From Dromiciops gliroides (lineage: Eukaryota > Chordata > Mammalia > Microbiotheria > Microbiotheriidae), in contig NC_057862.1 in the NCBI RefSeq assembly GCF_019393635.1, positions 477,404,669 through 477,468,668 on the forward strand: a stretch of DNA of 64,000 nucleotides, given 5' to 3'. The notes below the pieces were generated by a model, which was given only the letters and a program-made list of their open reading frames with translations, had not been told where the DNA came from and searched no databases. The position numbers and the translations under genes were made by a program. Shown here one piece after another: positions 1 through 64,000 of this stretch. Each line of letters begins with the position of its first letter. Within the stretch, counting starts at the first letter, position 1.

Positions 1-59
1 CCAGGCCCAGCACTCTATCTACTGCACCCCATAGCTGCCCCAGTAACTTCACAAGTCTT

Positions 60-150
60 GTCCAAATTGCTGCATCTCTCTCTCTGTTCCTCTCTCTGTC
101 TCTTTCTCTCTCTGTGTCTCTATCTCTGTCTCTCTCTCCCTTCTCCCTCT
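60..150. repeat. Pyrimidine-rich simple repeat (TC/TCTG)
   Basis: Degenerate TCTC and TCTG runs. The minus-strand reading frame across it is an Arg/Glu low-complexity shadow, not a gene. Confidence 0.85.
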
Positions 151-324
151 CTTTTTTCCTCTGCTATAATTGGATAACAACTTAAAGAAGCAGAAGCAGG
201 AAGATAATATATACAGTGACAACAACAGCACACACAAACTACCACAAGGTGGTCCAAGCCAAATTAATTGCAAAGATTAGTCTTGTCCCCAGAGGACTCT
301 TGATTAAGATTCTTCTCTCCAGTG

Positions 325-435
325 GGGTAGAAAGAGCATTGGATTTGGAGTCAGAGGAACTACCTGTAGATTCCGTTTCTGCTATGTACTACCTGTGAGA
401 CCTGGAACCTCAGTTTCCCCATCTATTAAATGGGT
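325..435 (+). repeat. MIR-like SINE fragment
   Basis: Contains the order expected of a CORE/MIR SINE: a tRNA-like stretch with TTGGAGTCAGAGGAAC, then a CTCAGTTTCCCCATCT core end. It is old and diverged. Confidence 0.6.
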
Positions 436-564
436 GGGTTCTACAGATCCATCAATCAAACAAGCATTTCTTAAGCCCCACTTGATATCATAACCTCACT
501 TTAACTCAATTCAAATAAAATATTTGATAAATATTTGCTATATGCAAGACACAAGGGAAAGGGA

Positions 565-860
565 AGGGGAAAGCATTTATATAGCGGCTATCATGTGCCA
601 GTCACTGTGCCAAGCCCTTTTTAGAAATATTATCTCATTTGATCCTCAGAACAACTGTGGAAATTATTATTATTATTAAACTACTATTAAACTGGATCTA
701 TTGATATCACCATTTTATAGCTGATAAAACTGAGGCTAATAGAGGTTAATGACTTGCCCAGAGTCATATAGCTAGGAAGTGTCAGAGGCCAGATTTGAAC
801 TCAGGTCTTCCTGATTCCAGACTTAGTTCTTCTATCTACTGCACCACCTAGATGCATCTT
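565..860 (-). repeat. Long marsupial CORE-SINE (MAR1/MIR-like), minus
   Basis: Reads, on the + strand, through the 3-prime module (GTGCCAGTCACTGTGCCAAG, TTATCTCATTTGATCCTCA) to the tRNA-like head complement (GCACCACCTAG). Further copies with the same architecture lie at 5940-6180, 36083-36345 and 39123-39345. Confidence 0.7.
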
Positions 861-894
861 GCTGAACTTCCACATTAAAGAATTTGAAATATGA

Positions 895-1669
895 TATTCT
901 GTAAGGCAAAAGAGCTAGGATTATAACCAAAAAAACCTACCCAGAAAAACTGAGAATAATCCTAGGGAGGGGGAGAGGGGGGAATGGATATTTAATGAAA
1001 TAGAGGACTCGCAAGCATCCCTGATGAAAAGACCATAGCTGAATAGAACACTTGACATAAGACTCAAGAGAAGCATAAAAAGGTAAACATGAAAGAGTAA
1101 TCATAAGGGTATCATTAAAGCTAAACTATTTACATTCCTGTATGGGAAGGAGAGGGCGCAGGCATGAGTCAATTATGTTGGGATAATCTCAAAAAAAAAA
1201 TGAAGGGGCAAGAAAGAGGAATATACAAGGTGAAGAGGGAAGGGAGAGGTAGAATAGGGGAAATGTTCTCACATAAAAGAGGTGCACAAAGAAGAACCTT
1301 TCATAGTGGAGAGGGAAATGAGGAGATGGCAGGCAATGTTTAACATTACTCTTATTGGAATTGGTTCAAAGATTGTATATACCTACTCATTTACCGAGTA
1401 GGGAAATAAGAAGAGAAGGGGATAAAAGAAAGGAAGGAAAGGGTGATAAAAGGGACAACAGATTAAGGGAGGCAATGGTTAGAAGCACAAAAGACTTGAA
1501 GAGAGACAGGATAAAAAGACAGAACAAAGAAACAAAAGAAAACAGGATAGAGGGAAATACACAGAACTGTGAATGTAAATAGGATGAGCTCGCCCATAAA
1601 AAGATAGTGGATAGCAGAATGAGTTGAAAACCAGAATCTAATGATATGTTGTTTACAAGAAACATCTTT
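895..1669 (+). mobile_element. L1 LINE fragment (left part)
   Basis: A-rich sequence typical of marsupial L1 around the ORF1/ORF2 junction and early ORF2. It is split from its right part at 1821 by a SINE with a clean target-site duplication. Many stops; non-functional. Confidence 0.65.
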
Positions 1670-1820
1670 TTTTGGGGGGGAGGGGTGAGGCAATTGGGGT
1701 TAAGTGACTTCCCCAGGGTCACACAGCTAGTAAGTGTTAAGTGTCTGAGGCCAGATTTGAACTCAAGTCCTCCTGAATCCAGGGCCAGTGCTCTATCCAT
1801 TGTGCCACCTGGCTGCCCCC
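1670..1820 (-). mobile_element. Short marsupial SINE (AATTGCCTCAC subtype)
   Basis: Complete SINE in minus orientation: T/G-run tail, CORE-like body (GTCACACAGCTAGTAAGTGT) and head complement ending GCTGCCCCC. It is flanked by the 13-base duplication AAGAAACATCTTT at 1657-1669 and 1821-1833, so it was inserted by target-primed reverse transcription into the surrounding L1. Confidence 0.92.
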
Positions 1821-3000
1821 AAGAAACATCTTTGAAACAGAAAGACACCTACAGAATTAAAATAAAGGGCTAGAACAAAATCTGTTTTGCTTCATCTGAA
1901 GTAAAAAAGGCATGGGTAACAATAATGATCTCAGACAAAATAAAAGCAAAAATAGCCCTAATGAAAGGAGATAAGCAGGTAAACTACATTTTGTTTATAA
2001 GTACCATAGACATTGAAGTAATATCAAAAATTTAAGGGAAAATTTCTCTGATAAAGGCCTCATTTCTCAAATATCTAGAAAACTGAGTCAAATTTATAAA
2101 AATAAGAGCCAATCCCCAATTGATAAGTGGTCAAAAATATGAACAGGCAGTTTTCAGACAAAGAAATCAGAGCCATCTACAATCATACGGAAAATGCTCC
2201 AAATAACTATTGATTAGAGAAATGCAGATAAAAAGAACTCTGAGCTACTACTTCATGTCTATATGAAATGAAAAATACCAGAGGGGATGAGGGTTTAGAA
2301 ATAGGTAGATTAGTAAACTGTTGGAGAAGTTGTGAACTGGTCTATTCATTCTGAAGAACAATTTGGAACTATGCCCAAAGAGCTATAAAACTGTGTGTTC
2401 CCTTTCACCCAGCAATACCACTACTAGGTCTGTAACCCGAAAGAGATCAAAGGAAAAGGACCCATATGTAAAAAATAATAATAATAGCAGCTATTTTTGT
2501 GCTGGCTCATCAATTAGGGAATGGCTAAACAAGTTGTGACATATGATTGTGAAGTACTATTGTGCTGCAAGAAATGATGAGGGGGTGGTTTCAGAACAAC
2601 ATGGCAAGAACTAAATGAACTGATATAAAGTGAAGTAAGAAGAACCAGGAGATCATTGTACACAGTAACAACAATATTGTGATGATGATCAGCTGTGAAA
2701 GACTTGGTTACTCTGAGCAATACAATCCAAGACAATTCCAAAGAATTCATGATCTTAAAGAAAAAAAATGCTATCCATCTCGAGAGAGAGAACTAATGAA
2801 CTCTGAATACAAATTGAAGTATAATTTTATTGCTTTTTAAATTTTTCTTACTTTTTTGTGATATGGCTAATGTGGAAATATATTTTGCTTCATTTCACAT
2901 ATATAAGTCATTTTGCTTGCCTTCTCAGTGGGTCGGGGAGGAGTGGGAGGAAAGGAGGGAGAAAATTTGAAACAAATTTCAAAATAAAAGACTGTTAAAA
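1821..3000 (+). mobile_element. L1 LINE fragment (right part, 3-prime end)
   Basis: Continues the L1 from 1669. There is a jump around 2030-2040 from mid-ORF2 sequence straight to the extreme 3-prime part (TCTCTGATAAAGGCCTCATT), so a few kilobases are deleted. It then runs through the recurrent 3-prime block (CAATTAGGGAATGGCTAAAC; GGAGGAGTGGGAGGAAAGGA) to an A-rich tail near 3000. The same block recurs at 17400, 23640, 41510 and 63350. Confidence 0.85.
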
Positions 3001-3117
3001 TAAAGAAATAATACATTTTTTAATTTTAATTGGGAAATATTTAACAAAATAAATAAAAATACAATAAAACATAGATAATAGATTACATTTTAAAACTAAG
3101 TTGCCAAAAAAAAAATC

Positions 3118-3270
3118 GGGGCAGCTAAGTGGTGCAGTGGAAAAAGCATCAGCCCTGGATTCAGGAGGACCTGAGTTCAAATCTGATCTCAGACACTTGA
3201 CACTTACTAGCTGTGTGACCCTGGGCAAGTCACTTAACCCTCACTGCCCTGCAAAAACAAAACAAAACAA
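3118..3270 (+). mobile_element. Short marsupial SINE (CATTGCCCTGC subtype)
   Basis: Head GGGGCAGCTAAGTGGTGCAG, body, and tail CACTGCCCTGC followed by (AAAAC)n. Confidence 0.9.
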
Positions 3271-3352
3271 AGTCAAAATGCTACCCTCAGGGATCCTTAT
3301 ATACAGTTTGGTGGCCCTTGTTTCCATTTGAGTTTGACAACATTGCTCTAGA

Positions 3353-3535
3353 TCAGGGCTTCTTAACCTTTTTCCACTCGACCCCTTTTCACCTGAGAAA
3401 TTTTTACATGACCCCAGGTATATAGGTATATAAAATAGGTATACAATCACCTTTTACTGTTGCCAAATTTTTCTCAACCCCCACACTCAGCTGTGCATGT
3501 GATAGGGGATCATGACCCACGGTTTAAGAAGCTAG
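3353..3535. mobile_element. hAT-like non-autonomous DNA transposon
   Basis: A 183-base element with terminal inverted repeats (TCAGGGCTTCTTAACC at the left; GGTTTAAGAAGCTAG at the right). It is flanked by a perfect 8-base duplication, GCTCTAGA, at 3345-3352 and 3536-3543. An 8-base duplication with CAG-type ends is characteristic of hAT elements. There is no coding capacity. A diverged second copy lies in opposite orientation at 5480-5659. Confidence 0.8.
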
Positions 3536-3820
3536 GCTCTAGAATAACTCTCTAAGAATGTAAGTTTATGAAATCAGAGGTCCAGCTGTGCAAGGAACTA
3601 AGCAGAGTACTGGTATACAGAGACAAATGTGAGATAATCCCCAATCCCATGGGGTTTACATACTAATAGATTCAGTGACTTGCCTGAGGTCACACAAGGA
3701 AGGAGGGAGAATTACAACCAAGTCCCTCTGAAAGCCCTATCTGGGGCTCCTTCTGCTGGACCACTCAGGAGCTAGAATTGATTTCCAGCATAGGAGAGGG
3801 CCTCCAAACTGAGAGAAAGA

Positions 3821-3961
3821 GGGGCAGCTAGGTGGCGCAGTGAATAAAACACCAGCCATGGATTCAGGAGGACCTGAGTTCAAAGCCAGCCTCAGACATT
3901 AATTGGCTGTGTGACCCTGGGCAAGTCACTTAACCCTCATTGCCCTGCCAAAAAAAAAACC
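3821..3961 (+). mobile_element. Short marsupial SINE (CATTGCCCTGC subtype)
   Basis: Head GGGGCAGCTAGGTGGCGCAG to an A-run tail at 3951-3960. Body somewhat diverged (AATTGGCTGTGTGACC). Confidence 0.9.
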
Positions 3962-4079
3962 TGAGATAAAGAATCAGACCTGAGGAAATGAAGTGGCTTA
4001 TTGGCTTATTGTGAAATAACCCTGCCAAGGTGGTAAGAGGTTGAATGTCTTTCCCTTTGTGAGGCTCACTCCCAGTTCT

Positions 4080-4310
4080 GGAACTATGGACAAGTTGTAG
4101 ATTCCTGCCCCACCACCAACCTCCAACAATGCCTGTAATTCACTCTCTTCTCACCTCTTAGACCTTCTACTGTCCTTCAAAGACTACCTTTAAAGTTCAA
4201 AAGCTGCCTCCTTTTTAGGCCTCAAAAGCTGAGGTCTTACTGACCATCCTGGCCTCTGGTCATATACACACCACTACCACCCCCATCCCATCCCCATAAT
4301 TACCTGGTAT
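4080..4310 (+). repeat. L2-like LINE 3-prime end fragment
   Basis: Resembles the L2 3-prime region (TTCACTCTCTTCTCACCTCTTAGACC, CTTCAAAGACTACC, then GCCTCCTTTTTAGGCCTC). Diverged. The stretch 4311-5470 that follows holds one L2-like GTCAGCCTTGG block near 4810-4890 and otherwise nothing I recognise. Confidence 0.4.
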
Positions 4311-5479
4311 TTATTGTACACATACTTTTCTGAGCATCCATTTTTTTTCCCTGATCAAACCTCTCACACATTTTGTTATTGGTATTGTTCCAGGCCTATG
4401 AATTCATCCATGGGGGGACTCCCTTTAAACAATCTCCCTCCATCTGGCAGAGAGGCAAGCCCCTTGCAGTATCTTAGAGAGCTGCCAGGAGACCTGATGA
4501 GATCAATGACCTACCCTGGGTCACAAGTCTTCTTGACCCAAAGGCCATCTTTCTGACTCTAACTCTAATTCAATTCACTTGCAAGTCAAGATTTCACCCT
4601 CCTGATGTCATTGGTCCTCTTCAAGAACAAAAACAACACAGTGCTATACATTGTAGGAACCTAATAAGTGTCAATTCAATTAGCTCATTTAATAATCTTT
4701 ATGGATCATTTTCTTAGGTTTTTGGAAAATTTGACAATATTTCTTTGGCAAGTTAATTTCCTCCTCCTTAAAAAAGTCAAACCAGTGACCTGGAGTTACA
4801 CTATTATCAAATTAATTCAAGAAGCATTTATTAACCACCTACTATATGTCAGCCTTGGTGTTGTAAAGATAAAAATGAAAACTGCTCTCCCAATATTGAT
4901 GTTTATTTACTTTAAAAGGAATAATCTCCTTATAAATATTTTGGCATTAACAGTAAAGAAAATACATTATCTATCAATACAAAAATATTTCTAGTACCAT
5001 TATTCACAATAGGAAAAACAAGCCATATGTCCAATGACTGTACAAAACTTTGACAACTGTGTCACAGGAACATGATTGAATAATATTATACCATACAAAG
5101 TGATTACTATGAAGAAAAATAAAATATGGGAAAACTTACAAGAAGTATTATAGAGTTAAGAAAGAATGTTAATAAGAAAACACATGCTACTACTATGTAA
5201 ATAATAGTAGTAATAATAACATTAACCAAATCATATTAAAGCAGATCCTTCATCACATAAAAACTTTCTCCACTGATATAAGCTATCTGAATTTGATAAA
5301 GTTAAGATTACTAATGTGTACCAAGGAAGAATAAAGATTAAGGTCTTTGGGCTTAAATCCAGGGATCAAATTGAACTAAAGGACAAAGACAATACAAATA
5401 TATCAGTCTTCTTCAGGAAAGACCAATTGAGCATAAGACTGACTATCATGGAGAAATATAAGGTTGTATATTTTAAGCC

Positions 5480-5659
5480 CCAGCTTCTTAACTGTGGCTC
5501 ATGACCATATATGGGGTCAAGTAAAAATATGAGGGTTGTGAAAAATCTGGCAACAGTAAAAGGTTATGTATACCTATTTTATATACCTATACACCTGGGG
5601 TTGCGTAAAATCTTCTCTGGTGAAAAGGGGTTGAGTGGAAAAAGTTTAAGAAGTTCTGT
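5480..5659. mobile_element. hAT-like non-autonomous DNA transposon, inverted copy
   Basis: Opposite-strand relative of the element at 3353-3535: starts CCAGCTTCTTAACTGTGG and ends GTTTAAGAAGTTCTGT. The left flank TTTAAGCC matches 6 of 8 bases of TTTAAGAG, which follows on the right once the adjoining SINE (5663-5824) and its duplication are discounted. Confidence 0.7.
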
Positions 5660-5662
5660 TTT

Positions 5663-5824
5663 GGGGCAGCTAGGTGGCGCAGTGGATAGAGCACCGGCCC
5701 TGGATTCAGGAGGACCTGAGTTCAAATCCGGCCTCAGACACTTAACACTTACTAGCTGTGTGACCCTGGGCAAGTCACTTAACCCCAATTGCCTCACTAA
5801 AAAAACAAACAAACAAACAAACAA
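5663..5824 (+). mobile_element. Short marsupial SINE (AATTGCCTCAC subtype)
   Basis: Near-consensus copy with an (AAAC)n tail. The flanking duplication AAGTTCTGTTTT (5651-5662) / AAGTCCTGTTTT (5826-5837) shows insertion across the right end of the hAT-like element, so the SINE is the younger of the two. Confidence 0.92.
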
Positions 5825-5939
5825 GAAGTCCTGTTTTAAGAGACTAAATGACATGCTCCTAGAAGAAAACATTTAGAACAATTAATACCTATGTAATACC
5901 AGTCTTGATATAATAATTCTAACAACAATAACTAGAGCT

Positions 5940-6180
5940 TACAGAGAGCTTTAAGGCTTTCAAAGCACTTTATGTTTGTTACCTTATTTGATCCTCATTA
6001 GAACCTGGGAAGGTAGCTGCTATTACTAATCCCATTTTACAGATGAGGAAAATGAGGTGGGTTAAATAACTTGCTGGGGATAAGGATGGGATGGGAAGGG
6101 GTCCCATAGCTAGTAAGTTTCTGAGGCATGATTTGAACTCAGCTCTTTCTGACTTCAAGTCCAGCACTCCGCTCACTGTG
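5940..6180 (-). repeat. Long marsupial CORE-SINE (MAR1/MIR-like)
   Basis: Shows GCACTTTATGTTTGTTACCT, CCCATTTTACAGATGAGGAA and the head complement CCAGCACTCCGCTCACTGTG. Confidence 0.7.
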
Positions 6181-6189
6181 TCATCTTGC

Positions 6190-6790
6190 CACTCAGCTAT
6201 TGTACTTTTAGCACAGCTCTAGAAATTATCTAAACAAAAATCCATAAAATACTAACAGAATAGAGAACCCATTACCCCAAGGTGGTTTTAGAAAGCTGAA
6301 TGCCCCCCTTCCATAAGGAGAAAAGTGAAATGATAGATGTTTTCAGAGGACGTGATAAACAGGTTAAAAGTTTATAGAGCTACTTTGGGAACAAACAGAT
6401 CTCACTCCACAAAGCAAGAGTAAAACTGGAAACAGTTCTATGCTCTTAGATTTGTTGACTATAACAGAAAGTGGTTTATTTCCAGATGGAGCCTATGAAA
6501 TGCCTAAGATATGAGAGTGGAAACAAAAGGCTTTTCCATTCTGACGTTCACATGAATTCAACCAACAATATGTTGACTTAGAAGTGTTCAGTAAACCTCT
6601 GAGTCATGCAGATATGTTTATAGAATTGGAAAGGTTAATGACAGTAGGTCGTTGACAACAGAGATTACACAAAGATTAAATTTAAGGAATATGAAATTAT
6701 TCATCTATAGAGGAGCTAGTGCCTCAATATGTGCTAATTGCCAACTTGACTCTCTAGGAAATTTAACTTGACACTATGGAATTTCACCTT
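6190..6790 (+). repeat. Fragment of an unusual LINE (R2/R4/RTE-X-like), copy 1
   Basis: The + strand frame here resembles, with stops, the region upstream of the reverse-transcriptase tail seen more clearly at 15340-16140. The two copies align by eye around CAGATGGAGCCTATGAAATG (about 6484) and CAGGATGGAGTCTATGATGT (about 15502). Clade assignment is uncertain. Confidence 0.45.
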
Positions 6791-6871
6791 AGGTGAGATC
6801 AGGGCCTCCAATCTTGGTTGAACAAGATCTCAGCTACCTCCCATCAAGGTGGCCCTTTAAAAGTAAGTTGT

Positions 6872-7025
6872 CAGGGCAGCTAGGTGGTGCAGTGGATAGA
6901 GCACTGGCCCTGGAGTCGGGAGGATGTGAGTCCAAATCTGGCTTCAGACACTTAACACTTACGAGCTGTGTGGCCCTGGGCAAGCCACATAATCCCCGTT
7001 GCCCTGCAAAAACAAAAACAAACAA
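6872..7025 (+). mobile_element. Short marsupial SINE, first of two at one site
   Basis: Head CAGGGCAGCTAGGTGGTGCAG to tail GCCCTGC(AAAAAC)n. The flanking target sequence AAAAGTAAGTTGTCA occurs before this SINE, between it and the next, and after the next (see findings). Confidence 0.9.
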
Positions 7026-7040
7026 AAAAGTAAGTAGTCA

Positions 7041-7202
7041 GGGGTAGCTGGGTGGTACAGTGGATAAAGCACCAGCCCTGGATTCAGGAGGACCTGAGTT
7101 CAAATCTGGCCTCATACATTTGACACTTACTAGCTGTGTGACCCTGGGCAAGTCACTTAACCCTCATTGATTAACACCCCCCCCCAAAAGAATAAATAAA
7201 TA
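7041..7202 (+). mobile_element. Short marsupial SINE, second of two at one site
   Basis: Head GGGTAGCTGGGTGGTACAGT, tail with a C-run and (AAAT)n. Bounded by AAAAGTAAGTAGTCA on the left and AAAAGTAAGTTGTC on the right. Confidence 0.9.
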
Positions 7203-7362
7203 AAAAAGTAAGTTGTCTAGACCTGATGGGCATTCAAGGCAAGAAACAGCTTTATGGAGTGTTTGTAACCCCTGTGCCTCTACTAAGTGATGGGGAATGA
7301 GGAGTTGGTGGGGGGGAGGGGTTTCTCTCTTTTCTTCCCCCCAGATTAGTCATAGAATCTTT

Positions 7363-7510
7363 TTTTTTTTTTTTAGTGAGGCAATTGGGGTTAAGCGACT
7401 TGCCCAGGGTCACACAGCTAGTAAGTGTTAAGTGTCTGAGGCCGGATTTGGACTCACATCCTCCCGACTCCAGGGCCTGTGCTCTATCCACTGCGCCACC
7501 TAGCTGCCCC
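7363..7510 (-). mobile_element. Short marsupial SINE (AATTGCCTCAC subtype)
   Basis: T17-type tail, body and head complement GCTGCCCC. Flanking duplication AGTCATAGAATCTT at 7348-7361 and 7511-7524. Confidence 0.93.
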
Positions 7511-7804
7511 AGTCATAGAATCTTAAACACAAATACTCTCCCAATAATAGATACTCCATCCAGCTCTTTAATTGGGGACAGGGAGAGAGAAAAAGAGAGT
7601 CAGGTCAAGAAGCAGCTTCAAGGAATATGACCCCTGGCTGTAGAGAAGGAAACCAACTGTGAATTCAAGAGAGTTATTAACCCTGGCATTTGAGAACTGA
7701 ACTACAGAGAAAAGCAAGTCCAGGGAGCCAAACTGAGTGAGCCAGTCATGAAAGATGCTATATTCAGTGGAAGCAACAAGATTGTTGTTGTTTGTCATTC
7801 ATTC

Positions 7805-7970
7805 TTTTTTTTTCTTCTTTTTCTTTTTCTTTTGTCAGGGCAATGAGAGTTAAGGGACTTGCTCAGGGTCACAAACTAGTAAGTGTCAAATGTCTGAGGT
7901 CAAATTTGAATTCAGGTCCTCCTGAATCCAGGGCCAGTGCTTTATCTACTACACCACCTAGCCGCCCCCA
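7805..7970 (-). mobile_element. Short marsupial SINE A in same-site array
   Basis: Pyrimidine tail, GGGCAATGAGAGTTAAGGGAC, diverged body and head complement GCCGCCCCC. Oldest-looking of the three. Confidence 0.88.
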
Positions 7971-7984
7971 TTTGTCCTTCATTT

Positions 7985-8125
7985 TTTTTTTCAGGGCAAT
8001 AAGGGTTAAGTGACTTGCCCAGGGTCACACAGCTAGTAAGTGTCAAGTGTCTGAGGCTGGATTTGAACTCAGGTCCTCCTGAATCCAGGGCCAGTGCTTT
8101 GTCCACTGTGCCACCTAGCTGCCCC
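7985..8125 (-). mobile_element. Short marsupial SINE B in same-site array
   Basis: Short T tail, CATTGCCC-type 3-prime end (GGGCAATAAGGGTTAAGTGA). Flanked by TTTGTCCTTCATT and CTTGTCCTTTATTC. Confidence 0.9.
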
Positions 8126-8139
8126 CTTGTCCTTTATTC

Positions 8140-8315
8140 TTTTTTTCTTTTCTTTTCTTCTCTTTTCTTTTTTTTTTGGGTGAGGCAATTGGAGTTAAGA
8201 GACTTGCCCAGGGTCACACAGCTAGTAAGTGTTAAGTGTCTGAGGCCAGATTTGAACTCAGGTCCTCCTGAATCCAGGGCCAGTGCTCTATCCATTGTGC
8301 CACCTAGCTGCCCTT
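8140..8315 (-). mobile_element. Short marsupial SINE C in same-site array
   Basis: Tail TTTTCTTTTCTTCTC, AATTGCCTCAC-type 3-prime end (GTGAGGCAATTGGAGTTAAG). Flanked by CTTGTCCTTTATTC and CTTGTCCTTCATTC. Confidence 0.9.
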
Positions 8316-8504
8316 CTTGTCCTTCATTCTTGAAGGGGACCGTGACATCCAGATGATGGCATGACTTGCACTGAATTGGATGTAAGTGAGGGAGGGCTGT
8401 GCATGTTTACCAGCCTCATTCTCTCCTCCAGAGCCATCTGGGTCCACTGGCAAGATATACATTAGGACAACTAGAGATAACCCCAGATATTTTTATTTAT
8501 TTAG

Positions 8505-8648
8505 GTTTTTTTACGGGGTAATGAGGGTTAAGTGACTTGCCCAAGGTCACACAGTTAGTAAGTGTCAAGTGTCTGGGGTCATATTTGAACTCAGGTCCTC
8601 CTGAATCCAGGGGCCAGTGCTTTATCCACTGTGCCACCTAGCTGCCCC
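8505..8648 (-). mobile_element. Short marsupial SINE (CATTACCC subtype)
   Basis: Begins GGGGTAATGAGGGTTAAGTG and ends at head complement GCTGCCCC. Inserted near the end of the RTE-tailed element. Confidence 0.88.
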
Positions 8649-8859
8649 TTATGCCATCTTAATACTTTTGCTTTGAGCTAATTAGGTCTACTAAGTGACA
8701 CAAATGAACATGCCAGCAATGTGGCTCAGGAGGTTCTAATTTTTGGAGTGCAGACCCACCTTTGAACTTGAGGTAGCCATAGTCCCTCCAAGAAACTCAC
8801 CCCATGAATGCAAATGCAAGTATGAGTTGGGAGGGTTGTCCCAGGAGGAAGTATTACAT

Positions 8860-9350
8860 ACACAAGTATGATATAAGGTAGCACATAAGGGAGGTAAAGA
8901 AGAAAATCAAGTGCTCTAAGAGAATCTGGGGAGAAAGAACCCTTTTAGCTAGGGGAATCAAGGAAGACTTCATGGACTAGGAGAAAGGGGAGAGGAAGTA
9001 CTTAAGCTGAACCTTAAATGAAGAGAAAGATTCCAAAAGGCAGAAAAGAAGAGGAAGTGAATTCCAGGCCTGGGGAACAGCCTGTCCAAATTCTCAGAGA
9101 CAGGAGACAGCATATCACATTGGAGGAACAGCTAGTATTCCAATTTGGCCAGAATGTAGAATGCATGAAGGAAAATGATGGAAATAAGGCTGGAAACTTA
9201 GGGTAGAGCCAGACTGTGAAAATCCTTAAGTACTAGGCTAAGGGGTTGATGTTTTATGCTAAAGACAATTGAGATCCATGGAAGGTTTATAGGTAGGGCA
9301 GGGACAAAATGGGACCTGAGGAATAGGAAAATGATTTGGCAGCTGGTTGT
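8860..9350 (-). repeat. L2-like LINE fragment, antisense
   Basis: The + strand carries GAATTCCAGGCCTGGGGAAC, TTTGGCCAGAATGTAGAATG and CTGGAAACTTAGGGTAGAGCC. These are parallel to blocks at 44690-44940 and 57500-57720, where a related copy shows an L2/CR1-type post-polymerase motif on the minus strand. Confidence 0.5.
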
Positions 9351-10930
9351 GTTAAATGACAATTGGAAAGGAAAGAGATGATCCTATTAAATCCCTCTTT
9401 CTCTACAAATTTTTAAAAATTGTAAAGCCTTTCTAAAATGTTTCCAAACTTTTGAAAATTTGGTTCTTGGTTATTTTGTTACTGTTGCTTCATCACTTAA
9501 GAAAAATCAAAGTTTCTTTAAATTGTATGAATGTTGTCTTCAATCCCTGGAAGTCCTAGATAGTAGATTAGGGAAAGGGTACAATGTTCTAAATACAGGT
9601 GTAAAAGTTGATCAAATTAAATTTGTCATTGAAAGAGCTATTCTGCTGATGACAGAATCATTTCAAGATGATACTTACTCCTGTGAACATACAACATCCT
9701 CCTCACCAGAGCCGATTCTTGAGCAGCAGACTCTCCACAAGCCTCCCACAATCTTGTCCACACACAACTAACACAAGGTAAATGGGGCTCTGTCCCAGAG
9801 GAGGGGATACTTTCTCCCCAATAGATGTACTACATTCACTGTCCTATTGCGTTTCCACCCACCCCCAACTTCCTCTCCTCCTGGTCTTCTGCCATTCCAC
9901 AGAGAACAATCATCCTGGGCCAGTACCACTAAAGTCATAACTGAGTCTTGTTCAAATTTTACTCTTGCCTTCCTACTCAATCCTATGCAGGTTCAAGGGA
10001 TAAATTGCCCCTTCTCCCAGTGTAACTTCATCTATAGTTAGACTGTCCACTGAACTCAGGATCACCTTGACCTCTGCATTGTTGGCCTCTCCCCACTTCC
10101 TACTTCCCCAGTTGTCCCAGTGAAAACCCTACCTTTGGCAATAACACAATAAATCAGTCAACCAGAGGATCTCATTTGGTTCTCAGATATTCAAGCGTTC
10201 CTTCTGTTCCCACTGGCCCTTCTCTCCATTCTAAAATAGTATTGTCCTTTAAGATTTAAACTAAACCTCTCTGGTCTTTTGATGCCAGTGACTGTGAGCA
10301 AATTAGGGTTTCCGTCTCCGCTGGTCAATATTTGGTTTTGGTATCCTCTGACTCATCTAACCTTTTTATACCCCCTCCCATTCTTTTCCAGCACCAAAGG
10401 ATGATGGGAACAGATGGACTCAAAAGACCCTTCCAAGTGAAAAGTCTAGAATCCTTATTCTAATTCTGTACTAATTCTCTGAATCCTCCATCCTACTGAC
10501 TTCTTTTCTCCCTTTCTATTGACTGTGAGTACTAAACTTAGGAAGCAGAGCTCCTTTCCAAGGGAAAATATCCTTTCCGAAGACAACTGGAGTTTATCAT
10601 TCAAGGTATTCCCTTTTCTGTGGAAAAAACTCACCCTATCTTCTTCAATAACTGCTCTCTCCCCACCCCCATTCGGGGGAATTTGAAAGCGGATGGACAG
10701 AGTTGAGGAGAAAAGTCAGGATAGCTCACTATTTCCCGGTGGACTCTGATAAATAAGTCCAAAGCGGCTACCGTCAGCAATTCCTCTCCACCACTGAAAT
10801 CCTGTCCTGATCCAGCCTTAATCTCTCTTGTCTGCCTGTCTTTTCTCGAGTTATGTCCCATCAATTCGAAGTGCCTTTTGGTAGACCTCCAGCTCACAAA
10901 CTCTTAGGCAGGCAGATCCAAGATTCTCCC
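9351..10930. other. Intronic stretch without recognised features
   Basis: Contains a 103-codon + strand frame at 9460-9771 that I do not recognise. It has no promoter, no homologue I know and ordinary intronic composition; a GTAAAT follows its stop. I see no repeat family with confidence here. Confidence 0.4.
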
Positions 10931-11064
10931 CTACCTATCCACCCAAACTCTATAAAAGATGAGTGAGAAAGGCTAAGAATGGGAAGAATGCCTCGGGTCT
11001 ACTCTGAGCCATCATCAGGCAGTTTTCATTTCTATTAAAGTTTTATCCAAACCCTCTCCCTGTC

Positions 11065-11072
11065 TGTGTGTG

Positions 11073-11107
<35 letters not shown>

Positions 11108-11182
11108 GTCTGTCTCTCTCTCTGTCTCTCTGTCTCTCTGTCTCTCTCTCTCTCTCTGTCTCTCTCTCTCTCTGTCTCTCCC
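11065..11182. repeat. (TGTC)n/(TC)n microsatellite
   Basis: About 20 bases of TG, then TCTG units, then TCTC runs ending in a C-run. Overlapping reading frames here are low-complexity shadows. Confidence 0.95.
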
Positions 11183-11430
11183 CCCCCCCACTCCCCTTCT
11201 TGCCCTCCCAATCCCCTAACCCCCCATCCTCTAGCCAAACAGCCTTCCTTCAAGCTTTGCCTCCCGCTGAGTTTCCAAGAGAGAAAAAGTCCTAGGAAGA
11301 GGACTCCCGGCTCCTGCGCCTATCTCCTTCAGAGAAGCCAGGTGTGAGAGGGCGGAGCCACTGAACTCTCGCCAGCCTGGTCCGGGCGGCTCCATTCTGT
11401 CCTGGGATGGTTGAGCCCACAGACCGACTG

Positions 11431-11571
11431 ATGGCGCGCAAGTCTCGGGAAATAGAAAAGGACCTCTCCTTGAGTTCCTCCGTCCCTCTTTGGCTACTTG
11501 CCATCAAAAACCCGGGAATCCCCGATGCGAAGACGCAGCCCAAGACACTGGAACTGCTTGAGCGAAGGTGA
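11431..11571 (+). CDS. Possible antisense first exon (46 codons), speculative
   Basis: An open frame starts at ATG 11431 (ATGGCGCGC, G at +4) and runs 46 codons to a TGA at 11569. After codon 45 plus two bases there is a strong donor-like AAG|GTGAGG at 11565-11573. It lies antisense within the beginning of SRD5A2 intron 1 and inside the CpG-rich region. I know no homologue. It could be a chance frame or a divergent noncoding transcript. Confidence 0.2.
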   Translation: MARKSREIEKDLSLSSSVPLWLLAIKNPGIPDAKTQPKTLELLERR

Positions 11572-11607
11572 GGAAGGAGATGGAAAAGCTAGGGGCGGGC
11601 GGCAGGT

Positions 11608-11609
11608 AC
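11608..11609 (-). other. SRD5A2: Splice donor of SRD5A2 exon 1
   Basis: On the minus strand the exon end reads CACAG followed by GTACCTGCC. The intron phase (two bases of the Arg94 codon in exon 1) matches the human gene. Confidence 0.9.
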
Positions 11610-11890
11610 CTGTGAAAGTAATGTCCGCAGAAGAGGCCAAGCAGTAAGGTCCCCGGCTGGCGGAAGAGCGGGTGGGGCTGCCAAGCAAGCAGCCCAGCGG
11701 GCACAACGAAAGAGGGGAGCTCCTGGAGGAACCAGGCTGCGCGGGCTGGCAACCGGGTGGCTAAGGGCAACAGGCGTTCAGCCTGTTTGCCGTACTCGGT
11801 GGGGCTGGACGCCAGCAGCCCAGACAGCCCGGAGATGACCAACAGCACATTGCCCACCAGCACCGGGCTCAGTTGGCACACCGTGGGCAT
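11610..11890 (-). CDS. SRD5A2: SRD5A2 exon 1, steroid 5-alpha-reductase 2 (N-terminal 93 codons + 2 nt)
   Basis: The enzyme is an endoplasmic-reticulum membrane protein that uses NADPH to reduce testosterone to dihydrotestosterone. The minus-strand frame aligns without gaps to the N-terminus of the type 2 isozyme: residues 46-61 read RLPARAAWFLQELPSF, and the exon ends GHYFHR. The type 1 isozyme differs here. Gln56, Glu57 and Tyr91, known active-site or ligand-contact residues in the human enzyme, are all present. The hydrophobic stretch at residues 10-27 fits the first membrane segment. Starting at 11890 gives 281 coding bases before the donor, the same as the human exon; an extra in-frame ATG at 11893 is also possible. 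The exon ends CACAG|GTACCT. No stops or frameshifts, so it appears functional. Residue 89, polymorphic Val/Leu in humans, is Gly here. Confidence 0.95.
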
Positions 11891-11949
11891 CATGACGGTG
11901 CGCCTCTCACTACCACCCCGGGTGTGAAGAGCGCAGCCCCCAAAGGTCC

Positions 11950-11959
11950 CTTTATGGGG
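11950..11959 (-). promoter_or_regulatory. SRD5A2: TATA-like element upstream of SRD5A2
   Basis: Minus-strand CCCCATAAAG lies about 60 bases before the start codon, a distance compatible with a TATA-type box and a short 5-prime leader of about 30-40 bases. Inference from position and sequence only. Confidence 0.4.
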
Positions 11960-11997
11960 ACAGAGACACCTCCCCGTGTCCGCCCCTTCTGCCAGGT

Positions 11998-12010
11998 ACC
12001 CCGCCCCTCC
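11998..12010 (-). promoter_or_regulatory. SRD5A2: GC boxes (Sp1-type) upstream of SRD5A2
   Basis: Minus-strand GGAGGGGCGGGGT here, and a second GAAGGGGCGG at about 11980-11989, are classic GC boxes about 90-120 bases upstream of the start codon. Confidence 0.5.
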
Positions 12011-12514
12011 ATCGTACCCACACACACACCCTCCCTCCCGCCCCCAGTCAGAGGAGTCTGGAAGGGATGGCAAATAGAGAGATAGCCCTGGCCAGGACGT
12101 TACCCACTCTCCAGGCTACTGGTTCGGCTAAGCAGAAACTGTGGGAGGCAGCCTCAGGCGGGAGAAGGAAGTGGATCCGCTCCTGGAGATTTTTTTAAGC
12201 CCTGAGGCTCCAATGCATCAGGGTCTGCCCCCGCCACTACAAAGAGAGAAGACTGCGTCCCCTCACCCCCACCCCGGTTGCCCTTTAGCGTTTTCTTTGC
12301 TTTTTAAAGACTGTTCCTGTTCCTTATAACCTGACTCCGACTGGGATGGAAAATGCGTGGGTGGTGATGCTGAACGTGAAGTCTGGTTTACATCCCACTA
12401 CAACCACCACCACTTACTAGAACTCCCGAGGGACGCTCCTGTCCCTAGTCCTTCTGCCCTACCTTACCATACACACCCTTTCTTCCACTGGCGTCTTTTC
12501 TTAGAGAGGTACCA

Positions 12515-12695
12515 CCGAAGGCGGCGTGGCACACTGGAATGACCACTGGCTTTGAGTCTGAGCACCTGGGTTCGTATCCGGCCTCTGTCACTTACTACCT
12601 GTGTGATTTGGGGCAAGTTATTTAATGCCTCTGGGACTCACATTCCTCATCTATAAAATAAAGGGATTCGACTAAGCCTCTAAAGCTCTTAATTT
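12515..12695 (+). repeat. MIR-like SINE
   Basis: GGCTTTGAGTCTGAGCACCTGGGTTCGTATCCGG followed by CACTTACTACCTGTGTGATTTGGGGCAAGT and CCTCATCTATAAAATA: a well-preserved MIR-type layout in the proximal upstream region of SRD5A2. Confidence 0.85.
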
Positions 12696-12739
12696 ACAAT
12701 CATATTATCACTACTCCGACATTCCTCCTCTCCATCCTG

Positions 12740-12744
<5 letters not shown>

Positions 12745-12810
<66 letters not shown>
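12745..12810. repeat. (TC)n microsatellite
   Basis: About 32 uninterrupted TC units in the SRD5A2 upstream region, followed by a C/T-rich tract to about 13120. Confidence 0.95.
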
Positions 12811-12814
<4 letters not shown>

Positions 12815-14360
12815 GTTTCCCCCTTCTCTCCCTACTCTCCCTAACCCTACTTCTCAACCTCTCCCACTCATTCCTGTGTTTCTGACCACCCCTCTTCACC
12901 CATCTCCCTTCCCTCCATTCCTACTTCACTCATATTGTTAGCCTTTTCATTTTATTTCTATCCCAGCTGCAGATTGTTTCCCTGCTCTCCTCTACTAGAC
13001 TCCCATTCTTCATTGTTTCCTTCTGCCCTAAACCCTTTAGTCTTTCCCCTCCCCATTTCTTGTTCTCCTCTACCCCTCCTTCCTCAAAACCCCAGTCCCC
13101 CACAGCCCTCCAAAAAACTTAGTTGTTCAGCAGACAGAATGTTGTCCTAGACCCTTGGGAGATACAAAGAAATGGAAGACAGACAGTTCACAGGTCCCAG
13201 AAGAGGGCAACTGTCCACTCCTGGCCTTTCATACTTCTGCTGTCTTCCAATAAGTTACCATGGAATTTGCATAGTTAGCCCTGGGTCTGAAATGTTAAGT
13301 CTGAAGGATCTCTCTGTAAGACATAATGCACAATTCAACAGGCTGCACTTCACACATGGGACAGGTGACTTTGCTAATGAAGTTGCTCTCCACTGCCTTC
13401 TTTCTCATCTTTCACAAACAGATAAAAATTGTTTCTATTCCCATCCCTATAGTCCTTAGCCCAATCGAGATGCTTACCCCAATATTCTTTGCTTTTCCTG
13501 TTCTCTTCCTCCTTGTTGCTTGCCTTTTTTCCCTTTTCTTTTCCTCTCCAGCTTTTCAGTCTCTTAATCCTGCTTAACAAGACCTCTCTCACCCCTTCTT
13601 TCCACTTTCTTTTTTCACTCTAGATTTCTTCACTCTTGTCCCTCTGCCCCAAATCCCTCAACAAAATTAAATCAAAATCATAGAATCCTAGGATGTGAAT
13701 CCACTATGGAGATGATCTAAGTGAATTCCTTCATTTTATAAATGAGAAAGCTGAGGTCAAGAGGTGTTTCCCTTCCAGTCTTAAGTTTTTGATCCTAGTC
13801 AACCAGTTGTCACACAGCTGTCTAGTGGCAGAGGCAGGACCAAAGTCCATCCCTGCCTGCTCTCTCTTCACCCTCAAAAATCTCAGATTCTCACCATTTC
13901 TTTTTTCACTGTTTTTGCCTTTAGCTCCCTCTTTAAGCCCAATATACCTTATTTCTTTCTTCCCTTTTTCCTCAGCCCCTCCTGTTCTCTCTACCTCTCA
14001 CTCCAACTTGCAATGCTTCTTCCCCCTTTCATGAGCTATACACAAGAAAATCACTGCCAACCGCTGCCTTAACTCTCAAACTAGCTGTAGGAGCTGAGGC
14101 AGAGTTGGAGGTTTCCCAATGAAGAAGACACACAGACAAGTTACAGTTAGTAGAAAGGCAGTTTTATTGCAAGCATCCACAGGACATAAGGCACTCAGCA
14201 GCTCTCTCAGGGGTAGTGAAAGAAGCCCTAGTCGGTAGCACTTGGCATCCTCACTAGCCACTGCTTCTTACCCTCATGTGTGTGCTAGGTACTGGCAGCT
14301 AGCTGGTAGGACACAGCTTTCTCACTCTGTGTGACTCATCTTTCTTTGGTAGTTACCATA
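12811..14360. other. Pyrimidine-rich intergenic stretch, no gene seen
   Basis: C/T-rich sequence with a MIR-like block at about 13690-13830 (GAAAGCTGAGGTCAAGAGGT). No recognised gene or other element. Confidence 0.4.
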
Positions 14361-14885
14361 TATATATATAGCACTTTGCAAAGCATTTGACATATTTCAT
14401 TCAGTCCTCACAACAACCCTGGGAGGTAAGTAATATTATTATAAAAATCTACCTGGGGAGAAAACCATAAGGTAACCTGGGGAACAAAGTGTTGTCCATT
14501 ACAAAATGAAGATTAGTAAGCTAGACTCTTCATCCTTTCCTTGTCATGATACCCTTGGACCACCTCATCTGTTTTCCTATTTACCTTCTCTCCACCTCTC
14601 CTCCAGTTGGCTGTAGCTATTGGACCTGACAAGTCATTAAATGGATCAAAAGGAGGCAAAAATGAATGACTATGGCAATGAACAGTGTTTTCCTACAAAA
14701 GCTCATTGGGTGGAAGGAATAGAACAACCTGTCCCCAGTATGGGAGACCAACAGGCTCCTGACAGTGGCCCCTCAGGGGCTTTAGGTACCAGAATAGAAT
14801 TTCCCTGCTCCTTCAGACCTGTAAGTCCTGCTCTAGTTACAGTTTCTATTTTGACAAGGCTGAAATCTTGTCTACAATAAAGAAT

Positions 14886-15053
14886 AGGGGGCAGCTAGGT
14901 GGCACAGTGGATAGAGCACCAGCCCAGCCCTGGATTCAGGAGGACCTGAGTTCAAATCTGGCCTCAGACACTTGACACTTACTAGCTGTGTGACTCTGAG
15001 CAAGTCACTTAACTCTCATTGCCCTACAACAAAACACACACACACACACACAA
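14886..15053 (+). mobile_element. Short marsupial SINE with a small internal duplication
   Basis: Full SINE with a (CA)11 tail. The body reads CCAGCCCAGCCCTGG, a 5-base tandem duplication absent from the other copies. Confidence 0.92.
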
Positions 15054-15089
15054 CCAATAATCAATAAACTCAGGTCAAGCTATTTTGGT

Positions 15090-16140
15090 GAAGATAAACT
15101 TATACCCTAATAATATTCATTTAATTATTAATTATAAAAATTAACTGAGAGGAGATAAGATCCTTTTTGAGAGAACTCTAGTAGCATACAGGAAGACAAG
15201 TACCTCATGTACCTCAACTTATTCCCATATAGTTTTCATTTTTTCTGCTGTGATAATAATAATAGCCATACACTATTAACAGAATATGGAGTCCATCTCT
15301 CTAAGGTAGCTTAAGTACCTTTTTAAGGTAGCTTATACTTCCTCACAAAAAAGAAGGAAGAAGATTGATAGACATTCTTAGAGCACATAAGCCCAAAAAC
15401 CATTTGGAACAGGCAGAGATCACCTCACCCATCAATAGTCAAGACTGACAACAAGTATGCACTGTTAGATTTGTCAAATATAACTAAAAATGGTTTCCCT
15501 CAGGATGGAGTCTATGATGTAGCTAAGATAAAAATCAAAAGCCCTCCATGGGTAACAACTAAATGAGATCAGTCAACAAATAAGTGTCATACAAATGATT
15601 CAGCATGTAGACTTGCTTAAGGAAATGGAATGGTTTAGGATGGTAATTCAGGACCAAGACATTATGACCAGAAATGACAGGAAGGGTTATATTTAATGAG
15701 CCACACTTAATGATCAATGTAGATGGAGCAAGGAGACCATGCAACACATTACTGTAGGCTGTAAAAAATTAGCACCTACCAAATGCCTAGCAAGTTATGA
15801 CCTATTGGCAAGAGTTATGTACCCCAGAAGCTCACAATCTTTTGCCATCACCATTGTCACCTGTCCTCAGTGGTATCTTCTTCATACATGGAAGTGCCTA
15901 GCTCCTGTGCAAATGGGTTCTTGTCACAGATATCCTATTTACCAGGAGATGAAGTCTATGTCATGGCTAAGATCCAAGATGGAATCAAAAAGACTGACAG
16001 ACAACAAATCCCCATACTATAAATTTAGACCTAAAATATTTTGTGAAATCAACAAATTCTACTAGAGCCACAGCATTACCACAGACAAATGTGTTGCCCA
16101 CAGTCTTTCAGACCTAAACCTGATCTTGAAGAAGTTAATA
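15090..16140 (+). repeat. Fragment of an unusual LINE (R2/R4/RTE-X-like), copy 2
   Basis: The + strand frame from 15739 reads QHITVGCKKLAPTK, then a Tyr-Asp-Leu-Leu-Ala-Arg-Val block, then SPYYKFRP at about 16012-16035. In non-LTR retrotransposons this order (H-x2-G-C-x2-LA followed by RHxxxA, then PYYxYxPE) lies beyond the polymerase domain. The upstream part (15590-15700) resembles the charged segment before that motif. Frameshifts and stops show an ancient dead copy. I cannot settle the clade by eye. Confidence 0.55.
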
Positions 16141-16149
16141 ACATTTTAG

Positions 16150-16440
16150 TACTTGTTACCATACCTAAGTGGTACAGTGAATAGAGTGATGGGTCTGGAG
16201 TCAGAAAGACTCATTTTCCTGAGTTCAAATCCAGTATCAGACACTTACTAGCTGTCTAACCCTGGGCAAGTCACTTAACCCTGTTTTCCTCAATTTCCTC
16301 ATCTGTAAAATGAGCTGGAAAAGGATATGGAAAACCATTCCAGTATCTTTTCCAAGAAAACTCTAAATAGAGTTGCTCACAAAGAGTCAGATATGACTGA
16401 AAAACAACTGAACAATACAGATGAGGATGTTGAAGCTCAG
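16150..16440 (+). mobile_element. Long marsupial CORE-SINE (MAR1-like)
   Basis: Head CTAAGTGGTACAGTGAATAG, body, then the distinctive long 3-prime end (AAAATGAGCTGGAAAAGGAT, AAACCATTCCAGTATCTTT, GAGTCAGATATGACTGAAAA). Confidence 0.85.
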
Positions 16441-16555
16441 AAATTAAGTGGCAGGATTTGAACTCATTTCTATTATATCATGCTCTCTTTCACTTCACTT
16501 TTGAGTGATTGATCCCCTACTGGCCAGAGTTTTCCCTGCCTGCTCTGATTCAAGG

Positions 16556-16770
16556 TTCATTGTTATTATTGTTGTTGTTGTTGTTATTTGTCCTTCATTC
16601 TCAAAAAGGGCCATGACATCAAGGTGATGTCATGACTTCAGATTTTAGTGAGGAAAGGCTGTGCAAGATCACTAACCTCACTTAGCTAGTAAATGTCTGA
16701 GGTCAGATTTTAACTCAGGTCCTCCTGACTCCAGGACCAGTGCTTTATCCACTGCATCACCTAGCTTTCA
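16556..16770 (+). mobile_element. RTE-tailed SINE fragment
   Basis: (TTG)n, then TTTGTCCTTCATTCTCAAAAAGGGCCATGACATC and a SINE-like CORE end. It shares its 3-prime part with the RTE-like LINE at 61885-62701. Confidence 0.65.
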
Positions 16771-17329
16771 TATAATCCACAACTGATAAAACTAAGGTCA
16801 GAGAATTTAACTGATGTGCCCAAAGTCAAAATCAGAATTTCTTAGAAAGGTCCTTTGACTTTAAATCTAATGCTCCTTCCATAGTCTACGATTAAACATC
16901 AGACTTAAAATGTAAAATACCAGCAAAGTAATTCAGTTTTGGAGGTAGTATTCAAAGCCAAGGCTCTTCTGATTCAAGTACAACAATCTTTATTTAATTA
17001 TACTATTCCCACCATTATCCTCTATCATTCATTTTGATTGTTTTTCTCCACCTCTTTTTCCTTTACCTCTTCCTATAGCTTAGGACATTTTGCCCAATCA
17101 GCTAGTCTAGATATTTGATTCTTCTTGAGCCAACATTTTGGAGAAAAGAAGATCAAGTCATTTTTGAAGGGTTGTCATATCATAGAGGGATGAGTTTAGT
17201 ATATGTAGATGCAGAAAAGGGTGCTGCAGTGGGAGTTGTGATGTGGAAAAAGTACAGGGAAATAGATTTCTAACTCAATATAATGAAGAATCTTCTAGCC
17301 ATATGAACTATCCAACAAAGAAATAGACT

Positions 17330-17536
17330 GGCCGGAAGTGATTAAGAAGTAACTTATTTGTACAAAAGTGTTTACAGCAGTTTTTTTGTGGTGGCTAAGA
17401 ATTGGAAATCAAAGGAAAGTCCATCAATTGGGGAATGGCTAAACAAACTGTGGTATATGATCGTGATGGAATATTATTTATTGTGCTATAAGAAATGGCA
17501 AGCAAGATGACTTTACAAAGGCCTGGAAAGACACTA
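17330..17536 (+). mobile_element. L1 3-prime fragment, left of ERV
   Basis: L1 3-prime block (CATCAATTGGGGAATGGCTA) ending at GGAAAGACACTA. The same L1 resumes at 22118, so the retrovirus inserted into this L1. Confidence 0.85.
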
Positions 17537-18095
17537 TAAATAAACTTAGAGTTAAATGTAGAAACAAAGATAACAAAATTAAAATACGACCTGTCAGCTT
17601 TTTAAACTTTCTGCCACCTCTTGCCTATGGGTGTGCTGGCTGATGCTACTGCGGCCTGGAGCCATGCCTCACTCAGATTGGTTTGCCTTCAGTCCTCTCC
17701 AACTTCCTCAGTCTTCTCCCTTTCACTCTTTAACTTCTTTCACTCCAGCTCTCCTATCTCACTTTCACTGCTCTGCTCCTCTTTTCTAACTCCAAGCCCC
17801 CTTCACTTTGTCGACCCCCCTGAAAAGCCCCTTAGCATCCTTAATCCTCTGGCATCTCTCTCTACCTCCTCTCTAGCTCTTACTCCATCCCCTCTCTGTC
17901 AGCCTCTCTCACTTTCTCTATCCCCTTGCGAACCCCCAGTGTCCACCCAGAGCTGGGGGCTGGGCAAAGCAAACCCCGACATCTCTCCAGCTTTTCATGT
18001 ACACAGCTTAGCCCAGCTCAGAGGCCCCCACAGCTGAAATGGAGGGGATGGGGCAGCCCTGCTAGGGGAGCCTGAGGCTAATTTTAATGCCTACA
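17537..18095 (-). repeat. ERV 3-prime LTR (minus strand)
   Basis: Closely matches the LTR at 21501-22117; over roughly the first 400 aligned bases my hand count gives about 5 percent difference plus short indels. On the minus strand it begins TGTAGGC, directly after a polypurine tract (18096-18106). It lacks a block of about 60 bases present in the other LTR near 21905-21980. Confidence 0.92.
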
Positions 18096-18106
18096 GTCTC
18101 CCCTTT
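18096..18106 (-). other. Polypurine tract of the ERV
   Basis: Minus strand reads GCAAAGGGGAGAC immediately before the 3-prime LTR start TGTAGGC. This fits the plus-strand primer site of a retrovirus and fixes the element's orientation. Confidence 0.85.
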
Positions 18107-19550
18107 GCTTCAACAAGAAACACAGTGTGTTTCCTTGATGAAACAGTAACACAACAAAATACCATAAGCTATGCTAACAATATGCTGATAACAACACTGG
18201 AAAAGAAAATTTTGTCCAGAGGGGCTCTCTCTCATGGACTCATGCTTTAACAATGTCCACAGAGGCAAGGCCTCTGCAGAAAATACACATTACAGATGGT
18301 GTACATAGGAAGAAACAAAAATGTCCATTTAAAGTCTTTGAAATCTTGTCTTCAAAGGAGGGTTGAGAAGTCATCAGGGGAACTGGACTTTGGTCTGGAT
18401 TCTGGTTTCTGGTTGTTTCTGGATACTGCTGGATTTTCACTAATTTTTAGTATAGCATTGTCCAAATTGTTCAAATTAAATAATGAAAGTTCTTCAAAAA
18501 ACAGTGAAAGTTCTTCAAAATATACAAAACAAATTTAAGCTTGATACAACATATTGGAGTCCCCCCTTTTGGAGGATATTTATATCTATACACAATACAA
18601 AATTGAGACAGTTATGTCTGAATCAAGGCCAAATTTAGTAATGTGTCCGTGATGACACTTGAAAATGTTATGGAAAGTTTATCATACTACATCTCATGGT
18701 GCATAGACATCCAGTAATTATGCTAGGCCTCAGGTGGATGGATTCTAATCATGCTACCAGACTGAATGAAAAAGCCAAATTAAGTTAAACCAGGTGCATG
18801 GACTGGAGCTTCCATGACACCAGACTAATATTTTTGGAGTGAGAGATGTGCCCTACATAGCTGCTATTATCAGCAAACTATGAACTTACTGAATGTATTT
18901 AGACTAAGGGAATTCTGCCTCCAGGTTTTGCTGAATAGCTGTTCTCTCAGCCTCCATCAGGGCATCTTACATGTACCTGTCTCTCCTCCTGTTGTACATA
19001 TATTTTCTCCAAGGCCTGCATCATGGAGTTGAACCATCTCCATCAAGCTCAGTGTAAGAGCAACTAGTCTCTGAAATGATAAGTTTCCATAATTCATAAG
19101 TTTCATATTAATTTCACCAAAGACAATATGATGGTGAAAATGCATGTTATGCTGCATAACTTAGGACACACTTGTAATATATACAATAAATTCAAACCAT
19201 ATCCAGAGTCAATTGGGAAAGTGGTATAATAACCAATACAACAAAATTACTACTCTTTCATTAAGGATAATAAAAGCTAAATATAGTCACAATGACATAT
19301 TAATGATAAATGAATATAAATGACTGGTAATATTAACATTATTACAAAATCTTCATTAAGCCACATCATTTTGTCCATAAATTCTCTATCTAGTACAATG
19401 ACAATAACATACTTAAAGTGATAAACAATTTATCAAAAAAAAGCTTAAACATCAGCATACTTGAAAGTGATAAACAAGTTATCAAAAGAACTAAAACATC
19501 AGCAAGACTTAATATGTCCATTAATTGTCTTACAAATTAAATAATAGGGT

Positions 19551-19919
19551 TCAATAACCCTTTCTAGAAGTTAGAGCCATATGCTCTTGGTGAAGAAGCT
19601 CTTCGCCTACAAATGGTGCAGGTGGAATGAGATGGTGAGAAACAAACTGGAGCCAAGCAGGAACAGGAACAGCAACACCAGCAAGCCAGTTAAATTCTGC
19701 TACAGCTGAAAGATGCTGGGAATCCACCTGTAAAGATACTTGGACAGAATTTTTTGTTAAAGCCACAAGTGGCTTAGCAATTTCACCAAAACAGGGTATC
19801 CATTGCCTGCCATACCCAGCTGCTCCCAGAATGGCCCTTAGCTGCTTCTTAATTAATTCTGCCACTCTTTGGACTTTTAATAAGCAATCATAATATGTGT
19901 CCCCAACTTTAAGGGTCAC
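19551..19919 (-). pseudogene. ERV pol fragment (reverse transcriptase, post-catalytic part)
   Basis: A 122-codon open frame. Residues 28-56 (19752-19838) contain AGYGRQWIP followed by FGEIAKPL, the segment downstream of the catalytic loop in retroviral reverse transcriptases. The usual Cys in GYC(R/Q)xWIP is Gly here. The catalytic YxDD part is absent: the frame runs almost directly from gag-end-like sequence into this segment, so an internal deletion removed protease and the catalytic core. Non-functional. Confidence 0.75.
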
Positions 19920-20009
19920 ATGGGGTTTGTTACTCTGGGGAGGAGAATGGATTGATATAAGAGGATCAACATATTCAGGATCTAGAAAAATAAAATTTTC
20001 AATGTTTAT

Positions 20010-20338
20010 TGTTCTCTCCTCCCCTGTACACCATCACTTCTCTATATCTCTCTGATCTATATCCCTTTGGGAGGGTCTGTGACTGTTCTCATTTTGTTCC
20101 TTTATATCTCTCTGAAAAGGCCTATAACTGTTTTGACTCTGTCTCTATGTATCTCCCTGAAAATATCTATGTCTATTTTGATTCTGCTTGTAATAAGACC
20201 CATAATTGCCCTGATTGTGTCCTTCTGTACCTTCCTGATAGGGTATATGATTATTCTGATTTAGCTTATAATAAGGCCTGTAATTGCCTTGGTTGTTTCC
20301 TCTATGGTAAAAATTTCCCTGATTATTTCTATTTCCCT
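20010..20338 (-). pseudogene. ERV gag C-terminal Asn/Gln-rich repeat region
   Basis: Following the zinc knuckle, the minus strand holds degenerate tandem units that begin CAGRGAGATA and encode a Gln-Arg-Asp ... Gln-Asn ... Tyr/His-Arg-Pro pattern, spaced about 45 to 80 bases apart. At least one in-frame stop interrupts it. Confidence 0.55.
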
Positions 20339-20339
20339 T

Positions 20340-20753
20340 TTAAAAAAAGTCTTTAAGGCTTTCAGTCATTACCTGTTTCAGTTCATACTTTCTAGTTCTA
20401 CATTCTCTCAACATGTGTCCTTGCTTTCCACAATATTGACATACTTTAGGGGTTCTGTAATGATTTTTAAATGTTTGAGCTAAAAGTGCAGGTGCTAGAA
20501 TGCTTCTGCAAGTATATTTCACAGCATCGTGCATGGGGGGCTTCTGCTGACCTGCCTTTAAAGACTGGTCAAAATCCTTTTTTGAACTGAGGTCATTTTT
20601 AGCTGAGGGAGCTCTGTCATCCCTCTGAACACATGGCTCACTATGGGTACAATTCTTTCTCTCTCTCCAGAGTTTTATAAGAAAATACCATGCTGTAATA
20701 TTAGTAATGGAGAGAAAAAAAATTACAATTGCTAGAACTATTATTATGCTACC
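20340..20753 (-). pseudogene. ERV gag nucleocapsid fragment with one zinc knuckle
   Basis: The open frame (extending to 20786 only through the adjoining SINE) carries CQYCGKQGHMLREC at 20400-20441, a perfect CX2CX4HX4C retroviral zinc knuckle that binds genomic RNA. A hydrophobic stretch of about 20 residues lies near its upstream end (about 20660-20745), which is unusual for gag and may be the remnant of a different reading segment. The SINE at 20754 interrupts the frame. Confidence 0.8.
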
Positions 20754-20905
20754 GGGGGCAGCTAGGTAGTGTGGTGGATAAAGCACAGGCCTTGGATTCA
20801 GGAGGACCTGAGTTCAAATCCAGCCTCAGACACTTGACACTTACTAGCTGTGTGACCCTGGGCAAGTCACTTAACCCTCATTGCCCCCCCCCAAAAAAAG
20901 AGAAT
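20754..20905 (+). mobile_element. Short marsupial SINE inside the ERV
   Basis: Full SINE with a C-run/A-run tail, flanked by the perfect 14-base duplication ATTATTATGCTACC (20740-20753 and 20906-20919). It is therefore younger than the retrovirus. Confidence 0.94.
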
Positions 20906-21500
20906 ATTATTATGCTACCACAGTGGGGCCCAAATTCTGATAAAATGCTCCTAGTAATATTAAGCAGGGGCTCAGCAGGTAAAGCAGACATTATGCAGTC
21001 CCAGAACAACCCAATGAAAAAAGGCAAAAGATAAAAAAAAAAAAAACATTCAGTTATGGTTCAGTATAAATGCTAAGGCTTTTCCCTGCTAGAGGCTTTC
21101 AAAAAAAAATTAAGGGAGGCAGTGGGTGGAAAAAAAATTTTTATAAAAAATTTTTTACCAGTTTAGTAACTCCTACCTGGCTCACCATTAAATATGTAAA
21201 AAAAAAAATTAGCTTCTCCTAATCTGTAAATTTTATAACTGTGGGCTATATGAAAAATTATAACTTTAGAAAAATTATAATTGGGCCGTAAGTCCTGCTA
21301 CGGTCGCAAGTCAAATGTAAAGATATTTTAACTAACTTGGGCCTAATCTGTTGACTTTTGACTGGCTGGCTATCTGACTGCTATTAATTTCCTAAGCCAG
21401 TCTGTAAGGGCTTTTTCCTTCCCCCACTGCCTCTCAGACTGTTAAGAAAAAAGGATTAAAATGCCTCTTTTAATTAAAGCAAACATGGGGTTTATTTAGG

Positions 21501-22117
21501 TGAATAAACTTAGAGTTAAATGTAGAAACAAGGATAACAAAATTAAAATACGACCTGTCAGCTTATTAAACTTTCTGCCACCTCTCGCTTATGGGTGTGC
21601 TGGCCGATGCCACTGCGGCCTGGAGACATGCCTCACTCTGACTGGTTTGCCTTCAGTCCTCTCCAACTGCCTCAGTCTTCTCCCTTTCACTCTTTAACTT
21701 CTTTCACTCCAGCTCTCCTGTCTCACTTTCACTGCTCTGCTCCTCTCTTCTAACTCCAAGCCCCCTTCACTTTGTTGACCCCCCTGAAAAGCCCCTTAGC
21801 ATCCTCAGTCCTCTGGCATCTCTCTACCTCCTTGCTAGCTCTTACTCCATCCCCTCTCTGTCAACCTCTCTTGCTTTCTCCATCCCTTTGCGAGCCCCCA
21901 GCATCTCTTTTTATTCACCTCCTCTCTCAGGTGAAACGCAGGGCTGGCTGCCCCAGGGCCGGCCGAGCCCTGTGCTGATGGGGGCTGGGCAAAACAAACC
22001 CTGGCTCTCTCCAGCTTTTCAGGTGCGGCTTAGCCCAGCTCAGAGGCCTCCACAGCTGAAACAGAGCAGGAGGGGCAGCCCTGCTAGGGGAGCCTGAAGC
22101 TAATTTTAACGCCTACA
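21501..22117 (-). repeat. ERV 5-prime LTR (minus strand)
   Basis: Pair of 17537-18095. Starts TGTAGGC and ends TTTATTCA on the minus strand, the TG...CA ends of a retroviral LTR. A possible primer-binding region resembling a lysine tRNA (GCGACCG...CAGGAC on the minus strand) lies only at about 21290-21310, some 190 bases inside, so it is probably coincidental. Confidence 0.92.
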
Positions 22118-22610
22118 ACAGGTATAGACTGACGTATAGTGAAATGAGCAGAACCAAGAGAACATTGTGCACAGAGACAGTAATATTGTTTGATGAAGAA
22201 CTGTGAATGATTTGACTATTCTCAACAATACAATGATCCAAGACAATCCCAAAAGACTATCGACGAAATATACTATCCATCTAAATTTTTTTAATTTAAA
22301 AATTTTTAATTTTTAATTTAGATGCTATGGCATTTAAAGTATATAAAAAAGGAACATACTAACCACCTCCAAAGAAAGAACAAAGCATGCTATTTTCATT
22401 TTCTTGTTTTTTCTTTTAATCAAGTTTTCTTGTACAAAATGATAAATATGGTAATGTTTTACATAATTATGGATGTATAACCCATATCTGATTGCTTGCC
22501 ACCTCAGGGAGGGGGGAGGGGGGAAGGGAAGAAGGGAAGGAGGGATAAAAATTGGAACTCAAAACTATAAATAAAAATGTTTATTACTTTTTTTTAAAAA
22601 AGAAGCAACT
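22118..22610 (+). mobile_element. L1 3-prime end, right of ERV
   Basis: Continues the L1 left at 17536 (GACTGACGTATAGTGAAATGAGCAGAACC) to the G-rich 3-prime end GGGAGGGGGGAGGGGGGAAG and an A-rich tail. Confidence 0.88.
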
Positions 22611-22619
22611 GGAAGAACT

Positions 22620-23465
22620 CCAAACATTTTATTGAGTGCCCACCTATGTGCAGAGAACTGTACTAGGCACCACTGGTGCCTAAAAACCCCGAAATCATGC
22701 CTGACTCTTATCTTTCCCTCATCTCCATAATGTCACCAGTTCTCAAGTCTTGACAATTCTGTCTCCACATTATCTTGTGAAGTTATCCCCTTCTCTCCAC
22801 TTATACAGTCTCTACCCAAGTCCATGTTGTCACTTCCTCTCATCTGGACTACTGCTAGCCTCCTAATTAGTCTCCTTCTTCCCAGTCTGATCTCCAGTGC
22901 ATCCTCTGAATGTTTGGGGGTTTTTTTGTTTTTTGTTTTGCTGGGAAATGGGGGTTAAGTGACTTGCCCAAGGTCACACAGCTAGTAAGTGTCAAGTGTC
23001 TGAGGCTGGATTTGAACTCAGGTCCTCCTGAATCCAGGGCCGGTGCTTTATCCACTGCGCCACCTAGCTGCCCCCAGCATCCTCTGAATGTTTGCCGTGG
23101 TGACATTCCTAAAGAACAGACCTAACTTTGTCAACACCCTACTCAGAAACCTTTGGTGATTCTGTGATATCTCAAGGACAAAAGACAAACTTCTCAGCCT
23201 GGCATTTAAAGCCACAGTCTGATTCCTGCCTATCTCTCCAGACATTGCATATTACTCACTTTTACTTATTTTCTTTTCCTAGAAAACCAGTGTGCTAGCT
23301 GTTTCCTGTAGGATACCACCTAGGCCTTTTGCACAATGGTTCTCTAATGTCTAGAATGTTCTCCCTCATCACCCCTCCTTCTCTGGATCCCTAGCTTCTT
23401 TTAAAGCACAGCTCAGGTGCCACCTTCTACATAAGATCTTTCCAAGTGCTCTCTCTCCCTCTAAA
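22620..23465 (+). repeat. L2-like LINE 3-prime end, split by a SINE
   Basis: Shows CTCATCTGGACTACTGCTAG (the post-polymerase LDYC motif region), CTGGCATTTAAAGCCACAGTCTGATTCC and GGTGCCACCTTCTACA, in the order of the L2 3-prime end. A SINE interrupts it at 22917-23076. Confidence 0.8.
22917..23076 (-). mobile_element. Short marsupial SINE inside L2
   Basis: Flanked by a perfect 18-base duplication, GCATCCTCTGAATGTTTG, at 22899-22916 and 23077-23094: a textbook target-primed insertion. Confidence 0.95.
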
Positions 23466-23484
23466 TTGCTTGATATAACTTTTT

Positions 23485-24125
23485 TGAGTGTTTGTTGTCT
23501 TGGGAAGGGAGAGAAGGAGAAAGATTTGGAACTCAAAATCTTATAAAAACAAATGTTGAAAACTATCTTTACATGTAACTGGAAAATAATGAAAATACTT
23601 TTATGATTTAAAAAAAGGGAGAACTGGAAATCAAGGGGATGCCTATCAATTGGGGAATAGCTAAACAAGTTGTGGCATATGATTGTGATGAAATGCTACT
23701 GTGCTGTAAGAAATGATGAGCAGGTTGATTTAAAAAAAATCTGGGAAGATGCATAAAATAAGAAAGAATGAAATGAGCAGAATCAAGAAAATGTTGGATA
23801 CAATAAGAGCAATATTGCCCTAAGAACAACTTTGAATGACTAAATCATTTTGAGTATTAGAAAGACTTAAATCAACTACAAAGGATCTATGAAGGAAGGT
23901 GCTGTATATGTCCAGAGAAAGAACTGATAAATAGAAGTAAGCATAGGATGGTTTTACATATACATATATGTATATGTATGTATATATGTATGTATGTGTG
24001 TATACATATATATATATATAGGTATCTGTGTTAAATGGTATTCTCTAGTGGGAAGGGAGGGAAGGAAATAGTTCAAACTTAAAATATAACCAAAAATACA
24101 TTAAAAATAAAATTTTATTAAAAAA
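23485..24125 (+). mobile_element. L1 3-prime end fragments (two in series)
   Basis: 23485-23612 is an L1 3-prime terminus (GGAACTCAAAATCTTATAAA, AATGTTGAAAACTATCTTTACA). A second starts at about 23625 (CTATCAATTGGGGAATAGCT) and ends in a TATG/TATA simple repeat (23955-24022) and an A-rich tail. Confidence 0.8.
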
Positions 24126-24310
24126 AGAAATTCTATAACTTTCTACAAGCTTCACTTTTATTCACCATGGGCATACACTGTTTCTTTGCAATAAACTGTA
24201 AGCTTCACAAAGGAAATGACTATTAGTTTTTGACTCTATGTCCCCTGTGCCTAGCACAGTGCCTTGTGCAGAAGAGGTACTTAATGTGTTTGAAACCGAA
24301 TAACTATTTT
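24126..24310 (+). repeat. L2 3-prime tail fragment
   Basis: TGTAAGCTTCACAAAGGAAATG, TGTGCCTAGCACAGTGCCTT: the terminal L2 segment. A similar tail lies at 26940-27050 and 30650-30760. Confidence 0.65.
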
Positions 24311-24421
24311 AAAATTGGGACAGATATTTATTTACCCATCTTCTCTTCTCTTGTCCCTCCTATTTCTATATCTCTTCTTCTTCCTTCTTTTCCCCTCTTT
24401 CCTTGTTTTTCTCTGAATTTC

Positions 24422-24573
24422 TTTTTTTTTTTTTTTGGCAGGGTAATGAGGGTTAAGTGACTTGCCCAGGGTCACACAGCTACTCAGTGTCAAGTGTCTG
24501 AGGCAGGATTTGAACTCAGGTCTTCCTGAATCCAGGGCCAGTGCTTAATTCACTGTGCCACCTAGCTGCCCCC
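24422..24573 (-). mobile_element. Short marsupial SINE
   Basis: Poly-T tail and complete body, flanked by TTTTCTCTGAATTTC at 24407-24421 and 24574-24588. Confidence 0.94.
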
Positions 24574-24754
24574 TTTTCTCTGAATTTCAAGACAATATTT
24601 GTAAATTGTTTGGTGCTAATCATTAAACAAATGCTGATTCCCTTCCCTTCACCTTCTCTTTCTCCAACAATTCATCAAGCACCTGGTAGATGTCCAATGT
24701 GGCACTACACACTTGGGGAGTAAATATATGTGCACACATACACATATACATGTA

Positions 24755-24951
24755 TTATATATATATATATATATAAGATATATATATATGTATACATATA
24801 TATATATGGGGCAGCTAGGTGGCACAGTGGATAGAGCACTGGCCCTGGAGTCAGGAGTACCTGAGTTCAAATCCAGCCTCAGACACTTAACATTTACTAG
24901 CTGTGTGACCCTGGGCAAGTCACTTAACCCCAATTGCCTCACACAAAAAAA

Positions 24952-25010
<59 letters not shown>

Positions 25011-25012
25011 GT
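24755..25012 (+). repeat. (TA)n microsatellite interrupted by a SINE (24808-24954)
   Basis: TA tracts at about 24755-24807 and 24955-25012 flank a complete short SINE of the AATTGCCTCAC subtype. Its A-rich tail merges with the TA repeat, so the SINE inserted into, or seeded, the tract. Confidence 0.9.
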
Positions 25013-26570
25013 ATAAAGAATAGCGCTTGTCCTTCTCTAAAGAGGTGGCTGTTCTTCCAGAAAATCCAAACCAACACACATGAAACAGTTAACAATACAA
25101 GATGATAAGTAGGTGATTAAGTACTGAGCAAAATGAGTGGTACAGATAGTGGGCAGTATCAGAAGGAACAAGTGCTCAATTAGAATGTGGGAAGGTTTGT
25201 TGTTGTTGTTATTGTTATTGCTTTTTATTTTCTTTTGCTAAAACTCCACAGGAAGGCAGACTGGAGGCATGTGCACACTGAGTGTTTTACAGTGTTCTGT
25301 GAGCCAGATTAAAAGGTACCTGTGGGAGTTCAGAGAGAGAAAACAATGAGTGCCAGAGTTGATGGAACAGGCTTTAGGAGAGAGATAGTGCAGGAGAAGG
25401 AGAAAGGGAGAAAAGGTCTGAGGAGACTGGGCTAATGTTTTTATTTTGGTGTGATTGTGTACCCAGAATGCTTAACTTTGTGACTAAGGGCTTAGAGACA
25501 AAAGCAAACATAGTATGTCCCTGTACAGAGACTTACTTAAAACTATCCATCACTCCACACTATTTCAGTCCTATGCACAGGCCACAATACTAAGTAGAGA
25601 TTAGGGGTGGGGCAAGAGAGCAAGCATAGTGCCAAAAACCATAGCCAATGACTGAGTATAAATGGGGGATATCCCATTCTTCTTCCTTTCTTCTTATTTT
25701 ATATTCTTTTGGTCTCTTACATAATTTTCAACATCTTCTTCGCTATTAGAATGCATTTCCCTCTGCCCCTGTCCCTACCCCTGATCCACCATAGAATCCC
25801 CAGTCACCCAAAAGAAGGAAGGTGATATTTTCCAGTGTTTATAATTGTGCTCCCTGAAAAAAAATCTTGCCTGAGAGCATGAATGAAATTTCAAGGGGTG
25901 ATGATAGAATATGAGAATCAAGTATCTCCAAAAAGTCCTGTGAAAAGACCCATTCTTATAATGAATAGTATTTAGTATTGCTTGAATGCTTCAGTGAGCT
26001 CAAGGGTTCTCAGGAAGGGAAAGGTGTGGCCCACTCACAGCAGAAGCATTGATATATTGCAAGGATGCACACAGTAGTACACGAATTTTCTGAAGGAAGA
26101 AGCCCTAGTCAGCAATCTCATAACAATCACTTTCACTTATGAGAAGGAGGTATTTCTTCCAGGAGGGGTAAGGAGTTGGGATAGATAGCTCAAGTGGAGT
26201 CAAGTAGCAGAACATATTTGGGACCAATCCTTCCCTGGTTCAGAGAGGTTTTATACCTTCAAGAGGCTGGGATGGAAAAATACTGGCATTGCCCTTGTAA
26301 ACTGCCTTGAATTTTTATTTACTGCTGTCCTCTCTCCTTGGACAGCCTTGTGCTGGAGTAGGAGAGGAGGCAGGCAGGAGACAGGAGTAACTTAAGATAT
26401 AATATATTATCTCTGAGAGGACATAACCACTGGAGGCCTGGATTAGTGGTATCTATGCCAGGCTGGCATTTATGGCATTTAATATAAGACTGAATTCCCA
26501 TCTATAAGTCTTCAGGTTTGGCAGCCAGGGTATTGGAAGGGAGGAAATGAGGACAGGGAAGAAGGGAGGA
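25013..26570. other. Intergenic stretch without recognised features
   Basis: Mixed-composition sequence with no interspersed repeat I can name and no convincing exon. Unlike its neighbours it looks like old unique DNA. Confidence 0.4.
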
Positions 26571-26571
26571 G

Positions 26572-26800
26572 AAGGAAGGAAGGAAGGAAGGGAGGAAGGA
26601 AGGAAGGAAGGAAGGAAGGAGGGAGGGAGGGAGGGAGGGAAGGAAGGAAGGAGGGAAGGAGAGAGGTAGAGGGAAGGAGGAGAGGAAAAAAGAGGGAAGG
26701 AAAGGAGAGGGAAAAGGTTCTGCTCCTCTCTCCCTTCCTTCCTTTCTTTCTTTCTTCCCTTTCTTCCTTCCTTCTTTCCTCCATTCCTCCCTGAGTTGGG
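26572..26800. repeat. (GGAA)n/(GGGA)n purine tract followed by a CCTT tract
   Basis: GGAA and GGGA units on the + strand to about 26715, then CCTTCCTT/TTTC units to about 26785. The two halves are partly complementary and could fold back. Confidence 0.9.
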
Positions 26801-27079
26801 GAAGTTAGATCAGGGCAGAGAAGGGAGGAAAGAAGGGAGAAAGCCTTGCCTGATTATCCAGTTAAAAAGTAAAAAGATCTCTCATTTCTTCAACATAATT
26901 ATCAGATACTGCCATAAAATAGTTATTTTTATACCTCCTTAATCTCCCATACTAGACTATAAATTCCTTAAGGGCAGAGACCATGCCTTACTAATCTTTG
27001 TATCTCTCTAATAGCCTAGAATATTGGCTGGTGGACAGTGGGTGTTTATGGAACAATCATTGGAAAAAGAAAAAAAACA

Positions 27080-27230
27080 TTTAATCAAATGTGAGACTTG
27101 GGGTCAGGAGAGTTCTGGATTCAAATTCTACCTTTGATATGAATTAGTTCTATGAACACAGGGAAGTCATTTAATCTCTCCTTGTCTCAGTTTACTCATC
27201 TGTAAAACTAAGGGTAATAATACCAAAGTG
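27080..27230 (+). repeat. MIR-like SINE
   Basis: GACTTGGGGTCAGGAGAGTTCTGGATTCAAATTC through CTCAGTTTACTCATCTGTAA. The stretch 27230-27970 after it holds nothing I recognise. Confidence 0.7.
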
Positions 27231-28032
27231 ACCCCTAAACAGGTTTGTTATGAGGCTCCACAATAGGCATGCCCATGCTTACCTAGGATCAGTTAAGATT
27301 CTTGGACAATGTGCATGTGAATTCACCTTGCCTTGGGTGCCCATTATTCTCCTAACTTGGTCTCACTGACTCAAGTTCCCTAATGGAGATCTGGAGAAAT
27401 GTCCAAGCATCCACAAGGCCTGGTTAGGGAGCCGAGTGTTTTGAGCAGCTGGCACCAGAGTGAGATGCAGGAGAGACAAGGTTCAATTAGTCAGAGGAAA
27501 GGAATTCACAGTCTCCATAAGGGAAAGCAAGAGAAGAGATAGAGATGCCCAGCATCACTTGGACCTGGAGAGAAGTCTACATTAGCATCATCTTTGTGGT
27601 CACAAAGGGGAAGAATGATTAGCCCAGCAAGGAACCATGTGCATTAAGGAGCCATTATTGGGACTCTGTAGGCCCAAAGAGAAGATAAGACCCATCAAAA
27701 TAGGAGTGCTCTCTGGAAGGGGGAATAGAGTTTTCCTAAATAGTGATGGACTCAGGTTTTAAAAAATCATTCTGGTTTTTGTCATATTATCTGAGATTTT
27801 TATTTTCTAAATGAAACCTGCCCTATGGTCAATGTTTTGTTACCCAAAATATTTGCTGAATGTCTTTAGACATACATGAGTCAAATCTTGATATTTCTAG
27901 GGTGAGCCATCTGAAAAGCAAACTTGTCTATAGAGATTGTGATTGCAAATGAGACCCCTAAGCTGAATCTGAACAACTGGTGGCACAATGGATAGATCAC
28001 CTAGGCTAGAGTCAGGAAGACCTGAGTTCGAA

Positions 28033-28532
28033 TGTGGTAAAAATTATTTGTGGGATTGGCAGCTTTTGAAGGACCTCCCCTTTTGGGGGAGAAAAGATTG
28101 AATGCTCCCTGAAGGGAGGTTAAAGGGCACTTCAAGAATGCTAAGCTCTTGAGGCACTTGCAGAATGCCAACTCTAGAGTGACTTCTGGAACTCGAGTTC
28201 GCTCTCTCTGGCTGGTGACTGAGGTCCTGGTGGCACGCAAGCACTTAGACTGGCAGGCTGTTCAGGTTGGTGAGTTACTTACTGAAAACCCTAAATTCCT
28301 TTGAACCAGCTTAAGCTAAGTTTACAGTTAAGAGTATTTCTCTGTATTTCTATTTTCCTATTTCCTTATCTTTGATTTTTATTAGTTTCACCTTTGTTGT
28401 TTAATTAATTCCCAAGTAATAAAATCTGATCCTTTTGTGAACTAAAGCTTAGAGGCTCCTTTCTTATTGGCCTGGGAGAAATATCTAAAAAGGGCTGTTC
28501 AGAGGGGAGGTTAAATCTAAAAGGGTCCTTCA
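28033..28532 (+). repeat. Probable solo LTR
   Basis: TG...CA ends (TGTGGTAAAAATT to GGTCCTTCA), about 500 bases, with a polyadenylation signal AATAAA at about 28419. A truncated SINE (27975-28032) abuts on the left and an L1 5-prime end on the right. No duplication is seen, so the boundaries may have been disturbed. Confidence 0.5.
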
Positions 28533-28540
28533 TGCTACTG

Positions 28541-29515
28541 GGGGGTGCGGGTGGAGCCAAGATGGCAGAGGAGAGGCTGTGACTCCCACAAGCTCCAGAT
28601 AAACCTGTCCACCCACTCCCAAATAATGTGGTAAAAAAAAACAAAACCTAGAGCAGCCTAATGCACATAAGAACAGAGTGAGACTATTTTTCAGCAAAAG
28701 AGGGCAATTGTGATCATCTACGGACCAGGCTGAACAGCTCAGCACGAAGTCCAGACCCAGTCAGGAACAGACAGTGCTTCTAACGTCCATCAGAGTCTTC
28801 AGCGCCAGCAGCTTCTGAGGCTCTGATCACGGACTGGTGAAGGGGTTCAGTGATAGGCCGGGGTGAAGTGGAGGCAGTCTCTGCTGGAGTTGGGGCAAAG
28901 CACCCTGGTTCTGAACCAGTAGGCTAAATCGAGTGGTGGTGGCCCAGTGGGGATGGGGCACAGACACACCAAACTTCCAACCATAGAGAATCAAAGTTCA
29001 GACTTCTGCTTCTGCGTCAAAGAGAAAGTGGCCATTGTTACACACAGGCCCCGCAGGCTGAGAAGAATCTCAATCACCCCCTGGGCCAAGCTGTAGCTTG
29101 AACAGTGTGTCCTGGAAGCAGTGCTACACTTTAAGAAGGAGTTAAAAGCCAAGAAATAGCTGGCCAAGAGGAGTAAGCAGAGAAAGCAACAAACCATCGA
29201 AAACTTCTTTGGGGGAAAGGTAGACCACAATACACCCTCAGAAGAAGAAGATAATAACAGGGTCAAAGCTCCAACATTAAAAGCTTCCAAGAAAAATATG
29301 AATTGGTCTCAGACCATGGAAGCACTCAAAAGGGACTTTGAAGAGAAAGTAAGAGAGATAGAAGGAAGATTTAGAGAGATGGAGGAAAGTCATGAGAAAA
29401 AAAGTCAACAGTTTGAAAAGCCAAATGGGAAAAGAAATAGAAAAGTTCTCTCAAGAAAATAATTGCCTAAGAATTAGTATTGAACAAATGGAAGCTAGAG
29501 AGTGCTACTGAATGC
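28541..29515 (+). mobile_element. L1 5-prime end: 5-prime UTR and start of ORF1
   Basis: Begins GGGGGTGCGGGTGGAGCC with CAAGATGGC (28558-28566), the YY1-type motif found at L1 starts. It runs about 750 bases of leader to ORF1 codons at about 29299 (MNWSQTMEALKRDFEEK, the coiled-coil start of ORF1p), with a stop about 55 codons later. It then ends abruptly at about 29515, so it is 3-prime truncated, unlike most L1 copies. Confidence 0.8.
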
Positions 29516-29519
29516 TAGT

Positions 29520-29720
29520 GAAAGAAGTCACTTAATAATGCTGACTGGTCCCATTACAAATTTATATTATCCAATTTCAACACTGCCCTCCTTGCTTCGT
29601 TCCCATCTATTTACACTTTCCCAGTTGACTCTCCAGCCTTTCCCAATAGCATTTGAGCTCCACCTTCTTCTCTCTCCCAGTTATCTGGCATTTCAATCAT
29701 TTTTCAGTTCCCAGTACTTT
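29520..29720 (+). repeat. L2-like LINE ORF fragment
   Basis: ATGCTGACTGGTCCCATTAC and following bases parallel 60506-60640 (CTGATTGGATCCACTACAAA), which lies within a longer L2/CR1-like element. The stretch 29720-30440 is otherwise unrecognised. Confidence 0.5.
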
Positions 29721-30439
29721 CATTCTTCTACCCAGAACTCCAAGATCCCCTCTGTGGATCTCCAGGCTGGAGTATCCCAAGCTTCAGAAGTCCCAGGTGG
29801 TATGATTTAAGGAGAATCAGGTTCTTCACTCACCTGGCCTATCCCCTGGCCTGTAGATGACCCCAGACCAACTTGCTAATTATCAGCTTCGATGAGCCTG
29901 TGCCCCTCCCTGACCTGGGCCACTGCTACTCAAGCCTACCTCCTGGTTCCTAGCAGGTATGAAAAACCCAAGTTTGGCCTCAGCACTAGCATAGACCCCC
30001 TATAGTCTCCCCTCTGCCAAGGGCTCAGCCCTCTCACCAGACTGTGAGCTTAGTTCCAGACAACACTGGTGCTTCAGCTGATTCAGAGGCTCTGGGGGTC
30101 TCCATCTCTGGTGAGGCCTTCCTGGGACTGGATCTGTGTCAGGGTGACTGTGGGGTTGGGCTCCATTCTTTTCTCAGCACAGCAGCTCCATCCTTCTAAC
30201 CTTCCAAGCTCTTCTTGGTTAGAAGATGATTTCAGTACCACCTCCATGGATCTCTAATAGAACTTTTAGCCCCCAGGTCAGGGACCCATATGAGTCAGAA
30301 TGATATCTCATGTTTAGAGACATTTAGACCTTTCCAAATCTATCAATGCCCTTCTGCAGAGTTGATACCCAGAAGTAAATACAACATTCTTATGTGGTCT
30401 GAAAAGGAGAATTTGGGAAATAGCAAGTGGGTTACCCTG

Positions 30440-30870
30440 GAAGTAAGGAGTTCTCTTTCCTCTCCATTTAAAAGTCCTGCCTTCTCTTTAAGGTCAAAGT
30501 TCAAAACCTGCAAGGAGTCAACCCCTGGAACTCATAAATGTCCTTTTCCTTTGAATTTCTATAGCATTAATTATCAAAATCACAAATTTGGCACTTGTCA
30601 CATATTACCTCTATTGTTATTTTTTATGGATATGCTCTATACTTAGATTGAAAGCAACTAGAAATAGGGGCCTGTGCCTTAGACTTCTTTCTATTCCCAG
30701 TGCAGAATTTTTCATGTGCTTAATAAATGTTTAATGACAATTATGATGCTAAAATTGAAAGAGCACTAAACTAGACCAAGATTTTTAGTCCTAACTGCCA
30801 CTAAGTATTCCAAGGCAAGTCATTTCATCTTTCTTGACCTCTGTTCCCTCATCTGTAAAAGAAATTGCTT
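30440..30870 (+). repeat. L2 3-prime tail followed by MIR-like SINE
   Basis: Up to about 30760 there is an L2-type end (TGTGCTTAATAAATGTTTAA), then a MIR-like block (CTAACTGCCACTAAGTATTC, CCTCATCTGTAAAAG). 30870-31860 holds nothing I recognise. Confidence 0.5.
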
Positions 30871-31859
30871 GGGGCGCAGCAGAGTAGGGGGTGGGGTTGA
30901 TGGTAAAAGAAGAAAATTGAACACTGTGTAATAATTATGATCAACTTTAGAATAGTAGAATGGAAAAAATGCATCTCCCTCCCTTCTTTGCAGAAACAAA
31001 AGACAAAAGTTGTAGAATATTGCATGTGTCAGATACTACTGATGCATCAATTGATTTTGCTGAACTGCATTGTTTTTCTCTTTCATTTTTATTCTTTGTT
31101 AAAAGGGATGGTGCACTAGCTAGGGCAAGGAAGAGAGGGGTATATTCAAAATGAAGGTGATATAAAAACTAAAGATACTAATAAAAATATTTTAATGAAT
31201 TAGTTGGATCAGATGATTACTAAGGTCTTTCCAGACCTCTTAATAGATCTTCCCTCAAAATGACAATTTAACAAGCATTTATCCTGTTAACCTGGAAATT
31301 AAGGAAACAATCAATATAGGAGAAATAAGGTCTTTAATCTGGGCAGAGGAACTATAGCTCCTGGTATCACAAAGCTTCAGAAGCTAGGAATACCCAAAGA
31401 TGGGAACAGAGGACAGGGTTTTTAATGGGGTAACAGAACAAAAAGGGAACCAAAAGATTGCTCCAGAGTGACATATAGCTAGTTAATGTAAATGAACCTT
31501 TGACAAAAGAAATAATAGAACTGCTCCTAAGTTAAGTATAGGTGGTACTGACTCTGAATAGAAACTACCTAATGTAGGTGGACTCTTTTTACATAATAAC
31601 ATAAAGTCCAGGGAGTAAGGTGGGGAGCATTGGGAGAGGACAAGTTGCTTGGGGGGAAGGTCCATAAGTCCATCAAGAGTCTGGAAATGACAAAGACAGG
31701 CAGCCCCAGGCAATTCATTTGTCTGGGAAAGAGGGGACTGGGTGGGGAATCAGTTCTCAGTAAATTTTGTAGTTCTCAATCCATATTAGCCAAAAATCAC
31801 ATAATTTTTATCTAATGGTAAAGACGAAATTGTATCTCTAGTGTGAATTTTGACTGGCT

Positions 31860-32316
31860 GTCTAATGTATCTTGAGCCTCAATATAATAAAAATGACAAT
31901 ACTACCAAAATTAATTTATACCTTTATGCTATACCAATCAAATTACCAAGAGGATATTTTACAAAACTTGATAAAATAACAAAATTCATTTAGAAAAGCA
32001 AAAGATCTAGAACATCAAGGGAAATGAAAAAAAAATGAAGGAATGAAGGGGGGAAAGTATTTTCAGACTTCAAACTATATTATAAAGCAGCAGTCATCAA
32101 AACCATCTAGTATTTGATAAAAAACTATAGAGCTAGATTAATGGAACAAACTAGACAAGGGAGATTCAGAAACAATAGAACTCAATAAACCAGTGTTTGA
32201 TAAAGTAGAAACATAAATTACATAAGGAAAAACTCCCTATGTGATAAAAACTGCTGGGAAAAGAAGAAATCAATCTGGAAGAAACTGGGTTTAGACCAAC
32301 ATCTTATGCCACTTTC

Positions 32317-32406
<90 letters not shown>

Positions 32407-32765
32407 GGATATGTGACCTTAATATTAATGATCATCCTATTAAAAATTAGAAGAAAAACAGCTATGGATAAGAGATGTATTTTTAACCAAAGAGACACAA
32501 GTAACTACAAAAGATAAATTGGATAACTTTGATCATATAAACAGAGAATCCTCAAAAGAAGTTCAGAGATTCACAACCACATGAAAAAAAATTCTCCAAA
32601 TGACCAATAATAAGAGAAATGCAAATCAAAATAGCTCTGAGATTTTACGTTACGTGCTAAAAATTGGCAAAAATGACAGAAGATGGCAACTGTCAATGTT
32701 GGAGGGATTGTGGGAAGATAGGCCCACTAACACATTCTTGGTAAAGATCAGATAGAACATCCCTG
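31860..32765 (+). mobile_element. L1 ORF2 C-terminal fragment with a long (TA)n
   Basis: A-rich L1 ORF2 sequence (CTTTATGCTATACCAATCAA, ATTATAAAGCAGCAGTCATC). It contains about 41 TA units at 32321-32402, and resumes to about 32765 at the region before the L1 3-prime block. Confidence 0.8.
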
Positions 32766-32769
32766 AAAT

Positions 32770-33447
32770 TATAAGCTAATGCAAGTTGCATGATTCATAA
32801 TTGTTAGGTAAGGCAATAGGAATACTAATAAGTTACCAAGAATGGGTTTGATTTTTCAGAAGTACATCTACTGCCAGGATTGCTAAAGAGAGCCATGCCT
32901 GTATTGTATTAAAAAGCCAACATGATCAGAAGTACCCAGGATAAATGTGAAGTATCAGCATATGTTATAGTTAGACTTCTCCTTAAATCTCTGTCCCAAG
33001 ATAGCCAAGAGTCAATTATTACCAACCAATCATTTTTATCAGGCAGAGTCTCAAATACCCTATGACCAACGTCCAGGATATATCTCAGGATCATGCTGGG
33101 TTATGTAGTATCTTAATCCCCACCCCCATGGAAATTAAGCTAGTTTTTCCTTAAAAGGTATTAAGAGCATCCTCAAGACTTGGTTGACCCAAGGCATTAT
33201 AGGCTCAGGCTGTTACCACTTCTTGATCACCAGAGTATCAAGCTGTCATAAGGAGCTACAAGAGGTCTTTGATGCTTAGTGTAGACCATAAAAGAAACCT
33301 CAGGCAAGGGAATTTTTCTGCAAATGAATCAATTCGAGGTATCCTCAATGCCTATCCTTGTTGAATATCAATCTCCTGCTCATGGCTAAGTAAATCTGCT
33401 TTTGTTAATGATTGAGTGGACCTACAAGTGTCTCATTTTGTTACAAT
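32770..33447 (+). repeat. Possible solo LTR, ends uncertain
   Basis: Non-repetitive block sitting after L1 with an LTR-like end (GTGTCTCATTTTGTTACA at about 33430-33447). No duplication or TATA box is clear. Confidence 0.25.
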
Positions 33448-33800
33448 TTTGAACATAAACTACTAGGGGTCTGGAGTGAGTCATGCTCAGCCCAGAACAG
33501 CCATTAAGCTGAAATCAATATAGTAAGCATTTGATGGTAATGGAAAAAAAAAAAGTCCAGACATTTTTAGTGAGTCATTCTATAAGAGCTCAGCATGATG
33601 CTAGGAGTTATATGAAGTAAAAGATAGTCTCTGCTCTTAAAGCGCTTCAAATTATGTTGGAAAGCCAAAACTAAAGCAAATAAAATTAAAACCAGCCAAA
33701 ATACTTGATCTGATAGACAATGACTATATATAATGTACAGCTAGGTTTCCATGAAGCGGTCTCATGTATCTAATAGCACTATTAGAAGTTCTAATTATAA

Positions 33801-33942
33801 GGAGTAGCTAGTGGCACAGTGGATAAAGCATCAGCCCTGGATTCAGGAGGACCTGAGTTCAAATCTGGCCTCAGACACTTGACACTTAGTAGTTATGACT
33901 TTGGGCAAGTCACTTAATCTTCATTGTCCTACAAAAAAAAAA
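33801..33942 (+). mobile_element. Short marsupial SINE
   Basis: Head GGAGTAGCTAGTGGCACAGT to A-run tail. Flanks GTTCTAATTAT / GTTATAATTAT look like a slightly diverged duplication. Confidence 0.85.
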
Positions 33943-33994
33943 GTTATAATTATGTAATGTCATTGGTTTTATGCCAATGAAAATAAGAAGTATA

Positions 33995-34235
33995 AAATTG
34001 GAGGCAGCTTGGTGGTACAGTGGATAGAGCTCTGACCCTGAAGTCAGGAGGACCTGAGTTCAAATCCAACTGTGTGACCCTAGGCAAGTCACTTAACCTT
34101 GTTTTCCTCAGTTTCTTCATCTATAAAATGAGCCGGAGAACAAAATGGTAAACCACTCCAGTATCTCTGCCAAGAAAACCCTAAATGGGGTCATAAAGAG
34201 TTGGACATGCCTGAAACAACTCAAAAACAAAGCCT
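33995..34235 (+). mobile_element. Long marsupial CORE-SINE (MAR1-like)
   Basis: GGCAGCTTGGTGGTACAGTG head; long 3-prime end with AAACCACTCCAGTATCTCTG and GGGGTCATAAAGAGTTGGAC. About 30 bases of the body are deleted after AAATCCAAC. Confidence 0.88.
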
Positions 34236-35029
34236 AGGATAAGAAAGAGGAAGCTAGGCTTTCTTCCAACCTGATGAAGCCATGAGATGCGAGATGTTCA
34301 CTATGAAAGACAAATAAAATGGCAACTATGTTTGTGCCAACTAGTAAAATTCCTTGTTTCCCAGTGTAGTAAGAGTTAACCTAGACAAAACTAAGCCATC
34401 TGGCAAGCTCACCTATGCAGATCACAGCAGCAACCCAAAACCTAAGCAAAGAAGGTATTTGAATAGCCAAAATATACATTACAAAGTACTTTGATTCAAT
34501 GATTTGGCAAACTTTTATTAGGCATCCACTGTATGAAGGACATAGTAGACAGAGTCCTGAGCTTATACTAAGGAAGACACAGATTCACGTTCTACCTTTG
34601 ATACTTTAAGATCAGAGATTGAGAGCTAGAGGGGAGATGAGAGGTAATGTAGTTCAACCCTCATTTTACAAATGAGGAAAGTAAATTTCAGAAAGATCAA
34701 GTCCTTTGCCAAAACTCACAAAAGTAGTAAGAGACAGAGAAAGAATTTGAACCCAGGTCTTCTCTTACTAGTTGAGTGACCTTGGGCAAATCAATTAACT
34801 TATCTGGATATCAGGCATCTCTTAAGTTTTATCTACTGAGTCACAGAACTGTGTTGATAGAGGAAATTCCATACCAGCTCCCCATTCTGATGAAATCATA
34901 GTCCCTTCATGTAATCCTTTACTTTTTGAATGGCACTATAACCAAAATACTGGAAAATTAGGATGAAGTTCAACAGAAATTTGCCTTTGGACTCACACTG
35001 TGTACCACAATAAGCTCCGAATGGTATAT

Positions 35030-35650
35030 GCTATGCAAATAGAAAAAGATCACAGAATTTAAAAATTTGGAGGATGAAAGGATTTGTATAAACACACCTA
35101 TGGGGGAAATTCTTTTTAACAATCAAATGCCAGAGACAATTATAAAAGATAACTAAGTTTTGATTGCATAAAATTTTTAAAAGTGTTTGGCTTGAACAAA
35201 ATCAATACAGCACAATGAGAGAGGTTGAATTTCAAAAGAATATTTTTGTAGCAAATCTCTCTGATGAAATTCTGGATATTACAAATATATAAGGAATTGA
35301 CCAAATTCCTAAGAACAAATGCTATTTCCCAGTAGATGACCAAGGAATATTAACAGTAGATGCTCAAAGGAAGAAATATAAATGATCAACAATTGTATAA
35401 AAATTGCTATAAATCATTTTTAAGAAATGCACATTGAAACAACTCTTAGGCATTACATCATGCTCATCATATTGACAAAGATGACATAAGATGGAAATGG
35501 TAGAGGGGCTCTGAGAAGATAGGCACACTAAAGCACTGTCGGTAGAGCTGTGAATTGGTACAACAATTAGGGAAAAACTATAACAATACTATATAAGTTA
35601 CTAAATGTAGATACTCTTTGACCCAGAAATATCACTATTAAACAATTACC
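35030..35650 (+). mobile_element. L1 3-prime fragment
   Basis: L1-type A-rich block (AGATAACTAAGTTTTGATTGC, CTCATCATATTGACAAAGATG, TTTGACCCAGAAATATCACT). Stops throughout. Confidence 0.75.
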
Positions 35651-36082
35651 AAAGAGAAGAGGAGGTAGCTTAGAGAACAGTCTGACCATGAGTGCAGTCA
35701 TGCCAAGGAAATGGGAAGCCTCTTAATCTGGACCTCAATGTCTATCAGGGATTGAGAAGAAGCTTGGGCACTAAAAAGAAGCTGATAGGTCTCTGAGGAT
35801 GACAACATATTAACAATTATTTGAAGACCATAAGGTAAGGCACAAGGACAGTGCTGCCAAAGGGGAAAAAGTGTTACTGCCCCCCAGATGTCATCAATCT
35901 GGAACAAAACCCTAGTCACCTTGTGATGTTGTAGTCACTGCTTTAACTCTGAGTATTCAAGAGAAGGTAAAACAATGAAAGCAAGGAAGTTATATTATAT
36001 ATTTTTAAATTTCCATCCCAAATGGTTAAAATTTCAAAAGGTGCGGATGCTTAAGGCATTAAACATTCATCTATTTAGGGGC

Positions 36083-36345
36083 AGGAATGACAAGCATTTA
36101 CTAAGTGCCTACTATGTACCAAGCACTATACTAAACACTTACAAATATTACCTCATTTTATCCTTACAACAACTCTTGAAGGTAGGTGCTATTACTATTC
36201 CCATAATACAGTTGAGGAAACTAAAGGAGACAAAGGTTAAAGTAATTTGCTCAGGGTCACACAGATAATGAGTGTCTGAGGTCAGAGTTGAACTCTTCCT
36301 AATTCAAGGTCCAGTGCTCTATCGACCTCACTACCCAGCTGCCAC
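36083..36345 (-). repeat. Long marsupial CORE-SINE (MAR1/MIR-like)
   Basis: GGAATGACAAGCATTTACTAAGTGCC to GCTCTATCGACCTCACTACC. Well preserved. 36350-37015 after it has no recognised element. Confidence 0.8.
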
Positions 36346-37334
36346 TGAAAACTCATTTCCTGGGGGTTCTAAATAAATGAGATTTTAATTAATGTCAGCT
36401 AACTGTGGAGTTCTTTCAATTCAATTGACAATCATTTATTAAGAATCAACTATCCCACAGTGCTAGCTACTCTGTGACCTGTGCAGCTATGGACAAGTCA
36501 TTTTAACCTCAGGAAACCGAGGTTTCAGTTTCCTTACTATAAGATGTGAGGTTTAGATTAGGTGGCTTCTAAGGCCACTTCTAGTTTTGAATCTATCATC
36601 TTAAAATCATATATAATCCTTACCAAGAAGGTACACCTGGTGAAAGAAAGTGAATGTGGAAATTCCCAGTAGACAGAAGTACAGGTGAGCTCAAGTGATA
36701 GAACAGTAGTGAGATATAGATTTGGGAGTCATTATAGTCATGCTGGGAGCAAGAATGTAGCTGGCCACTTTTGGCTGTCATATATCATATCCCAGTTCTT
36801 GACTTTTCCTCATATGTATAGGTAGAAGTAGAAATGAGTCCAACTTGTTTCCTTTTAACTCTCAACTCAATCAATTATGAATCAACCATCATAAGGAGGA
36901 CAATTCTGTGACTTTTCCCTTGGGAGAGGTGCAGTGTGAAGTCCTCAAATTGTTGAAGATATAAAAATTCTTGACTCCTACCTTTACATCCATTAACCAA
37001 GATCAGAAGTTAACTAGTTTGTTGCTGTTGTTTTTCAGTTGTGTTTGACTCTTACTTGTGTACAAATAATTATCTCCTTCCTCTACCCTTAGCAAATCTA
37101 ACCTGTATGAAGCATATCAACTCCCCTGACTTTGTTCCTCCACATTTGATTCTTTACTCAGTTCTATGCTTGGCTCCTACCCTGGCCTAACCCTGACCTG
37201 AAGAGTGAGGAGTTCCATCAATATTTTTCTCTTAACTTCTGAGATTACTACTTGTAATTGCACCTTCCCTCTTTCATTTATGGGATCATGGATCATAGGT
37301 TTATAGCTAGAAGGAACCAGTCATCTATTCTAAT

Positions 37335-37500
37335 TCTTTTTTTTTTTTTTTTTTTTTTTTAGTGAGGCAACTGGGGTTAAGTGACTTGCCCAGAGTCACA
37401 CAGCTAGGAAGTGTGTGTTAAGTGTCTGAGGCCAGATTTGAACTCAGGTACTCCTGACTCCAGGGCCGGTGCTCTATCCACTGCGCCATCTAGCTGCCCC
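37335..37500 (-). mobile_element. Short marsupial SINE
   Basis: T-run tail, complete body with a 4-base TGTG duplication, flanked by a perfect 17-base duplication CAGTCATCTATTCTAAT (37318-37334 and 37501-37517). Confidence 0.95.
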
Positions 37501-37989
37501 CAGTCATCTATTCTAATCCCTCATTTTACAGATGAGTAAACTGAATCCCAAAGAGAGGTTAAACCATGGAACTAGCAATTAACAGAATGGAGATTCAGGA
37601 CCAGGAGAGGAAATGTGGAACAATGGAAAGAGGATCATGTTTCAAATCCCACTCCTGCCTTTATTGATCATGACCTTGGAAAAATCACTTAGTCTCTCTT
37701 GTTGGTAAAATGAAGGACTGAGACTAGATAAGGTCTTTTCCAGCTCCAAATTTATGACCCATGATGCCTTGTCTCTAAATTCAATACTTTCCCTACTGTC
37801 ATCTTTTAATTCCATAAGAAGTTATTAAGTCCCTGCTCTGTGCTGGGTACTGGGGTTACAAAGACATAAATAGTCTCTGTTCTTAAGAAGCTTACATTGT
37901 ACTGATAAGGGGTAGGTAGCCACCTAAACACAAGGAAGTAAATATGAAATAAAGGGTATCCCAAAAGTCTTTGTGCTTTTAATAGATTT

Positions 37990-38235
37990 AAAAAGGCAAC
38001 TAATTGGTACAGTGGATAGAGTGTTGTGTCTGGAGTCAAGAAAACCTGAGTTCAGATCTAGCCTCAGACACTTACTAGCTGTGTGGCCCTGGGCACCCTT
38101 TCCCTCAACTCTAAAATTAGGTTAATAATAGCACCTACTTCCCATGATTGCTGTGAAGATCAAATGAGATAAAATCTGTAAACTCTATAGCATAGTGCCT
38201 GGCACATAGTAGGTACTTAATAAATGCTTTTTTCC
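37990..38235 (+). repeat. MIR-like SINE with L2-type tail
   Basis: GCAACTAATTGGTACAGTGG to TGGCACATAGTAGGTACTTAATAAATG: tRNA-like head, CORE and the shared L2 tail. Confidence 0.75.
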
Positions 38236-38314
38236 ATGCTTGTTTCTTTCCAACACCCATGTATACAAATTAATTATAAGTATATTTTGAAGATCAGTAA
38301 TTTTCAGAAATTTG

Positions 38315-38560
38315 CTGTTCAGTCATCTTTCCATTGTGTCCAATTCTTTGTGATGCCATTCGGAGTTTTCTTGGAAAAGATGCCATTTCCTTCTCCAGTT
38401 CATTTTATAGATGAGAAAAGTGAGGCAAACAGAGTTAAGTGACTTGTCCAGGGTCCCAGAGCTAGTAAGTGTTTGAGGCCAGATTTGAAATCAAGAAGAT
38501 GAAACTTCCTGACTATAGGCCCAGAACTCTATACACTGTACCAACTAGCTGCCCAATTAG
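38315..38560 (-). mobile_element. Long marsupial CORE-SINE (MAR1-like)
   Basis: + strand GCTGTTCAGTCATCTTTCCATTGTG, TTCTTGGAAAAGATG, then CORE and head complement CCAACTAGCTGCCC. Confidence 0.85.
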
Positions 38561-38636
38561 AGAAGTCATGAGATATCAAATGAAAGAGAGGGAGAGAAAG
38601 GGAAAGGAGGAAAGGAAGCATTTATTAGGTGCCTAC

Positions 38637-38821
38637 TGTGAGAATTGGAATGACACCCCCTCCTGGGAGAGATATTGCAGGGAAGCTCCGCCATGAGGAG
38701 AAAGCATGTGACTTGGAAATCATGTGACTTTAGCATTAGGAAGTTACCTGGAATCCGGAACTTACATCTATACAACCACCTGTGGGACCTGTCAATCAGA
38801 GCTACCAACCAATTAGCTCGG

Positions 38822-38868
<47 letters not shown>

Positions 38869-39134
38869 GCCCTGTTTCCAGTTTCACAAAGGGGATTCTG
38901 GGAGAAGCCCCTGAGGACAGGCTTTTGGGTTCCTGACCTTGGCTTGGCAGGTTGGATGCTGAGTTCTATTAGATAGTTAGAGGAAGTTTGCCTTTTATCT
39001 CTCTCTCTCTCCTCACTAACTTCTGATGCACTTTAATAAATACTTAAAAGTCTAAACTCTTACTAAAGCTTCTAATTTAAAGTGACCACTCATTAGATTT
39101 TAGACATCATAGCTAGAATTTTAGGCCCCTTACA
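38637..39134 (+). repeat. Solo LTR (family A), with 4-base target duplication
   Basis: Begins TGTGAGAATTGGAATGACAC and ends CCCCTTACA. Flanked by CTAC at 38633-38636 and 39135-39138. It splits an older CORE-SINE (left AGGTGCCTAC, right TATGTGCCAGGCACTG). It carries AATAAATACTTAAAAGTC as its polyadenylation region and an internal (TG)22 at 38823-38866. Confidence 0.9.
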
Positions 39135-39138
39135 CTAC

Positions 39139-39345
39139 TATGTGCCAGGCACTGTGCTAAGTGCCTTACAAGTATCTTATTTGGTTCTCTCAACAATCCT
39201 GAGATAGGTGCTGTTTTCAGTTGAGGAAACTGAGTCACAGAGTGACTTGCCCAGGGCTGCACAACTATTAAGTGTCTGAGGTTGGATTTGAATTCAGGTC
39301 TTCTTGACTCCAGACTCATCAATCTATTTACTGTGCCATCTAAAA
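39139..39345 (-). repeat. Right part of the CORE-SINE split by LTR A
   Basis: Continues from the piece at about 38615-38636 with TATGTGCCAGGCACTGTGCT through the CORE to CTGTGCCATCT. Confidence 0.8.
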
Positions 39346-39667
39346 AAGCCTTGAAGGCTATTCTGAATAATATAGTTTGTGTACAACATATCCAATTAAT
39401 GAAAATAGGGTTTAAGGAAGATCATTCAAGTGTCAGTGTAGGGGATGGACTGAACGAGACAAATGAAAGTGTCATAATAATTTGGGCATGAGGTAATGAA
39501 GGCTTGAACCCAAGGTGTCAGGAAAAGGAGAGTAGAGATTAGAACAAGAGAGAGAACACTGTATCTGAAGTAGAGCAGGTGGGTTCTGTCACTTATTCCC
39601 AGCAGATTTTGAGCACCAGAGGCTGGATGAATGATGATACCATTGACAAAAATAAGTAAGTTGAGAG

Positions 39668-39790
39668 AGGAGAAGTGATTTGCCCAAGGTCACACAGCTA
39701 GTAAGTGTCAAATGTCTGAGGCCGGATTTGAACTCAGGTACTCCTGACTCCAGGGCCAGTGCTCTATCCACTGTGCCACCTAGCTGCCCC
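39668..39790 (-). mobile_element. Short marsupial SINE, tail-truncated
   Basis: Body from GTGATTTGCCCAAGGTCACA to head complement GCTGCCCC. No T-run tail, so its 3-prime end has been lost. Confidence 0.85.
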
Positions 39791-40373
39791 ATCCCTGCTA
39801 ACTCTTAACCAGATTTTCCAATAAAGTGAATGTTCAGGTGGCCAGTGGCATAGGATTCTTCTCAAATGCTTCAATGTTTGGGTATTAAATGACCCATGTT
39901 CATTCCATTCTTCCTGGAATACTTTATGCCACATAAAGCACAGTTCTGTAGGCTTTTCCCTGGTCATGGTTGTTTATGCTATAAGTTTTCCCTTATCCCA
40001 ATCCATGAGTAGCTTTCCTAATGGGGATTCCTGGGAAATATCACTCATTCTAATCTCCTCCATGACCTTCCAAACTTTCCATACCACATAACAAAGCCTG
40101 GCAAAACTAAGAATAGGAATAAAAAAATATTCATTAAATTCAAACTGACCAAAGGTCAACATGATCTTTCCCCCTGCTTGTCTGATTAGCCAAGCTAAAG
40201 TTAGAAAAGGGGTACTTAGGAAGTTTTAAAAAATCCATTTGAAAATCTAAAGGGAAAATAGCTGGTACTTAGCAGTACTTTGGAATTTAAAGGGATAGTC
40301 TAGGGGGAAATTTATTATCCAACCAGAAGATCATAAGATCAGGGTTCAGTTTTCCTCTTCGTGGTCAACAAAC

Positions 40374-40892
40374 TGTGATGTTTGAAATCTAATGTGCTGT
40401 TTAAAATCTAATGTGTGTTGTTACCTGCCCGCCACCCCAACCCCTCATTCTGGGGGGGAAACTGGCTAAGATTAGTGATAAATTCAGCAAGAGTTTAGGC
40501 TTTTAAGTATTTATTAAGGTGTATTAGAAATTAGTGAAGAGAGAGAGGGTGAGAATAGATCTCTTATAGAATGGAAAACCCTAACTTAGATCTATACAGG
40601 ATCGACAGAGAGAAAACCTCACCTTTTCTCTGTCCACCACCAAACCAAAGTCCTGGACAAAAAGAGGCAGATCCTCAATGGCTTCTCCCAGAAGCCCTAT
40701 GTGAAACAGGAAACAGAGCCATCTACACACACAGCTCCAAGCTAATTGACTGGTAGCTGTGATTGACATGACTACAGGCAATTCTATAGACATAATTTCT
40801 GGATGCCTAGTCATATGCTTTCTCCTCAGGGCGGAGCTGCCCTGGTTCTCACAATGTCTTTCTCTGCAGAGGATGGCACCCTGATTCTCACA
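40374..40892 (-). repeat. Solo LTR (family A), minus strand
   Basis: Minus strand starts TGTGAGAATCAGGGTGCC and shares AATAAATACTTAAAAGCC with the copy at 38637. It includes the AGGAGAAAGCAT(G/A)TGACT block also present there. The left boundary is approximate and no duplication is seen. Confidence 0.75.
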
Positions 40893-42095
40893 AGGGGAAG
40901 AATATATGACCAAAGATGAAATGGAAAATGGATTAAAAAGAGTTTACACAAACAAAATCAATGCCACCAATATTAGAAAAAAAGTAGAAAGATGGGAAAA
41001 AATTTTATAGACAATGTTTCTGACAAAGGCCTCATTTCTCAGTTATATAGATAACCGAATCAAATTTATAAGAATTCAAGTCATTCTCCAACTGAAAAAT
41101 GGTCAAAGGATATGAATAGGCAGTTTTCAGATGAAGAAATTAAAGCTATTTATAGTCACATAGAAAAATGTTCTCCCTCACTATTGATTAGAGAAATGCA
41201 AACTAAACTACTCACACCTATAATATTGGTTAATATAACAAAAAAGTAAAATGATAAATATTGGAGAAGATGTGGGAAAGTTAGAACACATGCATTGTTG
41301 GTGGAGTTGTGAATTGATCCAATCTTTCTGGAGAGCAATTTGGAATATTGCCCAAAGGGTTATAAAACTGTACATACCTTTTGACCCAGCAATACCACTA
41401 CTAGGTCCATATCCCAAAGATATCATTAAAAATGGAAAAGGACCCACATATACAAAAATATTTATAGCTGCTCTTTTTGTTGTGGCAAATAATTGGAAAC
41501 TGAGGGGATGCTCATCAATTGGGGAGTGGCCAAAAAAGTTGTGGTATATGAATGAAATGGTATACTATTGTGCTGTAAAAAATGATGAGCAGGCAGATTT
41601 CAGAAAAACCTGTAATTACATTAACTTATGTTGAGTGAAGTGAGCAGAACCAGATCATTGTACATAACAGTAACATTGTGTGATAATCAACTGTGATAGA
41701 CTTAGCTCTTTTCAGCAATACAATAATCCAAGACAATTCCAAAAGACTCAGGATGGAAAATGCTCTGCACAGCCAAAAAACATTAACTATGGAGTATGAA
41801 TGCAGATTGAAGCATACAAATTTCACCTTTTTGGTGTTGGGGATTTTTGGTTGTTTCTTCTTCTTGTGGTTTTTCCCTTTTGTTCTGATTTTTCTTTCAC
41901 AACACGACTAATGTGGAAATATTTTCAACATGATTTTACTGTATAACCTATATCTGATTGCTTGTTGTCTTGAGGAGGGGGCAGGGAAAGGAAGGAGGGA
42001 GAAAAATTTGGAACTCAAAAATTTACAAAAATCAATGTTGAAAACTATCTTTATATGTAAACTGGAAAAAAATAAAATAAAATACTAATTTTTTA
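40893..42095 (+). mobile_element. L1 3-prime end
   Basis: From AAGAATATATGACCAAAGAT through the late ORF2 frame at 41251-41634, whose residues include the WWSCELI and PFDPAIPLLG stretches typical of the end of L1 ORF2p. It continues to the 3-prime UTR and the A-rich tail. Interrupted by stops. Confidence 0.9.
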
Positions 42096-42291
42096 AAAGA
42101 CAGCGCCACCTTTAAATAGCTACCTGCTAAAGAAGTACTACACAACAGGCTCAGAGACAAAATTCCTTTTGTGGCTTTAATATGTTAGTTCCAATTTCCC
42201 AATGTGATATATGACAGACAGACAGAGACAGAGACTGAGAAAGGACATTAGATGTGGTACAATTAGAAAGGGCTTTTAAAAAGGATTCCTG

Positions 42292-42446
42292 GGGGCAGCT
42301 AGGTGGCGCAGTGGATAAAGCACTGGCCCTGGATTCAGGAGTACCTGAGTTCAAATCCGGCCTCAGATACTTGACACTTACTAGCTGTGTGACCCTGGGC
42401 AAGTAACAACCCCCATTGCCCCACCAAAAAAAAAAAAAAAAAAAAA
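42292..42446 (+). mobile_element. Short marsupial SINE
   Basis: Full SINE with about 22-base A tail. Duplication AAAAAGGATTCCTG on both sides. Confidence 0.93.
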
Positions 42447-42984
42447 AGGATTCCTGAGACCTCAGCTCTGGTTAAGACTTGATATTAACATTGGGCAAAG
42501 TTCTACATTTATTTGCTTTCCCATAAAATGAGAATTGTATCTGCCCCTCACCCAACCCTTGGGATTGTTGGGGGAAAATGATATGAGGACATCAGTAAGT
42601 ATGGAAGTACAAGTGCTTTGAAGCGTACCAGGTGCTATAGAAATGTAAAATATTACCTCTAAGTGTTGCTCTGAGTTCAGAACAGCTTGCACCTAGGACA
42701 TGTCCTAAGAAGTACAGATCCAAAAATGAGGTATCCCTGGACAGAGTATCAGAATTCGCCATCTGAAAATCAGACATGCAACTTCCTGTTCTACAGAGAA
42801 GAATGACTCCTGAAATAGGAATATGTAACCTCTGAGTCTGACCTAGTGCTCAGTCATATAAGAGGCAGAAAAAGGAACAGTCCCACTAGTAGACAGTTAA
42901 CTTCCTGAGGACAGGGTTTATATCATTTTTTCATCTTTTCATTTCCAGTACCTACTGTATAGTGTGTCAAGATAATGGAATATA

Positions 42985-43132
42985 GGGGGCAGCTAGATGG
43001 CTCAGTAGAGAAAGCACCAGCCCTAGATTCAGGAGGATCTAAGTTCAAATCTGACCTCAGACACTTGACACTTACTGGCTGTGTGACCCTGGGCAAGTCA
43101 CTTAACCCTCATTGCCCTGCAAAAAAAAAAAA
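42985..43132 (+). mobile_element. Short marsupial SINE
   Basis: Head GGGGGCAGCTAGATGGCTCA. Flanks ATAATGGAATATAG / ATAATGGAATATGG. Confidence 0.93.
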
Positions 43133-43202
43133 TAATAATGGAATATGGTAGATGAGGGGATTTAGCAGATACTCAGGGTCCCACCTGGAGATTTATCTAA
43201 AC

Positions 43203-43655
43203 TGATTGAATTGGGTGAGAGTGACTGACTGCTGACTTGGTAAGCACATCTGGCTGGTACTTAAGAGGGTATTGTTCTCAGAAGCTAAAAACTTTTCTAC
43301 TTTACATCGAGACCACCTTCAGGTCCAGTGAACCAATGAATTTGAACGACAGTAGCCAATCAGCTTGAAGAACCTCCCATTTCTGGGAGGAGAACATGAA
43401 GGAGGAAGTGAACACTGTCAGAAGAGTTCTCTCTCTTTTGGTGTGAGACATCAGCATGGTGGCAGAGGACTCCAGAAGTGGGAGGTTTAGGAAGGCTAGG
43501 ATTTCCATGCTATAAGAAATCTATTCTTGATCTTTCTCTTTCTTTACTATTTTATATCTTTTAATAAACCCTTAAAAACCTAAACTCATTTTAGCCAGTT
43601 TCCCCCCAAAACTGGGGGGATAGATTAGAACCCACATTTAGAATTTTAAATTACA
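43203..43655 (+). repeat. Solo LTR (family A), ends approximate
   Basis: Shares with the other family A copies the region AATAAACCCTTAAAAACCTAAACTC (43563-43587) and the terminal TAGAATTTTAAATTACA. The left end is not well defined and I see no duplication. Confidence 0.6.
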
Positions 43656-43792
43656 CAATAGTCTTGCATAGTTAACATTCATAATAAATACGTTTTCCAA
43701 ATTGTTTGTGGAAATGGGTCCCTGGTAGTAAACTTGAAAGTCCCCAGATCACACAGAGACACCCCTAATGAACATTTTCAGGAGATGATAAA

Positions 43793-43830
43793 TAGACAGA
43801 CAGACAGATAGATAGATAGATAGATATGTA
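43793..43830. repeat. (GACA)n/(GATA)n microsatellite
   Basis: GACA units followed by GATA units. Confidence 0.9.
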
Positions 43831-44439
43831 AGTCATTTGTATAGAGGTTATGGTTAAGCCAATGGATGCTGATGAAATCAACTTGATCTGATATCAAAGG
43901 AAAGAATGCCCTATCTCGGACTTCCAATGTTCTTAGTGATAGAGGTAGACTAGGACAGGCAGAACAGTTTTGCTCTTGGCTGCCTTAGTACAGCCTAAGT
44001 CCATTTGGATGAATACAATGATCTATATGGTGTGATGTAAAGAGGTTAAAGACCTTGTGTTTAGTCCCGGCTCCAACACTTCACTGGTCCTGTGACTACA
44101 CAGAATATGATCATAGAATCGTAGATTTGGAGCTTTAAAGAATTTCTGAGGCCATATAGTCCAACCCCCTCATTTTACAGATGAGAAAGTGAGTTCCAGG
44201 GAGATTTTATGGCATTCCCCAGGTCATGCAAGTAGCAAGCTTCACAGATATAATTGGATCCCAGGTCTTCTGACTGAAAAGCCATTGCTTTTTTTTCCAT
44301 TGTATCATGCTCACTACCACCTAATTTTTCAAAGGCTCAGAATTTTCATAATTCTAACAGGGATAATAATATTTTCATTACCTAATTCCCTGAGTTGTTT
44401 TCAGGGAGAGGAAAGAGAATTTTTTAGTAACTTCCAATT

Positions 44440-44950
44440 CAATTGAATTCACTTCATCAAGGATTAGTTCAGTATCTATGTGCCAAGCACTATGGTGTTA
44501 GAAAGAAAAAAAATGAAAATGAAATTATTCCTGCCTTCAGGGAGTTTACCTTCTACTAGGGTGACACATCTACCCAGAAAAGTATACAAAATGAATAAGA
44601 AGTAAATTTTGGTCAAGGGGATACAAAGGACTGGGGAAATCAGGAGAAGTCTCTTGGAGAATATTGTACTTCATCTGACTCTTGAAGGGAGCTAAGGGTT
44701 CCAGGAGACAGAGGTGAGGAGGGAGACCCTTCCAGGCATAGCATACTGACTGTGCAAAATCATAGAAGTGAGAGATAGAATGTTATACAAAATAAAGAAT
44801 ATCAAGTGGGTTAGTTGAGCAGATATGTAAAGCAAATGAGGAGAAGTAATGAGCAACCATCTTAAATAGGCAGGATTGGGGTATGAAGAGCATTAAATGC
44901 CAAATAGAAGATTTATAGTAGAGGAAATAGGGAGCCATCAAAACTTCTTC
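44440..44950 (-). repeat. L2-like LINE fragment, antisense
   Basis: Starts at the TATGTGCCAAGCACTATGG block and runs through CTTCCAGGCATAGCATACTG, GGGTATGAAGAGCATTAAATGCC and GGAAATAGGGAGCCATC, collinear with 57240-57720. Confidence 0.6.
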
Positions 44951-45869
44951 AGCAAAGTATAATGGGTAATCCATCAGAAAAGAGGAAATAGATTACCACA
45001 CAATGGGGAGAGTCCTCTTGAAATACTATAACATAAATTTGTAACATACCCAGTTGTTCACTGACTTCTATTAATGGCATTGAGCAAGACTCACTTAGGA
45101 GTACATTATTGTTAATAATTGTTACTAATAAGAAGACCTGACACTTAGGTTTACAAAGCACGTTACTCATTTAACTCATATGTCATTTGGTTCTTACACA
45201 ACTTTGAATTTATACAACTGAGCAAATTTAACTTGGGGGACTCTCTGACAATAATTATCTGAATGGTGCAGCTTTCTCCAGGAAACACAATCATGCTTCT
45301 GTTTATCTAAAGCCTCTCATCTACTTGGCAAACATCCAAGCTAACAAATATTGACTATAGGATAATCAGTGTTTAGATCATCAAAAAAATGGACAATACC
45401 CAAAATGCAAAATGACTTTTTACCAAGCCCCTTGCTAAGTCAAGAAAGTTCTATTCACCATTCCAAAGGGCATCAAGCAACATTTGTGTCTGATAGGGAC
45501 TTCTTTTGGACCTGCATGGTCCAAACTACTCAGAGAAGAATTAGTCCCAAGCTATATGGATCCCTGATGGGCTTTATTCCATTTTTCCTCTGGTTCCATG
45601 AATAGGATGTGGCTTACTGACCTCTCTCTAGGTTCCAGTGAGACTGGACATCTCTATTTACTCCCCCACCTACTCCTATAGAGGGTCCAAATCCATTTCC
45701 TCTCTCACGGAAACTCTGTCCCTTCTTTTGCATTTCTATCTGCTGCCAGTTCCTTGGTATATCTAGCTCTCTATGTAGGCCCTTTGGATACACAGGCCTC
45801 TCTCTAGGTGTCCACTTCACCTCCTATCTCTATGCCATAACTCCCTTTGAATTTCCTCATGAGTTTGTC

Positions 45870-46045
45870 TGTATATGTCTGACTCCTTCAATTTTACCAT
45901 TTCATCCATCTCATATGCATCTCTTCCTATTGCCACTGACACCATCATAGTTCAAGCCTTAATCACCTCTCACCTGGACTACTGCAATAGCATCCTAACT
46001 TGTCTCCATGTCACCAGTCTACAATCTATCCTAAGAGCTGATCTT
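45870..46045 (+). repeat. L2-like LINE post-polymerase fragment
   Basis: The + frame reads QALITSHLDYCNSIL, the LDYCN motif that follows the polymerase domain in L2/CR1-type LINEs. It breaks off at about 46045. Confidence 0.75.
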
Positions 46046-46164
46046 CCTCAGGATGCTTCTAGGATGATGGTGGACTTCATGGTCACTTTCAAGATAATAA
46101 GAAAACACAGAAAGATAAACAAAACTGAAACATCAAGATTACAGAAGAGCAAATCGTGTCCCAA

Positions 46165-46350
46165 TTTTCAGAAAATGAGAGAAGAGTCTGCAAACTACAA
46201 GTCAGTGATATTGATATCAATTCCTGGCAAAATTCTAGAATACAACATTAAAGGGGTTGTTTGTGAGCAGTTACAGAAACAGTAATCATGAAAAGCCAGC
46301 ATGGCTTCATAAAAAACCAAGTCAAGTCAGACCTCCTCATGGGGGTCAAT
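46165..46350 (+). repeat. CR1/L3-like LINE polymerase fragment
   Basis: The + frame reads ANYKSVILISIPGKILEY, matching the NYRPVSLxSVxxKxxE block of CR1/L3 reverse transcriptases. About 30 codons later the overlapping frame reads SQHGFIKNQ, the QHGFxKG block. Frameshifted and dead. Confidence 0.7.
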
Positions 46351-47003
46351 CAATCAATCAACATTCATTAAGACCCTACTATGGGCAAGTCACTATGCAA
46401 AAGCCTTAGGGTTACAAAAAAGGCAGGGGGCAAAGACAGTCCCTGCCCTCAAGGAGCTTACAGCCTAATTGAGGAGACAAAATGCAAACTTTAGGGATCT
46501 GTAATGTCATTGTTGTGAGTATACCCTCAATGAACCCAGATCATAACACTTCTCTTATTTAGGAGATGGTCTTTGCGCTTTGTGGAGACTAAAGAATGGA
46601 TCACAATGAGATCAGCCTGATGATGAGTCTCTCCAAACTTTGCTAGTTTGATCTTCAATCAATGGGCACCAGGCCCATACTCAAATCCTTCCCATGTTGG
46701 GAGATCACCTGTCAGAACATATACTCTTCAGTCACATCCTTGGAAATCCCAGGATTACCTCCATGCTATGATGAGGTATTAAATTAGGAATTAGTATTTT
46801 TAAATCATTAGCAAAGTGAAGGGTTCTGATTCATTGCAATACACAGATGTATGTATACCTATGCATATATACATATATATGTATGTATTATGGAATAAGA
46901 GGAAAAGTAGAAATAACTCTAAAAGAAAGGTATACCAAGACAATATAGAAATAGTACCAGAAATCAGAAGAAACCCTGAGGTAAAATAAAAGAATATAAG
47001 ACT

Positions 47004-47162
47004 GGGGCAGCTAGATGGTGCAGTGGATAAAACACCAGCCCTGGATTCAGGAGTACCTGAGTTCAAATCCGGCCTCAGATACTTAACACTTACTAGCTGT
47101 GTGACCCTGGGGAAGTCACTTAACCCTCATTGCCCCCACCAAAAACAAACAAACAAAAGAAA
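47004..47162 (+). mobile_element. Short marsupial SINE
   Basis: Full SINE with (AAAC)n tail. Flanks AAAAGAATATAAGACT / AAAAGAATATCAGACT. Confidence 0.94.
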
Positions 47163-47189
47163 CAAAAGAATATCAGACTACTTGTTGGC

Positions 47190-47242
47190 TGATTTATTTC
47201 ATTTCTTTAACACTCAAGGAATTAAAGAAATGAAATAAATCA
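47190..47242. repeat. Perfect 21-base inverted repeat (hairpin)
   Basis: Arms 47190-47210 (TGATTTATTTCATTTCTTTA, then A) and 47222-47242 are exact reverse complements separated by 11 bases. No known family. Confidence 0.9.
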
Positions 47243-47774
47243 AGAACAAGTATTGATTAAACATCTACTATGTGCCACACACTCTGCTAGTCCCTAGACA
47301 TACAAAGGAAAAAATGAGAGTTCTTGCCTTCAAAGAGCTTATATTCTATCAGGAAAAATACCAGAAAGAAATGAATGCAACTTCTAAAATCTCAAGATAA
47401 TATAATGATAAAACTCAATAGATTGGAAAAACATATAGTATAGTAAATGGGTAGAGACCTAGTCTTGAAACCAAGAAGATCCATGTTCAGGTCTTTTCTT
47501 TACACATGCTGGCTGTGTGACACTGGGTAATTAACCTCTCAATGCTCTGGGCAATTTTTTGGGGGGAGGGCAATTTTTAAGGCTCTATGTTTCAGAGAAA
47601 GTACTGACTTGCATTGGTAGAAGTGGATTTCTCATCCAGAGTTCCCTATATTAATGAAATCACAATCCAGACCCTATATCTACCCCCAAAAGGAATTTGA
47701 ACATATCAGTGAATTGATATACAGCATCATGTAGTGGCTAGGGCACTAGAATTGGAGTCAAGAAAACTTGTGTT

Positions 47775-47920
47775 GGAGCAGCTAGGTGGTGCAGTGGATA
47801 GAGCACTAGCCCTGGATTCGGGAGAACCTGAGTTCAAATCCAGCCTCAGACACTTGACTTACTAGCTGTTTGACCCTGGGCAGGTCACTTAGCCCCAAAT
47901 TGCCTCACAAAAAAAAAAAC
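47775..47920 (+). mobile_element. Short marsupial SINE inside a MIR-like SINE
   Basis: Starts GGAGCAGCTAGGTGGTGCAG and ends in an A-run. The host MIR-like element runs from about 47705 to 48060, broken at CTTGTGTT / CCTGTGTTCAAATGC. Confidence 0.88.
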
Positions 47921-48076
47921 CCTGTGTTCAAATGCTGCCCTGGATGCTTACTATGAGTGTAAGCAAGTTATTTAACCTTTCTGTGCCCCTGTTTCCCCAC
48001 CTGTAAAGTTAGGAAGTGGACATGATGGCCTCAAAAGTGTCTTCTAGTTTAAAATCTGTGATGTAACTAAAACAAA

Positions 48077-48206
48077 TTTTTTTATTTTCTTTTTCAGGGC
48101 AATGAGGATTAAGTGACTTGCCCAGGGTCACACAGCTAATAAGTGTCAAGTGTCTGAGGCCAAATTTAAACTCAGGTCCTCCTGAATGTGCCACCTAGCT
48201 GCCCCC
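48077..48206 (-). mobile_element. Short marsupial SINE with internal deletion
   Basis: Flanked by ACTAAAACAAA (48066-48076 and 48207-48217). About 25 bases are missing between CCTCCTGAA and TGTGCCACC. Confidence 0.92.
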
Positions 48207-48394
48207 ACTAAAACAAAATTAACAGAACAGTTGGCAGAAAGCAAACATAGATGAATGAAAAATGCTCAGAAAGCAATATGACTAGAAATATTGTAAAACA
48301 GATGGAATTGATTGTTGGCTACAGAAAAGGGAACAAGGAAAGGACATTTCCAAGAACTAGCAAAGTCAAGTAATATTCTGGGAAAATGGATACC

Positions 48395-49095
48395 TCAATT
48401 TGCTTGAGCTCCGCCCCCACCCCCCCCACCAATTATCCAGGTAACCAGAACTAACAATCCTTTGCCTTTGTGTGACCCAGAGTAAACCCAGCCGGACTAT
48501 AATCAGTAACCCTGAAACCAATCAAAGATTTGTCTGACTTCAGGATATGCGTCAAAGATTTATATGACTGCAGGATATGTGACTATGGATATGGGCCCTA
48601 TCTTCAGCTATTCTCTAACTTTGGAAGAACCCTTGTCTTTTTTGAAGAAATCTGTATCATCAAACCTTGAATCGAACTGCCTATCACCTCTGATGATATG
48701 TCAAAGACCACATCCTGCACCCCTGGAATTTCTCATACATTTCCCCTCCCTTTGGGAGTAGGTCTTTCTAAACCGACCTTTCCTCTAGATTTCTTGCCTG
48801 ACTGTGTTTAAACAGTATAAAAACCTTTCAAACCTACATTGGTGTTCCATTTAGCAATAGGCTGAATAGCACCTATGACCAGGTAAATTTTCTTCCCTGC
48901 TTAATAAATCCTTTCTTTTCATTTTTACAGGCATTGTCATTCCCTGGTTTTCCTTCTCTTTTAGGAAGAAGGGGATTTAAATCTCAAGAACTGGACTTTG
49001 CCTTCTGTGGAGAGCCAGGCTTTACATTCTCTGGTCTTCCCCTTTGGAGAATGAGAGATCTAAATCCCATTTAAAAAAGGTTTGCCTCAGTTTAT
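48395..49095 (+). repeat. Retroviral LTR (family B), left end uncertain
   Basis: A TATA box (GTATAAAAACC at about 48818) and a polyadenylation signal AATAAATCC (about 48903) are spaced as in a retroviral LTR. A primer-binding-site-like sequence follows at 49100. Different from family A and from the LTRs at 17537/21501. Confidence 0.6.
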
Positions 49096-49099
49096 ATTT

Positions 49100-49117
49100 T
49101 GGCACCCAAAAGTGGGG
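49100..49117 (+). other. Primer-binding-site-like sequence
   Basis: TGGCACCCAAAAGTGGGG resembles the site complementary to a lysine tRNA 3-prime end, with one substitution and a 2-base difference in the middle. It lies about 10 bases after a possible LTR end (CCTCA). Confidence 0.5.
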
Positions 49118-50160
49118 TTTTCATTGTAGGCCCAGGGGACCAGTAGCCTCAGCAAAAAATTTTAAAGTAATAGTTTAATTGGGTATTTTCCTCTTACTTT
49201 GGAAGAAATCGAATTCCTCCCCATTGCAAACACCTTTTGATGAAAAGGGGATGGTAACTAAGAATTTATTTTGTTATAATACTTTTAGGATCTATTTAGG
49301 TTAAAGATAATTTACACCAACTTAATCTTGACAAATTTGAGTTTGGGGGCAGCTAGGTGGCACAGTGGATAGAGCACTGGCCCTGGATTCAGGAGGACCT
49401 GAGTTCAAATCGGGCCTCAGATACTTGACATTTACTGGCTGTGTGACCCTGGGCAAGTCACTTAAATCCTCATTGCCCCTGGGGAAAAAAATTCTAGTTT
49501 TACAGATTTATTTTTGCTTTGAGGTTAAATTAAGAGACATCAATAATTCTAGTTTCCAACTAATTTACTTCATGAAAGTTTACTAGTTATTCCTTTAAAC
49601 ATCAGGATAAAGTTTAAGCTGTTTTAAGAAGTCAATACCCTTTTAGGCAAAAAGTATTTATGTTAAAAATATTTTGTAAAAAAATTGTGAGTATGTTTAA
49701 GGAAAAGATTTTTTATGTGATTTTAAAAGGTATATTACACTTTATTTGCAATAATTTAACATTAATAACAATTATGTCAAAACCTACTATGATTAGATTT
49801 TTATTTTATTTTATGTTTATTAACTGAAGGGAAAGCTTTCCTGAGACCCTGAAAATTCTATTTGAGTTTCATTCTTTAGAAGGCAGCAGGCCCCAGTCAA
49901 TGGAAACAACATCTGAGATTTAAGGCGCTCTCTCTCTGGGAATTACAGAAAATATATGGGGAAAGTCTGGACATCCCCATGCCAGAAAATCTGTCCATTT
50001 ATTATTAAAATAAAAAGTTGAATAAATTAAACCTTCTCTCCATCTTCCAGTATCATCATCTTATCCACTCCAAGCAATTATTCTCTCCCCCTTTGAGCTT
50101 CCTTTTTTTCCCCCAACTTGAATAAAGAATCACTTTTTGTTCTTTAAACAAGAATTACTT
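49118..50160 (+). other. Possible ERV leader region, no coding frames
   Basis: A/T-rich stretch after the primer-binding-like site, interrupted by a short SINE (49346-49490). No gag, pol or env frame survives. Confidence 0.3.
49346..49490 (+). mobile_element. Short marsupial SINE
   Basis: Head GGGGGCAGCTAGGTGGCACA to an A-run tail, CATTGCCC subtype. Confidence 0.92.
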
Positions 50161-50189
50161 TGAAGTTGTATTGGTTAAAACGAAGGCAG

Positions 50190-50425
50190 CATAATGCATT
50201 GGTTTTATGGCAAAATTCTATAATCATGTCATGTGACCAGTATGACTATAGTGATATACTGATACTGGCTCTCAGAATCTGGGTTCAAATTCTACCTTTG
50301 ATGCTTACTACTTATATGACTTTAGGCAAATTACTTAACATCTCTGGATCTCAGTTTTCTCATTTGTAAATGAAGGAATTGAACTAGATGGCATCTGAGG
50401 TCCCTTTAGGCTCTAGATTTATGAA
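50190..50425 (+). repeat. MIR-like SINE
   Basis: CTGGGTTCAAATTCTACCTTTG, TTAGGCAAATTACTTAACATCTCTGG, CATTTGTAAATGAAGG. Diverged. Confidence 0.7.
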
Positions 50426-50519
50426 ATAATGATTAAGTGCTGAATGACACAGGATTTAAAATCAGAAATGACCTTAGATTTCCTCTAGTGTAACCCCCTA
50501 ATTCAGGGATGTTAAATTA

Positions 50520-51070
50520 TCCCTGGTGCTGCATATTGAAAGCATTTTTCCAGTCAAGGGTCCGAGAGAGATGACTTTGGGGTGAAGGCTCTCCTATTAT
50601 TGGTAGGTCTATAAAAAAGTGTTCCTAGAGAAGGGGATAAAGGTCTCTCAAAGGCAAATAAGGAAAATGACCAGATAGGTGTTATGGGGTTAGGATTAAA
50701 GTTTAAACTGGCCAGCTAAACTGAAGGACAAATGCACCTTGAAAAACAAAAGAGATAAGCTCATTAGATGTGGCTTCTGCCTGAGTGGCACCAAGGGGAC
50801 AGATAACTCCAGAAGTCAGGACCACCTCCCCTCATTCCAGCTCCCCCTACCCCAACTTTCCACAGTCAGATGATCATCCGATTTGTCCCTCCACCATCTG
50901 TCCTCTATAAAAGCTTTTGCCTTTCTCCTGTTTGAGGGGATAGGTATCTCAGAGAGGGTCTCCAAACCATCAACCCATTAGAGAAGTCCAGGATTCTCCT
51001 GACTCAATTTCCCCAATATGACCCATGCATTGGAAACTATTTCAACTGCCTGATTTTAAGCTTGGTCCAA
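50520..51070 (+). repeat. Possible LTR-like block
   Basis: TATAAAAGC at about 50907 sits in a C/T-rich setting (CATCTGTCCTCTATAAAAGC), a promoter-like signal found in many LTRs. The ends are not defined. A (TA)17 tract at 51077-51110 follows. Confidence 0.3.
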
Positions 51071-51073
51071 TGC

Positions 51074-51110
<37 letters not shown>

Positions 51111-51111
<1 letters not shown>

Positions 51112-52880
51112 TTCTGCCTGCATTTGACATGGCATTAAGGAGAGCATTATTCCCAGAGAGCTATTTAATCCAGTAATTCAAGTCCTTTCTATATTTTAAA
51201 CAATATAATATCTTATAAAACTGGATTCAACTCTTTCCCCACCCTAAATAAAGAAAAGGGGTAATGGAATTTTTTTTTAAATACAATCCAACATGAGAAA
51301 TCTATGTAATACAAAAAGATGGTATAGAGCTAAGCTAAAATTGAGAGAATGAACTAAAATGTATTATTCTAGAGCTAACTAGTTCCCAAGGGAACTTGGG
51401 TTCCTTAACTAAGGAAAACCATGTGATCCTTAGGAAGGAATGAAGCTCATAGCTCAGGAAATAGTAGAGTTGCTATTAAGACACAATCTCTGGGAGAAAG
51501 GCAAGGACTTACAGAGAAGTCTCAATTCTTAGGAGAGCCCTCCAGGTGAAAGTTCTCTCAAACTCTTCTCTCAGAGGTACAGTGAGTAGATGTCTCTAAC
51601 AGACAAGTGTCCTGGAAACAGGGACATTGAGACAAGCAATTCACCCAACAGTAAGGTCTCCGATGAGGACACCTCAGAAAAAAAAGCAAGTCTCCTTCAG
51701 TGAAGGGACAGAAAGGGTCACCCATAGGGTTCAACAAAAAATGAGGCCACAGAGAGGAGAAGATAAAGTGGGGGGAGGGAAGGATGTCACAAAATTATTG
51801 GAGGGGGGGAGTTCGAACGTGCCCTACCTCTTTCAATTTGGCCACGATAAGGGAGGGAGACCACAACACACTTTTAAGATTAATCTGCATTATTAATATA
51901 TTCTCCATAATTTTTTTAAGTCTGGATAATCAACAAAACAATAAGTCAAGCCCCAATTTATAGCATTTGACTGTTTCCAAGGTGTAAATGCTCACACTGA
52001 AAATTTACCAACTGTTTCTCCCAAACAAGTATGATTTGATTCCAACATACCACTGCCCCTTTGCCTCCTCATCAAAATTACTTCTTTTTTTTCTTTCCTC
52101 TAACACTGAAACCAGGGTATGGTTAAGCAAGGAAAAACAGAGAAAGGAAAATGTAGAGTATCGAAAAAATTGTATTTAATACTATTAGCAGGTAATTTCA
52201 AAGTCACCCAAAACAAATCCACAGGCTATTGCTTCTCAGCCAGTCCCAGTCCAACAAATAAAGGGGCACACAGTTACCTGGGCACAGGCAACTGACTGCA
52301 AAACCAAGTGGCCCATAACCCAACCAACCGTACCCCCCCCAAGCCAAACACAGCTGAGATCACGTTTATATCCTTAAGGAGAGAACGGAATAAAGGAGAC
52401 ATTGGTAAACTTAGAGTTCACAGCTGGATAATGCCCTGGTTTTCTTTGTTTTTCCTTTTACTGGGTTTATAGCTTTTCTCCAGTACTTCTTAGTCAGGCA
52501 ACAATGTACAAATCACTTCCTTTCTGGGAGCCTCAGTTTTCTCAACTGTGAAATGGAAATAGCAACACTGGCATGACCAGTCTCACACCACTGTTGTGAA
52601 GAAAGCAAGTTGTAAACCTGAAAGCACCATGGAAATGTAGGTTATTGCTATCCTAAAGGTCTAAGAAATCCCCTAGGACAGAATCTCAGTGTCTCAGGGA
52701 TCTACCATGATGTCATAGTAAAAACCTTAAAAGTTCTTAAGTAAAGAAATAAGGGTAAATCACTATGCAGAAGTTGTAAGGACTGAAATTCTAGGAAACC
52801 GATACTTTTCCCAAGTGTGACACAAAGGGGAAAGCTTGCCATATCTTCTATCTTAACAGCATGGTTGAATGAAAAGAGAA
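51111..52880. other. Intergenic stretch, no recognised gene
   Basis: An 89-codon frame at 51627-51896 is highly charged and unrecognised. No repeat family is evident beyond a MIR-like block at 52480-52640. Confidence 0.4.
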
Positions 52881-53041
52881 CAAGATTTTGAAAGCTCTGC
52901 ACTCACAAGTTATGTGACCAGGGACGAGTCTCATTTTCTGAGCATATTTTCTGTGTCTTCAAAATAGGGATGATAATGTCTATGGCAACCCCCTTCTGGG
53001 GCTATTGTGTAATAAACAAAGCCCTTTATAAACCTTACATA

Positions 53042-53082
53042 TGTTATTATTGTTAAGTATTATTATTATTATTATTATTACT
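53042..53082. repeat. (ATT)n microsatellite
   Basis: About nine TTA/ATT units at the end of a MIR-like SINE (52885-53040). An L2-like TGTGCTAGGTGCTGGTAATA block follows at 53165-53285; 53290-54270 is otherwise unrecognised. Confidence 0.85.
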
Positions 53083-54276
53083 CTCCCCCTTTTGGAGGAG
53101 AGCTAAAGGCATGGATATTCATTGTGCCATCATAGATAAATCACTGTTAATCAATCAACTTATCCATAAGAATTTATTAAGGACCTATTGTGTCAGGTAC
53201 TGTGCTAGGTGCTGGTAATACAAAGATAAAAACAAAACATTCTCTTTCCTCAAGGATCTTGTATTCTCTGGAGAAGGGGAAAAGATTCCTCGTCTGTAGA
53301 ATGAGAGGGTTGAGATAAATGATATCTAAGGTTCCTCCTAATTCTAACATTTGGTGATTTTATTTTTGATCAAGGCTACCAGGTCATTAGGATAGATTAA
53401 GCTTTATTATGATAAGGATTGGCCCCAACAATAGAGTTCTGCCTGAATAAGTAGTCATGTGTCCCCTAAAGAAAAACCAGCAGATAGCACTTCAGAATTC
53501 TGGTCCATCATCCAGAATTGGACTCTCCTCCCTTGCTCTTGATTAGTTCAAGGGAATTGTCAATATTCTGATGAAACTTTTACATATGAACTTTGAAGAG
53601 GTGAGGAGAGGGAAGCATGGTAAAAGCAACAGGAAGAAGGGGAGAGAAATGGTAATCCATGAAAAAAAATATATATATAGGGGAATTGGTCAACAGGTCC
53701 CAATCCTTGGACTATACATAGTATGCTCTGCCTGCTGGCAATTTAAGTGGATGCTCAGTGACCCTGTGTCCAGATAATTCATAATTAAGGAGCCCTGCCC
53801 TGATTTAGGGCAAATATAGTTATCCTTTGACTATTTCCTAATAACTTACCTTGTAATGATAGAAAGACTTTTAATTCAATATCTGCTAAGCCAGAAAGTA
53901 ATATACATACAAGGCACAAACAGACCAAAAGTAGTGTCTCCTTGGTAGCTTTCTAGTAAGAAGGAAGAAGTAGTTAAGCCTCTGGATAGGAGCCTACCTA
54001 TGATGCATGCAGCCACAAATACATGGCACTATTGCTTCTTCTGTCTCTGTTATGTTTCTTCTTTCCTGATCTTAGGAAAAGATTAGAATGGAGATTAGCA
54101 ATATAGTGAACCATATTTGAAAGGTTAGAAGAGAGTCCCCTTCAATAACTGGGGCTGTTAGCTGCAGTAGCAAAGACCAGTGAGCATCCAGCCCTGAAGA
54201 GCAACTAGTTGCTGAAACATAGCCTACATGGTTCTTTCAACCTTTTGAAGTTTACAGGGTCATAATCTGGATTCCT

Positions 54277-54304
54277 GGGGGCAGCTAGGTGGTGCAGTGG
54301 ATAA
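54277..54304 (+). mobile_element. SINE 5-prime stub
   Basis: Only the first 28 bases of the SINE (GGGGGCAGCTAGGTGGTGCA...) remain before the sequence switches to L1-like DNA, implying a deletion or template switch. Confidence 0.7.
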
Positions 54305-55435
54305 GTATGACATATTGAATTTCTGGATTTAATAGAGAGGGTTGAGGAGAGAGGGAGGAAGAAAATTTGGAACATAGAATTAGCTCAAAGACCTTAAACT
54401 CATCAGAGTTGGCTCATGGAGGGAATAACATTCACACCCACTTGGGAGGAGTAATCTATTTAACCCTACAGGAAAGTATGAGGGGAAGAGGATAAGGAAG
54501 GAAGGGTGAAAAAAAAGGGGGAGTGCAGAGTAGGGGAGGGGACAGTCAGAAGTAAAACACTTTTGAGGAGGAATAGTTTAAAAGAAGATAGAAAATAGAG
54601 TAAATATCATGGGAAGGGAATAGGATGGAGGGAAATAGTTATGATGATTGAATGTAATGGCAAAACATATGGTACCTACTTTGCTGGGCTAATATGAAGA
54701 AAATTCTTTGTCAAGTTTAAGGTACTTTATTTAGGTTATGATGAACAGGATATTATCAGAAAAACCTGGAAATACCTACATGAACTGAAGCAGAGTGAAA
54801 TGTACTGTATACAAAAATAACAGCAATAGTGTAAGATGATCTGCTAGGAAGCATGTGGTTATTTTCAGCAAGGCAATGGTCCAATATAACCCTGAAGGAC
54901 TTATGAAAATGGCAACCCATCTACAGAGAAAGAAGTGATAGTATCTGAAAATAGATGGAAACACATTTTTTTCTTTTCTTTTTTTTTTTTTTTTTTGGTG
55001 AGGCAATTAGGGTTGGGTGCCTTGCCCAGGGTCACACGGCTGGTGGGTGTTGGGTGCCTGGGGCCGGATTTGGGCTCCGGTGCTCCTGGTTCCAGGGCTG
55101 GTGCTCTGTCCACTGCACCACCTGGCTGCCCCTGGAAACACATTTTTTAAAAAAAAAATTTTTTCTCTTTGACAATTCCTCAGTCTGAAATTTTGGGAGT
55201 TTTTTGACTGTTTTCTCTCACAATCTAGCTAATGTGGGAATGTTTTCCATGACTACTCATGTATAACTTATTTTAAAATGCTTGAGTTCTAGTGGGTGGG
55301 GGTGAGAAGGGAGGAGGAAGAGAAGTTGGAACACAATTTTTTTTAATTGATGTTAAAATTTGTTTTTACATATATTTTGGAAAATAAAATTCTATTCAAT
55401 AAAAAAAATTAAAGAGTGAAAAAAAAGAATGGAGG
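54305..55435 (+). mobile_element. L1 fragment hosting the hypermutated SINE
   Basis: Contains L1 blocks (ACCCTACAGGAAAGTATGAGG, TACATGAACTGAAGCAGAGTG, ATCTACAGAGAAAGAAGTGATAG) to a 3-prime terminus with AAAATAAAATTC near 55390. The SINE at 54972-55132 splits it. A further L1 ORF2 piece in the same orientation follows (55436-55990). Confidence 0.75.
54972..55132 (-). mobile_element. Short marsupial SINE with clustered A-to-G changes
   Basis: Poly-pyrimidine tail (left), body, head complement GCTGCCCC. Perfect 16-base duplication TGGAAACACATTTTTT at 54956-54971 and 55133-55148. Against the other minus copies here, about 15 of about 22 substitutions in 55000-55132 are A-to-G on the + strand (for example TTAAGTG to TTGGGTG, CTAGTAAGTG to CTGGTGGGTG, TTGAACTC to TTGGGCTC). 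See findings. Confidence 0.93.
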
Positions 55436-56364
55436 TGACAAGGGAGAATCAGAAAAAAATGGAATTAATAACCTGGTGTTCAATAAATTGGAAAACATAT
55501 ATTACTTAGAAAAAACTCTCAGTTTAATTAAAACTGCTAGAAAAACTGTAAAGCACAATGCAGAAATCAGATGTTAACCAAAATCTTATGTTGGATTCCA
55601 CATTATGTTTTAAATGGTTATATGAAATTACTATTAAAGATCAAAATATTTTTAAGAACTAGATGAGAGGCAGACTGTAGATTAGAGATGTATCCTTAAC
55701 CAAACAAAGCATAGAGGTAATTACAAAAGATAAAATACATAACTTTGATTTTATTAAACTGAAACTTTCTACACAAACAAATTTATAAACCTAGAACAAT
55801 GACCAAATGCAGGGGTGAGGGGTTGGTAGGAATCATTGCAATCTTCAAATATCCAAAACCTCTTCTTCACTCTTTATTAGCTGCTATCATTAGTCACAAA
55901 GAGGTAGTGATCCTTGGATTTTCCTTTATGTCAACAAAGAGAAATATATTCATTAGTAAGAACAATAATGATATACAATTGAAGATCAAATAATTAATAA
56001 GGAAACAACTGCCCGAGATGCTAAGAAGGAATCAGAGCAGCTCCTTCTTCTGAACTTAACCCTCCCAAGGGAGAAGAAATCATCCACCAACTTAAACAAG
56101 GCAAGAACTTAGCTAATTCTTCTTTTACAGACAAGTGAGAGAGAAAGCAAAGTCCACTTCAGCTGTTCTACAGTGGCAATACCATAAGTTCTGGAGGGAG
56201 GGAAGGTTAGCAGAGAAAAAGGTTGCTCCTAAGTTTTTGACTTCCATCATATGCACCTGGAGCTTATCAGATCACAGAGGAAGGGTCACAAAAACCAGTA
56301 CCCACTCAAACTTTGTTGTGCTTCCTTCCATGAGGTATGAGGAACCTGAATGGCTATTCATTCC

Positions 56365-56370
56365 AATTAC

Positions 56371-56407
<37 letters not shown>

Positions 56408-56545
56408 GTCATATCCAACTCTTAGTGACCCAATTGGGTTTTTCTTGGCAAAGATACTGGAGTGGTTTGCCATTTCCTTCTCCTGATCACTTTAGAGATG
56501 AGGATCTGAGGCAAACAGGATTATGTGTCTTGCCCAGGGTCATGT
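56365..56545 (-). mobile_element. Long marsupial CORE-SINE with (TGC)12
   Basis: + strand GTCATATCCAACTCTTAGTGACC, TTTTCTTGGCAAAGATACTGGAG. The usual TTG-type tail has become a pure (TGC)12 tract at 56372-56407. Truncated at GGGTCATG. Confidence 0.88.
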
Positions 56546-56800
56546 TTAGTCATTTTTCAGTATTGTTGAACTCCTTGTGACTACATCTGGGTTTTCTTGG
56601 CAAAGATACTGCAGTGGCTTGCCATTTGCTTCTACAGCTCATTTTACAAATGAGGAAACTAAGGCAAATAGGGTTAAGTGACTTGTCCAGGGTGACACAG
56701 CTAATAAGTGTCTAAGACCAGATTTGAACTCAGGAAAATGAGTCTTCCTGACTTCAGGCCCAGTGCTTTATCCACTGTGTTACCTATCTGCTCCTCCAAT
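56546..56800 (-). mobile_element. Long marsupial CORE-SINE, adjacent second copy
   Basis: TTTAGTCATTTTTCAGTATTG, GTTTTCTTGGCAAAGATACTG through CORE to GTTACCTATCTGCTCC. It lies head to tail with the copy at 56365. Confidence 0.88.
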
Positions 56801-57224
56801 TTCTCAAAAAAAAAAAAAAAAACCACAGTCCCAAAAATCCAAGCTCCAAAAATATAACCAGCAGGTAAACTCTGGCATAGCATTTACTTGAGTCTCTCAT
56901 CCCCACAGCTGTACCATTCAGCCATGTGCCCAGGAAACCAGGGTTATGTTTCTCTCCAAGGCTAGAAACTTTATAATCCCTTGCACAAGTCAGGTAGGTT
57001 ATAATTCAAATCTATATAGCACAAGCATCAAAATCAACACTGAAACATTAAAATAACAAGGGTGATTATGCCAACATCCTTGGTAATTGTCCCACAGTTC
57101 TGTTGAAAGCAAATGTAAATTAACAAGAGCTGTAATAGACATACACAATACAAAGTCTCACTTGACAAAGTACTTCAGTTCCCAAATGTTTAAATTACAT
57201 GGAGGTACTTGAAAGTCCTAAGAG

Positions 57225-59330
57225 TACCAATTACTCAGTATTTATTAAGGGTATAGTATGTTCCAAGCAGTGTAGTAGGTGCTGGGTATACAAACACAAA
57301 CAAAATTAAACTCTCTTTCCAATGAGTTTATATTCTAATATACAAGTATATATAAAAGTATATGTGGCAGAGATATAAAGTTAATAAATGCAAATATATT
57401 AAAGGTTGTTTGGAAGAGAGGGTACTAGTAACTGGGGAGATCAGGAAGAGTTTCATGTGTAAGAGGTTCCCTGAAATGCATCTTAAAGGAGGCAGAAGTA
57501 AAGAGGGAGTGAATTCTAGGCATAAGAGATGGAGAAGGGAGCTAGTGTGTTGTGTGTGAGAAATGGAGAGAATGTTAATTTGGCTGGAATTCAGAATGCA
57601 GAATGGGGAGTAATTATGTCTAAGGCTGAAAAGATAGTTGGGGTCAGACTGTATATGGCTTTAAAAGCTAAACAGATGAGTTTCTATTTTATCCTACAGG
57701 TAATATGGAATCACATGGTCAGATAAGCACTTAAGGAAAATAACTGACAAAAATGTGTATGATGAAATACAGTGCTGAAAGACTTGAGGCTATTTGGGAA
57801 GCTGTAATCTAGGCAAGAGGTGATAAGGGCCCAAACCAAAGTGGTATTTGGTGAGTGGGAGAAAGGTATAAGATGCAAGAAAGGTTGTGAAGGTAGAAAA
57901 GGCAAGATTTGGTAACTGATTCTATATGGGAAGAGAGTAAAGATTTTGGGAAATTGTTGAGCTTAAAAACCTGAGACGCTGGAAGGATGTTGCCTTAAAT
58001 AGAAAAAGGGGAGTTTGAAGGTGTTAAGGGCTAAAATTCTAGCTAAACTGTCTAAAATATCTAATGAGTGGTCGCCAATAAATTATAAGCTTTAGCAAGA
58101 GTTAGACTTTTAAGCATTTATTAAGGAGAATAAGAGTTTGGTAAAGAGAGAAGAAAAGGCCTAGATTCCTATCTATTAAAGGGAGAGCACATTTCTAGCT
58201 CCCCTCTCCACCAGCGTCCTCAGGAAAGAGAGCGAGACCGAGTGCCAGTCTCTTCCTTCCTCCTCCCACTAGTCCGCGTCACTTCCTGACACCAAAGAAA
58301 AGACTCCTGGTCTTGCCCTCAAAGACCTTCACTTCATGGGCAGAACTCTTCTACAGTAAGTCTCCAGCAGGTGGCGTCATTCCAATCGTTACAAAGGAGA
58401 GGAGGACATGGGAGAAAGATAATGAGTTCAGTATTGCACATGTTGATTTCTCTTTGGGGCATCCAGTTTGAAATGTCCAATAGGCAACTAGAAATGCAGA
58501 AATGAAGTTCAGGGAAAAGACCAGAGCTGAATATATAGATCTCAGAACCACCTGCACAAAGATCATAGTTAGACCCATGCAAATTGATAAGATTGCCAAC
58601 AGAGAAAGAATAGAGGTGAAAGAGAAGAAAACCCAAAATAGAACCTTGGGTAACACTCAGAGTTAGGGGGCATGATGTAGAAGATGAGCAAGCAAAGGAA
58701 AGGATCAGTCAGTGTAAGGATCAGTCAGACAGGTAAGAAGTAAACCAAGAGAATATAATGTAATAAAAACCCAGAGTATAGAAAATGTCCAGAAAGAAAG
58801 TGTAGTCAACAATGTCAAATACAAATAGAGGTCAAGAAGGATTAGAAATGATAAAAGAGCATCAGATTTCACAATTAAGAGGTCATTGGTAGCTTTGGAA
58901 AGAGGTGTTTCAGTTGAAAGGTTGGAAGAAGATGGTAAAAGATTGACAAGTGAAAGAAAAGGAACTAGAGGTATTAAGTGTAAACTACTTTTTCAAGGAG
59001 TTTGGTTGAGGAAGGGGAGAAAGAGATAGGAAGATAGTTTGAGGGGATGAAAGGGTCAAGCGAAAGTTTGGAGTTTTTTAGGGATACGGGATATTTGGAC
59101 ATGTTTGAAGGCAGCAGGGTAGTACCCAGTTATCAGAAAGAGATTGAAGATTCTAGAGAGAAATCACCGAGGATGAAATCTGATGACAAAGATGAGAGAG
59201 GACATAACCAAGAACACACTGGGGTGGAGGAGGAGATGGTTGACAAGAAAAAGGCCCCCTCTGTTTTCAAGACTGAAGGAAAGTGGAAGAAAGTGGGTGA
59301 TTAGGTCAAAGAGTTTTGAGATAAAGAAAA
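57225..59330 (-). repeat. L2/CR1-like LINE, antisense, interrupted by an LTR
   Basis: The minus-strand frame at 57711-57905 contains TTLVWALITSCLDY, the post-polymerase motif. The long A/G-rich + strand (TCAGACAGGTAAGAAGTAAACC, AGGTCAAGAAGGATTAGAAA, TTTTTCAAGGAGTTTGGTTG) is antisense of the polymerase region: TTTGACATTGTTGACTACA on the minus strand encodes FDIVDY, a diverged FDTVDH block. The solo LTR at 58022-58392 splits it. Confidence 0.7.
58022..58392 (-). repeat. Solo LTR (family A), minus strand, with 4-base duplication
   Basis: Minus strand starts TGTAACGATTGGAATGACGC and ends TAGCCCTTAACA. Flanked by AAGG at 58018-58021 and 58393-58396. Shares AATAAATGCTTAAAAGTCTA with the copy at 38637. 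Confidence 0.9.
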
Positions 59331-59538
59331 TGGAGAAAAAAAGAGAAAATGACATCAAATAGCTTTGTTTTTTTTTTCCATAAAAGAAACAAGTTCCTTT
59401 TCTGAGAAAGGGGTAAGAGAACAGTGTGGGAGACTTGAAGAGTGAAAAGAAGGTTTAGAACACTTTCTGTTATACATGAAAAGAGAAATCAATTAGGGAA
59501 GTATAGAAGAATAAACTGAGAATTCAGTTTAGGTTGGA

Positions 59539-59539
<1 letters not shown>

Positions 59540-59604
<65 letters not shown>
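59540..59604. repeat. (TG)n microsatellite
   Basis: About 32 uninterrupted GT units. 59610-60150 has no recognised element apart from possible continuing LINE antisense. Confidence 0.95.
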
Positions 59605-59607
<3 letters not shown>

Positions 59608-60149
59608 GTACTAATGTACCTAGTTATCATGGTTACAAGAAGCTCAACTTTGTTCAATAGCTTGTGAGTAGGAGAGAAAAAGGAGGATATCAAGAGTAAT
59701 CTAAGGCTGAAATTTGGCAAGAAAAGAATGGCAATAGGGAAAGAGGACAAGAGATTCAAAAGCTGAGAACAGTGTAGAGTTGAAATTGCTAACTATTGGG
59801 TTGAGGTTGGAAAGGGAAGAAAGCTAAGTCAGAATAGGGTAATAGCCTGAGAAAGTATTAAGGGAAATAAAACCTCCCAACCAAATGCAGAAAATTAGAT
59901 GTATTAAATACATCCTTTGTTAACCACATTGAAATAAAATTATATTTAATAAAAGACACTTGAGGAAAGGATTAAAAATTAAAGAGACTAAATAGTTTAA
60001 TCCTAAAGAATTGGTTTGTAAAAGAACAAATCATAGAAATAATAGATAATTTCATTAAAGAAAATGACAAAAAATGAGTTAACATACCAATGATTTGGAA
60101 TGCAGACAAATCAGTCTGTGTCAAATCTTATACACAAATATGCCATTTC

Positions 60150-61870
60150 TATGTTGAAGAATTCTGAAATTCCTTATCTGACCATAATCTATTGATTTTC
60201 CACCTTTCCACCTGCCTTGCCTTAACACACCCTATTCTTAATCCACACCATGACTTCTACTACTTCAATCCTTCAATTCTCTCCTAGGCCACCACTCTTG
60301 CACTAGATACTCTCTCTTTTCCCCACACTGACCTCTGGGTAGATGAATTCAAGCCTATACTGTGCTCTTTTATTGGGTCCCTGACACCCTAGCCATATTA
60401 CCAATTGCCCTCTGCCAAGGTTTAGCCTTGGATCACTCTCACCATCTATCACCTTCTCTCCTACACATGTTGAAGGTAGGGGGGGAAAAAAATCACACAA
60501 CCATTCTGATTGGATCCACTACAAATTTACATTACTCAGCCTCAACTGGGCCCTGACTGCTTCCGGGCAATCCTACTCTACATCCCTCATCAATGCACTC
60601 TCCCACTCTCCACAGTGGATCTTCTAAACCTTTTCATCCCTCCTCAAACCTCCCGTTATTCCACCTCACCCAACCTTTCAGCTGAGAACCTTACCTCATA
60701 TTTTACAGGAAAAAAATGAAGACATTCACTATGAGCTCTCTCTTCTTCCTTGAGTGGCATGGTGAATAGGGTTCCAAGTCTGGAGTCAAGAAAACCTGAG
60801 TTCAAATCCAGTCTCAGATACTTATAAGCTGTGTGACCTTGGGCAAATCACTTAATCTCTGTCTCTCTCTGTTTCTTCATCTGTAAAACAAATATAATAA
60901 TAATAATATCTTTATCCCAGGGTTGTCGTGAGGATCAATTGAGGTAATATTGGTAAAGCACTCATCACAGTACCTGGTACATTAAAATGGTAGCTATTAT
61001 TATGTTCCTCAGATACATTCTACCACTCTCTCTTCCTTCACCCCTGTCTCACATGATGAAGTAGCTATTCTCCTTCAAGTATTCCCATTCCATCCTGTCT
61101 ACTCAAACAAATTTTATGCTGTCATCCCCAATTTATAATTTATCTTTAATATCTCCCTGTCTATTGGCACCTTCCCTACTATCTATAAACATGCCAATGT
61201 CTCCCCCTTCCTCAAAAAACTCTCACTTGATCCTTCCATCCCTGCTAATTATAATCCTATGTCTCATGTGCCCTTTGTGGCTAAAGTCCTCAAGGAAGAC
61301 TTTCTACAATAGGTGCTTCCATCCTCTCCTCTCTTCTTAATCCCTTACAATACAGTTGCTGTCCTCACGCTTCCACCAAGACTGCTCTCTCCAAAGTTAC
61401 CAATGATCTCAGTTGCCAAATCCAATTGCCTTTTCCCAGTCCTCATTCTTCTTAACCTCTCTGTTGGTTGGCACTGTTTGTCACTCTCTCTTCCTTGAAA
61501 CTCTCTTCTCTCTAGGTTTTCAGGACACCATTCTCTCCTGGTTCTCCCCCTATCTGACTGCTTCTTCTCTGTTTCCTTTCATGTATCTTCATCTAGGTAA
61601 TGTGCTCTAACCATAAGTGTCCCACAGAGTTCTAGGCCCTTTTCTCTTCTCCTTCTGTACTACTCATTTGGTGACCTTATATTACCATCTCTGTGCTAAT
61701 GATTATCAGCTTTACCTATTCTGCCTTAGTCCCTCTACTCACCTACAATCTCACATCTCCAACTGCCTTTCAAACATCTTGAACTGAATATCCAGTAGAT
61801 ATCTTAAATTCAACATGTCCAAAAGCAAACTCATTCTCTGCCCCCCCCCGCCCTGCAAATTGTATGGCCC
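60150..61870 (+). repeat. L2/CR1-like LINE polymerase region, sense
   Basis: The + frames contain NLSAENLTSYFTGK (about 60672-60713), GFQDTILSWFSPYLT (about 61518-61562), a VPQ-x2-RPFS block (about 61619-61645, cf. GVPQGSVLGPLLF) and a diverged catalytic loop NDYQLYL (about 61699-61719, cf. ADDTQLY). A MIR-like SINE interrupts at 60740-61010. Many stops; dead. Confidence 0.78.
60740..61010 (+). repeat. MIR-like SINE inside the L2-like LINE
   Basis: GGCATGGTGAATAGGGTTCCAAGTCTGGAGTCAAG through CTTCATCTGTAAAACA and the GTACCTGGTACATT tail. Confidence 0.85.
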
Positions 61871-61884
61871 TTCTACTTTCCCTA

Positions 61885-62701
61885 TTGTTTGGTTGTTGTC
61901 CTTCATGCTCAAAGAGAACCAAAATGACATCACCATATTGGGATAAACATAGTGTCTGACTGTGGTTGATCACACCAATATGAGCTTCAAAGGCACACAG
62001 GTCAGGCACAAATAGTTCATATAAACTTTTGGAACAGAGATGTCTCCAAATTTGCACATCTCATGTTTCTTTTGAGCCACTGCAATTCTGTTTTGCTCAT
62101 GGAACACAGTGCCTTCTTTGATGTGGACACTATATGCCAAGCAGTCCTGTGCTAGGGTCTCTCACGTCTCACAATCTACTCCAAAGTTCTTCAGAGAGAT
62201 CTTTAGAGTGTTCTTGTATTGATTCTTCTGACCTCCATTTGAGCACTTGCCTTGGTCAAGTTCTCCACAAAATAGTCTTTTACACGAACATATGTTTGGC
62301 ATTTTAACAATGTGGGCAGCCTATTGGAGTTTTGCTCTCTGCAGTAGAGTTTGAGTGATTGTCAGTTAGCTTAAAAGAGAACAACCTCTGTGTCAGGTAT
62401 CTTATTCTGCCAGGTGACCTTCAGAATCTTCCTAAGACAATTCAAATGGAAGTGATTCCCTTTCCTGGCATGGTGCTGGTATATGGTCCAGATTTCACAG
62501 GCATACAACAATGAGGTCAACACAATGACTCCATATAACTTAAGTTTGGTAGGCAGTCTAATACCTCTTTTCTCCCATAAACTCTTTCAAAGCCCCCCAA
62601 ACATTTAGCTAGCTCTGGCAATACATGGGTTAACCTTATCTATGTGAACATCCCTGGAAAACACTGCCAAGCATCCACAGAATCCAAAATTTCTCCATTT
62701 G
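61885..62701 (-). mobile_element. RTE-like LINE 3-prime half, left part
   Basis: The minus strand encodes, with stops, a C-terminal block containing VLTSLLYACEIWTIYQHHAR (about 62468-62527) and a Cys-Leu-Thr-Cys stretch near the 3-prime end, as in RTE/BovB-type LINEs. The + strand starts GTTGTTGTCCTTCATGCTCA, the tail shared with the RTE-tailed SINEs at 7785 and 16556. Confidence 0.75.
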
Positions 62702-63888
62702 AGAGCAAGAAAAAATTTACCTGTCAGAGAAGTGAAGAATTTATGACCAAACAAGAGATAGAGAGTCTTGATATATTAAATTTTAAATGGTTTGAACAAA
62801 CAAGAACAATGCAATCAAGACTAAAAGGAAAGCAGAAAGCTGGGAGACAATTTTTATAGTAACTGATAAAGATCTTATTTCTCAAATATATAGAGAAGTG
62901 AGTCAAGTTTTAAGTCATTCCCCCATTAATAAATGGTCAAAGGATATGAACAAACAAGTGAAGAAATCAAAGCTATCTATAGTCATATGAAAAAATTATC
63001 TAAATCACTATTGATTAGAGAAATACAAATTAAAACAAATCTGAGATATCACCTCACACCTGTCAGATTAGCTAATATGACAGAAATGGAAAATGATAAA
63101 CATTGGAGGGGATGTGGGAAAATGGGGACACTAATGCACTATTGGTGGAGTTGTGAACTGATCCCATCATTCTGGAGAACAATTTGGAACTATGCCCAAA
63201 GTGCTATATAACTGTGCATACCCTTTAATCCATCAATACTACTACTAGGTCTGTAACCCAAAGAAGGGTAAAATACAAGGGGATAAATTTGTACAAAAAT
63301 ATTTATAGCAGTTTCTTGTGGTGGCAAAAAATTAGAATTTAAGGGAATTCCCATCAGTTGGGGAATGACCAGACAAGTTGTGTTATATTATTGTAATGGA
63401 ATACTATTGTGCTATAAGAAATGACAAGCAGGGGGATTTCAGAAAAACCTAGGAAGACTTGTATGAACTGACGCAAAGTGATACAAGAACCAGAAGAACA
63501 TTGAACGCAGTGTCAGCAATATTGTACAATTATCAGCTTAGCTATTCTTGGCAATACAATGATCCAAGGCAATCCCAAAGTACTCATGATGAAACATGTT
63601 ATCCACTTCCAGAGAAAGAACTGAAGGTAGCTGAATGCAAATCAAAGCATACTATTTTTAACTCTTTTTTCATGGGTTTTTTTTTTCCTTTTCATCTGTG
63701 TCTTCTTCCACAATATTACTAACATGGAAATATGTTTTGCATGATTACACATGTATAATTTATATCAAATTGCTTATCACCTCAGGGGGAGATGGAGAAG
63801 GGAGAGAAAATTTGGAACTCAAAAAAATTTTAATGAATGTTAAAAATTGTCTTTAAATGTAATCGAGAAAAATAAAATATTATTTTTT
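62702..63888 (+). mobile_element. L1 3-prime end, 5-prime truncated, inside the RTE
   Basis: Late ORF2 (WWSCELIPSFW at about 63140-63172) to G-rich 3-prime UTR and A-rich tail. The flanks ATTTCTCCATTTG (left) and ATTTTCCATTTG (right) are a near-perfect duplication. Confidence 0.9.
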
Positions 63889-64000
63889 TAAAACATTTTC
63901 CATTTGTTGTAACCAATTGTTCCATATATGGATGGTGCAGTTATGGCTTGTAGAGAACCTCTGCTTTCTTGGTATTAAAGATTAAACCCCATGCAGGACA
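63889..64000 (-). mobile_element. RTE-like LINE, right part, continues past window
   Basis: TTGTAACCAATTGTTCCATATATGG resumes the RTE antisense sequence left at 62701 and runs off the window end. Confidence 0.65.

What the first reader, a model, noticed from the sequence alone, without database searches (positions are those of the whole stretch)
54972..55132. A SINE with clustered A-to-G hypermutation confined to the inserted element
Compared by hand with minus-strand copies at 7374-7510, 8179-8315 and 37364-37500, this SINE has about 22 substitutions over about 135 bases, of which about 15 are A-to-G on the + strand (others: 2 A-to-C, 1 T-to-C, 2 C-to-T, 2 G-to-A). Roughly half of its adenines are gone, while its perfect 16-base target duplication and the A-rich L1 flanks are not depleted. 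CpG decay predicts C-to-T and G-to-A, the opposite direction, and APOBEC gives G-to-A. Two models fit. (1) ADAR-type deamination of the first-strand cDNA in the RNA:DNA hybrid during target-primed insertion: the cDNA strand is the + strand here. (2) A-to-I editing of an L1 read-through RNA carrying this SINE antisense, paired to another SINE, then copied as a whole. The first predicts edits stopping exactly at the SINE borders.
Basis: partly seen in the sequence, partly recalled or inferred. Interest (0 to 1): 0.75.

Follow-up and report, generated by a model that had tools for sequence, protein, structure and literature searches.

The report
Edited SINE carried inside an L1
A short repeat lying backwards inside a LINE-1 jumping element has lost most of its A letters to G, apparently because the element's RNA was edited before being copied back into the genome, again and again over evolution, so that the genome keeps a record of RNA editing.

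Summary
The A-to-G excess is real: 24 differences in 136 bases from the ordinary SINE, 16 of them A>G on +. It is not private. The SINE entered a LINE-1 3' region once, antisense; the "perfect target duplication" belongs to that old event (flank shared by 103 of 114 edited copies, strict test). The composite then spread; its junction has 763 places (some perhaps chance). So A>G lies on the L1 RNA strand, which contradicts cDNA editing (T>C expected) and fits A-to-I editing of L1 RNA paired to sense SINE RNA, then reverse transcription. Support: in 18 partly edited copies 205 of 499 SINE A's are G, against 37 of 2772 flank A's; 17 of 18 edit sets differ and show no signal on a flank tree; a second antisense SINE in the same L1 is changed at the same six sites; late edits are inherited. 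ADAR and the pairing are inferred; the neighbour-base test is equivocal and no partner was found in the element.

The parts
54999..55132 (-). Hyperedited tRNA-type CORE-SINE body (WSINE1-like; the name is inferred), antisense to the host L1; 13 of 16 diagnostic sites in the edited state
54972..54998 (-). A-tail of the SINE, seen as T's on +
   Evidence: sequence; tails in relatives
54956..54971 (+). Left copy of the 16-base duplication made when the SINE entered the L1 ancestor; shared by the family
55133..55148 (+). Right copy of the same duplication
54303..55399 (+). 5'-truncated copy of the host L1 3' region, polyA from about 55400; RNA sense = +
   Evidence: extent by comparison with longer copies; 3' end with AATAAA and A-tail; a related 3' region follows an L1 ORF2 C-terminus at 41251-41634
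54277..54302 (+). 5' piece of an ordinary SINE in sense orientation joined to the truncated L1 end (possible template jump)

Best explanation
A SINE inserted once, antisense, into the 3' region of an L1 source element (shown). L1 RNA from this lineage then carried an antisense SINE (follows from strand and tail). That stretch paired with sense SINE RNA, SINEs being very common in this genome, and an ADAR deaminated many of its adenosines (inferred). Reverse transcription read inosine as G, so each new L1 copy recorded its own set of A>G changes, confined to the paired SINE (pattern shown, enzyme inferred). Some edited copies became new sources, so edits were inherited and added to, until most convertible A's were gone (shown by late sites that follow the flank tree). 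The window copy is one such late, 5'-truncated descendant.
For: (1) Shared insertion: 103 of 114 edited copies carry the host flank by a strict 6-base test, 0 of 6 unedited relatives do. Of the other 11, four are recognisably the same flank shifted or mutated (L021, L102, L103, L138), three cannot be judged (L113 and L128 have lost the SINE start, L146 is unclear) and four are elsewhere. An empty-site L1 relative is held (L052). (2) Strand: the composite ends in AATAAA plus polyA on +, so A>G is on its RNA strand. In 33 partly edited copies sense T>C is 378/909 against sense A>G 4/1049. (3) Confinement: in 18 partly edited copies A>G on + is 205/499 in the SINE and 37/2772 in 450 flank sites, where T>C is 37/2376; Fisher 2e-144. 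The flank count is against the copies' own flank consensus, so fixed flank changes escape it; against the empty relative L052 the flanks show A>G 38, G>A 45, T>C 14, C>T 28. (4) Copy-specific sets: 17 of 18 haplotypes distinct; 11 edit sites take 51 steps on a flank tree of these copies, shuffled mean 51.8; incompatible site pairs do not depend on distance, which speaks against a few crossovers. (5) Inherited late sites: 60, 95, 97, 105 and 117 take 2, 6, 7, 10 and 7 steps against 13.4, 16.1, 14.7, 18.6 and 11.8 shuffled. (6) Replication: a second antisense SINE fragment about 1.1 kb upstream in the same element (all 8 of the 10 longer loci that reach so far) has another background (C43, G51); its consensus has T>C at the same six of six edited sites up to position 78 and at none of the five unedited ones. 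(7) Few unedited composites: 9 places within 3 mismatches of the unedited junction 78-mer, none with 0-1, against 509 for the edited one.
Against: Neighbour preference is equivocal. The base 5' of the edited A on + gives U 0.66, G 0.38, A 0.35, C 0.13, the 3' base A 0.50, G 0.35, U 0.33, C 0.29 (selected-on sites left out); U is best on the 5' side, as for ADAR, but G is not disfavoured there, whereas mammalian motifs show G depleted upstream and preferred downstream (PMC5625713, passages read). No sense SINE partner was found inside the element within about 860 bp upstream or in its 3' part; 6 of 8 longer copies have a sense SINE next to or within the L1 copy, but these are specific to each locus. 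A review passage says ADAR1 edits mainly Alus in polymerase II mRNAs, not polymerase III Alu RNA, and restricts L1 by binding rather than editing (PMC5974252, passages); neither favours pairing in trans. Partly edited copies are not fully independent: mean r2 0.083 against 0.037 shuffled, much of it from 59 versus 72, r -0.79; without 59, 72 and 117 P = 0.14 (28 of 33 copies with complete letters). The flank tree among them may be too star-like to show weak inheritance. Most of these copies were found by a pattern that requires C at 80, 81, 87, 88. Singleton changes outside the 22 sites are T>C in 1 of 34 and 0 of 42, but only ten T's lie outside the 16 edited sites, so this says little about whether old copies keep changing. 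No RNA data.
Confidence: 0.72

Rival explanations
1. A single ancient hypermutated or gradually mutated L1-SINE source, with all differences among copies due to ordinary inheritance from several sources (no repeated editing).
For: Late sites follow the flank tree; some linkage among sites; grade and flank divergence correlate, rho -0.30, P 0.026, though most highly edited copies there were picked by similarity.
Against: No tree signal for edits among partly edited copies; 17 of 18 distinct sets; 65 of 120 site pairs show all derived combinations at least twice, at all distances; 378 T>C to 4 A>G on the SINE strand is not an ordinary spectrum (in 74 young ordinary copies T>C is 65 against A>G 83).
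Confidence: 0.18
2. Deamination of DNA: ADAR or another enzyme acting on cDNA or on template DNA in an RNA:DNA hybrid.
Against: For the composite the cDNA is the minus strand, so T>C on + is expected; observed A>G 205/499 against T>C 6/575 in the SINE of the same copies. It should also act on the L1 flanks, which lie in the same hybrid.
Confidence: 0.04
3. Biased gene conversion, CpG effects or APOBEC.
For: The changes raise GC; some side changes (G96A, G98A) are at sites that became CpG.
Against: Biased conversion is strand-symmetric: T>C at 16 of 26 T's and A>G at 0 of 32 A's on SINE sense, P 7e-8. CpG decay and APOBEC give C>T or G>A, the wrong direction.
Confidence: 0.01
4. Selection for an L1 RNA with a weaker match to SINE RNA (escape from dsRNA sensing), acting on ordinary mutations.
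For: The same sites are hit in two SINEs of the same element.
Against: Copy-specific sets in copies that look like dead ends cannot be selected after insertion; other changes that would break pairing are hardly used (18 T>C against 4 others).
Confidence: 0.05

Closest known systems
ADAR hyper-editing of inverted SINEs in polymerase II transcripts (e.g. PMC5625713, passages read; PMC3197674, seen in a search listing only)
   Same: A-to-G clusters in the SINE part of a longer RNA, partner a SINE of opposite sense; that sets differ between molecules is recalled
   Different: Here the result is in genomic DNA, in several hundred L1 copies, and inherited; 5' G is not disfavoured; no partner located; no RNA seen
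APOBEC-type DNA editing of retroelements (G-to-A clusters; PMC2873906, passages read)
   Same: Clustered one-type change written into retroelement copies at copying time
   Different: Other enzyme class, other direction, RNA rather than DNA, confined to an embedded SINE
WSINE1 subfamilies of the Tasmanian devil (PMC3403934, abstract and sections 9, 11, 15, 16 read)
   Same: CORE-SINE with polyA tail and target duplications; subfamilies by source copies
   Different: The edited group is not a SINE source subfamily: it is spread by the L1 that carries it
A-to-G hypermutated retroviruses and RNA viruses (recalled, from no call)
   Same: ADAR-like A>G clusters fixed by copying
   Different: Here a cellular L1, only in its antisense SINE

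Membership tests
LINE-1 (host element) | Relatives carry ORF2 upstream of the same 3' region | tested here: met
   window 41251-41634 matches LINE-1 ORF2p residues 1139-1245, E 1e-29; regions homologous to the composite flanks (65-68% identity) lie at 41582-41753 and 41890-42072. Pfam found no family for this piece or for 62933-63211. Family level only; the composite's own ORF2 was not seen.
LINE-1 (host element) | PolyA tail and variable 5' truncation | tested here: met
   tail after AATAAA; window copy cut at 54303 while 8 of 10 longer loci held go on
LINE-1 (host element) | Own target duplication of the window L1 copy | tested here: not met
   no shared repeat of 7-14 bases between 54181-54310 and 55396-55480; the 5' end is joined to a SINE piece
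WSINE1-type CORE-SINE (the insert) | tRNA-type head, CORE region, polyA tail, duplications | tested here: inconclusive
   tail and duplication seen; the published consensus letters were not compared; the name is inferred from PMC3403934 and recall
ADAR A-to-I editing | A>G, on the RNA strand, confined to the part that can be double-stranded | tested here: met
   double-strandedness itself inferred
ADAR A-to-I editing | 5' neighbour U or A favoured, G disfavoured | tested here: inconclusive
   U 0.66, A 0.35, C 0.13, G 0.38; U/A over C/G by site, one-sided P 0.03; G against the rest P 0.59
ADAR A-to-I editing | Inosine in the RNA, lost without ADAR | not testable with these tools
   no RNA data held
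   duplication and changes shared by the family

The most novel reading that the evidence does not exclude
An L1 lineage that is a heritable recorder of RNA editing: RNA of a different, parasitic SINE family pairs in trans with antisense SINE passengers in L1 RNA, ADAR edits them, and L1 reverse transcription writes each molecule's edits into the germline, where edited copies become new sources and the passenger is driven towards the fully edited state.
Probability: 0.5. Interest if true: 0.85.

Novelty: new variant of a known kind. Interest (0 to 1): 0.72.

Why it matters
If right, RNA editing is not only a passing change: through L1 it has become a directional, inherited mutation process in a mammal, with an inbuilt control (the little-changed L1 flanks) and a graded series of several hundred copies. 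It would let germline ADAR activity and SINE-L1 RNA pairing in the past be read from DNA, and it warns that a "SINE subfamily" can be spread by another element and shaped by editing rather than by ordinary source-gene drift.

Tried and rejected
Rejected: a private event (one search gave 39 further copies at 92-96%); a SINE source subfamily (same flanks); a one-step jump, my own view, overturned by the graded copies; a SINE source locus edited in an R-loop (notebook), overturned; intramolecular folding of the antisense SINE as the editing substrate (edited A's are no more paired than unedited ones); selection for RNA structure (folds gave no support); full independence of edits between copies (linkage is present). 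Nothing came of: an ordinary copy as DNA query (no match; the tool skips very common words); Pfam on two ORF2 pieces. The flank spectra were dropped because they ran through homopolymers and past the element's end; mask runs and the first 39 bases of the 3' flank and drop 4 of 60 copies with under 300 sites (L011, L017, L159, L165). Paper searches listed no report of ADAR edits of an antisense SINE written back into L1 copies (three of them, 78, 103 and 118, had no match; of the rest I saw the listed titles and abstract starts, and passages of PMC2873906, PMC5625713, PMC5974252 and PMC5663115); only open-licence papers are held, so this is weak evidence of novelty. Three patterns did not complete and given up (YACYAGC..., GAGCCC..., and CTGGAATC... 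on the gap at 1-5 edits).

Full report
What is there. The window element is a 136-base SINE body (55132-54999, minus) with its tail, lying in + orientation DNA that ends about 270 bases further on in AATAAA and a polyA tail. Aligned with 25 other copies of the window it is the only one with a T>C excess on its own sense strand, i.e. A>G on +: 15 of 25 differences, others 0-3. Against a consensus of six young window copies: 24 of 136, of which 16 A>G on +. Positions below are those of that ordinary 136-base consensus.

It is a family. The whole-genome search (3.30 Gb, 17 contigs, unnamed; a dasyurid marsupial by inference) returned 39 other copies at 92-96% (40 of 2060 candidates were scored). 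All 39 were fetched; each differs from their consensus at 1-8 positions, the window copy at 7. That consensus differs from the ordinary one at 22 of 136 sites: 18 T>C, 2 G>A, 1 C>T, 1 G>C on SINE sense. With two polymorphic sites (33, 136) set aside, 16 of 26 T's went to C and 0 of 32 A's to G (P 7e-8). In 264 kb of window plus random sequence 144 of 145 copies carry 0-3 of the 16 changes; the 145th is the window copy itself.

It is graded. A pattern with free letters at later sites has 293 places, and the 100 rows listed include copies with only part of the changes. I aligned 120 copies in all: the window copy; 39; 20, 12 of them chosen as odd or less edited and 8 the first listed of the commonest partly edited class; 40 from the 100 rows (643 places), 12 of them chosen by letters at 44-60 and 28 in list order, skipping those already held; and 20 more of the partly edited class. 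Of these 114 carry 6-16 of the 16 changes and 6 carry none; none carries 1-5, in a sample chosen by patterns. The six without changes share A43 and C51 with most edited ones because the pattern asks for these letters.

It is one insertion. The supposed target duplications of the 39 copies turned out to be one and the same sequence: an exact duplication of 8 or more bases was found in 33 of 39, and the listing of all flanks shows the same letters. A strict test of the six flanking bases is met by 103 of 114 edited copies and 0 of 6 unedited ones. Of the 11 failures, L021, L102, L103 and L138 are the same flank shifted or mutated; L113 and L128 have lost the SINE start and L146 is unclear; L072, L135, L141 and L150 are elsewhere, and in the listings these four have T at 43. 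So the SINE entered a larger element once, and that element spread. A relative without the SINE is L052:7804-6846 (75-81% identity). Related 3' regions in the window lie at and behind an ORF2 C-terminus (41251-41634; LINE-1 ORF2p in solved structures, E 1e-29). The junction (six flank bases plus SINE start) has 763 places; of the 42 rows shown with letters 8 have the unedited T at 25, one of them a known edited copy, the others either chance flanks of ordinary SINEs or less edited composites.

Strand. The composite's polyA tail is on +, so its RNA is + and the A>G changes are on the RNA strand. Editing of its cDNA would give T>C on +. In 33 partly edited copies (A43; T at 60, 95, 105) the SINE sense strand has T>C 378/909 and A>G 4/1049.

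Confinement. In 18 partly edited copies with flanks, A>G is 205/499 in the SINE and 37/2772 in 450 flank sites outside runs; T>C in those flanks is 37/2376. In 38 highly edited copies: 663/1064, against 44/5809 and 54/4973. In the last 80 bases before the SINE it is 5/629 in the partly edited copies. Three results to set beside this. The 3' flank at 40-130 has somewhat more A>G than T>C in both sets (11/358 against 7/522; 15/753 against 4/1096), with G>A higher still (23/266; 19/567). The flank counts are against the copies' own consensus, the SINE counts against the ordinary SINE, so flank changes fixed early are not in them; the comparison with L052 (A>G 38, G>A 45, T>C 14, C>T 28, direction unknown) covers this in part. 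Between partly and highly edited copies the flank consensus changes at 3 of 450 sites, two of them A>G, while the SINE consensus changes at 9, six of them T>C on its sense strand.

Repeated or inherited? Both. On a tree from flanks alone (56 of 60 copies, 300 or more sites; 24 of 53 nodes with support of 0.8 or more) sites 60, 95, 97, 105 and 117 follow the tree; sites 25, 44, 55, 59, 72, 80, 88, 91 and 113 do not; 81, 87 and 118 hardly vary. Within 18 partly edited copies 11 sites take 51 steps, shuffled mean 51.8, P 0.42, and 17 of 18 edit sets are distinct. One supported pair (L169/L171, 0.96) differs at 8 of the 16 sites. Against full independence: linkage exceeds shuffles (0.072 against 0.028 in 37 of 45 copies; 0.083 against 0.037 in 28 of 33), much of it from 59 versus 72 (r -0.79); without 59, 72 and 117 it does not (P 0.14). 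Partly edited copies have more flank divergence than highly edited ones (3.2% and 2.4%, rho -0.30, P 0.026), though the latter were mostly picked by similarity. Singleton changes outside the 22 sites are seldom T>C (1 of 34 and 0 of 42), but few T's are left there. An unedited junction 78-mer (A43, C51) has 9 places within 3 mismatches and none within 1; the edited one has 509; unedited composites with other letters at 43 and 51, or more diverged, would be missed.

A second case in the same RNA. Ten longer loci are held besides the window's own; eight reach 5' of the point where the window copy is cut, and all eight show an older antisense SINE fragment about 350-450 bases further 5'. Its consensus over positions 1-78 has T>C at all six sites edited in the main SINE (25, 44, 55, 59, 60, 72; also at the polymorphic 33) and at none of the five left unedited (9, 13, 21, 39, 65), with other letters at 43, 51 and 52, so it is probably a separate SINE. 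Over 88 positions, the last ten of doubtful homology, it has T>C 9, G>A 4, C>T 3, T>A 2 and five single changes, one of them A>G; it is older. Descent from the main copy would need C51 to revert and is less likely, but is not excluded.

Mechanism. Strand, type, confinement, copy-to-copy variation and saturation are those of A-to-I editing of L1 RNA where it is paired to sense SINE RNA, fixed by reverse transcription. ADAR and the pairing are inferred. The edited A's are not the ones paired in a fold of the antisense SINE itself (0.38 against 0.47 for unedited ones; with flanks 0.43 against 0.70), so another strand is needed. In the eight longer copies no sense SINE is common to the element; six have a sense SINE beside or within the L1 copy, but apart from SINEs the downstream sequences share next to nothing. 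Neighbours: U best, but G not avoided on the 5' side and not preferred on the 3' side; published mammalian motifs avoid G upstream and prefer it downstream, with poor statistics for opossum (PMC5625713, passages). That paper also says that most edited clusters lie in SINEs, paired with oppositely oriented repeats. A review passage puts ADAR1 editing on Alus in polymerase II mRNAs rather than on polymerase III Alu RNA, and L1 restriction by ADAR1 on binding rather than editing (PMC5974252, passages).

Verdict. Observation confirmed. The description (one insertion, spread by L1, A>G confined to the antisense SINE) I hold at about 0.95; repeated editing of RNA at 0.72.

Noticed in passing
window 54277-54302: 26 bases of the 5' end of an ordinary SINE, in sense orientation, joined to the truncated 5' end of the L1 copy; 8 longer copies have L1 sequence there. 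Possible template jump from L1 RNA to SINE RNA, or an insertion beside a SINE.
   Followed up: partly
L072, L135, L141, L150: Four SINEs with 7-10 of the 16 T>C changes, T at position 43 and other flanks: possibly independent edited SINEs in other carriers. L072 appears to have a duplication of its own (AACACTTTT).
   Followed up: partly
L110 and L111 (C1, about 80.65 and 80.68 Mb): Two edited copies have the same list of extra changes, about 29 kb apart in opposite orientation: probably a local duplication rather than two insertions.
   Followed up: no
SINE positions 96 and 98 in edited copies: G>A at sites that became CpG through the T>C changes at 95 and 97: ordinary CpG decay following editing.
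   Followed up: partly
SINE positions 59 and 72 in partly edited copies: The two edits nearly exclude each other (r -0.79), although both are present in highly edited copies; two sources or two pairing partners?
   Followed up: no
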